From positions 3,658,001-3,722,000 of the forward strand of contig JAPNXP010000002.1 in NCBI GenBank assembly GCA_028753945.1: 64,000 nucleotides of DNA, in the 5' to 3' direction. Shown here piece by piece: positions 1 to 64,000 of this stretch (its first letter is position 1; every line of letters starts with the position of its first letter). Position numbers and translations under genes: made by a program. The notes below the pieces were generated by a model, which worked only from the letters and a program-made list of their open reading frames with translations, made no database searches and was not told the origin of the DNA. The DNA comes from Hexactinellida sp. DTS-2022. Taxonomy: Eukaryota; Porifera; Hexactinellida.

Positions 1-2
1 AG

Positions 3-640
3 CTACTTTTTCTGGATGCGCATAGAGCGGACGTATAGAATAAATTTCTCCAACTTAGGGATGAGTAACTCTGGTAGTTTCTGAGCCAATGTCGTTCATC
101 TCCTCAGTGCGATATGGTGTCGGATGAACAATTTTTGTAACCAGCCATTCGAAGCTTCAAAACGGTCACATTCTGCCTCTAACGCCACGTCCGAGTTGTT
201 ATTGAACAACTCCGTGGCCTTCATTTGTAACATTTTCCTGGTCACACGTAGAGATTTACCCCGCATCTCTGCAATCCACTCGACGAGCATAGTATATTCC
301 ATTGTCTCGCTGACAAGCTTCCGACCTACACCACTTAGACGTTTCTTCTTGCAGGTTTTGGCTGCTTCGTGGGAAATCATTTCGTCTAGCTTTCTCTTGT
401 TGTCCGTCCACTCCCGGATTCGTTTCGGATCAACGTTATATTTCCGAGCAGCATCAGACTTATTATTTAACACACGATACTTGACTGCCTCAAGTTTCAT
501 TTCTACTGAGTAGGACTTGTACTTGGGACGGCTTGCCTGAGTTGTGATTATGGAATTTATGGTACAGTGAGAGCTAGTGGAAGTGGAGGTGGCGGGAGGG
601 GTGGTAGTATGGATTTCGCATCCATGCTAAAATCAGGGAA
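3..640 (-). pseudogene. Tigger/pogo-like transposase, N-terminal part, broken
   Basis: The open stretch at 96-500 reads as the DNA-binding end of a pogo/Tigger (Tc1-mariner superfamily) transposase. It has a Brinker/psq-type helix-turn-helix (DAARKYNVDPKRIREW) followed by a CENP-B-type second helix-turn-helix ending GWLQKLFIRHHIALRR. The frame is open upstream of the ATG at 498-500 to about 615, through residues resembling the usual SYxVExKLEAV start of this domain, so that ATG is probably internal. Reading on past 96 in the same frame, an in-frame TGA (96-98) interrupts an otherwise continuous family-like sequence (LPELLIPKLEKFILYVR) until a TAG at 3-5. The DDE catalytic domain would lie left of the window. 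Pogo-type MITE ends elsewhere in the window (25045, 26692, 28500, 43273) fit this superfamily. Family assignment is firm; decay is seen directly. Confidence 0.8.
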
Positions 641-699
641 TAAGTAATAATACAACTCTGCAAAGCACGTGAGCAACTGAAATAAAATTAAGTTGTGGG

Positions 700-925
700 C
701 GGATAAAATAAATAATCCATACCTTGAAGAATCGCCCCCACCTGAGGGTTAAAAAAATAATAATCGCTAACTCCAATAATAGCCCCCACCTGAGGTAGCT
801 AAAAATTAATAATCGCCTACCTCCAATAATCGCCTACCTCCAATAATCGCCTACCTCCAATAATCGCCCCCCCCTTGAGGGGCTAAAAATTAATAATCGC
901 CTATGCTACTATTCGAATAAATACG
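700..925. repeat. Decayed MITE arm with AATAATCGCCTACCTCC tandem expansion
   Basis: Around 805-875 a 17-bp unit (AATAATCGCCTACCTCC) repeats about four times, flanked by variants with CCCCCACCTGAGG. The same motifs occur in reverse in the MITE at 31973-32234, so this is a partial, internally amplified copy of that family. No coding potential. Confidence 0.6.
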
Positions 926-926
926 G

Positions 927-1223
927 TATTTATTCATTTGAATAATAATATATTTGGATGAACTTACTACAAATACATATTACTAACTATCAACTATCCC
1001 TAATCATCATTTTTTGTTTTTTTGTAATAGTAGAACCGCTTTGTTACCACTAAATCAAAAAATATCTCAAATCTCCATAAAGAAAGATAATTAATAGTAT
1101 TAAAATCTTAGATAAACCGCATAAAACGAGCTGAGGGTCGGGTAAAAAAGTTATGGTTAGAAAAAATTGTTCCGCGTAAAACGAAAAAGCGTAAAAAATA
1201 CCGCGTAAAACGAGGTATTACTG
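927..1223 (-). mobile_element. Pogo-like MITE, partial copy (family with GTTTTACGCGG ends)
   Basis: The right end (about 1140-1223) reads, in reverse, CAGTAATACCTCGTTTTACG, then TA at 1224-1225. The interior matches 26,800-27,000 in inverse orientation (the AACAAAGCGGTTCTAC and GGATGAACTTACTA stretches). The left end is missing, replaced by the repeat remnant before it. Confidence 0.65.
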
Positions 1224-1225
1224 TA

Positions 1226-2450
1226 ATTTGAGCGTCTAAGATTCACTGAAATTTGAGCCTCTAAGATTCACAAAAATTTCTGGGGGCTAAACCCCCAGAC
1301 CTCCCCCTTACCGCGGCTCGCTTCGCTCGCTCTAGAACACCGCCTCACGATATTCCTGTATACGCCACTCTAGTATTATAGTTGTTTTTGTTTTCACAAG
1401 ATCCTTCCCCTAGGAAGGATACCAACCATACTGTCGTCTTTTGGAAATTCCACAAAAACCGCTGGGTTGTCTATGGTTATAGAGGAAGTATTTGTGATCA
1501 CTTTTTGACAAAATCCTCGAGTAGTTTTTTCAAAAATTGTGGAATATTAATATATTATTGTGCTCTTGTTGGATTTCAAATTAATAGGTTCTACATATTA
1601 TCTACAAATAACTACAGGGTAAGCTATTTTCCTGAAAATCACAACGGCAGTCTACGTTTAATATATTATTGTCCTCTTGTTGGATTTCAAATTAATAGAT
1701 TCTACATATTATATACAAAGAACTACAGGGTAACCTATTTTTCTGAAAAAAACACCGGCAGTCTACGTTTAACCATGGTCACCAGGAAAAATTATTGAAA
1801 TACATGGGAAAATAGGCTTGGTTACATCCTGACAATTATTGTGAACTATTAAAGTCCTACAAAGGGTAATTAAATAGTTACAACTCAAGTGTTGTGAAAA
1901 CTTTGAAAGCAGAATCCTGAAGCCTAAATAATTAGTAAGTATGAGTCTGTATGACTCATACTTACTCATTCATTTCAGAAAAATTCTGACAGATGGAAAA
2001 GCTGGCCCCCTGAATAATTGTTGCCCTTCCCCCCCTAGGTCGAAAGACCTGGCGCCGCACATGATATAAATACCTGTATTGAATTGAATAATCTAAAATT
2101 ACACCTGTGCCGACAGCATTTCCTTTGGATTAGCAATTATCCCTATATAAATCCCTGTATTGTATTAAAAAATCCAAAATTACACCTGTGTCGACAGCAT
2201 TTCCCCTTAATATGCTCTTTAAGAAACTGATATTTTTAGATTGCTAAGCCATATGATCTTAGCAATTTTTTGTATGGTTGCCATATATTTGGCTACATTC
2301 CATTTGCTTATTGAAATGCTATTTCCATAAATATTCTAATAATAGATAAATGCTATGTTTATTTTCAGTATTGCTTACCTCATTGCACCTAATTTTTCTG
2401 AATTAGTATAAATAAGTTGCTGAAAGTGCAATTTATTATATAAAACTCAA
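1226..2450. repeat. Gene-free stretch with short tandem and inverted repeats
   Basis: At 1231-1272 a TCTAAGATTCAC-type unit is doubled. At 1551-1772 a 111-bp unit (TATATTATTGTGCTCTTGTT start) is present twice in tandem. At about 2065-2215 an 81-bp unit containing ACACCTGTG(C/T)CGACAGCATTTCC is doubled. At 1938-1967 TAAGTATGAGT and ACTCATACTTA form a hairpin. The 1380-1490 segment resembles 35,320-35,425. No gene is supported; it could include the 5' flank of the Mutator-like element that follows. Confidence 0.5.
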
Positions 2451-3478
2451 GAATGTCAGATTCTTCTTATGATCCTCAATTGAACTCTTCTGACGAAGAA
2501 GGCTGTTCTCACACTCACAATATTTCGTTGACGTCTCTTCGTTCTCTCGGATCCCAGACGTCTATCGATTCAGCTGGAGAAGTTCCAACCCCAGTGACTC
2601 CCTCTATTCCCTGCTCTTAATCGCTCCAATCTATTAGTTTGGTCTCACCCAGACTTACAAAACGGAAAACAAAAGTATTCACATGTAAAAAGCGTTCTAA
2701 AGTTTGTGTATCTAAATCCAAGAAACAAATGCCTTGTTCTAAGCCTCTTCCAAAGTGATCAAGTTCCATGAACCACAAAGTGAACTTGAATCATTCAGTG
2801 CAGATGAATATTTAATTCCCATTACAAACATAATTATTGACGTAAAGCCGTTCGAAACTGCCTTAGACTCACTTACGCTGTTTAGTGTTTGTCTCAAAGG
2901 AAATGTTAAAATCTTTGAGACGTACAAACATGGTTTTGCTTCACACCTACGTTTGCATTGTAATAAGTGTCCATCTCACAGAACTTTATGGAGCGTTAGT
3001 AGAAGGTATAATTCCAAGTTTGAAGATTGGACAACAGGAGATACCCAAACGTAACGACCTGATGTATACGTCCAGGGGCGGATCCAGAAATTACTGGTGG
3101 GGGGTGATCTAGAGCGAGCGTTGCGAGCGATCATATCGGGGGGTTCAGGGTGGTTTAACCACCTGGAGTTTCTTTGACTCACATAGGCTCAAATATCGAT
3201 ATCTCGAGTTCGATGTAACCTTCAATAAGCTCTAGGTGTCGTCCAAGTTCCTGCAGGGTGATAACAAAATATATGATGTATATTGTTAATGCTTGATAAC
3301 AAAATCTAAGGTATCCTAACTAAGATATATATTGTAAATGCTAAATAATAAAATCTAAGGTAACAAAACTAAGTGTATTCTCTAAATGCTAAATTACAAA
3401 ATCTATTTTGTGATGACCAGACTTCGCAAAGTCACCTATTCATCTAATGATATATCCTTATGTATATACATTAGCGCT

Positions 3479-4133
3479 CATAGGCGCCGAAACTCTCCAG
3501 CGCCAGGGGGGGTGTAACTTTACATTTAAAAATGTGAAAGGTCAAAAAAACGATTCCTATGGCGCATTGTCGCAAAGTTTATAAGTATAAGATTAAAGTT
3601 GGGGCGCGTGGAGCGAGTGTTGCGAGCGATCCTTGGGGGGTTCTGGGGGCAAGCCCCCCAGAAAAAAATGGACTACGAGATACCCAGATATCAATTTGTT
3701 TTGAATGAATTATACGTATATTTTATTGTACTAAATTATATTGAATATTGTATTTTCTATCCAGAGGGAACGGTAACACCCGCACCAATAATGTTGCCCC
3801 CCTTCAATTTACGGGAGGGGGGGAACGCGCCCCCCCTGTTTCGCCACTGGTATGGTGGCTGAAAATCATTATGTTGACGGGCATAATTGTATACATATAT
3901 TAATAATCCAATGTTATTTAGAAGGACTCCTTATGGAATTATATTTTTTCAATGGGTTTACGTATATGTTTTCTACTTTAACAATAAAGAATATGTCTAA
4001 TATACCCTGCCTGACCAACCAGGAGGGGTATACCCTTCCTGACTCTTTCCTCAGCCAGGGGGGGTGAAACCCTCCCTGACAAAAACCAGGGAGGGTGTAA
4101 CCCCCCCTGACCCCCCCACTTTCGGCGCCTATG
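3479..4133. mobile_element. hAT MITE (CATAGGCGCCGAAA ends), TSD TTAGCGCT
   Basis: The left end is CATAGGCGCCGAAA and the right end TTTCGGCGCCTATG, with exact 8-bp TSDs TTAGCGCT at 3471-3478 and 4134-4141. The interior is G-run/C-run rich (GGGGGG, CCCCCC). A second copy lies at 17002-17658. It is inserted in the last codons of the hAT transposase. Confidence 0.9.
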
Positions 4134-5861
4134 TTAGCGCTAGACCGATCAACCTTTCATCAGTCATCGTAGACCTACAACACGATTTGAGGATTTTCAT
4201 AGCGCTGAAAGATCAATACCGCTGAACAAGTTGTTATTGGTAGAGTCACAGCAATCTGAAGTATACTTTTCATTTTTGGAAAAATTGGTGATAAATGTTG
4301 CAACTATTCGAACATATCTAGTGAACGGGGAATAGTTCTTCGATATCTATGGTACAGCTTTAATTCTTGGTGTAATTCATCTTCCCCGCAATTTAAAGGA
4401 ACTCTGTACAAATTATAAACCTCTTTCAAAATAATATAGTCAATTAGTTAAGAGCTTATCAGATTAAACAGACCAAGCGTTGACCTTGATTGTTTTGAAA
4501 ACCTCCTTTGAAGATGAGAAATGACTGCGTTTATAAAAGGATACCAAATGGAAAATTTAAAGTATTGGTCTTCATTGTCCATTGGGTCAGTTCCATCTTC
4601 TATATATGATGAAATATGTACAGCTGCTTGACAATAAGAAATCCCTTGCATGTGTCTGGATTCTTGTCTTGGGACCGAAATGATAATCCCAAAGTATCGA
4701 TGCATATTTTTCAGCATTCTTTGTAAACTGAATGGTCAAGTTTATTCCACTCTTTGTCCTCTTTTTCGTTTAGCATTGTCTCTAATTCATTTATAGTTCC
4801 ATCAACAATAGATAATGCATGGCCAATATCCAGGTTAACTTTCTGTATAAACTTAGATAGTATCATTGTCAGAGACATAGCCTTATTAGCAACAGCAAGT
4901 GAAACCCAGAAGCTAGAATTTTTAATAGAATTTAAATAGGATAAAGCTAAGGAGCGACATTTGCTGGTGAATTCAATGTTTTGAATTATCATCTCCAGAC
5001 CATGAACAACGTATTCTAGGTTTTCTGAAAATCTAATGATAGCATCATGACGTTGTATAAATCTGGTGGTGCAGTATCTGATTAGGTTAAGAGAAAATAA
5101 GGATTTTCGTTTGGAGATTCATTTATAAAAGTAACAATGCTTGAAATAGAATCGAACATATTCCTTAACGCATGTAGAGCAGAACTCTCATTTAAAACGA
5201 GATTTAGTACATGACTAGCACAATGAACATATACAGCCATTGGAGCCCTCCTCGGATTTGTTCAGCAACTCCATTCAAGTAACCTGAAAAAGATGACGCA
5301 CCATCGTATCCTTGGCCAACACAGTTAGTAATATTTAGACCTATTTCTCCAATCCTTTGCAAAATTTCCTGTGTAATGGAGTTGCCGAAGTGTTAACAAA
5401 TGAATTGAAATCAATGAACTCCTCTTTCACCGTAAATCATTGGTAACATAGCGTATTACGATGCACAACTGCTCTTGATGTGAACTATCTGTAGTTTCAT
5501 CGGCCAAAATAGCGAAAATACACTATCTTTAACTTCCGATATTATTTTTTCTAATATTCGATTGCCACATAGTTCAACAAATTGATTCTTAACTACATTA
5601 GAGATATATGTTGCATTCTTTTTGGATTTGTCAGGTGTTGTTTCAATACAGTATCTCCACTTTCCAATCGAAATGTCAATAATCCTCGGAAATTACCTTC
5701 TCGCCCAGAAATTGCTGAATCCATGTCAAAAACGCCATCATCTCTATGACCACGTAAAGCAATTCCAAGCCTACTACATAAGATAATTGTTTTCACAATT
5801 GGTATTAGACATTTGTGTGTTTTCTATTACTTGATTCCTCCGAGCATCATCTATCTGATTA

Positions 5862-6556
5862 AGGTTCAGGTATACTCTACAAATTTCGAATATTTTGATA
5901 AAATCCAAAACATCTATTTCTCTTTTATTGCATTTTGGGATTGTATTGATACCAATGAGTACTCTCAAGAGATTTCTAAGAAAAATTCATATTATTTTTC
6001 CAGTTTGACACACTTTGTCACCTCAATTTAGGTATAATAGCTGTAAATTTTATTTTCAAAAGCCGCTATCTCAAAACTAACATTTTCAGAATTGCGGAAG
6101 CAGTCATTTTGTCAATTTTGGTAGTAGAATCAAAAACTCAACGGTTTCGGAGAGATCTCGTAAAGATACAACTTTTCAGTGCTGCGATTTACCCAATATG
6201 AATAGTTCATCTGTTTTTTGTATTTTGGATAAGGAAAATATTCATTTGAAAATCGACATCACATAAAGTATCTGAAATCCAGAAAAATGTAGATATTCAC
6301 AATTCCTGGACTCAAAAGTTATATTACATCCAGCTAAACACATTTTATCAATAATATTCTTGGTATTGTTTATCTTTCCTGATTGATTAATTCCGAAAAA
6401 ATGGTAAAATAAAAAAAAAGATTTTTCCTCTATTAGTTTATTTGCCAATATTATTATTTTTTTGGCATCCTGAGGATCAAGTAAATCCGCTGTAAAAAAA
6501 TTAATTCATTCGGGTAAATACTTATGGTAGAAGTACTCTAGAGTATACCTGAACCT
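5862..6556 (+). mobile_element. TA-flanked MITE, AGGTTCAGGTATACTC family, short subfamily
   Basis: Left end AGGTTCAGGTATACTCTAC, right end in reverse AGGTTCAGGTATACTCTAG. Six other copies are in the window (13213, 21413, 24972, 33721, 44378, 57554). The family has a TA target (clear at 13211/13914, 33719/34595, 44376/45255). This copy splits the hAT transposase between SVI and QIDDARR. The right flank reads TT rather than TA, probably a mutation. Confidence 0.85.
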
Positions 6557-9353
6557 TTATTACGCTTTGAGAATTTCCAAATTCCAGATTGGATAAGAAT
6601 GCATCAGCCTTTTCCTGAGCAAAAGAGTGATATTGTTTAGTCAAATGGTCACGTAATTTATCATGGACCTTCTTGTAATTTCGAAATGGGAGTATTACAA
6701 GACTTCCTAAAGCTGTCATTTTACCACGATCGTTAGGTACTTCAAGGTTAGCAAACAGAGCACATGGAACGCATACAACTCCATGCATTACAAAATAATA
6801 TTTAAATGCGTAGTTTTTCCCAGTCAATTGAGACAAAGATAGATAAACCTTTTGAGAAATATATTCGTCCACAGAACTAGACTTTTTTGTTTTTATACCG
6901 TATGGATATTTGAAATTGATATCTGGCATTACGTTATTCAAAAGCAAATGCTGCCTCTGAAGGTCGGACAGCTTCTTAGGGCGGTCAAGTTTCCAATCAT
7001 CTAGCACCTTAGAGAACACGAAAAGTATATCGTGCGAATTATTAGGAGATACACCATCCTCAATATCCATAGAAGAATGAGAAACGTCAATTTCTACAGG
7101 TAAAATTACTTCTGCGGCAACAATATCGGAAACTTCGGAATTAGATTGAGGTTGAGAATTCGGATAAACGAGATCAGACTCAACTGATCATTTGCAAGAC
7201 AAACCTGAATTGGTTTTATAGAGAAGGACTAGAATAAAGGTACAACGGTTATAAATTAAAAAGATATTTACCAAATCAGTCAAAGTAAGTGAGGAAATAT
7301 AATGTAGAGGGTCTACGAGATCTAGGAATATAATAGCCAGATTGCAGAATGGTGACAATAACCGCATGTGATATTAGGTATATAAGTATGAACAATACCA
7401 AAGGTCGAATAACATCTGCTTTGATTGAGTTTATTAATTAGTCACCTAATTATATATCTTAAAATCTGGTGGGGGGGGATGCATCCCCCCATCCCCCCCC
7501 GGGGATCCGCTACTGTATACGTCTGATCTAGCAGGCAGGCTTATTGGAGTTGTTTGGGGCAAATTATTATTTTATCTTTCGTTCCAAAATATTCCAGGCC
7601 CAATGACCTCAGGCAACTTTCTTGTGGTGCAATCCAACATCCCTGTAGCTGCTAAATTTGTTGCAGAAGAGAATATGAATAAGGCACGAGACGAACTCCG
7701 TGCTATTAGGCAAATTGATCCTTCAACTAAATACATACGTAACAACTGTTCAGACCTTTAATGGCGGTATCAACAGCGTTCCGGAAAGTCTGGAGGAGAG
7801 TTTTTGAGATATTACTTCGCGGCTGCAATAATTGCGGAGACTGAGAAAGTAGTTTCTTATGGCGTTGCTTGCAACAGTTGTTCACTATGCAGCATTCTGG
7901 GTATTCGCTTGAGAAGTGAACTCATTCCTTTAGAGGAATTCGCAACGAGGATAATGATCGCAAATTGATCTGCCCTGCTGAATATTCAGATTTGGCATCT
8001 GTACATCTGGGGTCCGCTATTGCACCTCAAGTTATTACTGAAGCACTCGAGCGTGGAGTTGGTTTTACTGGGATTATTTCCGATGGGGATAATGAAACTC
8101 ATGATATCTTTCAGAAAGGTGGCATGTATAATCATTTGGATGGTTCTACACTCATTCAGCGATTTGAATTCTTGGCGCACTTGACCAAGCGAATGAAAGA
8201 TAATCTTTTCAAGGGTCAGGAATGGTTATAGAGCTTGTTCGTGCTAATAAAGGTGCCAAGTCTCGTGACTTATCACGAAAGAGTCATTCCAAACAGCAGA
8301 TGAGAAAGGAGCTGATTCCTCTATCTGTCGAACTCTTCATCGAAGTACTGCTACTAGAGAGGGATGGGATACCACTGAAGGAAAAGAGATCCGACATTTA
8401 TCTCTTGCACATTGTGGGAAAATTGCGTCCTATCATCGTTTGACGATACAAAGAGTCTCTGGCGATGTCCCTTCTATCATCAGGGCAATTGATGCGATTC
8501 CTCTTCATCTATCTGCGAACGACGAGAACGCTGAAGAACACCACAATATTTGCCCTTATACTGCGGATTCCTGGTGTCGATATCAGTCGACCAAATTAAA
8601 TAAATTTCCGCCATAAGTCATCCAAACTTTTGGGCGAAGCAGCCTGCAATCTAATCATTGACCTCAATCAGATTTTGGCTGCAACACCATTGATTTAGTG
8701 TAGATTGCTGATGCACGGACCAGTAACTATAATGAAGCGATACATAGTGTCTCTAGACAACGGTACACAAGACAGATACTGTAGGATTTGATGTGATGCA
8801 GCTTGGTTCGTCTGTCGCAGTTATAACATCCGACGAGGATACGAAGGAATCAAGAGTCTAATTGAGAAACTTGGAATTGAGGTCGAACCATTACTGACCG
8901 AAACTTTGCTTTACTTTGACTCCATTCGGGCGCGACAGAACGCGAATCCCTATACAGCAGCTGAGGAGTTTCTTGAAAAAGCAAAATCGAATACGCTCAC
9001 ATTCAAAGTAAGTGAAAAAACATGAGATAGGATATTCGTCTGGGAGATTTGGTCCTGAGAAGTCGCAAATTGATAGTGAAGATTCTGAAGCTGACGATAC
9101 CACTGTCATTGTAACCCCTGAACACATTCCCACTTCGTCAACAGCTGCGTCAGGCGCAACGGAGCCTTGTCATGTGTGTGGAGGTAATGAGTAAGACAAT
9201 CTAGTGGGTATAGGTCTTGGTATGTAATATACTAGAAAGGAAATATTGTGGCTCCAGTGCAATGGGTGTGATCGTTGGTACCACCAATTGTGCATGGATG
9301 TGGACGATCCCGAGAATTTAGGAGAGCAGTGGTTCTGTGATTAGTGTATATAG

Positions 9354-9741
9354 CATGTATTCTAATAGTATCTTGTAGTTGAGATACAAGTATAATCATT
9401 TGTAGCAATGGTTAATTATTGAATATAATAATAGTGTCTGAGTGGAAAATTAATACAAAAAACCCCGGCAAACAGCAAAACCTGACCCCAATTCCTTAAA
9501 GTTGGTAAGAACAGTGTCCATAGTAGAGTTAATCATTGTAGTGAAATAAATATGTAAATGTATTAGATAGGGAGCAAAGGAGAGCTTTTTCCAAACATAA
9601 AACATAAACACATGTAACACTAATACAATAGGCATATAATATTGTCTGAAAGCCAAATTATCGGAAATTCCTAAGGTATGACGTGTTATATTTGAAGGTA
9701 TAAGCATAATTGTGTTTATAGCTTCATTGCTCCCTACATGG
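9354..9741. other. Gene-free stretch
   Basis: AT-rich sequence following the PHD-finger end. No coding motif, RNA gene or clear repeat seen; it may include the 3' flank of the Mutator-like element. Confidence 0.4.
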
Positions 9742-9749
9742 ATACATAT

Positions 9750-10052
9750 CAGTGCTCGACAAAATGAAATTTTGATGGTGGCTAATTAAGCCACCAACTC
9801 ACTTTTTCTGGTGGCTAAAGAATAATCAACGGCCGATTTAACAAACCACTGATGGCTTGACAAACTTCTGATACCGGAAACGAATACTAATATTAATAAC
9901 AAATAATGCAATGAAAAATATAATTAACACAATTTCAAATTATTCCACAATTTATGGTGGATTAGTTAAGCCACCAAAGTTAAAATTGGTGGCTTACAAA
10001 TTAGGTGGTTTGGTCGCTAACGCCACCAAACCACCTAATTTGTCGAGCACTG
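9750..10052. mobile_element. hAT MITE (CAGTGCTCGACAAA ends), TSD ATACATAT
   Basis: CAGTGCTCGACAAAATGAAA at the left and TTTGTCGAGCACTG at the right, with 8-bp TSDs ATACATAT at 9742-9749 and 10053-10060. The interior has mirrored GGTGGCTTA/TAAGCCACC motifs. A second copy is at 43526-43823. Confidence 0.92.
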
Positions 10053-10060
10053 ATACATAT

Positions 10061-11029
10061 TACAAATGATCAACCGGCATTTTAACTTAATATATAACCA
10101 TAGTAGAATAATCGTGAAGAAACCTGTATAAATAACTACGTATAATGAGCTTTGTATTGGAATCCATATAGTGTTATTTTTGAATTTGATGCTATGGGAA
10201 AGGTATTCATTCGCAAGATAGTTTAGAATATTCATAGATTCATTTTCATTATTTGATGTAGTTATAAAATAACAGTTAAAAACGAGTTCGCTCAGTAGGG
10301 CTGCAGTGCCTGAAAGCTAACTTTAGGCCGATTTTGAATTTTCAACAACATTAATTTTATGCAGAAAATGGTCCCCCCACCTAAATCGTTTCTGAGGACC
10401 CATTTCTGCAAATTCTAATATATTGCAGAAATCGTTCCCCCTCTAGATGAGTAGTTTATACAGTCACCCAAAGTTACATTTCATTTTTAGTGTCCTTCTT
10501 CTTGTAAATGTTATAGTAGGGTCCATCTATAGTTTACACTATAAGATGCACAATTCTAAACGCGATGGCCTGACTAGACTATTCGGAATAGAGATTTCAA
10601 ATTTTGATGGAAGATAGAGATGTGCATTTCTATGCCCGATATCTCAATTTCGTTTTTGTTCGTCACTTAATTCGAAATTTGTGAGCTTATCCCGTGACTC
10701 TTTTACTATTCGAATTATCAATTGAAAATATAGAGGTTTTATCTCCTAAGGATGTTCTTTCTATTTATCAATTAAAATGAATATGTCGCTAAGCAACTCT
10801 TGGTTTTATTAACGATTAGTTACATAAATCAGCCATCTTCATATTGTAATTACGCTATAGTAAACTGAAAGTATAGAGCATATTACATAAGACTATACTG
10901 TTCAGTTGCCGAGCCAAGGGGGAGCAGGGGGGTATGTGCCCCCCGTAAATTATAACCTTCCCTCCCTACTGCTCCCTGTCAGTGGGAGGGAGCAGTATGA
11001 GCACACTCAGACGTGAAAGTTCAGTTTCG
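10061..11029. other. Gene-free stretch
   Basis: No gene seen. About 10,900-11,000 carries G-run/C-run motifs (GGAGCAGGGGGG, CCCTCCC) like those in hAT MITE interiors here, probably a remnant. 10,360-10,450 has a diverged duplicated TTTCTGCA/GCAGAAA motif. Confidence 0.4.
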
Positions 11030-11037
11030 CATATGGC

Positions 11038-11327
11038 CACGGTACGTGGTATACCGATGGTATAATTTGGTATAATTAATTATACCAAATTAGGAATTGT
11101 TCGGTATAACATTCTAAACTTCCATTACACATTTAATATACCTACATCTATACTACCTTAAATACTCGAAATTAACGTGGAAAATTGTTGTATAATATTG
11201 GTCTAATCTAGGTGCAATCTAGGTAATATTAAATAAATATTAAGCAGAAGGTACTATACCGAAACTATACACTAACTTGGTATAATTGGTTATACCTAAT
11301 TATACCATCGGTATACCACGTACCGTG
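11038..11327. mobile_element. hAT MITE (CACGGTACGTGGTATACC ends), TSD CATATGGC
   Basis: The left end CACGGTACGTGGTATACCGA is mirrored at the right (TCGGTATACCACGTACCGTG). Exact 8-bp TSDs CATATGGC lie at 11030-11037 and 11328-11335. Subterminal TATACCAAATTA-type motifs repeat in both arms. 290 bp, no coding. Confidence 0.93.
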
Positions 11328-11389
11328 CATATGGCACCAATTAAATGCCTTTAGTTTGGTTCTAGATAGATTTAACTCACTCACTATCA

Positions 11390-11590
11390 AGGGATTATCC
11401 AGGAGCTCAAGACGCTCCTTTTGGAGTATGTATTTTTGTAAAATTTAATTAGTTGCAGGAAATTTGGAATCTTTTCTGCTATACCGTAACATAATACGTG
11501 ATTAAACCGTATTAAAATTGATCAAATCCAGGATTAGGAGCGTTTTACAAATGCCTGTAAAATATACTGCTCACTATAAAATATTTATTC
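11390..11590 (+). repeat. Dispersed repeat of unknown class (ATTATCCAGGAGC family)
   Basis: Diverged match to 46,335-46,535: both contain ATTATCCAGGAGC, GACGCTCCTTTTGGA, GGAATCxTTTxCTATACC and AGGAxTAGGAGCGT in the same order. Class not recognised. Confidence 0.6.
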
Positions 11591-11664
11591 ACTTTATAAG
11601 CATTTTGACTGTTTGAAATATTTAAAATTTAGTATGTTGAAAATTTAGTTAGGAATTTGAGGAG

Positions 11665-12165
11665 AATGTCCTCCCTGTAGTCACGCCGCTTAACATCGAT
11701 TTCGCGAACCGCAGTACAAAAGAATCAAATTTTTTATACGTAATTTTTATGACCCTGGCATCAAATTTTTCCGCGGCCCCACGACGAACTGATACATTTT
11801 CGAATTTTTAATATTGCGGCTCTCTATTAAATCGTCGGTATTACCCCGAACGGCAACTTTCTAAAATCTATCTGGTATACTTTTAAAGACCAGATTCGTT
11901 GTCCACATGAAATTCCCCGTCGTTTAAGGGGTCACTTGCCCATAGTTTATCCCTAGAAACAAAATATTATCTCTGGAATGTGACAACATTCCTTTCTCAA
12001 AATTTGTCCTAAACCTATCGAATCACCCCTTTTTCGACTCCCTACAGCTATCTGAGTCTAGTTATAAACATAGTGACAATCTAAATCGTTATCTGATGCT
12101 GTTTACGACAATTTCCTTAGTTATCATTACAGTATAATCTCTCTAATAGTCCACCAGTGGGTAAA
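11665..12165 (+). repeat. Left arm of a 5-kb inverted repeat
   Basis: This ~500-bp arm (CGCTTAACATCGATTTCGCG near its start) is matched in reverse by 15,290-15,612 plus 16,506-16,685. It could be the TIR of a large element or one arm of a foldback. The interior holds only MITEs, so no transposase class is assigned. Confidence 0.7.
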
Positions 12166-12218
12166 TGACCCAGGTGGACTATTAGAGAACTTGGAATATT
12201 AAATAATTTAGCCTTATG

Positions 12219-12370
12219 CAAAGGCGGAGCCAGGATTTTTAGGTAGGGGAGCTGAGGGGGGCAGGGTAATTTCAGGGGGGCCACACTGTACAACATTGTA
12301 ACTCTAGGGGGGACAGCCTCAAAATAGGGGGGGCCTTGGCCCCCCTGGCCCAATTCTGGCGCCGCAACTG
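12219..12370. mobile_element. Short hAT MITE, TSD GCCTTATG/GCCTTAAG
   Basis: Left CAAAGGCGGAGCCAGGATTT, right end in reverse CAGTTGCGGCGCCAGAATTG, flanked by 8-bp repeats matching at 7 of 8 positions (12211-12218, 12371-12378). 152 bp. Confidence 0.75.
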
Positions 12371-12699
12371 GCCTTAAGTAACATCAAATATACATAATAT
12401 ACTAACATACGTTATAGTTAAAGTATATTAGTACAAGTAAATATAATCGAGAATATATAGAGTCAATATAAACTATTAGGGATTATGAATGTACGTAAGT
12501 AATACGTAATAAAATCTGGTCTTTACTAGTCCATCTGTAGTTAGGGGGCCCATGTGGATGTTAGCTTTAATAACATCGAAACTAATTAACAGAGTTTTAG
12601 AAATATTGCTGCTAGGTCCCGACAAATTACACACTCACGAAATCATCGATTGCAAATTGACTGTTCCTGCAGCTGCATGAAGTAGGGTTAAGAGTCTTA

Positions 12700-13210
12700 A
12701 GACGTACTTTCGGAAACTACTTACTCTGTTAGCCGATTTTTCCTCCTATCTGATCCACTTTAAATGATTCGGTTAATACGTACCAGTGTTTCATACAGGA
12801 TTTGCATACAAGGGTGGAAATCTGGGTTATGTAAATTATCAAGGGATGCGCTAGAAGGAGCAGGGGGGAAAATGCCCCCCTACAACCCCCTGTATGAAAC
12901 CATGCGTACTCAGATATGACGTACCTCTGATAAGACGTACCAATTTCCATTCCCAACTAATAAATATACTTGTATTTTAAATCGGTTAGACGTACTCTAG
13001 AAAACTAATAGCAGAATTGGTTAAAGTGAGTAAGTTAAAACTAAATAGTTGAATCTCATCGTTAAGTATTGAGTATGTTAAAGACTTGAATACCCTACAT
13101 CGTATTTATACCATCAAATAAGCCAGTATTTCTACTTCTGGATTATGTGTACAGATAAGACGTACCTCAGTGAATACGTACCTTTTCTTGTTTCCCAGGG
13201 TGGTACGTCC
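12700..13210. repeat. GACGTACC-rich remnant
   Basis: The words GACGTAC and TACGTACC recur at least seven times here and just beyond the next MITE. It looks like a decayed MITE with terminal GACGTACC motifs, but clear ends were not found. No gene. Confidence 0.4.
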
Positions 13211-13212
13211 TA

Positions 13213-13913
13213 AGGTTCAGGTATACTCTACAAATTTCGAATATTTAGATAAAATCCAAATCATTGTCTATTTCTCTTTTATTGCATTTTGGGATTGTAT
13301 TGATACCAATGAGTACTCTCAAGAGATTTCTAAGAAAAATCCCTATTATTTTTCCAGTTTGACACACTTTGGTCACCTCAATTTTGGAATAATTGCTGTA
13401 AATTTTTTTTTCAAAAGCCGCTATCTCAAAATCAACATTTTCAGAATTGCGGAAGCAGTCATTTTGTCAATTTTGGTAGTAGAATCAAAAACTCAACGGT
13501 TTCGGAGAGATCTCGTAAAGATACAACTTTTCAGTCCTGCGATTTACCGTAATATGAATAGTTCATCTGTTTTTTGTATTTTGGATAAGGAAAATCTTCA
13601 TTTGAAAATCGACATCACATAAAAGTATTTGAAATCCAGAAAAATGTAGATATTCACAATTCCTGTACTCAAAAGTTATATTACATCCAGCTAAACACAT
13701 TTTATCAATAATATTCTTGGTATTGTTTATCTTTTCTGATTGATCTATTCCGCTAAAATGGTAAAATTAAAAAAAAGATTTTTCCTCTATTAGTTTATTT
13801 GCCAATATTATTGTATTTTTGGCATCCTGAGGATGAAGTAAATCCTCTGTAATAAAAATAATTAATTCGGGTGAATACTTATGGTAGAAGTACTCTAGAG
13901 TATACCTGAACCT
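13213..13913 (+). mobile_element. TA-flanked MITE, AGGTTCAGGTATACTC family, short subfamily
   Basis: 701 bp, TA on both sides (13211-13212, 13914-13915). Nearly collinear with the copy at 5862-6556. The long reading frame at 13170-13622 is a chance frame across its left half. Confidence 0.9.
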
Positions 13914-13989
13914 TAACCGAGTTCTACTAAAACGTATGTTAGTATATTATATATATTTGATGTTACTTAATAGTTAATTTACCCTGTTC

Positions 13990-14250
13990 AAGACCCTTGG
14001 TGTTTTATAACCTAGATAGAAAATGAACGACCGCCCTTTTAAAACGTTCATATTTCTGGAAATAATCATCGAAACGATGAAAACCAAAGTCCTGTCGAGA
14101 GATAATGGAAAATTTGAACATTTTTAACTTTAGGCGAAACAGGGCGAGACCAGCGTTAATGCGTCTGATTCTCCAGAATATTTACTTATTGTACCCTTAT
14201 TTAAACCCCAGTATATTCGCTATTATTCAAGACAAAGTTTGACTCTCTTG
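13990..14250 (+). repeat. Dispersed repeat, also flanking 37107-38824
   Basis: Contains AAAACGTTCATA, CTGGAAATAATxATCG and ACCAGCGTTAATG in the order seen at 37,035-37,100 and 38,840-38,905, where a 1.7-kb element splits the copy. Class unknown. Confidence 0.55.
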
Positions 14251-14258
14251 CTCATTAA

Positions 14259-15141
14259 GGAGTCATAAAGTTGAATATGGCCAGTTTCTATAGAACGTCT
14301 CTACAAAGTTAATCTGAACACTCCAATTTTTATATCAGCAAGACTGGAAGCAGATAAAAGTCATCCAAAAGATTTCTAGAAGATTCTGATGTATATTCTT
14401 GTCAGGATAGATCAAAACGTCGTGAATCCAACACCTGCAGGGCAGCAGGGGGCAAAAATGGACCATCAGGTATAAGTCCGTCAAATTCAATCGTATTGCT
14501 TAGCAAATTTGGATTTAGACCTATTAGAATGACTCTAAACAGTTGAGATACTAAATTCATAATCCTACAAATTTTAATTTCTTTACAGTATGTGGTCATA
14601 TAGTTGCGCCACCTTTGATGACGGAGCAATTAATTATCTCACGAATGAGAAGTCGTTGCGACTAGCTCTAACCATGTAACGATGTCAATTAATCAATACA
14701 AATTCACTGGGCAACAAATTGGGACTACATACCATGTAGTTTTACATTCTATGATTTTGTATACCATATATGGATGTGTCATGTGGCACAATTTGATGAC
14801 GTAAGAAAAAAATATTTTTCGTTAGAGCTTAGTTCTAACTTCCGGACACTAACAGCAGCAGATTTTAGACTTCTTTACCAGGATTATGATCATATATCAA
14901 GGGTATTTAGACCCGTTATAAATGACCGGTGCCATGTGGTTTAGTGTCCTTTTGTCGGAACTTCAGACGGATTTTGGGACGTTTTGTACTTTCCTGACAA
15001 GAATATACATTATAATCATCTAGAATTTTTTTGGATGACTTTTTATTTGCTTCCAGTCATGCTGATATAAAAATTGGAGTGTTCTGATTAACTTTGTAGA
15101 GAAGTTCTATAGAAACTGGCCATATTTAACTTCAGGACTCC
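14259..15141. mobile_element. TTAA-flanked MITE (GGAGTCATAAAGTT ends)
   Basis: TTAA at 14255-14258 and 15142-15145. The ends GGAGTCATAAAGTTGAATAT and, reversed, GGAGTCCTGAAGTTAAATAT extend into TIRs of about 180 bp. TTAA targets suggest piggyBac-type mobilisation (inference; no transposase of that type seen). Related copies at 18339, 35420 and 25177. Confidence 0.82.
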
Positions 15142-15149
15142 TTAAGGAT

Positions 15150-15262
15150 GTTAGGGTGGAAAATGTATTAGCGGTATGGGTGGTTTTAGCGTCTTTGTAG
15201 ATATTGAAGTGTAATTCTCCAATCTGCTCTGTAATTGCATAACTAAGCTTAAGGCTAAATTC
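15150..15262 (+). repeat. Fragment of the GTATTAGCGGTATGGGTGG repeat
   Basis: Matches the start of the repeats at 39,535 and 40,082 (AATGTATTAGCGGTATGGGT, then AATTCTCCAATCTGCTCTGT). Truncated after the AACTAAGCTTAA motif. Confidence 0.7.
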
Positions 15263-15289
15263 TTTATGGTCTACCTGGGTCCTAATACC

Positions 15290-16690
15290 CACTGGTAGAC
15301 TATTAGAGAGAATATACTGTGATAATAACGAAGGAATTTGTCGTAAACAGCATCAGATAACGATTTAGAGTGTCACTATGTTTATAACTAGACTCATATA
15401 GCTGTTGGGAGTCGAACAAGGGGTCACTCGATAGGTTTTGGACAAATTTTGAGAAAGGAATGTTGTCACATTCCTGAGATATTATTGCGTTGCTAGGGAT
15501 AAACTATGGGTAAGTGACCCCTTAAAATAAGTAGAATTTCATGTGGATAACGAATCTGGTATTTAAAAGTAGACCAGAGTTGATTTTTCAAAGTTGCCGT
15601 TCGGGGTAATACAAGAGACGTCGCCAGGATTTTTCATCTAGGGGGGGCGGCAAAATTACCAGGGGGGGCATGCCCCCCCTCACAAAATTCGTATCGACGA
15701 GAGTCGATTATAATATGAAATTATCAAGTTTCTATCTTATATATTAAATCTAAATGGTTTGTTTTCTTGTTTGTTATTTGTTTGTTCGGAATTGATTGAG
15801 AAACTGGGTAAGAGCTACAGACTTGAAATTTGGCAGGGAGGAAGGTAACTACGTATCTAGAAACAAGTTCTAATATCTAAGAAAGATATTCACATCTTCA
15901 ATCTCAAAAGGTAACATAACCTTTAGCCAAAAATTCGAGCGTGGCACTGTATGGATTAGCAGCTAGCATTCTATTTGTATAAATTGATTTAGTGTCTCTA
16001 ACATTTGTTAAGCGTGCATTATAGAATGCCAATCTGAAACTGCAATTTAATTGGGCGAGAAAATAATAATAAATCCGATCAATTATTTGTAATTTACATG
16101 TTTTAAAGGGTCGTGGCCGCTTACCTCCAACGACTATATATAGAGTAATTAAGTAAGCTGATTCCAAATATGATGTTGTTAACAACCCATGTGTATATAT
16201 TTGTTGTTTAGATGTAGACGTTATAAGGAATTTACAAAAGTTACTTATGTTATTTGTTGGTTGGGATATATGAGGCACCAGAAGGGTGCTGTCTGCAGCC
16301 GCGCAGCGAAAGCAAGCGAATTTTGCTTGTATACATAATAATAATAATAATAATACTAATGCACATACAACGTTATTTGGCAATAATTTAGCAGGGGAGT
16401 ATGTCCCGAGAAATGAAATTTTACCAGGGGGAGCATTGCCCCGGGGCGAGGATTTCTACCAGGGGGGGCATTGCCCCCCTATGCCCCCCCGTGGCGACGA
16501 CCCTTGGTTATTTTCGGCGATTTAGTAGAGAGCCGCAATTTTAAAAGTCCAAGATAACATCGAAAATGTTCCGTTCGTCGTGGGTCGCGGGAAAATTTTG
16601 ATGCCAGGGTCATAAAGATTACGTATAAAAAATTGGTGCTTTTGTCCAGCGTTTCGCGAAATCAATGTTAAGCGACCTGACTACTGAAGG
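15290..16690 (-). repeat. Right arm of the 5-kb inverted repeat, split by a MITE
   Basis: Reverse match to 11,665-12,165. It is interrupted between GGGGTAATAC (15,603-15,612) and CGATTTAGTAGAGAGCC (about 16,518) by the element at 15613-16505. Confidence 0.7.
15613..16505. mobile_element. hAT-like element (GACGTCGCCAGG end), imperfect TSD
   Basis: Left AAGAGACGTCGCCA, right end in reverse AAGGGTCGTCGCCA. The flanks GGTAATAC and GGTTATTT match at 5 of 8. Sub-ends carry paired G-runs and C-runs. The interior has an (ATA)n run near 16,337 and a 159-codon minus-strand frame (15,904-16,383) without recognisable domains, judged non-coding. Confidence 0.6.
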
Positions 16691-17001
16691 AAATTCAATA
16701 CCAGCGAAATATAATTGTCTGTTCTTATCTTTTTTATTGCTGAAGAGCAATTATACAAAGTTCTAGATAACGCATAGTTTAAAATTTGCCTTTAACAACC
16801 ATGCGCGGTAATAAAATTTTCGAAATGGGGGGGCAGAGAAAGGGGCAACTAATTTTTGATGGAGGCAGCTTTTCCATCTGTCAGAATTTTTTGAAAATAA
16901 TGGAGCTCAGATGAACTTGTCATACTTGCAAACAATCTAGAAATTTTGGACTTCATCCAAAATCCAGTTATTTTTTTGAAATCACTTACTAGATATGCAT
17001 T

Positions 17002-17658
17002 CACAGGCGCCGAAAGTGGGGCGTCAGTGAGGGTTAACCCTCCCTGGTTTTGTCAGGGAGGCTTTCGCCCCCCTGACTGAGGAAAGAGAAAGGAATGGTA
17101 TACCCTCCTAGTCAGCGAGGTTATATTAGAAATATTCTTTAATGTTAAAGTATAAAACATACGTACAAGTAAACCCATTGAAAATAATAATTCCATAAGG
17201 AGTTTTTCTAAATAACATCGGATGATTTATAAATGTATACAATTATGCCCGTCATCATAATGATTTTCTGCAACCATAGCAGTTGCGAAAACAGGGGGAT
17301 GCGCTGGGGAGGGGCGCGTCCCCCCCGTAAAGTTGAAGGGGGGCAACATTATTGGTGCGGGTGTTACCGTGCCCTCTGGATAAAAATACAATGTTCAATA
17401 TAATTTAGGACAGTAAATTATAGTTAGAATTCATTCAAATCAAATAGATATCTGGGTATCTCGCAGTCCATTTTTTCTGGGGGCTTGCCCCCAGAATCCC
17501 CAAAGGATCGCTCACAACACTCGCACCGCCCCCCCCTTCCCAACTTCAAACTTATACTTGTAACTTTGCGTCCATGCACCATAGGAATATTTTTTTGACC
17601 TTACATATTTAATGTAAAGTGACTAGCCCCCTGGCGCTGGAATGTTTCGGCGCATATA
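17002..17658. mobile_element. hAT MITE, second copy of the AGGCGCCGAAA family
   Basis: Inverse orientation relative to 3479-4133 and of similar length. Ends CACAGGCGCCGAAA and TTTCGGCGCATATA; flanks TATGCATT and TTTGCATT match at 7 of 8. Confidence 0.82.
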
Positions 17659-17669
17659 TTTGCATTGTA

Positions 17670-18330
17670 TTACAAATAATGTTTTTCTATAACAAAATAT
17701 ACATCACAAATACTGTTAATAAATTTTATTTGCTACTTTGGGGTGCGGCGATGCTACTATACGAGATTCACGATAATAATAATATGCATATTCTTTGATG
17801 AAAATTGAGCGAGCTTAGCATGCGAGCTAAAATTTTCAGACAATCGAGCCTTCAGAAATGTGTCCAGGGGAATGAGCTATGGGATTATAATGGGCGAATA
17901 TATCACATATAATTTTAATTTGAGAATTCCCCAAAACCTTTCCCCCCACGGGGCGGCAGGATTTATACTAGGGGGTGCGGCTGCCCCTCCTAACCATGGC
18001 CGGATTTGGGTAGCGCGGGACCCGCGGCATACTTTTCCGCGCGTGGCCTTTAGATGATATTGCAAAGATTAAAATTGGCTTCGTTTGGCCCACGGAAAAC
18101 TGATTTTTGTTTGGATCGTCATGGACTGCTAGGGAAAATATTGCCTACTTTCAATACTACACCAATGACTTTGTGGAATTTTTTTACAAAGTGAGAAATT
18201 CCAACTTATCATTACGACAGTGTTGAAAGTAAACAAGATATCAATTAAAACGCTCTATTACGTATAGGTAGCTAGTCAGTACTAACTATATTGGCACTAA
18301 CATCGCATTGATAACTACCCAATTTTCCTG
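17670..18330. other. Gene-free stretch
   Basis: AT-rich with one GC-rich patch (about 17,935-18,045, with paired GGGGG/CCCC runs), probably a decayed hAT MITE. Frames on both strands over this patch are chance frames. Confidence 0.4.
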
Positions 18331-18338
18331 GAAATTAA

Positions 18339-19220
18339 GGAGACATAAAGTTAAATATGGCCAGGTTCTATAGAACGTCTCTACAAAGTTAATCAGAACA
18401 CTCCAATTTTTATATCAGCATGACTGGAAGCACATAAAAAGTCATCATAAAGATTTCTAGACGATTCTGATGTATATTCTTGTCAGGATAGATCAAAACG
18501 TCGTAAATCCAACACCTGCAGGGCCAGCAGGGGGCAGAAATTGGAACATCCGCTATAAGTCCGTCAAAATCAATCGTAGTGCTTAGCAAATTTGGATTTA
18601 GACCTATTAGAATGACTCTAAACGGTTGAGAACTATAATTCATATTTCTGCAAATTTTAATTTCTTTGACCATATATGGTCATATAAATGCGCCACTTTT
18701 GATGATGGAGCAATTAATTATCTCACGAATGAGAAGTCGTTGCGACTAGCTCCAACCATTTGACGATGTCAATTAATCAATACAAATTCACTGGGCAACA
18801 AATTGGGACTACATTGTGGTTTACATTCTATGATGTTGTTTACCATATATGGATGTGTCATGTGGCACAATTTGATGACGTAGGCAAAAATCTATTCTTC
18901 GTTATAGCTTAGTTCTAACTTACGGACACTATCAGCGGTAGATTTTATACTTCTTTACCAGGATTATGATTATATAACAAAAGTATTTAGACCCGTTATA
19001 TATGACCGGTGCCACGTGATTTAGTGTCCTTTTGTCCGAATTTCAGACAGAATTTGGGACGTTTTGTACTTTCCTGACAAGAATAGACTTCAGAATCTTC
19101 TAGAAATTTTTTGATGACTTTTTATGTTCTTCCAGTCATGCTGATATAAAAATTGGAGTGTTCTGATTACCTTTGTAGAGACGCTCTATAGAAATTGGCC
19201 ATATTTAACTTTGTGACTCC
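18339..19220. mobile_element. TTAA-flanked MITE, second copy
   Basis: TTAA at 18335-18338 and 19221-19224; long TIRs (GGAGACATAAAGTTAAATAT). About 90% like the copy at 14259-15141 by eye, including the TCTCACGAATGAGAAGTCGT motif. Confidence 0.85.
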
Positions 19221-19499
19221 TTAAAGTGAATTTAAAATTCTCAAATAATGTTAATACAATGATTCGTCATTTAGTTCCATATTCAATTACCTTGCTGTAA
19301 CTTGGAAACTATATGAGCTAGTTATTCAAACTTTGTTGTGAATATATAGCTAATAGAATAAGCTAGTGGATTCTAAGATAAAAATTTAGCCGTTCAGTAG
19401 CATATTTCCAGAAGGTCCCATGCCTTAAAACTCGATTGTTGATGTGGGTATGTTTATCCGGCTTGTATTAATGTTTTAGGAGAATCGAACCGCACATAT

Positions 19500-19750
19500 A
19501 TTTGATATACAGGCTAGCTTCCAAATTGTCAAAAAGGTAAACATCTATGCTGATTCCGAATTTCGCATTTAGAAATTTCTATTATCAATATCTATTGTTG
19601 TTATTTTTAATAAAGAAAACAAATTGCTGAAAATTCAAAATGAACCCACAGGCTGGCTTCCAGTTTGTGTAATAGGTGAACGAGTGAGTGTGCTGATTCC
19701 AATTCTCTCATTTAAAAAATTCAAAATCAATATTTATTGTGAAAAACGCA
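19500..19750 (+). repeat. Diverged tandem duplication, about 140-bp period
   Basis: Two units share CAGGCTxGCTTCCAxxTTGT and GTGCTGATTCCxAxT followed by ATCAATATxTATTG (about 19,512 and 19,650). No recognised gene. Confidence 0.45.
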
Positions 19751-19819
19751 TTATAACATATAAATATTTGTTCTGGACCGATATTCGAAATTTACCTTTG
19801 GTTAAAAACACTACATATA

Positions 19820-20311
19820 CAGTATGCTCCGCTTAATTGCGACACGTTTGTTCCAGGCCACTTGTCCCAATTAACCGAAAAAATTATGTAAAGTAGTGAT
19901 CTACTTACGATTTGCCATATTTTACAATTAAACCTTTATAGCAATTCCTACAATTCCTACAGATCATTGAAACTACTCAAACCCATAGTTATGAATCCTA
20001 AAATTATGTGGATCAATTGAAACTAACCCTGAGCCACAAGGTCATAATCTCTAGTAAATTTCAACTTTCGGAAATCAATAAGAAAAACGACACAATTTAG
20101 ATATTTTCTTATGCCTTTATCACAATATCCCAAGATTATTTGAATCTGTTCTGATAAATATGAATTTTCTATTGAGCGAGCACCAATTTTGATCCCAATT
20201 TGTTGAGTTTGTCCCAATTAAGCGGGGTTAGTCCCGATTAACCGAAAATATTTAGTTTTAGGTGCTATTATAGAGGATTCCGTTTTGGGGTGTTGTCCCA
20301 ATTAATAGAGG
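19820..20311 (+). mobile_element. Pogo-like MITE (CTCCGCTTAATTGGGACA family), right end truncated
   Basis: Preceded by TA at 19818-19819. Starts CAGTATGCTCCGCTTAATTG and ends with inverse copies of the same motifs but lacks the final ~40 bp. Same family as 25045-26491. Confidence 0.75.
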
Positions 20312-20496
20312 GTATCTTTTTTAGATCTACCTAAAACCGCCGAGTTTTTGAAAATCGTATAGTGGATCAAATTATTTGGATGTCATAAGTCAAAATTTTG
20401 GGCCAGAGATATATGAAGAAATAGGGGGGTTCCCCGAGCGGCGACTCTCCCTCAAAATTCACTTAATATGCGAATGTAGCACATATAGATTTACCA

Positions 20497-20754
20497 CCGT
20501 GTTTACCCGAATAAGCGCCGGGGGCTTGAATAAGCGCCGGGTCAATAAAAATTACATTTGTATGATAAAATTTATACACATTAGTTGATCACTGTAATGC
20601 AATCCCATTTATTTTGGCAACTTCGGTAGGTATACTGTCGGTGGAAACAATTAGAACCGACCTAAATATTATATTCTGGAATTTTCCCAAATCTCAGGAT
20701 AATTTTGGCCCACGAATAATATAAGCGCCGAGGCGCATATAGTGAGAAATACGG
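20497..20754 (+). mobile_element. TA-flanked MITE (CCGTATTTCCCCGAATAAGC family)
   Basis: Ends CCGTGTTTACCCGAATAAGC and GAGAAATACGG. The interior contains GGCCCACGA and CCTAAATATTATATTCTGGA words (reversed), shared with 21,180, 29,611 and 47,805. Confidence 0.7.
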
Positions 20755-21177
20755 TATGTATTCTAACTAGTTGATATAGGATTATACATACCATATGGCG
20801 ACAAATTAAGGTTTGCAGACAGTGTGAGGTCTAAAATATTCCCCAAGAACCTCAGGATTATGGAGGAAAGGTCATTTCTTTTGAAGGGGGACTTTTAAAA
20901 ATATATATAAAATATTAATTTTGTTTGTTTAAGTTTTAACGCTTCCATACATTACCTTAATGTTACGTTGTATGGCTATAATTTCTTCTGTTGTAGAAAC
21001 ATAAGATTTTAACGTGGGCCAACTCTCGATACCTAAAGTAAACTTTATGGAATCAAAACATACCTGAGAATGTAATCATGTCACAAGATTTTTAAAAAAT
21101 GTGGTTTTTGGTCCCCATTGACGATAATACTATCCAATTGATTTGTTTGAAGTGATAAATCATAAGATACCATTGTT

Positions 21178-21406
21178 TGTATTGTTTTCGTGGGCCAAAT
21201 TGTCATGATATTTTTGAGAAAAATCCAGAATATATTATTTGGGTCGGATCAAATTGTTTCCACAAACAGTATACCTACTGAAGTAGCCAAAATCAATGGA
21301 ATTACATTACAGTGATCTACAAATTTGTTTAAATTTTATCATACAAATGTCATTTTATTGATCCGGCGCTTATTCAAGCTCCCGGCGCTAATCCGGGGAA
21401 ATACGG
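21178..21406 (-). mobile_element. TA-flanked MITE, AATAAGCGCC family, partial
   Basis: Right end GGGGAAATACGG then TA (21407-21408). The left terminus is missing. Inverted relative to 20497-20754; the 20,755-21,177 interval between them shows no gene. Confidence 0.65.
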
Positions 21407-21412
21407 TATTTA

Positions 21413-24400
21413 GATAAAATCCCAATCATTGTCTATTCCTCTTTTATTGCATTTTTGGAATGTATTGATACCAATGTGTACTCTCAAGATATTCATAATA
21501 AAGATTTCTATTAATTTTCCAGTATGACACACTTAGATCACCTCAATCTAGGAATAAAAGATTCAAATTTTTTTATCTCAAAACCTCTATCTCAAAACTA
21601 ACAAATTCAGAATTGCGGAGGATGTGATTTTGTCAATTTTGCTCGTGGAATCAAAAACTCAACGGTTTCGGATAGATCTCGTGAAGAAAAACTTTTGAGT
21701 CGTGCGATTTATTCTATTATGAATTGTTCATGTATTTTTTCGATTTTCGATCAGGAAAATCTTCATTTGAAGGTCGAGATCACATAAAAGTATTTGAAAT
21801 CCATAATAATGTAGATATTCACAATTACTTTGCTAGAAATTTATATTACATCCTGCTAAACACATTTTATTAATAATATTCTTGGTCTTGTTTATCATTG
21901 CTGCACAGTCGGAAATTAGGTGGAAATAGGATAATATTATCATTCACTTGAAACTTGAATTCGTGCTTACCACTGAATTCAGATATCAAATAACTTAGTA
22001 ATGCATAATTTCATTCCGATCTAAGAAATACTTTGGTTGTTATGACTAATCAAAGTATTAGATATTTAACAATTGGAATTTCTATTTTGCGGTTATAGAA
22101 AGTTACTAATACTTCATTGCAGATTTTCAGAACTCTGTTCTTGGGAATGACTTCTCTTTTGAATATTCTGATATACATGGATTAATTTGATTTATTAGAT
22201 GTCATAAAATGAACAATTCAGCAAAAAAAATCTAAAAAAGTTAAAATATGAAACAATATGGCCCATAATCTCATTCTAGGGTACGTTTTCTAGTCATTTT
22301 TTTTCTCAGACACTCGAGGTGCTAGAATTAAATAATACGTCTCAAAATACTCGCAATACGTGACTTCCTATCCGTCAATAATACATTTCGTGACCCTAAC
22401 ACGCACCGTCTTCAAAATAATCCATATATGGGCATTTAATGTGCCCATTTTTGATGACGCAGCAAATTTCCACTCTCCGAAACTATAGACTCCAGAGCTT
22501 AGCTCTAACCATCTATTCACATCAATATCCCACTGCAAACTAATTGGAAGTACAAATGATACCAATATCCAAATGGTGACAATCCTATAAATTCCCATTT
22601 CCTTATATGGTGGTGTCAATTCAGTGATGTGACAATAAACCCCTAAATTAATTAATATACGAGAGCTTAGCACTAACTTCCTAGTAATGTCTATGATCCA
22701 TTTTATGTTTGAATTTGAAGTTTTATAAGGTATTAAACAATTTTCCACAAGGTTGCAACCCTTCTTTACCATTTTTCTTGGAATATTTGGATTTACCAGA
22801 TGCCGGACTAAATGCCAGACTTTTTTGAGAAATTCACCAGAGATTAAGGTCTCAAAAATTTTGTATACTATTTGGGATACATAATATTGAGTTCAATTAC
22901 CTCGAAACTCTAATAATCAGCATTAATCATTAAGATAATGAGCCAAAAGTAATATATTTGAAGAAATATCGACTATTTCCAACGTCGGTGGATTCCAAAT
23001 TATATTTTGGCCTTATAATTAGAATATCAGAATCTGAGCTAAATAAGTATTTACTACATGACTATTAGTAGCTATGTAGTGAATAAGAACATTCTAAAAA
23101 AAGTATAGCAAGTTATAGAATGCATATAAAATGTGTTGTACAGGATATACGCTCTTTGATCAATATTGAAAGTATCTATACTTAGACAAAAGAATTCGTT
23201 ATAGAAGGATATAATTAACTTTTAAGTTATGCAAACTTAGGGTTGTTACAATTCTAACATTGTGCTAATCTACGCGCGATTCGGAAATCCTTTCATTACT
23301 CAAAAATACCTGTCCTTGGACACCGTTAAGGTTAAATTACCCCACGGGAATGAAATCTCTTGTATTAATCTGTAATTGTTAGAAATAGATCAAGGTACGA
23401 TACAAAGCAATAAACAAAAAAGGAAATGTCTCAATATATTATACTTTTTATTTTTTGTCGGTTTCAATATTTGGCTAATACAAATCTCCCATAGGGCGAT
23501 TTCAAAAAGTGGTGGTCGATATTATAGTGTAATTTGGCAATGCGGCCATCAATGTTTGTTATCAGAATCAATATTGAAAGATTATAAGCGTACGGAGTTG
23601 GTAGTCGGTTTACATTTTTGAATTATGACTCTGAAATTATTTTTCAAACATTTTATCAAATATCTCATAAAAAACATGACCTTTTTAATGATTTCTTTAG
23701 TTCAAAAGGTCGCAACTTTTTTTATTTAGGTCAAATCAAAATTCTAAACCAGTCACCTACAGCATATAACGATGATCTATGTGATATATCGCACATAATA
23801 TGTCTTTAGCTAATAATGATCTTGAGATCGACACACTTATCAGGTGGAGTCTGAAGAAATCCCCCTATGGGACTTTTGTATTACCATAAAACTGCACGCC
23901 CCATAAAATCGAATTTATTCAAAATAATTCGATTTCGTTTTCAGTTTCGATATAGCTATAATGTCTTCTATTATATATGTGAAAATTAAACATCTTACTT
24001 CAAAACGAAATTTATGTGTTTTTTTACATGAATCTGCCGTAATTTAACCTTAACTCGAATCCAGTGAGTTAGGGGTTACAATGAATTAAAATATGACTAA
24101 TATCAAAAAATTCGGTGTCAATTTGATGAATTAAAGTTTAGCAGGGAACTGAACTGTCTGAAAATTAGTGGAATCATACTTTTACATACTGAGATCTCAA
24201 CAATATTGTCAAAACTAGGTTCTACAAGCTCTAAAACCAAGGTGATATAATATTCTTATTAAATAGTTTCTAAATGCGCGAAAAGGCGCGACGTAGATTA
24301 CTTAATAACTTTGAACCATATATATTAGGATTTTTGAAAGAATTATACCTTGTTCAAGAAATATAATCAATAATCATGGGTGAATAATAAAAAATTTGTT

Positions 24401-24774
24401 AACAAACCGAAAGTATAATTAATGATATAATTAACATGAATTGTCTAGAACTAGGTTTAGGAGACTATGTACATCATTTTTGATAATGCCATTCAGTTTG
24501 AAGCTACCAATAGCCTATATGTCAATAATACTTCATTACAGTCTATCTAGCATAGTTTTCCTATTTCCACTTACACCCCTGAAAATTTCCACTGTGTGCG
24601 GAAAGATCTATTCCGAAAATATGCTAAAAATTTAAAAAAATATTTTCCTCTCTTAATTCATTTGCCAATATTTAGGTATTTTTGGCTTCCTGAGGATGAA
24701 GTATTTCCGCTGTAAAATGTAAGTAAATTGGGTAAATATTAATGGTAGAAGTGCTCTAGAGTAAACTTGAACCT
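21413..24774 (+). mobile_element. AGGTTCAGG-family MITE split by a 2.7-kb insertion
   Basis: The left portion 21,413-21,903 and right portion 24,597-24,774 join into one collinear copy like 13213-13913. The extreme left end is missing next to the AATAAGCGCC MITE. The right end GAACCT is followed by TA. Confidence 0.8.
21904..24596. mobile_element. Transib/RAG-like non-autonomous element, CACAGTC/CACAGTG ends
   Basis: Begins CACAGTCGGAAATTAGG and ends TTTCCACTGTG (reverse CACAGTGGAAA), with near-identical 5-bp flanks TGCTG (21899-21903) and TGCGG (24597-24601). Removing it restores the host MITE sequence. CACAGTG-like termini plus GC-rich 5-bp duplications are the signature of Transib/RAG-type elements. 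No transposase domain was recognised in its 2.7 kb; a 134-codon minus-strand frame near 22,368-22,772 lies in a separate repeat and is not called. Confidence 0.72.
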
Positions 24775-25044
24775 TAAGACTGTGCGGGCCCCTAGGACAT
24801 ATCTTTAGGGGGCTCTCCTAAGACTAAATACATATTAATGAAAAGAAGATTGCTATAAATTCTTTTCTTAGATACATGAATAGTTACATTTCCATTAAAC
24901 AGCATTTTCAAGCTTTTATTCTTCAAAGTCATCAATAATATCAGTGCGATGACTACATGCCTAACTAGTTAATGTTCAGGTATCCTGTAAAGCACTTCTA
25001 CAAAATATATTTACACAATTTACTTGATTTTTACAGCGGATATA

Positions 25045-26491
25045 CAGTGTACTCCGCTTAATTGGGACACCGGTTAATCGGGACAGCCGCTTAATTGGGA
25101 CAACGCCCCAAGAACAGAATCCTTTCGTTAGAAGCTACTACTAAATCTTCGGTTAATCGGGACAAACTCCGCTTAAGGATACCGAGGCTAATTTTGGCTA
25201 ATTTTAACATTTTTGTATGGGATTTCTGAACAAATATATTCAGAACGCTCCAATTGCAATTGCACCGTGACTGGACGTTGATAATACTCCTTTTTAAAAT
25301 TTACATCGGAACATTCTAAATTATAGTCTCTTCAGGAACAGTCGAAACGTCTCAAAATATGCTTAAAAATCGGACAAAAAGCCACTAAACCCCCTGGCTG
25401 CCGTTATTTATTGCGGATATAAATAAGCTTGTACTATACTTGTAATTATGTTGAGGAATTATTGAATATGTCGCTGATAATACCTGGAAGTAAGAACTAA
25501 GCTCTAGGAGATTTTTAAATTTTGCTTGCGTCATCAAATTGTCCCAAAAACACCTCCATATATGGTATTCAGTATCTTATATCGTAAATCTTCAGATTTG
25601 GAGATCCACATAGTGGCCTAATGGATTTGTCTTGGCAAATAGATGTCATTACATGGTTAGAGCTAGTCGCCACGACTTGTCATTCGTGAGATAAATATTT
25701 GCTGCGTCATCAAAAATTGTCACATCCATATGCCCAATTATAGTCATAAAATTAAATTTGCAAAATTGCAAAATTTTGTGGATCTACTGTTGATAGACAT
25801 TCTAAAATGTCTTTATCCATTTTTGGATGTCCAATATGAAGTAATTTGAGGGACTTGTATTTGTGGCACATTTTTTGACCCCTGTGTGCTGGATTTCAAG
25901 GTTTTTGAACTATCCTGAAGAGACTATAATTTAGAATGTTCCCAATTAAATTTTAAAAAGGCGTATTATCGACGTCCAGTCACGGTGCAATTGCAATTGG
26001 AGCGTTCTGAATAAATTTGTTCAGAAATCCCATACAAAAATGTTAAAATTAGCCACAATTAGCCTCGGTATCCTTAATCGGGACAAACTAAATAAATTTG
26101 GTTCAAAATTGGTGCTCGCTCAATAGAAAATTCATATTGATCAGAACGAATTCTAATAATCTTTGCCAATACTGATGAAGGCAGGACAAAATATCTAATA
26201 TTGTCTATTTCTTAGTGATTTCCATGATATCGAAATTTACCAGAGATTATGACCTTGTGGTTCAGGGATATATCAAACGGTCCTGAGAATATTAATGCTC
26301 ATTATATGGGTTTGAGAAGAATCAAGGGTCCGCTGGCTTTGGAGGAATTGTTGTAACAGGTTTAAAACCAAAATTTGTGTAAATCACAGGTAAATCACCA
26401 CTTTACAATGGTTTTTCGGTTAATAGGGATCTCCGCTTAATTGGGACAAAAGGCCTGGAACAAACGTGTCCCAATTAAGCGGAGTAGACTG
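25045..26491 (+). mobile_element. Pogo-like MITE (CTCCGCTTAATTGGGACA family), itself interrupted
   Basis: CAGTGTACTCCGCTTAATTG at the left and GCGGAGTAGACTG at the right, with TA at 25043-25044 and 26492-26493. Internally repeats GGTTAATCGGGACA-type words. Split by the TTAA element at 25177-26073. Confidence 0.88.
25177..26073. mobile_element. TTAA-flanked MITE (GGATACCGAGGC ends)
   Basis: TTAA at 25173-25176 and 26074-26077. Ends GGATACCGAGGCTAATTTTG and CCTCGGTATCC, with TIRs of about 190 bp. The interior shares the GAATGACAAGTCGTGGCGAC-like motif (reversed) with the GGAGTC-ended TTAA family, so the two are related. The deepest layer of this nest. Confidence 0.85.
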
Positions 26492-26691
26492 TACTACACG
26501 TTCAGGATGCCAAAAATGCAACAATATTGTCAAATATTGTAGGAGAGGAAAATAAGAATTTCTAATATTTGAATATTTCCATAAAAGATTTATCTGCAAT
26601 GATCAACAATACCAAGATTATTCATGATAAAATGTGTCTAGCTGGATTTAATATTCATTATGAGTTTAGAGATTGTGAATACAGTAATACC

Positions 26692-27413
26692 TCGTTTTAC
26701 GCGGTTTTTTTACGCGTTTTCGTTTTACGCGGGACAATTTTTTATGACCAAAACTTTTTTTACGCGATCCTCAACTCGTTTTATGCGCTTTATCTATTAT
26801 TTTCATACAAATAATTCTCTTTTTTATGGAGATTTAGATAATATATAATATTTTGTTGTAACAAAGCGGTTCTACATTTCCAAAAAAACAAAAATGATGA
26901 TTTATGGATAGTAGATAGTTAGGGATATGTATTTGTCATATAGTAAGTTCATCCAAATATATTATTGGTCAAATGAATACATATTTGCTTCACTATTCAC
27001 ACTAGAGATACCCGGTAGTGGGAGGATCCCGAAGGTGTAGGGTTGCGGTGTGAAGGGAATTTTAATTCCCTTCACAACACAATTCCATTTCTGTGGGAAT
27101 TCCCAAGTATTCTCACAATTTGGTTCTATCAAAATTCCCATAGGTTAAAATTTTTTCCATTCAAACCCAAATTGGAAATCCCATGGGATTAACATGCACA
27201 CGGAAACCTTGACTATCTGAGAGTTCCGGATGTTGGATTTTTTAGTATTTAAACACTTGGAATTTAAAATTTTATTCCATGTTGATAATATTTGGAAACG
27301 CATCTATTTGTTTAATATGTGATACTATGAGAATAAACCGTTTTTATTACGCGATTTCTTTTTACGCGGGCTTTTCAAGGAACGCATCTACCGCGTAAAA
27401 AGAGGGATATCTG
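26692..27413 (+). mobile_element. Pogo-like MITE (CTCGTTTTACGCGG family)
   Basis: CAGTAATACCTCGTTTTACG at the left; the right end in reverse is CAGATATCCCTCTTTTTACG. TA at 26690-26691 and 27414-27415. An inverted partial copy is at 927-1223. Confidence 0.87.
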
Positions 27414-27465
27414 TATCTACATTTTTATGGATTTCAAATACTTTTGTGTGATGTCGATTTTCAAA

Positions 27466-27942
27466 CAGGGTTGCCAATCCAATCCAATCGACAATCCAAT
27501 CCAATCGATCCAATTTTAGACAATCGGCAATCCAAATTTCGACAATCGAATATTCGGATGACAATCCTATTGCAGTCGACAGTCGAAAATATCATCGATT
27601 TTTTTCCATTGTTTCTCGATTTTTTCTATCGTTTACACCTCATTATTATTTCAAAAAGAGTTATGTTTCATCATATGTTCAAACTTGAAACATATATTAT
27701 TGGGTTTAATTGACGAGCAATTGAGCATTTTAAAATTTGGCATTATTTAGAAATTAAAAAAACAAACTATCGAAAAAATACATGAAAATTCATCAATTGC
27801 AATCCAATCGATGAATCGAACCTATCCAATCGACAATCCAAATTGATGAAAAATGCATCAATCCAACCTAAAATCCAATGGATGAAAAATGCAGCAATCG
27901 GCAATCGAAAATCTTCTCGATTGGATTGGATTGGCAACGCTG
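27466..27942. mobile_element. hAT MITE with CCAATCCAATCGA ends, TSD TTTTCAAA/CTTTCAAA
   Basis: CAGGGTTGCCAATCCAATCC and, reversed at the right, CAGCGTTGCCAATCCAATCC. Flanking octamers match at 7 of 8. Rich in repeated CAATCCAATCGA subterminal words. Inserted in the old AGGTTCAGG-family copy. Confidence 0.85.
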
Positions 27943-28499
27943 CTTTCAAATGAAGATTTTCCTGATCAAAAATCCTGAAAACACAATAATTCATAATAGA
28001 ATAAATCCCTGCACTCATAAGTTGTATCTTCAACGTGATCAATCGGAAACCGTTGAGATCTTTATTCCACGAGCTAAATTTACAAAATGACATCCCCCGC
28101 AAGTATGAAAATGTTTGTTTTGAGATATAGGCTTTTGAAAAAAGATTTTGAAAGCTTTTATTCCTAGATTGAGGTGACCAAAGTGTGTCAAACTGGAAAA
28201 ATATTAGGAATTTTTCTTAGAAGTCTCTTGAGAGTACACAACGGTACCCATACATTTCAAAAATGCAATAAAAGAGGAATAGACAATGATTGGGATTTTA
28301 TCTAAATTTTGGAATTTTCTGGAGTATACTTTATATTTCGTCATACTATAAATAAACGTTGCCATTTCGAGACATAATTATCAAACATTCAGATCACGAT
28401 ATAATTTACGAGATGTCAAACCAGTCAAAGTTTCTAAACAAAAACTATAAATTAATAATTTAGATGAATTATAATCAATAAAACATCAATTACAAGGTA

Positions 28500-28830
28500 C
28501 AGTACACCCTCGCTAATCCGAACAGAGGTGTTCCGATTCAAAAATATTCTGTTCCGATTAGTGAATTAGTTCGGATTAGTGAAGTAATGCATTTTCTATT
28601 GGAAACATTAAATGAGAATCTCGATAATCCGAACCAAACTTGTACAAACCTTGTTAATCAGCACTAAACATCTAGTGTACTCCTTAAAATACTTGCCTGA
28701 GACTTATTTTTTATACTTCCATTGCAATTTACTATTTTCCCCCACATTTATTAGAAGAATATTTTCGTTTCTCATGTTCGGATTAGCGAGGGTTCGGATT
28801 AGCGGGGTTCGGATTAGCGAGGGTGTACTG
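28500..28830. mobile_element. Pogo-like MITE (CTCGCTAATCCGAAC family)
   Basis: CAGTACACCCTCGCTAATCC at the left and its inverse at the right, with TA at 28498-28499 and 28831-28832. The right arm repeats TTCGGATTAGCGxGG three times. Confidence 0.92.
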
Positions 28831-29115
28831 TAATACTTTGTCAGAAATAGGTTCCCAACATTAGTAGCCCGACAGCATAGAACTACATTGAAAACAACAG
28901 ATATTTTAAAACAGGGGTGGGCAAACTTTTTAGGCCGCGGGCCAAATGGATAAATGTCATAGTGTTGCGGCCCTGAGAGTGAACATTTCTTATTTAACAC
29001 ATTTTTTATTTTATTTCAAGTAGCATTAATGGAGAAATATACGATGATACTGAGAAAGTATAAACTAATCTAATGACATATTAGGAAGTATAAATAAGTA
29101 GTGGGAGTTGTGCAG

Positions 29116-29352
29116 TTAATCCTGCGTTTTTATTATCCTATCAAATTTTGTTTCTTTGGCTGAAGTAGCAATACACATAAGTTGAGAAATGTAGTCATCT
29201 GTCAATGCTGATCTTGACATATTTTTGATAAACTTCATCATACCTGCCAATCGTACCTGTAAAAGAATTTTAAACATTTTGGCAATTCTGTACAGGCGTA
29301 CAGGGATATTGTCTGAAATGTCTACAGATGTGATAGTAATTCTGCCAGGCAT
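29116..29352 (-). pseudogene. hAT transposase C-terminal fragment
   Basis: The segment ends RSALTDDYISQLMCIATSAK then EKxKFDRI-like residues and a stop at 29116. This resembles the hAT dimerisation-domain tail of Charlie/GTF2IRD2-type transposases (RSxLTDExLxxxLRIATT). Only about 40 residues are convincing; the upstream part has decayed. Its place inside a hAT element with intact TSDs supports the call. Confidence 0.55.
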
Positions 29353-29610
29353 TCTGCATTGACTACATAAGGCACAACTTTGTTCCTATATTTATTCAAG
29401 TGTATAATAATTTCCTGGACGAGTGAGCGAAGCGAGCGAGATATTTTTGGGAGGAGATTGAACTGTAATCTCGTTTTCTGCAGGAACTCGCCATTTCAAT
29501 TTAGGTTCTGCCTCCTACGTTTTCTAATAATATCTAATAATATCAATAATTGATAGAATTCGCAAATTCAAACTATACTTACCAATTACTGTATTCAAAA
29601 TAGGAACAAT

Positions 29611-29851
29611 GATGCTTATTGTTTTCGTGGGCCAAAATTATCCTGAAATTTTTGTGAAAATCCAGAATATAATATTTAGGTCGGTTCTAATGGTTTCCAC
29701 CAACAGTATACCAACCGAAGTTGCCAAAATCAATGAAGTACATTACAGTGATCAACTAATGAGTGTAAATTTTAACATTCCAATGTCATTTTTATTGACC
29801 CGGCGCTTATTCAAGCTCCCGGCGGTTATTCGGGGAAATATGATAATTGAA
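29611..29851 (-). mobile_element. TA-flanked MITE, AATAAGCGCC family, nested in a hAT remnant
   Basis: Contains GCTTATTGTTTTCGTGGGCC at one side and GGCGGTTATTCGGGGAAATA at the other. Closely similar to 47805-48045. Confidence 0.7.
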
Positions 29852-30209
29852 AAGAAGCGAATTATCTCCGGGCCACAGCGAATGGTCTCGCGGGCCACAT
29901 GTGGCCAGCGGGCCACCGTTTGAGCACCCTTGTTTTAAAAGGTAAAATACTTATTACAAAAAAGTGCTCATTGAAAAACGTATTTTAAAAAACAAAGCCT
30001 AAGTGAGCGATGAATAAATAATGAAATATAGGATTTATGGAGTACAATCGAGTTGACTCAATCAGACGGAAAATCTAGGCAGAAAATCGGATTTCTAGGA
30101 GTGGAATATTACCGATTGGAATAAGACCGAAAGAAAATCAGTTATGGAATATGACCGAATAATACAAGGGCTGCTCTATGCTTAGAAATATGTGTTTGTA
30201 TGAATAAAA

Positions 30210-30425
30210 GTGAAACCTCGACTTTCTAAGCGTGATTTATGGTTCATTGAGAAAAGATTCGACTATCTAAAGGTGTGTAATATACATGGAGAAAACACTC
30301 GATTTTCCAATGGTCTCGTATTAATCTTGTAGAAAACACTCGCAACTCTTTGTCTTTTGTGGAGAATCGTGAAAACGCTCGCCTTTCTAAGTGTCTAATA
30401 TTGATCAGGTTGAAAAGCAGCCCAT
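30210..30425 (+). repeat. Diverged ~40-bp tandem repeat
   Basis: About five units begin GAAAA(C/G)xCTCG followed by xxTTTCTAAxxGTxTxxTATT (starts near 30211, 30250, 30290, 30331, 30370). The flanks 30,080-30,180 and 30,430-30,490 carry mirrored GGAATATxACCG / CGGTxxTATTxC words, so the array may be the interior of an element with TCGGTCTTATTC-like ends. Confidence 0.5.
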
Positions 30426-30647
30426 ATATTTTTCGGTTTTATTACAGTACGTATTATTTTTCGGCCTAATTCCATTCGGTCTTATTCAGGTTTCCCGTAC
30501 AATTATATGAATGTTCCAAAACTCATATTGAATTTGGTTGCCCTATAAATGGTAGAAATTTGCATACTTCAAATTCAATATCATTTTATAAATTAAAATT
30601 GGAACACTATATCCAATAATAACGGAACCAATATAAATATTAGCATA

Positions 30648-30735
30648 CAGTAGAACATCGTTAGTACGAACACATTTAATACGAGCTCCGGATAAAGCAA
30701 ACGTATTTTCCCGTCCGTTGGTGTTCGTACTTGCT
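30648..30735 (+). mobile_element. Short pogo-like MITE (CATCGTTAGTACGAAC family)
   Basis: Starts TACAGTAGAACATCGTTAGT and contains inverse GTACGAACAC/GTGTTCGTAC. The right terminus is lost. Two overlapping minus-strand frames here are by-products. Confidence 0.5.
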
Positions 30736-30797
30736 CGACACGATGAGTCCATCTGCCAAATACATGAAGCCTCATATTGAATATATTTTTAAGGATG

Positions 30798-31870
30798 AGC
30801 CGTGACTTACGTTATAATAAGGCTTATTCAGTTTTATCAAAATGTGGACAATGGATACTGTCGAAGGACATTGTAAATAGAGGCCACTTCTTTATCTCAA
30901 TTATTAGTATTGGTAGACCTGAATATGTTCTGTTACTATATGGGAACACCCGAATATGATATATAGAACATTTCAGAATTAAAATATGTCATCATTTTGA
31001 TGACTTAATTATCAATTTTCGTTTGAATTATCATTATTTTAAAGCCCTGTTTTAACACAGTTAAACGCGTTATTTATGTTCAACATTGGTACATCATGAT
31101 ACCCAGACCTAGTTAAATAAAATATATCAAAATTATATTAGGAATGTTGACACATTTCTCCGTTGTCAGGCAAATGTATATTTCCTAAATCAGCCATAAC
31201 ACCAAAACTATAATTGTTATGTAAACCTGACTACGTCTCGTCTATCCGAAATAGGTGACTTCCTGATCATCGATAGTACATTTTATATGCCTTACTTTGC
31301 TACTTTTTGAGTTTATGAGATAATTAACTCGTATTCCGTAAATGGTACTAGGCTCATAAACTCAAAAAGTATCAAAGTAAGGCATAGAAAATGTACTATC
31401 GATGAATAGGAAGTCACCTATCGCGGATAGATGAGACGTAGTCAGGTTTACATAACAATTATAGTTTTGGTGTTATGCCTCATTTAGGAAATATACATTT
31501 GCCTACAACCGAGGAATGTGTCAACATTCCTATTATAATTTTGATATATTTATTTAATTAGGTCTGGGTATCATGATGTACCGATGTTGAACATATATAA
31601 CGCGTTTAACTGTGTTAAAACAGGGCTTTGAAAACATGATAATTAGAACCAAAATTGATGATTACGTCATCAAAATGATGACATATTTTAATTCTGAAAG
31701 GTTCTATATATCATATTCGAATGTTCCCAAATAGTTAAAAAACATATTCAGGTCTACAATTACTACTAATTGAGATAAAGAAGTGCTCTCTATTTACAAT
31801 GTCTTTCGACAGTATCCATAGTCCATATTTTGATAACACTGAATAGGCCTTATTATAACGAAGGTCACGG
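30798..31870. mobile_element. 1.07-kb palindromic (foldback) element, TSD ATGAG
   Basis: Two arms of about 515 bp mirror each other around about 31,335 (start CCGTGACTTACG, end in reverse CCGTGACCTTCG), with little spacer. ATGAG occurs on both sides (30793-30797, 31871-31875), and removing the element restores the helicase frame. Arms carry TGATGAC/GTCATCA words and a run of AATGTTGACACATT. No coding. A single-arm relative lies at 32,855-33,285. Confidence 0.8.
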
Positions 31871-31972
31871 ATGAGCATATACTGAATAGTGTATTACTGG
31901 ATATTGAACAACGCTTAGAGAAGCATGGAAAGTCTCTTTCGGATTTTACCGGCATGCCAATGTCTAGGAATA

Positions 31973-32234
31973 CCGTATTTATTCGAATATTAGCCTAGGC
32001 GATTATTGTTTTTAGGCCATTTTTTGGCCAATAATTTTTGTGACTTTTCGAGAATATCACATGTTAATACAATTTATTTAGTATAGTCGGTTGATAATCG
32101 TATTGCGAATAATATTAGATAGATAAATTCACTCAGGGTACCGGTAGTAAATTTTTATTTGCTAATTGGGGGGGCTATTAATTATTGGAGGTAGGTGATT
32201 ATTCAAATAGGGGCTACTAATAGAGTATATACGG
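31973..32234. mobile_element. TA-flanked MITE (CCGTATTTATTCGAATATTA family)
   Basis: CCGTATTTATTCGAATATTA left, TATATACGG right, TA at 31971-31972 and 32235-32236. 262 bp, inserted in the helicase pseudogene in a way that restores frame when removed. Shares TTGGAGGTAGG words with 800-870. Confidence 0.85.
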
Positions 32235-32854
32235 TATTCGAAATCGATATGAAGATCCGCGAGTCATTCACGATGAACTTGATTTATGTGTAAGTGATCA
32301 GTTGGAGCGATTCCAAACAGGTGCTAACCTACTGAATGCAGATCAACTGATTATATTTAAGACTATCATGACAGCCGTGGATGATTCTCAGGTTTATCCT
32401 AAGGTGTTCTTCATCGACGGACCAGGCGGTACAGGAAAGACATTCCTTTTACAATACTCTGTTAGCTAGGGTCCGATCGAGGGGAGAGATTGCCCTATCT
32501 ATGGCTTCTTCGGGAATAGCGGCGCTCCTCTTGAATGGTGGTAGAACTGTCCATTCCAGGATGAAAATTCCTCTTTCAACCAATGAGTACTCTGTCTGTA
32601 ACATTACTAAACAGTGCGCTTGCTATCTGATTCAGCGCTCAACTATCTTGGTTTGGGACGATGCTCCAATGGCAAATAAGCATGTAGCCGAGTGTATGGA
32701 TAGTACTTTGAGAGATCTGTGCTCTTGCGAACTACCATTTGGTGGCAAGGTTATCGTGTTTGGAGGTGATTTTCGTCAAATCCTACCTCCTCTTAAACGG
32801 GCAAGCAGGGGTGAAGTCTGAATAGATCACCTCTCTGGCGTCTTGTTAAGGTAA

Positions 32855-33285
32855 TGCATGGCCTACTTAATATACGGCTATATATGTCGCCGAGAAGGCC
32901 ATAAAACAAAGAGGCCAGTTTCTAATTTTCAAAATGGAGAATTGATCTTTATTCGAATAATTAGCAATGATAGAGTTGAAAAGTGTATTATAACTATATT
33001 GGTATATGGTATCCAGGTATACATAGCACCCTCCAGAATTGTGATATGTCATCATCTGATGACGTTATGGTTATTTTGGTTGCGAATTATCTTGTTTTTC
33101 TAGCATACTTTTAACATAGTTAAAAGCGTTATAGATGTTCAAAATTGGAACATGGTTATTCCCAGAAGTAGTAGAATAAAATATATCGAAATTATAAATG
33201 GAATGTTGACACATTCCTCGGTTGCCATGGAAAATGTATATTTCATAAATGTGCCATAACTCAAAACTATGAATGTTATGTAAAC
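32855..33285 (+). repeat. Single-arm relative of the palindromic element
   Basis: From ATATGTCATCATCTGATGAC to ATGTTATGTAAACTAGG it follows one arm of 30798-31870 in order (TTAACATAGTTAAAxGCGTTAT, GGAATGTTGACACATTCCTC). It borders the truncated helicase directly. Confidence 0.65.
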
Positions 33286-33452
33286 TAGGCTATTGAAAAA
33301 AAAAAGATAACACGCTGATGAGATGAGATGTGCCTTCAATGCAACCGTCTAGATAAAAATATAAAGGTAAATAATGAAATTAATGAAATCAGAAAATACT
33401 AACCCTAGTAACTACGTTATATCTTCGTTGTTTTGCGGAAACTAGTGAGTTT

Positions 33453-33718
33453 TCAAGTTGACAAGTAATAAACTTGAGGAGAGGTAATAGTCAGTAAGTC
33501 TGTTTCATCAGTCTGTTCAGTAGTTTCTATCATTGATATTGACAATTTCAATTTAGAGGCTGCTTCCTTGATACTTAGAAGAACAAGCCTGGACTCAAGT
33601 AACTCTCGATTTGGCTCAAAATTTAAGATATTATCAATTAGGGAGTAAATTTGTCGTAAGTCGGTTATCAATTGAACAGCAAGGGTATTTGGTATTGGCG
33701 AGTAACGGCTGAAACTGT
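33453..33718 (-). pseudogene. Unidentified coding fragment cut by a MITE
   Basis: An 88-residue frame (NSFSRYSPIPNTLAVQLI ... VYYLST, stop at 33453) has even codon content. It continues without a break across the TA-flanked MITE at 33721-34594 once that is removed (SRGDSINSFSRY), up to the TTAAG-rich repeat at about 34,613. No family recognised: moderately charged, helix-prone, no Cys/His cluster. It may be an exon of a host gene or part of a TE protein; neighbours do not decide. Confidence 0.35.
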
Positions 33719-33720
33719 TA

Positions 33721-34594
33721 AGGTTCAGGTATACTCTACAAAATCCCAAAATTTCGATAAACCCCAACTATGGTAAATCTCGTTTTTATTGCATTTTCGG
33801 ATTGTGTGGATACCCATTTGGACTTTGACGAAATTTCAAAGAAAAATTCCAATTATTTCTCCAGTTTGACTCACTTCGAGTTTTGAAAGAAATATTGGGG
33901 TTCTGGTTTTGGTTGCCGGTTGCAGTATACCATGGAAACTTGATAATTTCGGGACATTGCCACATATAGGTTTTATCTTATATTTGGATAGAACAGCATA
34001 TATCGCATCTTAATTTCAAATCTTATGGAAAAATATTGAATACTTTCAATGATACATACTTTTTAGTGTCCTCCACCTAAGCCACTGCCATAGGGGACAC
34101 TTTTTTCAAACCCCGCTATCTCCAAACACAATTATTGGCATTGCGGAAGTCATATTATGACTCATATACCACCTAGAAACAAAATCTCAACGGTTTTGGA
34201 CAGCTCTCAATTAGTTCTATCATATGAGTGCAGCGATTTCATTTGTAACTTCTCTTTTTCTTTTTATTTAATTTATTGATGATGAAAAAAGTGATGTCCA
34301 CATTTATTGATGAAAAATTTGACTCATACATGATTAAAAGAATTCTTGCACTCATATGATAGTTTAGGAGTTTCTTAATGCAATGCAGCAACAATCTACT
34401 CCTAATCATTAGCAGGAAAAAACCTATCCGTTCCGCAAAATACGATTTTCTAGAAAAAATATTTTTAACTGAGTTACCTAGATCGAATATTATTGCATTT
34501 TTGCTGGTTAGAAGATGAAGTAAATCCGCTGTAAAAATTTAATTAATTCGGGTAAATAGTTTTGGTAGAAGTGCTCTAGAGTATACCTGAACCT
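33721..34594 (+). mobile_element. TA-flanked MITE, AGGTTCAGG family, long subfamily
   Basis: 874 bp, TA on both sides (33719-33720, 34595-34596). Very close to 57554-58430 and the inverse of 44378-45254, implying recent spread of this subfamily. Confidence 0.93.
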
Positions 34595-34610
34595 TAATAG
34601 AGTCACCTCG

Positions 34611-35419
34611 AGACCAGGGGCCTTATTCACTAAACTTCTTAACTTAAAATCTGCTTAACTTTAAGCAAATTCTTAGTTTTTGCTTAAAGTTAAGCAAAAA
34701 CTAAGTTTTTGATTAAGGTTCACAAAGTTAACCGTACACTGCCCAGCTGTTACACGTTGTAACAGTGCCATATTGGTGGATATAATCATCAAATTTGCAA
34801 AAAATCTCGGAATCAGAGATGGTTTTTCAATCTCTGTCGATTACAATTAAAAAAATTAAAAAATTCAATTTTTATGATTATGACGTATCATAGAAGTGAA
34901 TTCCGCCCCTTGCTTGCCTCCTTCTTTTCAAAATTGGAAATCAAAAATTTGACAGTGGAAGTTCAGTGCAGCTGATTGTTTGACTATATAATGGCTTGGA
35001 AACCATATTTCGTGATCAAATTGTAAAGTTGTGCAGCTTATAAGGCATTCATTTTAATTATTGCATTATCCATGGTTCGAATAAAACAGATTTGATGATT
35101 TTCTCAAATTGTTCTATCATGAGAACTATAATTCAGAATCTTTTAAATTTTTGTATATGAGAACTAATAATACGGTTGTATCTAATGATGTTCTATAGTG
35201 CATATATTTGTAAATTATTTCAGACAATATTTCGAATTTTATAGAAATGCTTTGTCATCACTTCATTTCAAACACCTTGACGATTTTTTTTTTAAAAGTT
35301 TTTGAATCTTAACATATTATTCTAGTTGTTTTGGTTGTCAAAGATACAGCCCCTGGGATGGATACCAACCAAACTGTAGGATTTTGAAAATTCCTCAAAA
35401 TCAGCTGAGCCGTCTACGG
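34611..35419. repeat. TTATTCACTAAAC element, left part
   Basis: Opens CAGGGGCCTTATTCACTAAA with nested GCTTAAAGTTAAGC words to 34,740, then AT-rich sequence. The last ~100 bp resemble 1380-1490. No TSD located; a PIF/Harbinger-like end is possible but unproven. Confidence 0.45.
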
Positions 35420-36293
35420 TTAAATATGGCCAGTTTCTATAGAACGTCTCTACAAAGTTAATCTGAACACTCCAATTTTTATATCAGCATGACTGGAAGC
35501 ACATAAAAAATCCTTGAAAAAATTTCTAGAAGATTCTGAAGTATATTCTTGGCAGGATAGATCAAAAAGTCGTAAATCCAATACCTGCAGGGCCAGCAGG
35601 GGGCAGAAAATGGACCATCAGCTATAAGTACTTCAAATTCAATCGTATTGCTTAGCAAATTTGGATTTAGACCCATTAGAATGACTCTAAACAGTTGAGA
35701 TACTAAAATTCATATTTCTGTAAATTTTAATCTCTTTGACCATATATGGTCATATGGATGCGCCACTTTTGATGACGGAGCAATTAATTATCTCACGAAT
35801 GAGAAGTCGTTGCGACTAGCTCTAATCATGTAACGATGTCAATTAATCAATACAAATTCACTGGGCAACAAATTGGGACTACATATCTTGTAGTTTCCAT
35901 TCTTTGATTCTGTTTACCATATATGGATGTGTCATGTGGCACAATTTGATTACGTAAGGTAAAATAAAATCTTCTTTATAGCTTAGTTCTAACTTCCGGA
36001 CACTAACAGCGTCAGATTTTAGACTGCTATACCAGGATTATGATTATATAACTAAGGTTTTTTGACCCGTTATGAATGATCGGTGCCACGTGGTTTAGTG
36101 TCCTTTTGTCCGAATTTCAGACAGATTTTGGGACGTTTTGTACTTTCCTGACAAGAATATACATTCGAATATTCTAAAAAAATTTGAAGACTTTTTATGT
36201 GCTTCCAGTCATGCTGATATAAAAATTGGAGTGTTCTGATTAACTTTGCAGAGACGTTCTATAGAAACTGGCCATAATTAACTTCCTGACTCC
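35420..36293. mobile_element. TTAA-flanked MITE, third copy, left end truncated
   Basis: The right end GGCCATAATTAACTTCCTGACTCC reaches TTAA at 36294-36297; the left begins inside the TIR at TTAAATATGGCCAG. The interior matches 14259 and 18339. Confidence 0.82.
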
Positions 36294-36298
36294 TTAAA

Positions 36299-36600
36299 CT
36301 TAAATCAGTACTTAAGCAACACTTAAGTTAGACTTAAGTTGGTATTCACTAAACAAAACTTAAGCAAATTCTAAGAATTTGCTTAAAGTTAAGCAAATTC
36401 TTAGTATTTGCTTAAAACTTAAGAAAATTCTTAGTTTTTGCCTAAACTTAAATCAGCACTTTAGCAACACTTAAGTCATACTTAAGTTGGTATTCACTTA
36501 ACAAAACTTAAGCAAAAAAGAAGAATTTGCTTAACTATAGTCAAATTCTTAGAATTTTCCAAAAAATTTCTTAACTCTGACTAAAACATGACTTAAAACT
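36299..36600 (+). repeat. TTAAG-rich tandem repeat, 148-bp period
   Basis: Two units begin CTTAAATCAG(T/C)AC (36,299 and 36,447) and contain many self-complementary CTTAAG/GCTTAA words, plus GGTATTCACT(A/T)AACAAAAC. Shares words with 34,613-34,740. Confidence 0.6.
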
Positions 36601-36729
36601 TAAGTCATACCGGATGTTGACTTAACTGTTATTTTATTTCAAACTTATCACTAACTTCAACTAACGAACATACACAATGTAAACACCGGATATATAAATA
36701 ACAATTTAACAATAATTACATAATTGCAT

Positions 36730-36920
36730 TCTTAAGGGGATAGTCACAATAAGAACTAGAGTTGTATTTTAAAGCAAGTTCCTGCAAAACAGATTCAATT
36801 TCTCGGAAGTCACTAATTGCAGCAATGGAAACGGATATACAGAGCTCTGTGGATAAAAATATCTACGTAGATTTGTACTTTGAAATCAAAGTTTGTAAAC
36901 TTTGATTTCAAAGTACAAAT
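36730..36920 (-). other. Short open segment and hairpin, unidentified
   Basis: A minus-strand stretch reads ISVSIAAISDFREIESVLQE and looks coding-like but is short. Just right of it, 36,862-36,929 carries an inverted repeat (TAGATTTGTACTTTGAAATC and its complement). No identification. Confidence 0.25.
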
Positions 36921-37451
36921 CTACGGAGATATTTTTTCAGCCAGTTTAGCGAGAACAAACGTTATGTTGCTCTCATTAAATACCTTTGGAGCTATAAAAC
37001 CGAGTTTAAATATATAATGTCGCTCCACTAAAACGTTCATAACTCTGGAAATAATAATCGTATAGATGAAAACACAAGTCCCATCGATTGAAAACATCCT
37101 TTCGCACACAGTGGGCATATTTAGGGATGTAAGTGGAAATATGAAAACCATGCTAGATAGACTTTAATGAAGTATTATTGACATATAGGTTATCGGTAGC
37201 TGCAAACTGAATGGCATATCAAAAATGATGTATGTATTCTCCTAAACGTAGTTCTAGACGATAAATGATAATTCAGTCAAAAATTAGAATTAAGGTTGGT
37301 TAACAAAATTATATTGTTCACCCATGGTTATTGATTATATCTCTTGGAAGTGGTTCAATTTTTTCAAAAAATCCTAATACATATGGTTTAAAGACATTAA
37401 GTGATCCACGTTGCGCCTTTTCGCGCATTTATAAACTATTTTATTTGAATA

Positions 37452-37727
37452 TTATATCACCTTGTAATTAGAGCCAGTTGGAGCAGTATTATTGACATCT
37501 GAGTAAATGTCAAAAAAGTATGTTTCCACTAATTTTCCGACAGTGCTGCTCCCTGCTGAACTTAAATTCATTAAATTGACATCGAATTGTTTGAAATTGG
37601 TCGGATCCCAATTGATCGTATTCCATAAAGTACTGGACTCGAAGCTTCTCTCGAAAATTTTTCGTTTTGAGAAATTCAAGAGCTTGTCTATTTTACATGA
37701 TGCAATATATTTAATGAAGTCGTACAC
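37452..37727 (-). other. 91-codon open frame of unknown origin in the second CACAGTG element
   Basis: The frame reads MYDFIKYIASCKIDKLLNFS ... SNYKVI, with a stop at 37452, and is cut upstream by the MITE at 37725. It has no match I recognise to RAG1, Transib or other transposase motifs, and the first codons come from the MITE end. It could be a captured host exon, internal TE coding or chance; a coding test is needed. Confidence 0.25.
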
Positions 37728-38288
37728 TAACCAGCCAAAAGTATTTGAACAATTGGAATTTTATTGCAGACACAATAGTCGTCTGGTAACTCATTAACGG
37801 CTGTTTAAACTACTCTGAAATGATTATAAATATCTTGCTATAGTTATAAATTACAAAATATTTTGAATTTACGTCATTATAGTCAATATCCATCAAGTGG
37901 CATAAGTGTATCTGCCACGTGCCACTTGTGGCACAAGTGGCAGAAATTGGAATGTGGCTGTATTTCAGTGGAAAATGAACATAATGATATAAAATTATGC
38001 ACCCAGAGTAATTCAACCATGTGGAATTCAAATCTGCAATCAGAACTTCTATATTTTCATTACATCTTGATGATCAGAAATTATATATTTAATTAGCTAA
38101 TTATATAGTTAATGAGTTTAACACCTCCATATAAATGTAAATTCAAAATATTTGCTATTTTATTATACTTTAAATATCGTATTATGTATATAGCAGTGTT
38201 GATGAATCCGTCAATGCTATTATGCTGCTAGAAGCTTGAATAAATTAATACAAATTATTGCTGTTCAAATACTTTTGGCCGGTCAGTG
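37725..38288. mobile_element. Tc1/mariner-like MITE (CAGCCAAAAGTATTTGAACA ends)
   Basis: CACTAACCAGCCAAAAGTAT left; the right end in reverse is CACTGACCGGCCAAAAGTAT. TA at 37723-37724 and 38289-38290. GGCCAAAAGTATTTG is characteristic of Tc1-type ends. Confidence 0.85.
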
Positions 38289-38909
38289 TATATCTATTTT
38301 GTAAAATAAAGTGTCTGTGCGCCTCTGTGCGCCTTTAAATGACAGTTCATTTTGAAGAGAAATATATAACCTGCGTCCTAAACTTTAAAAACAGCAGCCC
38401 ACGACGGCCCACTATTAATTCCATCACTTCGTAAGTATTTAACTTAACAAAAAATGGTTTTCCGATTCAATGAAGTTGATATAGCTGCAGGGCTAATATA
38501 ATATTTTTTGGGAAGGTTTCCAGTATCAGAATAAACTATTTAAAGGTTGGTTTGAAAATATTATATAAGCATTAGTCAATTTAACTATCCTCTTAGTCAT
38601 TTCTGATTTCTTTGAAATTCAATACTTATATAAACCACAGAAATGAAATTTTATTGTTCATTTTGACGTAAACATTAATCACCACAACAATCAATATAAT
38701 TGTTGGATAGGTATGTAAATATGCATTTCTATGTTATACTATATGCTGAATTCAATGGGTAATACCTAATCAACGATCTAAGGTGATACGATGATAGCCT
38801 ATTTCCACCTAAATGCCCACTGTGCCGCAGCGTCTGTAAAGATATTGTAAAAATTTTAACATTTCTAACTTTGGTCGATTCAAATGCGGCACCAGCGTTA
38901 ATGTCGATA

Positions 38910-39530
38910 TAGTAAGTACTTAGTGATTTCTTCCCTCAAATAGAGAGCTTATTATCTTTTGATTTCTTTTCACGCTACTGGAGAGACTAGCCGCTAACTT
39001 TCTGGAATGTTCTGGAATGTTGCATCCCTGTTTATAATTTAATTTCAATTAATGTTAGAGTATATGATATGTCATTTAGTTCCAGATTCACATACCTTGC
39101 TGTAACTTGCAAAGTATATAAGCTAGAGAATCAAACTTTGTCTTGATTAATAGCTAATACAAAATGGTATCTTGGGTAAATCTAACATGCCAAAGTACTG
39201 TTTTCATTTCCAGAGGAAACTTATCGTCAAGTTAAAACTATCGAATAGTATAAATGGATGTATAAACGTCCCTCCTACCATTTTCCATGTTGAGGAGCAA
39301 GGCCACATAGGGGCGATAACTTGAGGTGCAATGCGACCGCAAATGTCTAGTGTAGATTTGTGTGTCAATTGTATTGTTTGGAGGGAAATTTATTAATATA
39401 TTACAAAATATCATTGTTTTTTGAGTAGATAATCATTGGATGGCTATCTGTACTATGGTATGCAGCTGATAATGCGTGGTGGTGTCTTGTTTCCATAAAT
39501 ATTCCATCTGATTATTAATGATTTAAGGAA
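38910..39530. other. Gene-free stretch
   Basis: AT-rich. 39,040-39,200 shares GTCATTTAGTTCCA and ACCTTGCTGTAACTTG with 19,260-19,330, so part is a dispersed repeat. No gene. Confidence 0.4.
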
Positions 39531-39534
39531 ACTT

Positions 39535-40080
39535 AGGGTGAAAAATGTATTAGCGGTATGGGTGGTTTTAGCGCCATTGTAGATATTGAAATATAATTCT
39601 CCAATCTGCTCTGTAATTGCATAACTAAGCTGAAAATGTATACAGCATATCTTAGTCCAAGGTATTTTTCGAGTAGCATTAAATTCCTTAAGAAAGGCTT
39701 CCCATAGGGGTAATACTTTTTATTAGATTTCACTGAATTAAATCTAAAAAGTCTATTCGATATAGCTCCAAAGATTTGTATGATTAATCAGTACTATTAG
39801 CACTACAATTGCTAAGCACACCAGAGTCCAGACGCCTATCCCAAGTTTAACCAATTCTTAATGATGCTTCGGCTGAAAATTTGGGTGATTCAGTGTGAAA
39901 ATTGAAATGCGAATTTATACTTTGAAATGAAGCTAATATATCATAGAATTATGTGAGTATGTGAGATATTCTGCAAAGTCTTCAGAATGTCAATTTTGTG
40001 ACGTCATTATTGATGATTCACCATTTTTAATATCGCAATTTACATTCCTTGGTATTTATGTGATATATCGTGCACTTAAG
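39535..40080 (+). repeat. GTATTAGCGGTATGGGTGG repeat plus its ATGATGCTTC companion
   Basis: 39,535-39,860 matches 40,082-40,415. The following 39,865-40,075 matches 41,105-41,335 in reverse and, more weakly, 41,745-41,960 directly. Together they look like parts of one larger element, copies of which have been broken and inverted here. Confidence 0.6.
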
Positions 40081-41635
40081 GGTGCTTAGGGTGAAAAATG
40101 TATTAGCGGTATGGGTGGTTTTTGCGTCTTTGTAGATATTGAAGTGTAATTCTCCAATCTGCTCTGTAATTGCATAACTAAGCTTAAAATGTGTACAGCA
40201 TATCTAAGTCCAAACTATTTTTCGAGTAGCATTAAATTCTTTAGGAAATGCCTCCCCATAGGGGTAATACTGTTTTATTACATTTCATTGAATTAATTCT
40301 CGTAAAGTATATTCGATATAGCTCCAAAAATTTGTATGATTGATCAATACTATTAGCACTACATTTGCTTAGCTCACCAGACGCCTCTCCCAAGTTTAAC
40401 CAATCCTTAACCTACGAATCCTAAAATTCGTCAAAAAATAGGCCAGAAAGTGGTATTTTTGCTCCTTGCTTGGTCTCTACTCAGACACTAATCGTTAGTT
40501 TGCTTCAATGAGCTTGCAAAATGATCATTATACTATTAAGAACTATCTCTGAATTTTTGAAAGCAATCCCTCATGAACTTTATTAGATAAAATTCGGGAT
40601 ATGTTTAAAAAACCACAATTCATTAATTGAAGGCTGAAGTTTTTGATTGTGAAATGCATATGTCTATTAAATTTGTCCGTATTACAACAGGATTTAGTTT
40701 AAATATACTAGATAAGTTTGATACTATATACTAAATATGGATTGAAACATCATAGTAAACAAACTACTTGATAAATCGAATTCTATGCAAGTTTCTGTCA
40801 TATTAATGGAGTCCGCTTTCTTTTGGGACATCATAATCAGTGATTAAATCATGGCTTACGTAGTGATTAATGCTCCAATATGTATAATAAGTCTATACTA
40901 GTTGGGATATAGTATGAATAAACTAATATATATGACAATTGAGTTGAATAATATAATATAGTCAATTAATCTGTTGATGATGCATACAAAAATTAAAAAA
41001 ATATGCAGATCAGAATTTCTAGCCCATTATCAACTCGTTTTGGCAATATATGCTAATCACTGAGATATTTGTGCATATTAATGTTAGTTTATATACACAA
41101 AGTATATAAGTGCAAGATAAGGTACATATAAAACGAGGAATGCCAATTGAGATAATAAAAAAGCTACATCATCATCAATGACGTTCACAAATTGACATTT
41201 TGAAGACTTTTTAGAATATTTTTCAAAGAAATTCACTTCTCACATATTTTAATGATATATTAGCATCATTTCACAGAATAAACTCGAATTTCAATTTTGT
41301 CACTAAAAGACCAAAAATCTCACCAGAAGCATCCTTAAATACTTTATATAAATAAACTCACCTTAATAAGCACAAATATCTCAGTCAACAGATTAATTCG
41401 CTATATTATATAATTCAACTCAATTCTCATATATATTATTATATTAATACTAAATCCCAACTAGTTAGATACATTGTACAAATTCGAAAATTAATCACTA
41501 AGTCAGCCATGATTTATTCCCTGACAAAGACGTCCCAAAAGAAAGCGGACTCCGATAATATTGAAGGAACTTGCATGGAATTCGATTTAATCAAGTTATT
41601 TACTATGATGTTTCATTACATATTTAGCATATACA

Positions 41636-41717
41636 GTGGAACCCCGCGTATCGGGGCACCTCCGTCTAAGCGCTCAGCGCCCCGATACGAGGGAGTGCCC
41701 CGATACGCGGGGTTCTA
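41636..41717. mobile_element. Very short pogo-like MITE (CCCCGCGTATCGGGGC ends)
   Basis: CAGTGGAACCCCGCGTATCG left, CGATACGCGGGGTTCTA right. About 82 bp, almost all inverted repeat and GC-rich against an AT-rich background. Confidence 0.7.
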
Positions 41718-42007
41718 AGAAAACTCCAATAAGTTTGGTTCTAACAATTAAGGATGCTTGCCGCCAAATTTTGCGGTAAATACCTTAAAAAATTGAAGTG
41801 GTGATTATGGTGAAAAAACCTGCAAAAATAACCTAGAATTCTGTCGAAGTGCAAGTTTTACAAAATATACTGTTTAGGTCAAAAATGCATTATTAGTGAT
41901 GTCATTTTTGATGACATCGGTGATTATGTAATCATTCCTCACATTTATGTACCTTGATGGTTATTTATAGTGCATATTGATACTAGTATCAGATTATATA
42001 TTACTAA

Positions 42008-42092
42008 TATGTATCAACGGCACGGTGGAAAGCATATGGAGAATGTATGCTTGAGGTTATGGGTTCGAATTCCTGTAGTGACAATCTTTTTA
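42008..42092 (+). other. tRNA-like/SINE-head patch, weak
   Basis: An A-box-like GGCACGGTGGA and a B-box-like GGTTCGAATTCC lie about 45 bp apart around a 6-bp stem GCATAT/GTATGC with a 7-base loop holding AGA (would be a Ser anticodon). The acceptor stem and T stem do not pair and U33 is lacking, so at best this is a tRNA-derived remnant. Confidence 0.3.
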
Positions 42093-43272
42093 ATTATTTT
42101 GGATATAAAGCAAATTCAATTGAAAGATTCTAAACTTATACATTGTGCATGTACATAGTAGATGAAAACATTGCTATTATGAACTTTCTGCTGAATTTCT
42201 TTCAATTCTCAGGGACAATTTCATCAAAGTCCCTTTCCAGCGGGTGTCCTTAAAGATATCGGACTTGTATAAATGGACATAAATCTTTTATTAATAAATT
42301 AATTTGTTTTCTATATTGCTTTCAAAACATTTGTTGTATTTCGTATGAAAGTCAACTAGTATAATGATACTAAATCAGGGTGTAATACATACAAATTGGT
42401 TGCACATATGCATGTCAGAATCAGAAAACTTCAACCTTTATTTACTCAATTCATGTTTTTATGACCTATCCCAAATTAAATCTAATAAAGTTCATAAGGG
42501 ATTGCTTTCAAAATTTCAGATATATTTCATAATAGTGTAAGATCATTTTGCGACCTCATTGAAGTAAAGTAACAATTAGTGTGTGAGTGGAGCACAATCA
42601 AGGGCAAAAATATCACTTTTTGGCACTTTCCTTGACGAATTTTAGGATAGGGAAGTTAATCTTTGGTTAGACTTGGGTTTGGGATCTGAAGTGGTCAGCA
42701 AATGTAGTTATAATAGTACTGATTATTCACTGAAATTATTGGAGCTATGACGACTATACTTTATTTGATTTAATTTTGCGAAAACTCAAAAATCAGTATT
42801 ACACCTATAGGAAGCCTTATCCTAAAGAATTTAATTGTATTCCAAAAATAGAATGAACTTAGTTATGCTGCAAACATTTTAAGCTTAGTTATGCATTTAC
42901 AGAGGTGATTGGAGAATTTCACTTGAATAACTTCAAAGATTAACAAAACACCCATACCCCTAAACCAAGTTTGGCATGCAGTATCCTTAACTCTAGGTTT
43001 TGACTATATGTGTATGATTTGTTGTGTAGGTGCTAACTTAAATTAGGTAAATGTTGGAAAAGTGAAATTCGTTTTAGTGGAATAATGTGTCAAGCAGTAG
43101 TAAACCTTCTTGTCCAGATCTTTCTGCCACAACCTGTATTATTTTCTTCAACCCAGTTAATTAGTAAGTGGTTGCTGCTGTCACAAAATATTAGTTCAAT
43201 TGTCACAAGTTTTGGCCCTAAGCAACTAATCTCCCAAAGCCAAATTAGTGCGATAAGTATTATACATACATA

Positions 43273-43388
43273 CAGTATACTCCCGTTATAATCAAGTCGG
43301 ATATAACGAAGTACCTGCTTATAACAAACTCCGCTTATAACGAAATGAAACTACGGTACCGAGCATTCGTTATAACGGGAGTTGACTG
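43273..43388. mobile_element. Short pogo-like MITE (CTCCCGTTATAA family)
   Basis: CAGTATACTCCCGTTATAAT left; the right end in reverse is CAGTCAACTCCCGTTATAAC. TA at 43271-43272 and 43389-43390. Repeated CTTATAACxAA words inside. 116 bp. Confidence 0.92.
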
Positions 43389-43512
43389 TACTATATATTT
43401 TGCATTTAGTACAATGTGTCAAACGTGTTTTGTGGTGATACGCAGTGACCTGCAACATTAATATTCAGGAAGTATTTACAGTACCTAAAATTTGTTTGAA
43501 TATGCTATAATT

Positions 43513-43991
43513 CAGTGGTTCTCAACAGTGCTCGACAAAATAAAATTTTGATGGTGGTTAATTAAGCCACCACCTCACTTTTTCTGGTGGGTAAAGAATA
43601 AACAACGGCCGGTTTAGCAAACCACTGATGGCTTAACAAAGTTTTGATGCCGTAAAACAACACTATGTTAATAACAAATGATGCAACGAAACATATAATG
43701 TACATAAAGTCAATAATCCACAATAAATGGTAGTTTAGTTAAGCCACCAAAGGCTAAATTTGGTGGCTTAAATCAGATTTTTGGTGGCTAGCGCCACCAA
43801 ACCACCAGATTTGTCGAGCACTGGTTCTCAACCTGGCGACCGCAAGCCAAAGGGGTCAACGAATGATTTTAAGGGTTCCGCCGCGTAACCTATCACGATA
43901 ATAGTATCAAATAATTAGTCATGTTTTGGTTCGCAGAAGATTTTTTACTACTACCAGGGGTCGGTAATATTGAAAATGTTGAGAACCACCG
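43513..43991. mobile_element. hAT MITE (CAGTGGTTCTCAACC end), TSD CTATAATT/CTCTAATT
   Basis: CAGTGGTTCTCAA left and, reversed at the right, CGGTGGTTCTCAA; flanks match at 7 of 8. It is split within its own left TIR by the MITE at 43526-43823. The end sequence is the widespread Charlie-type hAT terminus. Confidence 0.87.
43526..43823. mobile_element. hAT MITE (CAGTGCTCGACAAA family), TSD GTTCTCAA
   Basis: Ends CAGTGCTCGACAAA and TTTGTCGAGCACTG; exact TSDs GTTCTCAA at 43518-43525 and 43824-43831. Sister copy of 9750-10052. Confidence 0.93.
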
Positions 43992-44377
43992 CTCTAATTG
44001 AAGAGTTTGAATAATAAATTTCCAAATTTTTGAAGCCGTTTTGGATTTACATTGAGTAAACGTCGCAGATTTGTTTGCTCCAACCTGCTAATCCGTAATG
44101 GCACCAATGGTATATTAATAGTTGCTACTAATTACAAATTAGAGTGAAACTTGTTCATAAAGTGCACCCAAGGTACTGAATAAAAATGATAATAACGACG
44201 GTTATGTATAGATTACCGCTATGTGCAAACGACCATTTTCCAAGATTCTAATATCCATAACACAATTCTTGTGTTTTTTATTATTTTGTATTTAAGGTCT
44301 TAAGACCTTAAGACTAACTTCCAATTTATAATATGAATATTGAGTGTTGCTGTTTACAGATATAGGTAAAGAAATTA

Positions 44378-45254
44378 AGGTTCAGGTATACTCTAGAGCA
44401 CTTCTACCAAAACTATTTACCCGAATTAATTAAATTTTTTACAGCGGATTTACTTCATCTTCTAACCGGCAAAAATGCAATAATATTCGATCTAGGTAAC
44501 TCAGTGAAAAATATTTTTTCTAGAAATTCGTATTTTGCGGAACGGATAGGTTTTTACCTGCTAATGATTAGGAGTAGATTGTTGCTGCATTGCATTAAGA
44601 AACTCCTAAACTATCATATGAGTGCAAGAATTCTTTTAATCACGTATGAGTCAAATTTTTCATCAATAAATGTGGACATCACTTTTTTCATCATCAATAA
44701 ATTAAATAAAAAGAAAAAGAGAAGTTACAAATGAAATCGCTGCACTCATATGATAGAACTAATTGAGAGCTGTCCAAAACCGTTGAGATTTTGTTTCTAG
44801 TTGGTATATGAGTCATAATATGACTTCCGCAATGGCAATAATTGTGTTTGGAGATAGCGAGGTTTGAAAAAAAGTGTCCCCTATGGCAGTGGCTTAGGTA
44901 GAGGACACTAAAAAGTCTGTATCATTGAGGGTTTTCAATATTATTCCATAATATTTGAAATTAAGATGCGATATATGCTGTTCTATCCAAATATAAGATA
45001 AAACCTATATGTGGCAATGTCCCGAAATTATCAAGTTTCCATGGTATACTGCAACCGGCAACCAAAACCAGAACCCAAATATTTCTTTCAAAACTCGAAG
45101 TGAGTCAAACTGGAGAAATAATTGGAATTTTTCTTTGAAATTTCGTCAAAGTCCACATGGGTATCCACACAATCCGAAAATGCAATAAAAACGATATTTA
45201 CCATAGTTTGGGGTTTATCGAAATTTTGGGATTTTGTAGAGTATACCTGAACCT
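44378..45254 (-). mobile_element. TA-flanked MITE, AGGTTCAGG family, long subfamily
   Basis: 877 bp, TA at 44376-44377 and 45255-45256; near-identical inverse of 33721-34594. The 44,504 plus-strand frame lies wholly in the repeat. Confidence 0.93.
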
Positions 45255-45538
45255 TAATGGATATCAAAATGGACCTAGAAACTTACTACAAGCTGTTAAC
45301 TCAAATGTGATATTATTGGTGACCCTTATGATATTGTTAATTCTAATACACTAAATTTATCTCGTGTGATCGCGTACACACTATAAACTTTAGTGTGTAC
45401 GCGTACACCCGTTAATTAATCCGTATGTACGCGAACATCGAAAATCTCTAACACACTGCAACAGATATACCCACCCAGGCTTGTGTTTAATAGTATAGAT
45501 ACACATATACACCCAGCCTTGTATTTTAATAGTATAGA

Positions 45539-46027
45539 TTGTACTTCGTTATTGTACTCAAATATCTCTGTATATTTGTTCGCACTTCCAAACGATTCAA
45601 ATGTGCCTTGCTTCAGAGAGCTTTGGAGCGTCTCACACAACACGGTTCCAACAAGGAAGAGATGAAACAGTACACATACTGCAAACACACTCTAAATATT
45701 ATAAAATGGGGGCATCTGTTCATACTAATAGCAGAGAGTTCAATGGATATTAAACAGATACTTATCAGTACACTACTTTCTGGTAACTGTTATTTTCCAT
45801 TTGATTCCTTCCCATCTCTTACACTTGTAATTGAGACTACAGATGCTGTTGAAAATTTTAGAAGTGATCGAATATGTAAATTGACAGGTGTTGCTACTTG
45901 CTTTTTAGGGCTTGTGGTGTTTTCAGTCCCAATGGTGTTTATCACAATGCTCATTTGGATAAAATATATCCGTAGGTATATCCATGGTGATGAAAGGATT
46001 AAGTATAGCACTTTTGATGCAAGCTAA
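45539..46027 (+). CDS. Hypothetical single-pass membrane protein tail, possible exon
   Basis: Frame of 162 codons from a non-ATG codon to TAA at 46025-46027. The convincing part is the C-terminal ~60 residues: TTDAVENFRSDRICKLTG, a hydrophobic segment VATCFLGLVVFSVPMVFITM, then WIKYIRRYIHG and a short charged tail, an outside-to-inside single-pass pattern. The pyrimidine-rich stretch CCTTCCCATCTCTTACACTTG just upstream (45,808-45,828) precedes AG sites near 45,834 and 45,841, suggesting a 3' exon starting there. The tail resembles that of 55,360-55,755 in spacing and sequence, which hints at paralogous terminal exons. A CD36/scavenger-receptor-like tail is possible but only a guess; there is no clear start and no upstream exon in view. 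Confidence 0.35.
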   Translation: MYFVIVLKYLCIFVRTSKRFKCALLQRALERLTQHGSNKEEMKQYTYCKHTLNIIKWGHLFILIAESSMDIKQILISTLLSGNCYFPFDSFPSLTLVIETTDAVENFRSDRICKLTGVATCFLGLVVFSVPMVFITMLIWIKYIRRYIHGDERIKYSTFDAS

Positions 46028-46334
46028 AACAATTGTACTACGTAATTAACTTGCCAAGTTGCTAATGATTGTATTTCTTCTCAATAATGTCTATCTTCAG
46101 TATTATTAGTTGTTGTGTAGTATTAAAGAGTTATTAGTTACAAATCATAACAGTAATATTTGATCAAAATTTCATTTGAGTTACTATCTGGGATTCTTTA
46201 CCTTCATGCAATCTACTATTATTATTTGCAACCTATATAACATATATACGCACGTTGGATTCATGTATTAGTAAGTCGCATTTTAGTCGAACCTATCATT
46301 AAGGGAACATAATTGACATAAAATGCTCCTATCA

Positions 46335-46540
46335 AAGAATTATCCAGGAGCGCGAGACGCTCCTTTTGGAATATGTTTTTAGGAAATTTTGAAGTTAAGA
46401 TCGCGAAAATTGGAATCCTTTCCTATACCATAACATTAATTTGTGATTCTGGCGTATGGAAATTGGATCAGACCAGGAATAGGAGCGTATTTACAAATGG
46501 CTGTATTATACACTGTTGCCTATTATAACAGTTGGAAGCT
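46335..46540 (+). repeat. Dispersed repeat of unknown class, second copy
   Basis: Matches 11,390-11,590 (ATTATCCAGGAGC, GACGCTCCTTTTGGA). The copy may continue to the CAGA microsatellite at 46,602. Confidence 0.6.
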
Positions 46541-46601
46541 TATACCTCAAAAATTTTCTATTCCCAATTAGGGTGATACAATCCGGGCCATTAGACAGAC
46601 A

Positions 46602-46602
46602 T

Positions 46603-46641
<39 letters not shown>

Positions 46642-46642
46642 G
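46602..46642 (+). repeat. (CAGA)n microsatellite
   Basis: About ten CAGA units follow CAATCCGGGCCATTAGACAG. Frames on either strand through it are repeat translation only. Confidence 0.9.
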
Positions 46643-46644
46643 GC

Positions 46645-47800
46645 AAACGCACAAAGATTCGAACAACAATAGAGTTTTATCCACAAATGGCCTCATCTCA
46701 TGAGAGTCATTGGTATCGGTTATGAGAACTTCGTGTGGAGACAGGGGTAACAGGGCCCAATTTACAATTGTGCGCATTGTGTACATCTCCAAACCTGGGA
46801 TCTATGGAGTCCTTATAAATCCACAGGACCTCAAGATTTGTATTGCATTCTAGGGCGGGAATACAGAGAATATGTAGGATTTGCTTTTGGGATTCCACGG
46901 GTTAATTAAAAAGTTAGGGAAACGCTGAGGTAATGCGTCTTACATGTACAACTAGAGTATTTAGAGTTGAATTATGTGAATTTTCTTACCCCCAAAATTG
47001 GGCAATCATGTCATGTCATTTACTCAGAGAGAATATTTGTATTCTTTCTTCTAAAATTCGTACTTTTTCCAAACGATCCCGGCCCTATAATACCAGCGCA
47101 CACACAAATTTCTGTTTGGGTGCATGTGTATTTGTAGTTTCTTCAATCAATTCCATAGATATAGTTTACTTTCCATTTTCCGAACAATCACATAATGAAT
47201 ACTATAAGAGATATCATTTGATTAATTAATTTCTAATACATTCGATTCATACAACATCCATTGTATTGCTATGATTTGAGTAGATGGTGTGATTGTTTCG
47301 TCACTTCCTAAATGGGTGGTATTGTGAATAGGTTGACTACAACCAATATAAATATTTCCTTGTATTTAATCATGTATTTTAGCTTCCTTTTTCTGTTATC
47401 TTTTTGTGTCTTACATTATTCCTTTCATTTGAATACGCTAGTTTTATATAATATATTATTACCCTTTGGCTTCTAATCTGATTGGTTAATTAACTCGATC
47501 TATTTTTGGCGATTTGTGCGGATACAGTTTGAGCGCTCAAACATTTTTCAGTGATCTCTTCTCAAATTGTGTTCAACTGGGAATAACTATTCTTCTAAGC
47601 TAATGGATATTTTATTGGCATTTACTTTACCCAAGGATTATATAATCAGATTTAATTGTGAGTTTTTATTTCAGTTATTCATTTCTTTAATTAATCGCTC
47701 ATACATTTTTTATCTCTTTTTCACTTTGTGCTCATTATTATTTATTAATTATCAAGAATATTTTAGTCGCAACTTACTAAATATTAATTAATTAATATGG
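46645..47800. other. Gene-free stretch
   Basis: Several short frames (46,933-47,229; 47,567-47,791) have no recognisable domain or splice context and are not called. Confidence 0.4.
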
Positions 47801-47804
47801 AATA

Positions 47805-48045
47805 CCGTATTTCCCCGAATAAGCGCACCAGCGCTTATTGTTTTCGTGGGCCAAAATGATCCTGAAATATTTGTGAAAAATCCAAAAAATGTTATTTAGG
47901 TTGGTTCTAATGATTTCCACCAATAGTATACCTACCGAAGTTGCCAAAATCAATGGAATTACATCACAGTGATCAACTAATGTGTTTAAATTTTATCATA
48001 CCAATGTCATTTTCATTGACCCGGCGCTTATTCGGGGAAATACGG
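47805..48045 (+). mobile_element. TA-flanked MITE (CCGTATTTCCCCGAATAAGC family), complete
   Basis: CCGTATTTCCCCGAATAAGC left and GCTTATTCGGGGAAATACGG right; TA at 47803-47804 and 48046-47. 241 bp. The best-preserved of four copies in the window. Confidence 0.93.
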
Positions 48046-48049
48046 TACT

Positions 48050-48779
48050 CTATACAGCAATTGCATATAGTATCTGTTCCGTTAGTCTCAAGTATCTTGA
48101 TTTAATTAATCATTATTTACTGAATATTCCTTTCGGATACTTGTAGGGTTCCATTTGTGTGGCCCTATAAATGGAGGGAGAGTAGGACTCCTTTATGCTT
48201 TCTTTGTAAATAATGATTCAATACCACCACCACGGCACCACAAACTGGGTGCCAACCCCATTTTTTTTTAATTTTCACGCTAATTTAGAGGAAGGCCCCT
48301 CCTACTTGAATGTTGTGTTTATTTAATGCCCCTCCTATAAGCAATATTACAATGTCCTATTTTATTAGTCAAATAATTTATCTTGAGCTCAGCTCTAGTA
48401 GAGTTCAGATGTTTAGTATGTGTATTCAAGCACTGAGAAAGGTCAGTTTTCCCCCAGTATTTGAAATTGACCTTTAGAAGTGAGCCTGGTGTTTTAGTAT
48501 GTGAAAAAATCTGAATTCTGCTAGAGCTCAGCTCTATATACACATTATCTTTATTAGTGAGTACTCTCCATTTTTTGCCAGTACATGCGTCTCCAACTCG
48601 ATAATATATTAAATACAGAATTGATGTACGTATGTGTGTTTGTCCGTAATTAATTGAAAAGACACTACCGAGAGTGATGTAGTTGTGTTTACAGGTGTAG
48701 TTTGTCCTATTAACATGGGTCTATTTGTTTCTGAGCAAAATATTTTGAGTCTGACCTCGCACGGTAACCTTTTTCTAAA
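48050..48779. other. Gene-free stretch with a local inverted repeat
   Basis: 48,370-48,545 has GAGCTCAGCTCTAGTAGA and TCTGCTAGAGCTCAGCTCTA as inverted arms, a small foldback. No gene. Confidence 0.45.
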
Positions 48780-48784
48780 TAACT

Positions 48785-51700
48785 CACAGTGGCCGAAAAT
48801 AGCAATTTACAACGAATAGGCATTTATAGACCAGATATACACAGGAAATGTATTATCATCTAATAGGTTATCCACCCCAAGGAATCGAATGGTATTAAGC
48901 GATTATTTGTATGGCTTCATTCAAGTGAGATATGACGTCACAAAATTGAACACAGTTCATTTTTTATTTATAATGTGGTTCAGGTAAAGAGTTAGACCCT
49001 ACAAATGCATTATGAAGTGATAGGTTATCGATAAAACACTTTAATAAATATAAATATGATTTATTGTTAACATTGTTTTCGTTATTCAAAGCAAAATAAA
49101 ATGGGGAAAAAATTCAAAATTTATTGCCTTATTAATTTCTCTGACCTGCAATCCAAACAACCTTGAAGATTGTCTGTAACACATAATAATAATGAGGTAA
49201 CGAGTTTATCTTGAGCTGACAAATTTTCAAAATCAATTTCTAGATTTGATTGGTTAGTGGAATACTTTCTAAACTGGGTTAACACTGGGTCGCTCTGATT
49301 TGTCAAACCTGACCATTATGTCATGAACATTTAACTCAAAGCTGATCTTTCGAGACAACTGTTCCCTAAATTTCCTCACGTATTTGTTCAAAGCTTCAAG
49401 ACTTTCTTCAGAGAAATTCTTAACTCCGAATCCGTTGTTGTAAACATCGATTACTTCACCCGAATGCGCCAACAATTTGTGTAAAGATGGTGTAATGTTT
49501 GCCCAAGTAAATTTCGTTACTATGAATTCGTAAGTTGTCTTGGAAATTTCAGATAATCTATTTGTATCGATTTTGTGGCTACTGTTATAAACCCTCAAAA
49601 TGACGGATAAATTTTGGTGTATGATCTCAACCCATTCAGTTTCTACTTCATTAATTGTGGATGTTGCCCATTTCAGGAAATCTTTCTTGTTTAAGAAGCA
49701 GTCTCTGGCTATGTTACCGGTTGTTGAAGTGCCACCATCACATGAAGGGATATCGATGTGGAAACCAGTATCTTCTAAGATCAATGATCTCATGCGTTTG
49801 TTTCATGGATGCATGGATAGGAAGTGAAGTTGGTGCCCAGTGCTTTTTTCCTGCATCTAGGTGGTAAATCAGTAACATGAACCAGCGAAAAACACATAAG
49901 TAGCTGTGCAATGGAGAAGCAGGAATTATATCAATTTTCGATGACGGTGGGTGAGTTAATCCATATCTTGTGTCTGAGTCAAGTTTAAGGTATTCATCAA
50001 TATTTACGTCGTTAAAGATAGAAATTGCATCATGAATATGCCGATTGATTGGAAACCCGGACCTAATCAATTCGATTTCCTTCATTTCCTTGTGAGTTAC
50101 GGTGCACATCTGGCAACTAGCACCCCCAGCTCCACTTAGAATTTTTACATTTTACCATTAAACATGGTTCGAAAGACTTTGACATTACATACACCATCCG
50201 ATAAATTAAGACCATTTTGTTCCATATCAAAGGTAGGAGGATTGATAAAGAAGTTCAATATGAAATCATCATTTTTTTGGTTTTCTTTAATGGCAAGTAA
50301 TAACACTGGACGTGTCGCAAAAGGAGAATTAGGGTGTTTGTTTTTCCATACAATGTTCATATTTTTGTCTTTAATGGTTAGAGGCTTGAAAGCGTATAAT
50401 AAGAAGCTTTTAGTAGAAAAATTTGAGTCCCGAGATAACTGATTGTAAATCTTGTGACTGCCTGATCCATCGAGGCCATCGGCTATCTCAAAGGATATTG
50501 GATATTCTGAACATTTAATATTGATCGTTTCTAATATCCTTTCAATGGTGTACTGAACAATAGTAGAATAAGCATAACCTACACCTATAGGACTTGCTTC
50601 TCTATTGATAGTTTGAATTTGTGTGGATAGTGCAATTTTAGAACGAAATATTGAGATTTTGTCATAGGATGGGAATAAAACTCCTTCTGGTTTGCAAAGT
50701 TGTCTTTTCCAATTTCTAAAATGTCCAATAGAAAAGCGGGCTTTTCAAGCGGAATTTGTCTTTCAGCTAGTGCAAATGTACCTGTGTCGATTATGTTTGT
50801 ACAAACTTTAGAAACTTTTCTATTATGGCTAGCATTTGAAATGAATTTAAGAGCATAACTTGCAACTTCTTGATCACTTAGTTCTTCACGATCTGCAACA
50901 AATGTAATATGTTCTAATAATACAGTAAATCTACTTCGTTGAGATTCTATGGACAATTCTGAAAATTTCTTCCTGGTATTGGTATGTTCTTCTACAAATA
51001 TATCTTTTCTGCACTTAAGACACGTGAATTCTAGTTCATTACTCTAGAGTGGACATAGATTTCCCAATTCATGCACTGTAGGATTATCTTCTGAAGGATG
51101 TGTGTAAAATAACTCACCTTCCCAGACAGAGAGCGTATTGTTTCTAAGGCAAGTTTGACGATTCAATTTTAATCGATTAAACTTGTTCTTCAGGACATTG
51201 AAATTATTACCGTCTAACTCAAATAATTCTAAATACATACGAGCAGCAACAGTGGGTTTCTCATGTTTTAAAAGATAGGCTGCAGCTTCTTGGTTATTCA
51301 TTTAAATGCTATAATATACAAAAGTAGAGTACATATTTATAATTTAGTAATGTTACGATAAAACTTTTTTAAAATATTCCATTAAATAACTTTTTGAATT
51401 TCATTGAAATTGCTAAAAAGGTGTCCAGACTTAACCATAATTTATTTTCGAAAACTCGCGGGACTAAGGGAAGATGCGAAAAACATAGATAAATCTCTAC
51501 CCATCCACATCTATAAGGTCACTAAGGTGGTTGTGATTGGTCCTAAAAGATGCTAATGTATATACCCACAGATCGGACGACTAAATATTTATTTTGAAAC
51601 CGATGAAATTAAGTTTAAAAAGTTAGCTAAATATATAAATTTATCAACATTGTAAACAAATAATATTAAGTACACTTCAAGTAGATTCAAATATAGCTAT

Positions 51701-51954
51701 AATTATTGTTCTATAGAAACTACTTTGTAACTTACGAAATTCTATATTTAGAACCAATTAGAGGTGAAATCATGATGTTTAGGAAACCACAAAATAGACT
51801 GTCATTAAACTATCACAATTCATTAAGATGTTAATTGATTTACTTGGTAATGTATAATTAGAGGTTTTATAGTGTGTAGAATATATATATAACAAGCTTG
51901 AGCCAATTGAATGGCATCAAATTTTGCCCTAATCGACGCTACTTTCCCACTGTG
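48785..51954 (-). mobile_element. RAG1-like/Transib transposon, CACAGTG ends, TSD TAACT
   Basis: Starts CACAGTGGCCGAAAATAGC and ends, in reverse, CACAGTGGGAAAGTAGCG, with an exact 5-bp duplication TAACT (48780-48784, 51955-51959). The heptamer CACAGTG is the V(D)J signal heptamer and the 5-bp duplication is the hallmark of Transib/RAG-type transposition. Inverted similarity is short (about 8-18 bp); no nonamer-like ACAAAAACC at 12 or 23 bp was seen. Length 3,170 bp with a single transposase gene and no RAG2-like gene. Confidence 0.88.
49121..51301 (-). pseudogene. RAG1-like/Transib transposase with frameshifts and one nonsense codon
   Basis: From the ATG at 51,299-51,301 the frame runs to GNLCPL, where a TAG (51,041-51,043) interrupts continuous sequence, then EFTCLKCRKDIFVEE with a Cys pair. 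The core follows: YAYSTIVQYTIERI, the first acidic site IADGLDGSGSHKIYNQ (DG-x-DG-like, as at the RAG1 first catalytic Asp), LLYAFKPLTI, a second Cys pair GGASCQMC, KIDIIPASPLHSYLCVFRW, CDGGTSTTGNIARDCF, ITPSLHKLLAHSGEVI, and EESLEALNKYVRKFREQLSR. That last block aligns with the region around the RAG1 third catalytic residue (EGNESGNKLFRRFRK). Frameshifts lie near 50,740, 50,150, 49,795 and 49,300. About 725 codons in all, shorter than RAG1, with no RING/N-terminal region seen. The second acidic residue was not assigned. The terminal CACAGTG and TAACT duplication support the family. Confidence 0.85.
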
Positions 51955-52096
51955 TAACTTTTACAAATCTCACCCGATTAGTATAAATCTTGTATGAAAA
52001 TATACAACACCTAGTAGAACATCTTTGCGAAAATAATAAGTTAATAAGCACTTAGTTCACGAAAGTTATTAGTTAAAATGTGTCCTATGATTTTTA

Positions 52097-52216
52097 ACAC
52101 TATGTGGGTGATCTGATTTGTTTGGTTAACAAGAATGCAATTTACTTTCCCTGATGACACTTTGTGGGTGATCTGATTAGTTTGGTTAACAAGAATGCAA
52201 TTTACTTATCCTGAAG
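52097..52216 (+). repeat. Perfect-phase 60-bp tandem duplication
   Basis: Two 60-bp units (ACACTxTGTGGGTGATCTGA, then TTGGTTAACAAGAATGCAAT) differ at a handful of positions. Non-coding. Confidence 0.85.
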
Positions 52217-52529
52217 CATTGTTTATTTATTAACCTAGCTTGGCTTCCTTTCTAAAATTATACTATCAAGGAAATTACGTAATTTCTAAACTTGGACAAA
52301 TTTTTATATTTATTTGAGCTAACGAGCTAACCTTTAAAATTAATTAATTAATGTAACTGAAACGAGCCGCCTTTAAGAATTATTGAGCTATTAATTAACT
52401 AATAATTATTAACTGATAAATAATGAGAATAACCTACATAATATAAATTCCGAAACAAATTACATTACGTTGCATAAACGAATCACAATCCAGAGTTATA
52501 TATGGTAACTCGAGGCAAGTAAGCCGCGA

Positions 52530-53985
52530 AATTGTCTATAATTTAACGCTACCTACGACTAGTCAGGACTGTGACGTGATGGGTAAAATCAAAACTATTA
52601 ACGATGTCAATTCAATTAGTATATCAGTTCCTTTGCCTTACTATAGAGTATGTGAAAAATAACTAACATCATTGATTTCATTCTTAAACTTGCCTATATT
52701 CAATGAAAACATATATAGCGTTGCTATGTAATATAAGCCATAGATATTTCTAGTAGAAAATCACGATAACTTGAAACACTTTGTTTTTACTTCATTACTC
52801 GCCAAATCAATATGTATTCAAATTGCCTATACGAGAAAATCACCAATATTATCGAAATTTATAAATTTATAAGGAATTCAAAAATTGAGGTCTATTTTTC
52901 GATGGAATTTCCCTATTTTTGAGAAATGTGGCCATACAACTTTGCGAAAATAGAAAAAAGTATGGAAACGCTCTGAACGATATTTAGATAGATATATAAA
53001 CTACATCTCCCAGAAATTTCAAGTTGATATGATAAATAATCACGGAGTTCTCTAGCTTTTTCCACAGCCGGTATTAGAAAATATTTATGCGGAGAAGAGG
53101 GTTTAGAAGGACACAATAGTGGCACAAACCTTCAATACTTCTGACAGAAAATGGTTTGAAGATAATTGAAGCAGTTCATATTCCTCGAAAACGATTACTG
53201 TTAGTGTTAGCAAGTTAGAGCTAAGCTCTTGCACAACTCTGATTTTCATGATCGATGGTTTGTGATGGTCACATGACACCTCCATATATGGGCATGGGCT
53301 CCTTGAGCATGGTAACTATTTGGAAAATAGTCCAATTTGTTATTCCAATGATATATGCATGATATATTGATGTGAATAATCGAATAGAGCTAAGCTCTGC
53401 TTTCTCTAGTTTATGAGATACAAAAATGCTGAATCATCAAAATGTGGCACATATCCATGCCCATATATGGTCATTTGAAAAAAGGGGCGTCTGAGGGTCA
53501 CAAAAAGTATTAGGGACGCATAGGAAGTCGTGTATTGCGAGCCTTTTTCACTAGTAAATTTTAATTCTAGGTGCACGGGAGTCTGAGAAATGTATTCAGA
53601 GGGGGGGTGTTAGAAATAGGACCCCTAGGATAGATAATGTACCCTAACTTTGCGAGTTTTCTCTTTCTATATGATTTTTTTATCAATTTTGGTGTTTTTA
53701 GCACAGACTATCAAATGGGCCAGGTATATTCAAGGAAAATCACCAAATATCATGTCAGTTACAGCAAACAATCTATCTGAAAGTGCTGAACCACTGAAAA
53801 AGTCTACTTAGCACCCCAATATCGACTTATAGAGGTCAAATTAGTCGAGATATTGTACATTTGACCTTTGCATATCCTTGGGGGCTTAATCAGGCGTCTA
53901 TAGACGAAATTATTATTTTTTGAGATTTTGTAGCCTGCCACACCTTTGGCAAAAATAGTACTCGTAGGTAGCGTTAAATAATTTT
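52530..53985. mobile_element. Putative element bounded by AACGCTACCTACGA inverted repeats
   Basis: Left arm ATTTAACGCTACCTACGACT (52,541-52,560) is mirrored at the right (53,961-53,980), and AGCCGCGA lies directly repeated on both sides (52,522-52,529; 53,986-53,993). The interior, 53,150-53,560, shares CTCGCAATAC, GACTTCCTAT and CCATATATGGGCAT words with 22,330-22,460. No coding domain. The 8-bp repeat may be a TSD. Confidence 0.5.
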
Positions 53986-54127
53986 AGCCGCGAGGGTAGA
54001 ACGATACAGAAGATAACACTTGGTCTAGTAAATATCCTCTTCCATATCAACACAGTGTGTAATTTACAAGCCACAGGTTAACTTATTTATTATTAATACA
54101 TATTACTCTTTTTTTGAGGTGGAAAAG

Positions 54128-54142
54128 GCCGCGAAGCGGCCG
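54128..54142. other. GGCCGCGAAGCGGCC hairpin
   Basis: A perfect 7-bp stem in very AT-rich surroundings. Not followed by a T-run; no function assigned. Confidence 0.4.
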
Positions 54143-54230
54143 TTAATTGTGTTGCGTAGTGGCTAACACAAACGAACAAATGTCGCCGAGCTAACTTTGT
54201 GAGATAAACTCAAGCCTAAATCGACATCAT

Positions 54231-54252
54231 AATATATATATATATATATATA
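54231..54252. repeat. (AT)n microsatellite
   Basis: About eleven AT units. Confidence 0.9.
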
Positions 54253-54329
54253 CGAGCCCTTCGGTCTCGGTCGCCACGCGGCCTTACTCCTCACAAACAA
54301 TTGAGTACATAGTTTGTAAATATTTGTCG

Positions 54330-54560
54330 TGTTATTCTTATAATACCCGTTTACTTATAATACCCGTTGAAAGCAAACTTCTAGGTTGATTTTGAATTTT
54401 AATTAATTTGTTTACTTATTTGTGTCAACAACAACAAAAAATATTCATATTATAAATTTAGAAATGCGAAATTCGTGTTCAGCATACTTGTTTACCCCTT
54501 ATAACATTTGTTTACTAATTATAACATTTGAAAGTTAGTTTATATCTCATATCTCATATA
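54330..54560 (+). repeat. Satellite-like repeat, ~140-bp unit (CATATTATAAATTTxxAAA)
   Basis: Shares ATAATACCCGTTGAAAGC, CATATTATAAATTTxGAAATG and CAGCATACTTGTTTAC with 55,960-56,107 and 63,762-64,000. Confidence 0.7.
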
Positions 54561-54790
54561 TAAATGCGGTTTCCATTCCCCCACCACTTTAATACAATCC
54601 GGACAAACACACATACACACAAACAACAATCGAGATTTAATAATATACTGTAGATATATTTGTTTGTATGTTGAGAGTTGATTGAAGAAACTGTACGGTT
54701 TCCATGTCTGATTTTTGCATATTTGGCATATTCATGCGTGTTCGGGTTTGCACATCATATGAACAGCGACAGCGTTATAATTCCTAATTA

Positions 54791-54872
54791 TAGTGGATGC
54801 CGGTTATAAGAACATCGTCGGAATCTGCTATAATGTTCTTATAACCTGCATGTTCTTATAACCGGTGTTCTT
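54791..54872. mobile_element. Short pogo-like MITE (GCCGGTTATAAGAAC family)
   Basis: TAGTGGATGCCGGTTATAAG left and CTTATAACCGGTGTTCTTTA right, with an inner inverse copy (GTTCTTATAACC). About 80 bp; the ends have decayed (TAG for CAG). Confidence 0.6.
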
Positions 54873-55359
54873 TATCCGATACCTACTGTTCAATCATTCA
54901 TAATCTAAACATTTAAATATAAATTTATCCAAATGGATCTACTGAACTAGGCTTCAGGGGAATTAAATTAACTAATGTATTTATGAGCCCTCGTTGTTGG
55001 TCGCTTCTCAACGGAACACTCAACCACTACACAGTCTAGCTTCATTAATCAATAATAATTAATTAATTAAATAATTAATTATCACAACATTATTCTTAGT
55101 TAGCTAATTTGATTCACAAGAATTAATTTTAAATTATCAAAACCAATTTGTTAATTTTGTTTTTATGCAACAATAAAAATAATCATATTACAAATCTATG
55201 AATCCGAAATTAGTAATCATCATAGTATTTGTTTGCCTGGAAATGAAAAACTTGGTGATAGAGTATTTCTTACTTGCATTAAACATGTTTGCATATTACT
55301 TTCATAGTTCAAAATTATTATATTATTATAGAAAATATTATATGAGGTCTTAATCGATC

Positions 55360-55755
55360 TTGCAAAATTATTTATTAGTGCATTATTCTACAGAGACTGT
55401 ACTGCCCGTTAAATTTGTTCAGTTCGTTAAACTATATTTCCAAACTGAAGAAGCGGTTGAAATATCTCTGAAAGTTATTCGATTTACGGAATTGATTGGC
55501 AGAGTTATTTGCTTTATATCACTATCAATAATCCTGTTGTCATTCGTGTTCGTCACAATCTGTATTTGGTGCAAACATAATTATAAGTGTAATTATGGTA
55601 CAAAGAAAATACAGTATACAGTCGAAATCGTTTTTTTTTGCCCCCATAAATCCATGGAAAAAGAGACAAAAAAACCGATACGCAAAAAAACCCGTGGCAA
55701 AAAACCCCAATTTCGACTGTACTACGTACTGCAAATAAGGACTTGGAAGAGATAA
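55360..55755 (+). CDS. Hypothetical single-pass membrane protein tail, possible exon
   Basis: A 131-codon frame opening at a TTG codon, so probably an exon fragment. Near the start are TETVLPVKFVQF and TEEAVEISLKVIR. Then comes a strongly hydrophobic stretch (VICFISLSIILLSFVFVTIC) followed by IWCKHNYKCNYG, a basic segment (KETKKPIRKKTRGKKPQ) and a stop. AATAAA occurs at 55,755 just after the stop. The TEEAVE, hydrophobic segment and IWxKxxY order resembles 45,834-46,027. LPVKF before a C-terminal membrane anchor is reminiscent of CD36-family tails, a weak guess. Possible acceptor CTACAG near 55,390. Not confidently a gene. Confidence 0.35.
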   Translation: MQNYLLVHYSTETVLPVKFVQFVKLYFQTEEAVEISLKVIRFTELIGRVICFISLSIILLSFVFVTICIWCKHNYKCNYGTKKIQYTVEIVFFCPHKSMEKETKKPIRKKTRGKKPQFRLYYVLQIRTWKR

Positions 55756-55959
55756 TAAATATTCATTAATTTTCTTATTATCAATAAGTTTATTCAGAGT
55801 AATGTATAATGTACGATAAAAACTTTGATGTGTAATATAAGAACAAAATAATTTTTTGTTTGTGTGCTAATTATCTTTGGGAATCTAGTAACATTGAGGA
55901 TCTCCTCCTTACAATGGAAGATACAGAAGTGTTCGCCAAATATATATACTTACCTATTT

Positions 55960-56107
55960 GTAAACAACAACAATAAATATTCATATTATAAATTTGTAAA
56001 TGCGAAATTCGAAATCAGCATACTTGTTTACCTATAATACCCGTTGAAAGCTAACTTCTATGTTGTTTTGAATTTTCATTAATTTTTTACCTATTTAGTG
56101 TAAACAC
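55960..56107 (+). repeat. Satellite-like unit, left flank of the LTR element
   Basis: Same unit as 54,330-54,560 and 63,762-64,000. The LTR retrotransposon is inserted into this repeat after GTGTAAACAC. Confidence 0.75.
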
Positions 56108-56303
56108 TGTTAAGAATGGAAGTACGTGTATACTGATACTTTAATAAGTAATGTAAAGTACGAATAAATACTGAACAGTATGCGAATCACACTAATGCCT
56201 AACGCTATACTACTTATACTATTAACTGGGAATAAGTCCTGTGCCTAATACGTATTGGGTGTTCGACTGTTGCTATGCGACTAAGATAACAAGACTCATA
56301 ACA
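56108..56303 (-). repeat. 3' LTR
   Basis: 196 bp; on the minus strand begins TGTTATGAGTC and ends CTTAACA (TG...CA). About 93% like 63580-63761 by eye, so the copy is moderately old. Confidence 0.9.
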
Positions 56304-56314
56304 GCACCCCGCCA

Positions 56315-56708
56315 TCAGTTCTTTGTCCTATGGCTGCTACTATGAGTTTGTTGGGTTACCTTTGACCCCAACGCGTAGTCAGCTAAGTAGTTGGGAATTC
56401 GTGTAGACCTCTGAGGGTAGCGCCTTTCTGGTTTATCCTCTGAATCGGCGGGGTTTCCCGCGTCAACTTCTGGAAGAGTTACTCCTCCTTGGTCTGTTGC
56501 TGGGGGATCTGGGCTGAGATCTGGTCCTTCGTTCGTGAGGTTGTGATCACCCATATCGTCCTCAGAGTCCTCATTCATACTTTGTTCTCTTGGGTCGTCA
56601 GCTTCATTACTCACTGTGGCTTGATTGCCACCCTGTAATTGGCTAGTTCCATGCATCAAAGACTGATTTGGTTCAGCGTACTTCTTTACGCTGTTGGGGT
56701 GTACCCAC
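56315..56708 (-). pseudogene. Gypsy pol C-terminal tail
   Basis: Begins WVHPNSVKKY right after the duplication left by the element at 56709-58464 and ends at 56315. It is acidic and proline-rich in the middle (DDPREQSMNEDSEDD) with ERRYPQRSTRIPNYLADYAL near the end, the RYPxRxRxxPxxL motif common at the end of Gypsy integrase tails. The frame matches the integrase piece at 58465-58921 when the insertion is skipped. Confidence 0.8.
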
Positions 56709-58464
56709 CAGGGCTTTACATAAATCATTTTGATGATTTTATTTTCAAATCAAATCAATGATTTATGATTGATCTTTGGGTAACATTCAATGATTTGATG
56801 ATTGATTTTTTCTATTTCATTTTTAGAATGATTTGATTTTGATTGATTTGTGAAAAGTTAATGATTTGATTTTTATTTAAATCAAATCATTTTTCTGCTC
56901 TGTATAATATTATTAACCAAGATTTATGTTATATTTGCTTCCACATCAGGAGGTTATAGTAGTATGAACACATTAAATACAATTGCGGGTCTATGTGCAT
57001 TTTATCGTTTTACTTCACCCCCGTTTGAAACTACAATCACTCAGCTAAATCGAAACCCAAGTTTTACCAGGAACAACCCAATACCAATAGTCTTAGATTG
57101 CTCCGGTTTAATGGGTGAAATATACTAACGTATACGTATACTATTACTATCGACTCCGCTTATTAGTCTCCTCGGAATGAGATATTTTGACCTATTAATA
57201 GGTACATCTGAAAAGGATTACTAATTTATAGTAACATGTATTTTTATTTCCCAGGTCCAAATAACCAAAGTGATTTGTTATTATAGCTATTATCTTGATT
57301 AAGATTCTTCGATCACCTATAAAAAATCTGTTATTGTGTGTACATTAGTATTCGGCTAAAAGAATATCTTCGGGACTCGGGAGTAACAAAAAAACTAATT
57401 ATATCATCGTAATTGGAAATGATTTGATTTTGATTTTTGATGATTTTGTGGTGAATCAAAATGATTTGATGATTGATTTTTTCAATCTCACATTTTGAAT
57501 GATTTGATTTTGATTGATTTTTACAACACTAATTTTTGAATGATTTTGATTTAAGGTTCAGGTCTACTCTACAAAATACCAAAATTTCGATAAAATCCCA
57601 ACTATTGTAAATCTCGTTTTTATTGTATTTTCGGATTGTGTGGACACCCATGTGGACTCTCACGAAATTTCAAAGAAAAATTCCAATTATTTCTCCAGTT
57701 TGACTCACTTCGAGTTTTGAAAAAAATATCGGGGTTCTGGTGTTGGTTGCCGGTTGCAGTATACCATAGAAACTTGATAATTTCGGGACATAGCCAAATA
57801 TATGTTTTATCTTATATTAGGATAGAACAGCATATATCGCATCTTAATTTCAAATCTTATGGAAAAATATTAAATACTTTCAATGATACATACTTTTTAG
57901 TGTCCTCCACCTAAGCCACTGCCATAGGGGACACTTTTTTCAAACCCCGCTATCTCCAAACACAATTATTGGCATTGCGGAAGTCATATTATGACTCATA
58001 TACCACCTAGAAACAAAATCTCAACGGTTTTGGACAGCTCTCAAATAGTTCTATCATATGAGTGCAGCGATTTCATTTGTAACTTCTCTTTTTCTTTTTA
58101 TTTAATTTATTGATGATGAAAAAAGTGATGTCCTCATTTATTGATGAAGAATTTGACTAATAAGTGATTAAAAGAATTCTTGCACTCATAAGATAGTTTA
58201 GAAGTTTCTCCATGCAATGCAACAACAATCTACTCTTAATCATTAACAGGAAAAAACTTATCCGTTCCGCAAAATACGATTTTATAGAAGAAAAAAAATT
58301 TCACTGAGTTACCTAGATCGAATATTATTGCATTTTTGCCATTTAGCAGATGAAGTAAATCCGCTGTAAAAAAATTAATTAATTCGGGTGAATATATTTG
58401 GTAGAAGTGCTCTAGAGTATACCTGAACCTTAAAATCAAAATCAATGATTTATGTAAAGCCCTG
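56709..58464. mobile_element. hAT-like element rich in TGATTTGAT words, TSD GTACCCAC
   Basis: CAGGGCTTTACATAAATCAT left; the right end in reverse is CAGGGCTTTACATAAATCAT. Exact 8-bp TSDs GTACCCAC at 56701-56708 and 58465-58472. Subterminal arms (56,730-56,890 and 57,415-57,550) are arrays of AATGATTTGATTTTGATTGA-type words. 57554-58430 is a later TA-flanked MITE; the rest (56,900-57,410) shows no coding. Confidence 0.9.
57554..58430 (+). mobile_element. TA-flanked MITE, AGGTTCAGG family, long subfamily
   Basis: 877 bp with TA at 57552-57553 and 58431-58432; near-identical to 33721-34594. Third layer here: MITE in hAT-like element in Gypsy. Confidence 0.93.
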
Positions 58465-59060
58465 GTACCCACCTGTACTTATTCGCCAGGCGTAACTTAA
58501 CGTCCGGTCCTCTCCTCTCCACGACTAGAAATGGGCCGTCATACCTCGGTGACAGCGAGTCTTTCGTTATATTACTTTTCAGCATAACCATGTCTCCCTT
58601 ATCGACTTCCGTCTCACGCTTTCCCGCGTTGTACCGCTGCCTAACTTTAGATAGGTTTCTCTCGATACTATCTCGGGCGATGTTCTCTAGTTCTTCTTTT
58701 TTCTTTTTCAGGGTGTGAAGGTACTCCTCATGGGAGTTCCTCTCGCCTTCGCTGAGATTTTCGCACCTGGCATCAAGTGGAGAGTGGGGCTCGCGTCCAA
58801 ATGTGAGGATTTGGAAAGACAGGTGGCTGGTGCATTTTTCATGCCGTTTAGGTGAAAACTCACTTCGGTTAAGAATCCTGGCCAACTTGCTTTCGGTAAG
58901 TGGCGGTCTGCTTGTAAACACCGAATTACCTGTTTCACTAGTCCTATGTGGCGCTCAGCCATGCCGTCGCACTGAGGATGATAGGGTGTTGTGCGTCTCT
59001 TGTTTACCCCTGCTAACCGGCAAAACTCCCGGAACACCTGACCATCCACGTTTTGTTCCT
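58465..59060 (-). pseudogene. Gypsy integrase, C-terminal two thirds
   Basis: Reads TDK, then VDGQVFREFCR and the TPYHPQCDGMAERHI block with the third catalytic Glu. After a frameshift near 58,880 come a long charged helix (KKKKEELENIARDSIER) and GDMVMLKSNI ... RYDGPFLV, the C-terminal DNA-binding fold. The zinc-binding N-terminus and the first catalytic Asp are absent because of the deletion at about 59,075. Confidence 0.82.
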
Positions 59061-59339
59061 TTATCCGTCAGTATGATCGAGTTCTGTCAAAATTACTATG
59101 CTTGGGGCGCCTTTAAGGTACACTGACCATTTGCGAGTCGCTGCGATCAATGCCCACGCCTCCAACTGTCCCGCCGAGTAATTCTTTTGACTAGAACTGA
59201 GCGCAGACGAAAAGAATTGGATAGGCCGTAGTTTACGGGTGTTCTCGTCCAGTTGTGATAGGATGGCTGCCACCCCTGTTGAGCTTGCGTCGGCCTCCAC
59301 GTAGAACTCCTTATTCCATTTAGGATGAGTGAGGGACAC
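59061..59339 (-). pseudogene. Gypsy RNase H, N-terminal half
   Basis: EFYVEADASSTGVAAILSQ carries the first catalytic Asp, then FFSSALSSSQKNYSAGQLEA with the Glu. It stops at VILTE where the sequence jumps into the integrase. The second half, including the other active-site residues, is missing. Confidence 0.82.
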
Positions 59340-59350
59340 GGGTTCGCGTA

Positions 59351-60606
59351 CTAGTTTTGTGCGTAGTTCCTCGAACGCCTTCTGGCACGCTGCGTCCCAA
59401 TTCCAAACTTTTCCCTTTCGAAGCAGGGAATATATAGAGGTTGACCAATGAGAGACATGTTTTCAATATAGCACCGGTAATAATTTGCTGTACCGATAAA
59501 CCGCTGTAGCTTCGTAAGCGTTCTGGGCACAGGGAACGACTTGAGACTCTCTAGGTATTCTGGTACTGGGCTTCGCCCTTCCTCGGCTATCTTGTGTCCT
59601 TGAAACTCGATATATCTGTGGCCCAGCTTGCACTTGTCCCTGCGTAGTAAGAGGCCAGACTCTTCCAACCGGTTAAACACAGCCTTTATGTGTTGTACGT
59701 GAGCTTCGAAGGTCGGGGAATATATCAGAATGTCATCCACAGAGCTTTTGTAATTAGGGATATTCCCTAGGGTACGGTCCATCACCCTCTGGAAGGTGGC
59801 CTGGGCGTTGCATAGCCCGAAAGGCATTACGTTCATCTCATGCAGTCCCCTAGGTGTATGAAATTACGTTTTCTCGATGTCGCTTGGGTGGACAGGAATC
59901 GACCAATAGGCGGAGGCGACATCCAACTTTGAGAAATAACGATACCCAGCGATACGATCGAAAATCGATTGCGGATTTGGTAGACTGTACTCGTCGCGCT
60001 TTGTAACGGCGTTCAACCGACGGTAGTCTACTGCAAATCGTAAAGCCCCATCCCTTTTCTGGACCAAGACTATGTCGGAGGACCAAGGTGAATTGCTGGG
60101 TCTACAAATGGGAGGATCGGCAGCTAGCATCTCCTCTAATTGCCTTGAAATCTCTGGCTCCCAATGTAGGGGCACTCTCCTTGGCCGTGATCTCTGGGGT
60201 GCTGCGTTGTCCGTCTGTATTCGATGTGGCTCGTCGATAAGGCATCTTCCTGGACGCTTTGGATGGAGGGCGAATACGCGCTTGAGGTCCCTCGTTAGTT
60301 GCTCAAGCATCTCTTTCTCCTCGGGGGTGAGCTTGGTACACATCATCGTGTCAATACCGGCGCTAATCGTAGCGACCTCGGGTTCGTCTTGTTTATCCAC
60401 CTGGCTCGTGCCAGTGGTGTAGCTCCACTTAAAGTATTGTGTACGATTATCCAAGACCGCCCGAAACGGACTAGCCAATTAACCCAGTCGAAGGTAACTT
60501 GCCCCAGTTGTTCCATGAACCTCCTCCCAAGTAGTAGTGTCGGTTCGTCAATATCTAGTATTTCGATCCGTTCCATCACGAGGCTCCTGTCGCCAAATTG
60601 GAACAT
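59351..60606 (-). pseudogene. Gypsy reverse transcriptase with protease-RT linker
   Basis: The linker (60,343-60,606) has LLLGRRFMEQLGQVTFDW, typical after the aspartic protease. RT motifs follow: VQKRDGALRFAVDYRRLNAV, SKLDVASAYWSIPV (first Asp), and after a frameshift near 59,850 MPFGLCNAQATFQRVMD. The catalytic box reads SVDD in place of the usual YxDD, then GHKIAEEGRSPVPEYLES and LQRFIGTANYYR. Frameshifts near 60,450, 59,850 and 59,400 and the changed catalytic box mean it is dead. Confidence 0.85.
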
Positions 60607-60986
60607 GGCCTACACGCAACCGCTAACCCTAACGGAGTTGTTACAGAGGCCGTAGACTCGGCGCACCGGGAATAATCGGAAGATCCAGTCTATGTGCTGT
60701 CTTGATGTCAATCACGCTGGGTCGGGCACCTGTGTCTCACATAGCTTCAACTTTATGGGGACCTATGTACATCTCGATCGTCACGGAATCTTCGTCTCCT
60801 TGAGCCAAGAATATTCGATTCTTAACAGTAGTCTTTGGTTCTCTCTGCTCCCCTGTAAACGTAGTTCTGGTGTCTCTCTGTCCCCCTGTTCTCCTCGGTT
60901 TGCGTGGGCACTTGGACGGTATATGGCCTAACGTCCCGCAAATCGTACACCGCTTGTTTGGACAATAGCGTATTAGATGTTCACGC
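60607..60986 (-). pseudogene. Gypsy gag C-terminus (zinc knuckle) and protease start
   Basis: A CCHC knuckle (CTICGTLGHIPSKC, spacing 2-4-4) near 60,915-60,960 is followed by a basic/Thr-rich linker and the protease active-site DTGARPSVIDI near 60,705-60,736. An in-frame TGA at 60,737-60,739 stands directly before DTGA. Confidence 0.8.
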
Positions 60987-63431
60987 CAGGCTTGGGGTCA
61001 AATACATTCAAATGTATTTAAATACAATACAAATACTCTTCAAAATGTATTTAAATACAATACAATTACTTTGGAAATAATTTCAAAAGTATTTAAATAC
61101 TTTCAAATACTTTCCGAAAGTATTTAAATACTTTACAAATACTAATTCAAACAGTCATGTTCTAAATGCAATAAAATTTGTTAATAAGGATTAGCTACTA
61201 TAGTACGTATATAGAATAAATGGAAGTGAATATATATGATTATGATTCTACACTACTAGTAACTAATACAAATTCAATATTATTCCCTCATACTAAAGCT
61301 GTGCCAACTGCCTAGTGTTGTTGACAACTAATCCATTAGGTTACACTTAATAAACATAAGGGTTTCAAATGTTTTATCGGATAAACGACATCTTTCAGGA
61401 CGAAAGATTTTACCAGCAGTAGAGAAAATCCGTTCTACTGGTGCGGATGAGCCTGGTACACTCAAATATCTTGAAATAAGTTTTAAAAGTGTTGGGAATC
61501 TAGTTTTGTTTACCTTCCAAAATAGTAGAGGATCTCCATCCTGTTCTAGACATGGCGTAGATAAATATTCCTCGATTTCATTATTTATAGTGTGTTCCGT
61601 TGATTGAGGATTCAAATTGAGTTCTTCATCTATAAGTTTACTGAAAAATCCTGTTGGTCTCTTAGCTGGTGGTTCGTTTGTTATTTCCAGAGTCTTTTCT
61701 GATGGAGCTTCATACATCACATTATGAAGTTTCGAACATAAATCTGTTTTTAAGGTATTATATTCGTTTCTAGTCTTGCACCAGTATAGTTTAAAGCGAG
61801 GGTCCAGCATTGTAGCTGTAAGATAAACTTCACGATTTTCATAAGGTGTTAGTCTTTTCGAAGTAGACGATCTTAAATCTGCAAAGAAAGTCGAATTATA
61901 CTGTTTACTCAATTCATCGAGACTAGCTTTTAAAACTCGAATACATGGTATTACAAGGCTGCCAGTAACATTCTTTTCGCCCTGAATCAACAAGGTCGCC
62001 TTTTCGAATGGGGTAAGAATTTCGATCAGATCTTGGAGTATCTTACGATCATATGTAGTTAAGTATTGTTTTGTTTTTAAAGAATTCAATTTCTCCAAAG
62101 GAATGTTCATTAACGAACGTATCATTGTAAGTTGGGAATTCCATCTAGTCGCATTTGCTGCTTGAAGACGCTTCTCAGTTTCCAAAAATTCAGAACTGTG
62201 GATCGAGGTGCGTACATGGGATACAATTGAAGACGCTTTACTTAACACTTTACGAATGCCATGTGCTTCTTTAAATGCATCTTTTATGACCAGCTGGAGA
62301 GTATGTGCAAAACATGGAATGTGATCAAAGTATAAATAATCATAAAGATTTTCTTTATCTTCACCATCATTTACTATGATTGAATCATCGGAATCCGATT
62401 CATCTTCACTTGAATCATTATTGTATATGGAGGTTTGAGAAGTAGGATCACTCACTTCTTCAAAGCCGGGGAGTGAGAATGCTTTAATCATATTCGATGC
62501 ATTGTCAGTTATGATATATGAGATTTTGTTTGTGATATCGAAGGTAGTTTTAATTCTTTCGAATTGCTCATAGATATACTCTGCAGTATGTGAACCATAG
62601 AATCGTGAACAAGCAAGCATGAAGGAACAAAGAGTGAAGTCAACAATAAAATGACACGTAACTCCATAATAACTCCTCATCTGTCTGTTCGTCCATAGAT
62701 CGATAGTAATACAAATCGCATCTGTTTTCTGAAGACGTACCATCAAATCACTCTTTATTTGAGCAGATTTATTAGGTAATAATTGAGAACTAAGGTGTTT
62801 CCTGCTGGGAATTTGATATCTGGGTTCAGCTTTCAACATAAGCTTTTGGAAACGAGAGCTATCGACAGTACTTAGTGGCAACAGATCGCCGGCGATAAAA
62901 TTAACTGTAGCATTAGTCAGTTCAACTTGGCGGGGATCCGTGCTAGTATACTTCTTAGGAGGTGAAAATAATGGCGTTAATGTGGTCTGAGAATCGATGT
63001 TAGTATTTGATTGTAACTTTTCATATTCAGAAGGGTGTTTCCTTTTGAGGTGAAGTAACAAATTTGACGTGGCTTTAGTAGAAGCAGAAATCATTGATTT
63101 GCAGATATTGCACATCGCTTTAAAATTACCTTCAGATTGAGCCTCGGGTATATCAAAATAATTGAATATCATAGATCTGTTAGAAGTCGCCATTTATAAA
63201 TTGAGAAGGTAAGAATTCCAAGTAGTAAACTTTGGTTACTATGTATTAAGGTTAAATTATAAAGTATTAGAATGTATTTGAACAAAATACAAATACATTT
63301 CAAAAGTATTTAATTACAATACAAATACTTTCACAAAAATATAAAAAGTATTTAAATACATCTCAAATACATGAGAAATGTATTTAAAATACATCAAATA
63401 CAAAATACATTTGTATTTGACCCCAACCCTG
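60987..63431 (-). mobile_element. Autonomous BED-finger hAT transposon, no matching TSD
   Basis: CAGGCTTGGGGTCAAATACA left; the right end in reverse is CAGGGTTGGGGTCAAATACA. Both subterminal zones (60,997-61,145 and 63,265-63,420) are dense arrays of GTATTTAAATAC-type palindromes, likely transposase binding sites. The flanking octamers (GTTCACGC, CCGGTAGG) do not match, so sequence was lost at one side or the insert arose by recombination between copies. Confidence 0.88.
61328..63193 (-). CDS. hAT transposase, ZBED type, apparently intact
   Basis: An uninterrupted 621-codon frame from ATG at 63,191-63,193 to TAA at 61,328-61,330. It binds its own element ends and catalyses cut-and-paste transposition in the nucleus. 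Domains in order: BED zinc finger at residues ~5-55 (FKAMCNICKSM then LLLHLKRKHPSEYEKL, two Cys and two His), and the RNase H-like core starting near residue 160 (DAICITIDLWTNRQMRSYYG, with the first Asp). Then come YIITDNASNMIKAF near 230 (second Asp), an acidic insert (NDSSEDESDSDDS) and HIPCFAHTLQLVIKDAF near 290, the hAT CxxH-like helical site. The C-terminal dimerisation region runs from about 545 to 615 (YLSVPGSSAPVERIFSTAGK, LMFIKCN). Length is normal for ZBED/AC-type transposases. No frameshift or stop, unlike every other transposase here. Confidence 0.93.
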   Translation of the reverse strand: MATSNRSMIFNYFDIPEAQSEGNFKAMCNICKSMISASTKATSNLLLHLKRKHPSEYEKLQSNTNIDSQTTLTPLFSPPKKYTSTDPRQVELTNATVNFIAGDLLPLSTVDSSRFQKLMLKAEPRYQIPSRKHLSSQLLPNKSAQIKSDLMVRLQKTDAICITIDLWTNRQMRSYYGVTCHFIVDFTLCSFMLACSRFYGSHTAEYIYEQFERIKTTFDITNKISYIITDNASNMIKAFSLPGFEEVSDPTSQTSIYNNDSSEDESDSDDSIIVNDGEDKENLYDYLYFDHIPCFAHTLQLVIKDAFKEAHGIRKVLSKASSIVSHVRTSIHSSEFLETEKRLQAANATRWNSQLTMIRSLMNIPLEKLNSLKTKQYLTTYDRKILQDLIEILTPFEKATLLIQGEKNVTGSLVIPCIRVLKASLDELSKQYNSTFFADLRSSTSKRLTPYENREVYLTATMLDPRFKLYWCKTRNEYNTLKTDLCSKLHNVMYEAPSEKTLEITNEPPAKRPTGFFSKLIDEELNLNPQSTEHTINNEIEEYLSTPCLEQDGDPLLFWKVNKTRFPTLLKLISRYLSVPGSSAPVERIFSTAGKIFRPERCRLSDKTFETLMFIKCNLMD

Positions 63432-63579
63432 CCGGTAGGAGCTTCACTACTGCCTTTTGGTATATCCCTGACACTGCTGAGATAAACAGCGGTTCCCATG
63501 TCGCTATTGTTTGCCGTTCTTGCAGAGGCGGAATAGCTATCGTGAGGAGAGTAGCATCGCGGAATACGTTCAGTATTTT
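63432..63579 (-). pseudogene. Gypsy gag N-terminal fragment
   Basis: On the minus strand the segment reads FRDATLLTIAIPPL and then WEPLFISAVSGIYQKAVVKL, resembling the early capsid region of gag. The start codon, the rest of gag and the LTR-to-gag leader are gone, and the hAT element follows immediately. Confidence 0.55.
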
Positions 63580-63761
63580 TGTGGAAGTATACTGATACTT
63601 TAATAAGTAATGTAAAGTACGAAGAAATACTGAACAGTATGCGAATCATACTAATGCCTAACGCTATACTACTTAACTATTAACTGGGAATAAGTCCTGT
63701 GCCTAATACGTAATGGGTGTTCTACTGTTGCTATGCGACTAAGATAACAAGACTCATAACA
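63580..63761 (-). repeat. 5' LTR, internal end truncated
   Basis: Matches 56108-56303 but lacks about 14 bp at the inner end (TTCTTAACA side), so no primer-binding site is visible. Confidence 0.85.
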
Positions 63762-64000
63762 GCACCAACAACAAATATTCATATTATAAATTTATAAACG
63801 CGAAATTCGTGCTCAGCATACTTGTTTATCTATAATACCCGTTGAAAGCTAACTCCTAAGCTGATTTTGAATTTCATTAATTTGTTTAATTATTTTGTGT
63901 AAACATCAACAACAAAAATTCATATTATAAATTTATAAACGCGAAGTTCGTGTTCAACATACTTGTTTAGCTATAATACTCGTTGGAAGCTATTATCTAG
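63762..64000 (+). repeat. Satellite-like tandem repeat, 141-bp period
   Basis: Two units in tandem (CATATTATAAATTTATAAAC at 63,780 and 63,921), continuing the repeat interrupted by the LTR element at 56,108. Runs off the window. Confidence 0.8.

Follow-up and report, generated by a model that had tools for sequence, protein, structure and literature searches.

The enzyme HzTransib cuts its DNA at the heptamer and reinserts it with 5-bp duplications, as established for that enzyme, and vertebrate RAG pairs a 12-RSS with a 23-RSS, the nonamer being a second binding site for RAG1. According to a review (PMC8355894), the vertebrate 12/23 rule requires RAG2, asymmetry of the 12/23 kind is known outside V(D)J recombination from only a few Transibs (with fly and mosquito as examples), and the ends of invertebrate RAGL transposons do not follow it. 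A second paper (PMC8289069) gives the ends of Hztransib as symmetric, while ProtoRAG of amphioxus has a heptamer-like end (CACTATG) followed by a distal 9-bp element (TR5, GCCATCTTG) at unequal spacers of 27 and 31 bp, with asymmetric pairs preferred and RAG2L present. In AanRAGL, from the alga Aureococcus, there are two end elements, with spacers of 4 and 13 bp after a 13-bp first element (PMC9435367). The RAG2-less Transibs of Subgroup I (ctenophore, Hydra, and others) combine asymmetric ends with a RAG1-like alpha11-alpha12 region and a CTT1 tail (Tao et al. 2022, PMC9435367).

The element in the window

The window, that is, the whole 64-kb stretch analyzed here, lies on contig C11 of a genome (G000) of 112.4 Mb in 18 contigs. 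It contains a whole Transib element of 3170 bp at 48785..51954 with the transposase on the minus strand, delimited by its paired ends. A second copy elsewhere in the genome matches it at 97% over positions 1-3044. An earlier note on this DNA had reported CACAGTG at both ends and an exact TAACT duplication, and both are seen: the heptamers occupy 48785..48791 (plus strand, downstream of the gene) and 51948..51954 (minus strand, upstream of the gene), the duplications 48780..48784 and 51955..51959, and both termini read CACAGTGG. CACAGTG occurs four times on each strand of the window, and the element is the sole inward-facing pair with an exact 5-bp duplication at a separation of 150-6000 bp. 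No such pair appeared in 60 simulated 64-kb sequences (first-order Markov). A 60-bp tandem repeat (52097-52214, two copies, 93%) lies just to the right of the element.

The transposase gene can be read through as 723 amino acids on the minus strand (49121..51301), and between 51301 and 49121 this strand encodes both ADGLDGSG and EESLEALNKYVRKFRE, the two regions named in the note. The reading is interrupted by a stop near 51045 and by frame breaks near 50705, 50147, 49790, and 49300. In addition, the second catalytic position is occupied by an Asn (TMFNGK, 50157..50159, minus strand) where the relatives have Asp. The catalytic triad of the window copy is thus D, N, E instead of D-D-E; the second Asp is found in all nine aligned relatives and is invariant in alignment A3. 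The catalytic numbering, which we take to be D600/D708/E962, was assigned to the alignments by counting. The zinc ligands CxxC and HxxxxH (C394, C397, H605, and H610) are invariant across 10 aligned rows. Judged from its sequence, the window copy is dead, and its Asn argues against activity, not against Transib ancestry. The description of the element as near-complete accordingly holds for its ends but not for its coding sequence, with one stop, four frame breaks, and the catalytic Asn.

The nearest copy, L010, differs from the window copy at 72 of 3029 aligned bases. Compared with L010 and a third copy, L011, the window copy alone carries the stop, the Asn, and three of its four frame breaks, so most of the decay postdates its split from L010. 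The frame break near 50147 is common to the window copy and L010, and the parent of the window copy may already have been defective and mobilized by the enzyme of a relative. Between the gene and either end, there is no open reading frame of at least 60 aa (ATG, GTG, or TTG start) on either strand, and hence no RAG2-like one, which bears out the claim that the element lacks a RAG2-like partner. A genome-wide search with the Pfam RAG2 profile gave no match; it carries little weight, since control genomes gave none either.

In a tblastn comparison of eight sponge proteins with the window, transposase homology was confined to 49148-51301. Other mobile-element remains in the window are an open hAT transposase frame of 621 aa with a BED finger and a hAT dimerization domain (61328-63193, minus strand), broken pol pieces of a Ty3-like retroelement with reverse transcriptase and a weak SH3_Tf2-1 match (58442-60478, minus strand), a PIF1-like helicase fragment, perhaps Helitron-derived (32372-32821, plus strand), and a Tc5-type transposase DNA-binding domain (96-626, minus strand). 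An Rfam scan of the window gave no match at the gathering threshold.

Relation to Transib and RAG-like transposons

The note's proposal of a RAG1-related Transib transposase, to be checked against RAG1-like and Transib families and by a phylogeny, agrees with the comparisons made. Among relatives of solved structure, HzTransib matches the read-through best (E = 1.6e-24), followed by amphioxus RAG1L (E = 0.025). A midpoint-rooted tree, which has long branches and contains no named row of Subgroup I, places the sponge clade (100/100) with the Transibs and sets RAG1 and RAG1L apart (100/100). The named relatives of the window transposase are sponge proteins, in line with the inference of a non-vertebrate genome, and on the strength of these transposase relatives the genome is probably that of a glass sponge; protein names beginning with "Em" were taken as Ephydatia muelleri via one NCBI-named row. 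A search for relatives in viral and prokaryote contigs gave no confirmed match.

The element shows the features of the Transib superfamily, namely, a homologous transposase, the zinc ligands, CAC ends, 5-bp duplications, and a single gene without RAG2L. Features of RAGL transposons are lacking, as there is no RAG1L-RAG2L gene pair and the transposase falls outside the RAG1/RAG1L clade, on a tree with long branches. On one alignment, the zinc domain, counted between the zinc cysteine and the conserved histidine that follows, is 65 residues long in the read-through of the window copy; 15 of the 16 clade rows have 65-67 residues (P0051 has 61, gapped), and Ephydatia together with three unnamed rows has 67-69. 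Mouse RAG1 has 64 and RAG1L 60. The arthropod-type rows, 17 with HzTransib among them, all have 28-30. The sponge family hence differs from HzTransib (PDB 6pqn and relatives) and the arthropod, Subgroup II-like Transibs, which are without the long zinc-domain insert. The RAG1-like alpha11-alpha12 region of Subgroup I is thus present as judged by length, together with the asymmetric ends described below.

Of 38 sponge-clade proteins extending to the C-terminus, 15 have a CCGHC-type tail (x3-x5 before the last Cys), two of them with the exact RAG1L spacing x4 (Cx2Cx3GHx4C, CTT1). The tail is missing from the subfamily to which the window element belongs, from the other 23 of these 38 proteins, and from all 16 arthropod-type rows, 13 of which extend to the C-terminus. 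The RAG1-like zinc-domain insert and this tail could also be expected of a RAGL transposon that lost its RAG2L, as opposed to a Transib that was always without it. We regard such a loss as improbable, because the sponge clade groups with the Transibs (with long branches and midpoint rooting), the match to HzTransib is far better than that to RAG1L, and the same domain features have been published for the RAG2-less Subgroup I (PMC9435367).

We therefore favor the reading of the window element as a Transib of the RAG1L-like Subgroup I type, not a RAGL transposon, which is probably correct together with the rest of the explanation developed below. The sponge family shares with Subgroup I (PMC9435367) the lack of RAG2, the asymmetric ends, the zinc-domain insert, and, in some of its members, the CTT1-type tail. 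Its own marks are its sponge host, its consensus RSS heptamer, and its spacers of 11 and 20-21 bp.

Heptamer, second block, and spacer classes across the family

A search of the genome with protein P0001 gave at least 84 transposase matches, some loci being split into several pieces, and 13 of the matches listed lie in open frames of at least 700 aa with the matched stretch free of stops. Loci L051 and L052, with frames of 713 and 711 aa, share 99.1% identity across 3.08 kb and carry distinct exact duplications, which points to recent movement of the family. Two internal-deletion derivatives of the window subfamily share their breakpoints, at element positions 185 and 2435. One of them (L019, G000:C18:4918403-4919322) is a 920-bp derivative close in sequence to the window element; both of its ends read CACAGTGG, and it has a duplication of its own (CTACA). 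The other is L020 (C13:3193095-3194311).

Ends were surveyed at 31 loci, comprising 30 transposase loci and that of the window, by requiring CACNNTG at each end, at least four of five duplication bases, and at least nine of 12 matching terminal bases. An end pair was obtained at 16 loci, 15 of them with an exact duplication; the other 15 loci gave no duplication-bounded pair under these criteria. CACAGTGG stands at 31 of the 32 ends, the remaining one being CACATTGG. Of four more copies, two (C15, C6) form exact pairs, a third carries CACAGTGG at either end but has unmatched flanks, and the fourth has a single CACAGTGG end. The other copies thus share the termini of the window element, each with its own duplication, and do not place them elsewhere. 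Genome-wide, CACAGTG is exact in 131 of 161 CAC-N15-GGAAATAGG sites; the off-register control CAC-N16-GGAAATAGG gives six matches, and 20 when read backwards. The full RSS heptamer seen by the note in one element is therefore, with the G that follows it, a trait of the family. We have also considered that an ordinary Transib might by chance have ends fitting the RSS consensus in one copy, the ungapped match between the two ends of the window copy being only the first 8 bp; with the heptamer at nearly every end of the survey and in most of the genome-wide sites, this is extremely unlikely, and the family-wide occurrence rules it out.

In the window copy alone, long repeat arms are not found: the similarity of its ends beyond 8 bp is equaled by 56 of 1000 shuffles, and for this reason a second block is invisible there. 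The RSS nonamer ACAAAAACC, sought at both ends, reaches at best 5/9 at either, not above shuffles (a score of at least 6 is reached by 887 of 1000 shuffled left ends). Comparison of copies, on the other hand, reveals a second conserved block of the GGAAATAGG/TCGATTAGG type, located 11 bp from the heptamer at the gene-upstream end and 20-21 bp from it at the other end. In the window element it corresponds to TCGATTAGG at 51928..51936 (minus strand) after a short spacer of 11 bp (51937..51947, minus strand), and to ACGAATAGG at 48812..48820 (plus strand) after a long spacer of 20 bp (48792..48811, plus strand). The note was thus right that the RSS nonamer is absent, but missed this family-specific block, and the 12/23-type spacers it suggested looking for by aligning copies turn out to be 11 and 20-21 bp instead.

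Two further elements in the window have ends of the same kind. A non-autonomous Transib of 1718 bp (37107..38824) has its long-spacer end on the left (GGAAATATG) and its short one on the right (GGAAATAGG), with flanks TCGCA/CCGCA (4/5), and a probable, decayed Transib of 2693 bp (21904..24596) has a short end on the left (CACAGTC) and a long one on the right, with flanks TGCTG/TGCGG (4/5).

Over the 16 pairs, the offset of the block between the two ends is +9 in ten and +10 in three. L068 shows +9 with its ends reversed, and L043 and L058 show no clear offset of 9-10 bp. The L068 pair, at locus positions 150 and 3927, is bounded by a duplication and has its long-spacer end upstream of the transposase; perhaps one Transib is nested inside another at this locus. 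The offset statistic draws on 18 end pairs taken from the loci, with L068 in the order found, of which three near-duplicates were removed. For the 15 non-redundant pairs analyzed, the mean identity at +9 is 5.06/9, followed by 3.65 at the next offset; the best cell reaches 5.33, whereas none of 500 shuffles went beyond 4.07.

In a non-redundant set of 44 CACAGTGG ends, the strict block motif starts at 19 in eight, at 28-29 in 16, and at 10 and 27 once each, is missing in 19, and is matched by shuffles 0.365 times per run; it was defined on the same family in which it is counted, and the copies are related, so that these are not independent events. With a profile, likewise built from the same family, the best position in 46 ends is 18-19 in 17, 27-29 in 22, and elsewhere in seven. 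The strict motif was found in none of three new non-redundant ends, a held-out set too small for a test.

At the scale of the genome, the pattern CACAGTG-N{k}-SRADTAGG with k = 3-33, a count that may enter one site twice if two spacings fit, gives 743 matches, against 36 for the pattern reversed. There are 260 matches at k = 11-13 (control 1), 439 at k = 20-23 (control 4), and 11 at k = 14-19 (control 1), leaving by subtraction 33 elsewhere (control 30). With 699 of the 743 matches in the two spacer classes and the interval between them almost empty, the distances form two sharp classes.

The pairing of these classes was followed on contigs C1-C3, where the 158 sites listed for both classes were used and adjacent inward-facing sites within 6 kb were taken as pairs. 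There are 29 such pairs, of which 28 are short+long, one is long+long, and none is short+short, whereas 47% mixed pairs would be expected under random labels; because the copies share descent, the 29 pairs are not independent trials. Within the same 6 kb, four neighbors face outward and five lie on the same strand; 100 of the 158 sites lack an inward-facing neighbor. Fifteen of the pairs span 0.97-1.33 kb and are, being so short, non-autonomous derivatives. The sole long+long pair (G000:C1:8766059-8768871) may be a rule-breaker or consist of two unrelated ends.

A possible short+long synapsis without RAG2

The explanation that we consider probable is that the window element is a dead cut-and-paste Transib of the Subgroup I type, with two-site ends that would be brought together as short+long pairs without RAG2. 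The intact relatives would supply a DDE transposase resembling the RAG1 core, which would bind each end twice, at the heptamer CACAGTG(G) and at the second block, the latter presumably read by the N-terminal part of the protein. Nicking and hairpin formation would take place at the heptamer, as for HzTransib and RAG, in an active synapse composed of one 11-bp end and one 20-21-bp end and lacking RAG2, and reinsertion would generate the 5-bp duplications. That short+long pairing is a requirement of the reaction we infer from its footprint in the genome.

The role of the block deserves further consideration. From one subfamily to another the spacer sequence diverges, whereas the block and its distance from the heptamer persist, and the type of block co-varies within an element (in L040 both ends carry TCGAATAGG, in L046 both carry GGAAGTAGG); the block is for these reasons most simply a candidate second binding site. 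It could alternatively be a subterminal relic, in which case the transposase would need no more than the heptamer and roughly 15 terminal bp, and the 9-bp difference would be an old inherited indel. Such a possibility is suggested by the match of positions 9-18 between the ends of one element at offset 0, by the two of 16 pairs that deviate, and by a paper on protostome RAGL transposons (PMC7204232), according to which invertebrate RAGL enzymes depend on the tail and on some 15-17 outer bp, these being enough where a CCGHC tail is present, with asymmetry mattering little. However, an inherited relic accounts poorly for a block and distance that are kept while the spacer changes, for the co-variation between the two ends in L040 and L046, and for the almost empty k = 14-19 interval genome-wide, and we consider it unlikely.

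Compared with the described systems, the sponge ends resemble vertebrate 12/23 signals in the heptamer CACAGTG, in the second block lying about one helical turn further in at the long end than at the short one, and in the use of one end of each kind per pair. They differ in lacking the nonamer ACAAAAACC and in having spacers of 11 and 20-21 bp instead of 12 and 23; counted to the last eight bases of the 9-mer, the sponge spacers become 12 and 21-22. With ProtoRAG, as described in PMC8289069, they have in common a heptamer-like end, a distal 9-bp element, unequal spacers, and a preference for asymmetric pairs, but not CACTATG, TR5, the 27/31 spacers, or RAG2L. AanRAGL likewise differs from the sponge family in its RAG2L and its elements (CACACCCAAACCT and CCTCAA[C/T]A[C/T]G), yet its second element starts at 18 and 27, a difference of 9 bp in nearly the same register as the sponge ends, which agree best at cells 18/27, tied with 17/26. 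Starts computed in the same way from published spacers are 20 and 31 for RSS nonamers and 35 and 39 for ProtoRAG TR5.

The earlier note fairly suggested that the element may help to understand the step from Transib to RAG, but a 2022 paper (PMC9435367) had already described asymmetric ends in the RAG2-less Transibs of Subgroup I. What appears from the sequences to be new is the sponge family, unusually RSS-like and with a spacing of its own. We found no description of this family or its spacing in the open-access literature, searched mostly by title and abstract, and the word Transib is absent from two glass-sponge genome papers. More tentatively, the short/long rule might be older than RAG2: an ancestral RAG1-like transposase could have paired unequal ends with a block starting at about 18 and 27 bp, like those of the sponge family and of AanRAGL, of which the vertebrate 12/23 arrangement would be a stretched version.

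Hundreds of ends with the vertebrate heptamer occur in this probable glass-sponge genome, in two spacer classes and almost always as short+long where a pair is recognizable, together with intact transposases and near-identical copies. This abundance makes a RAG2-free short+long synapsis, and the reading of the block, directly testable. If the short/long rule does predate RAG2, the glass-sponge Transibs would be living RAG2-free systems that combine the vertebrate heptamer with a working short+long rule. With their two signals at one of two distances, these ends may offer a glimpse into the origin of the antibody rule that pairs a short with a long signal.
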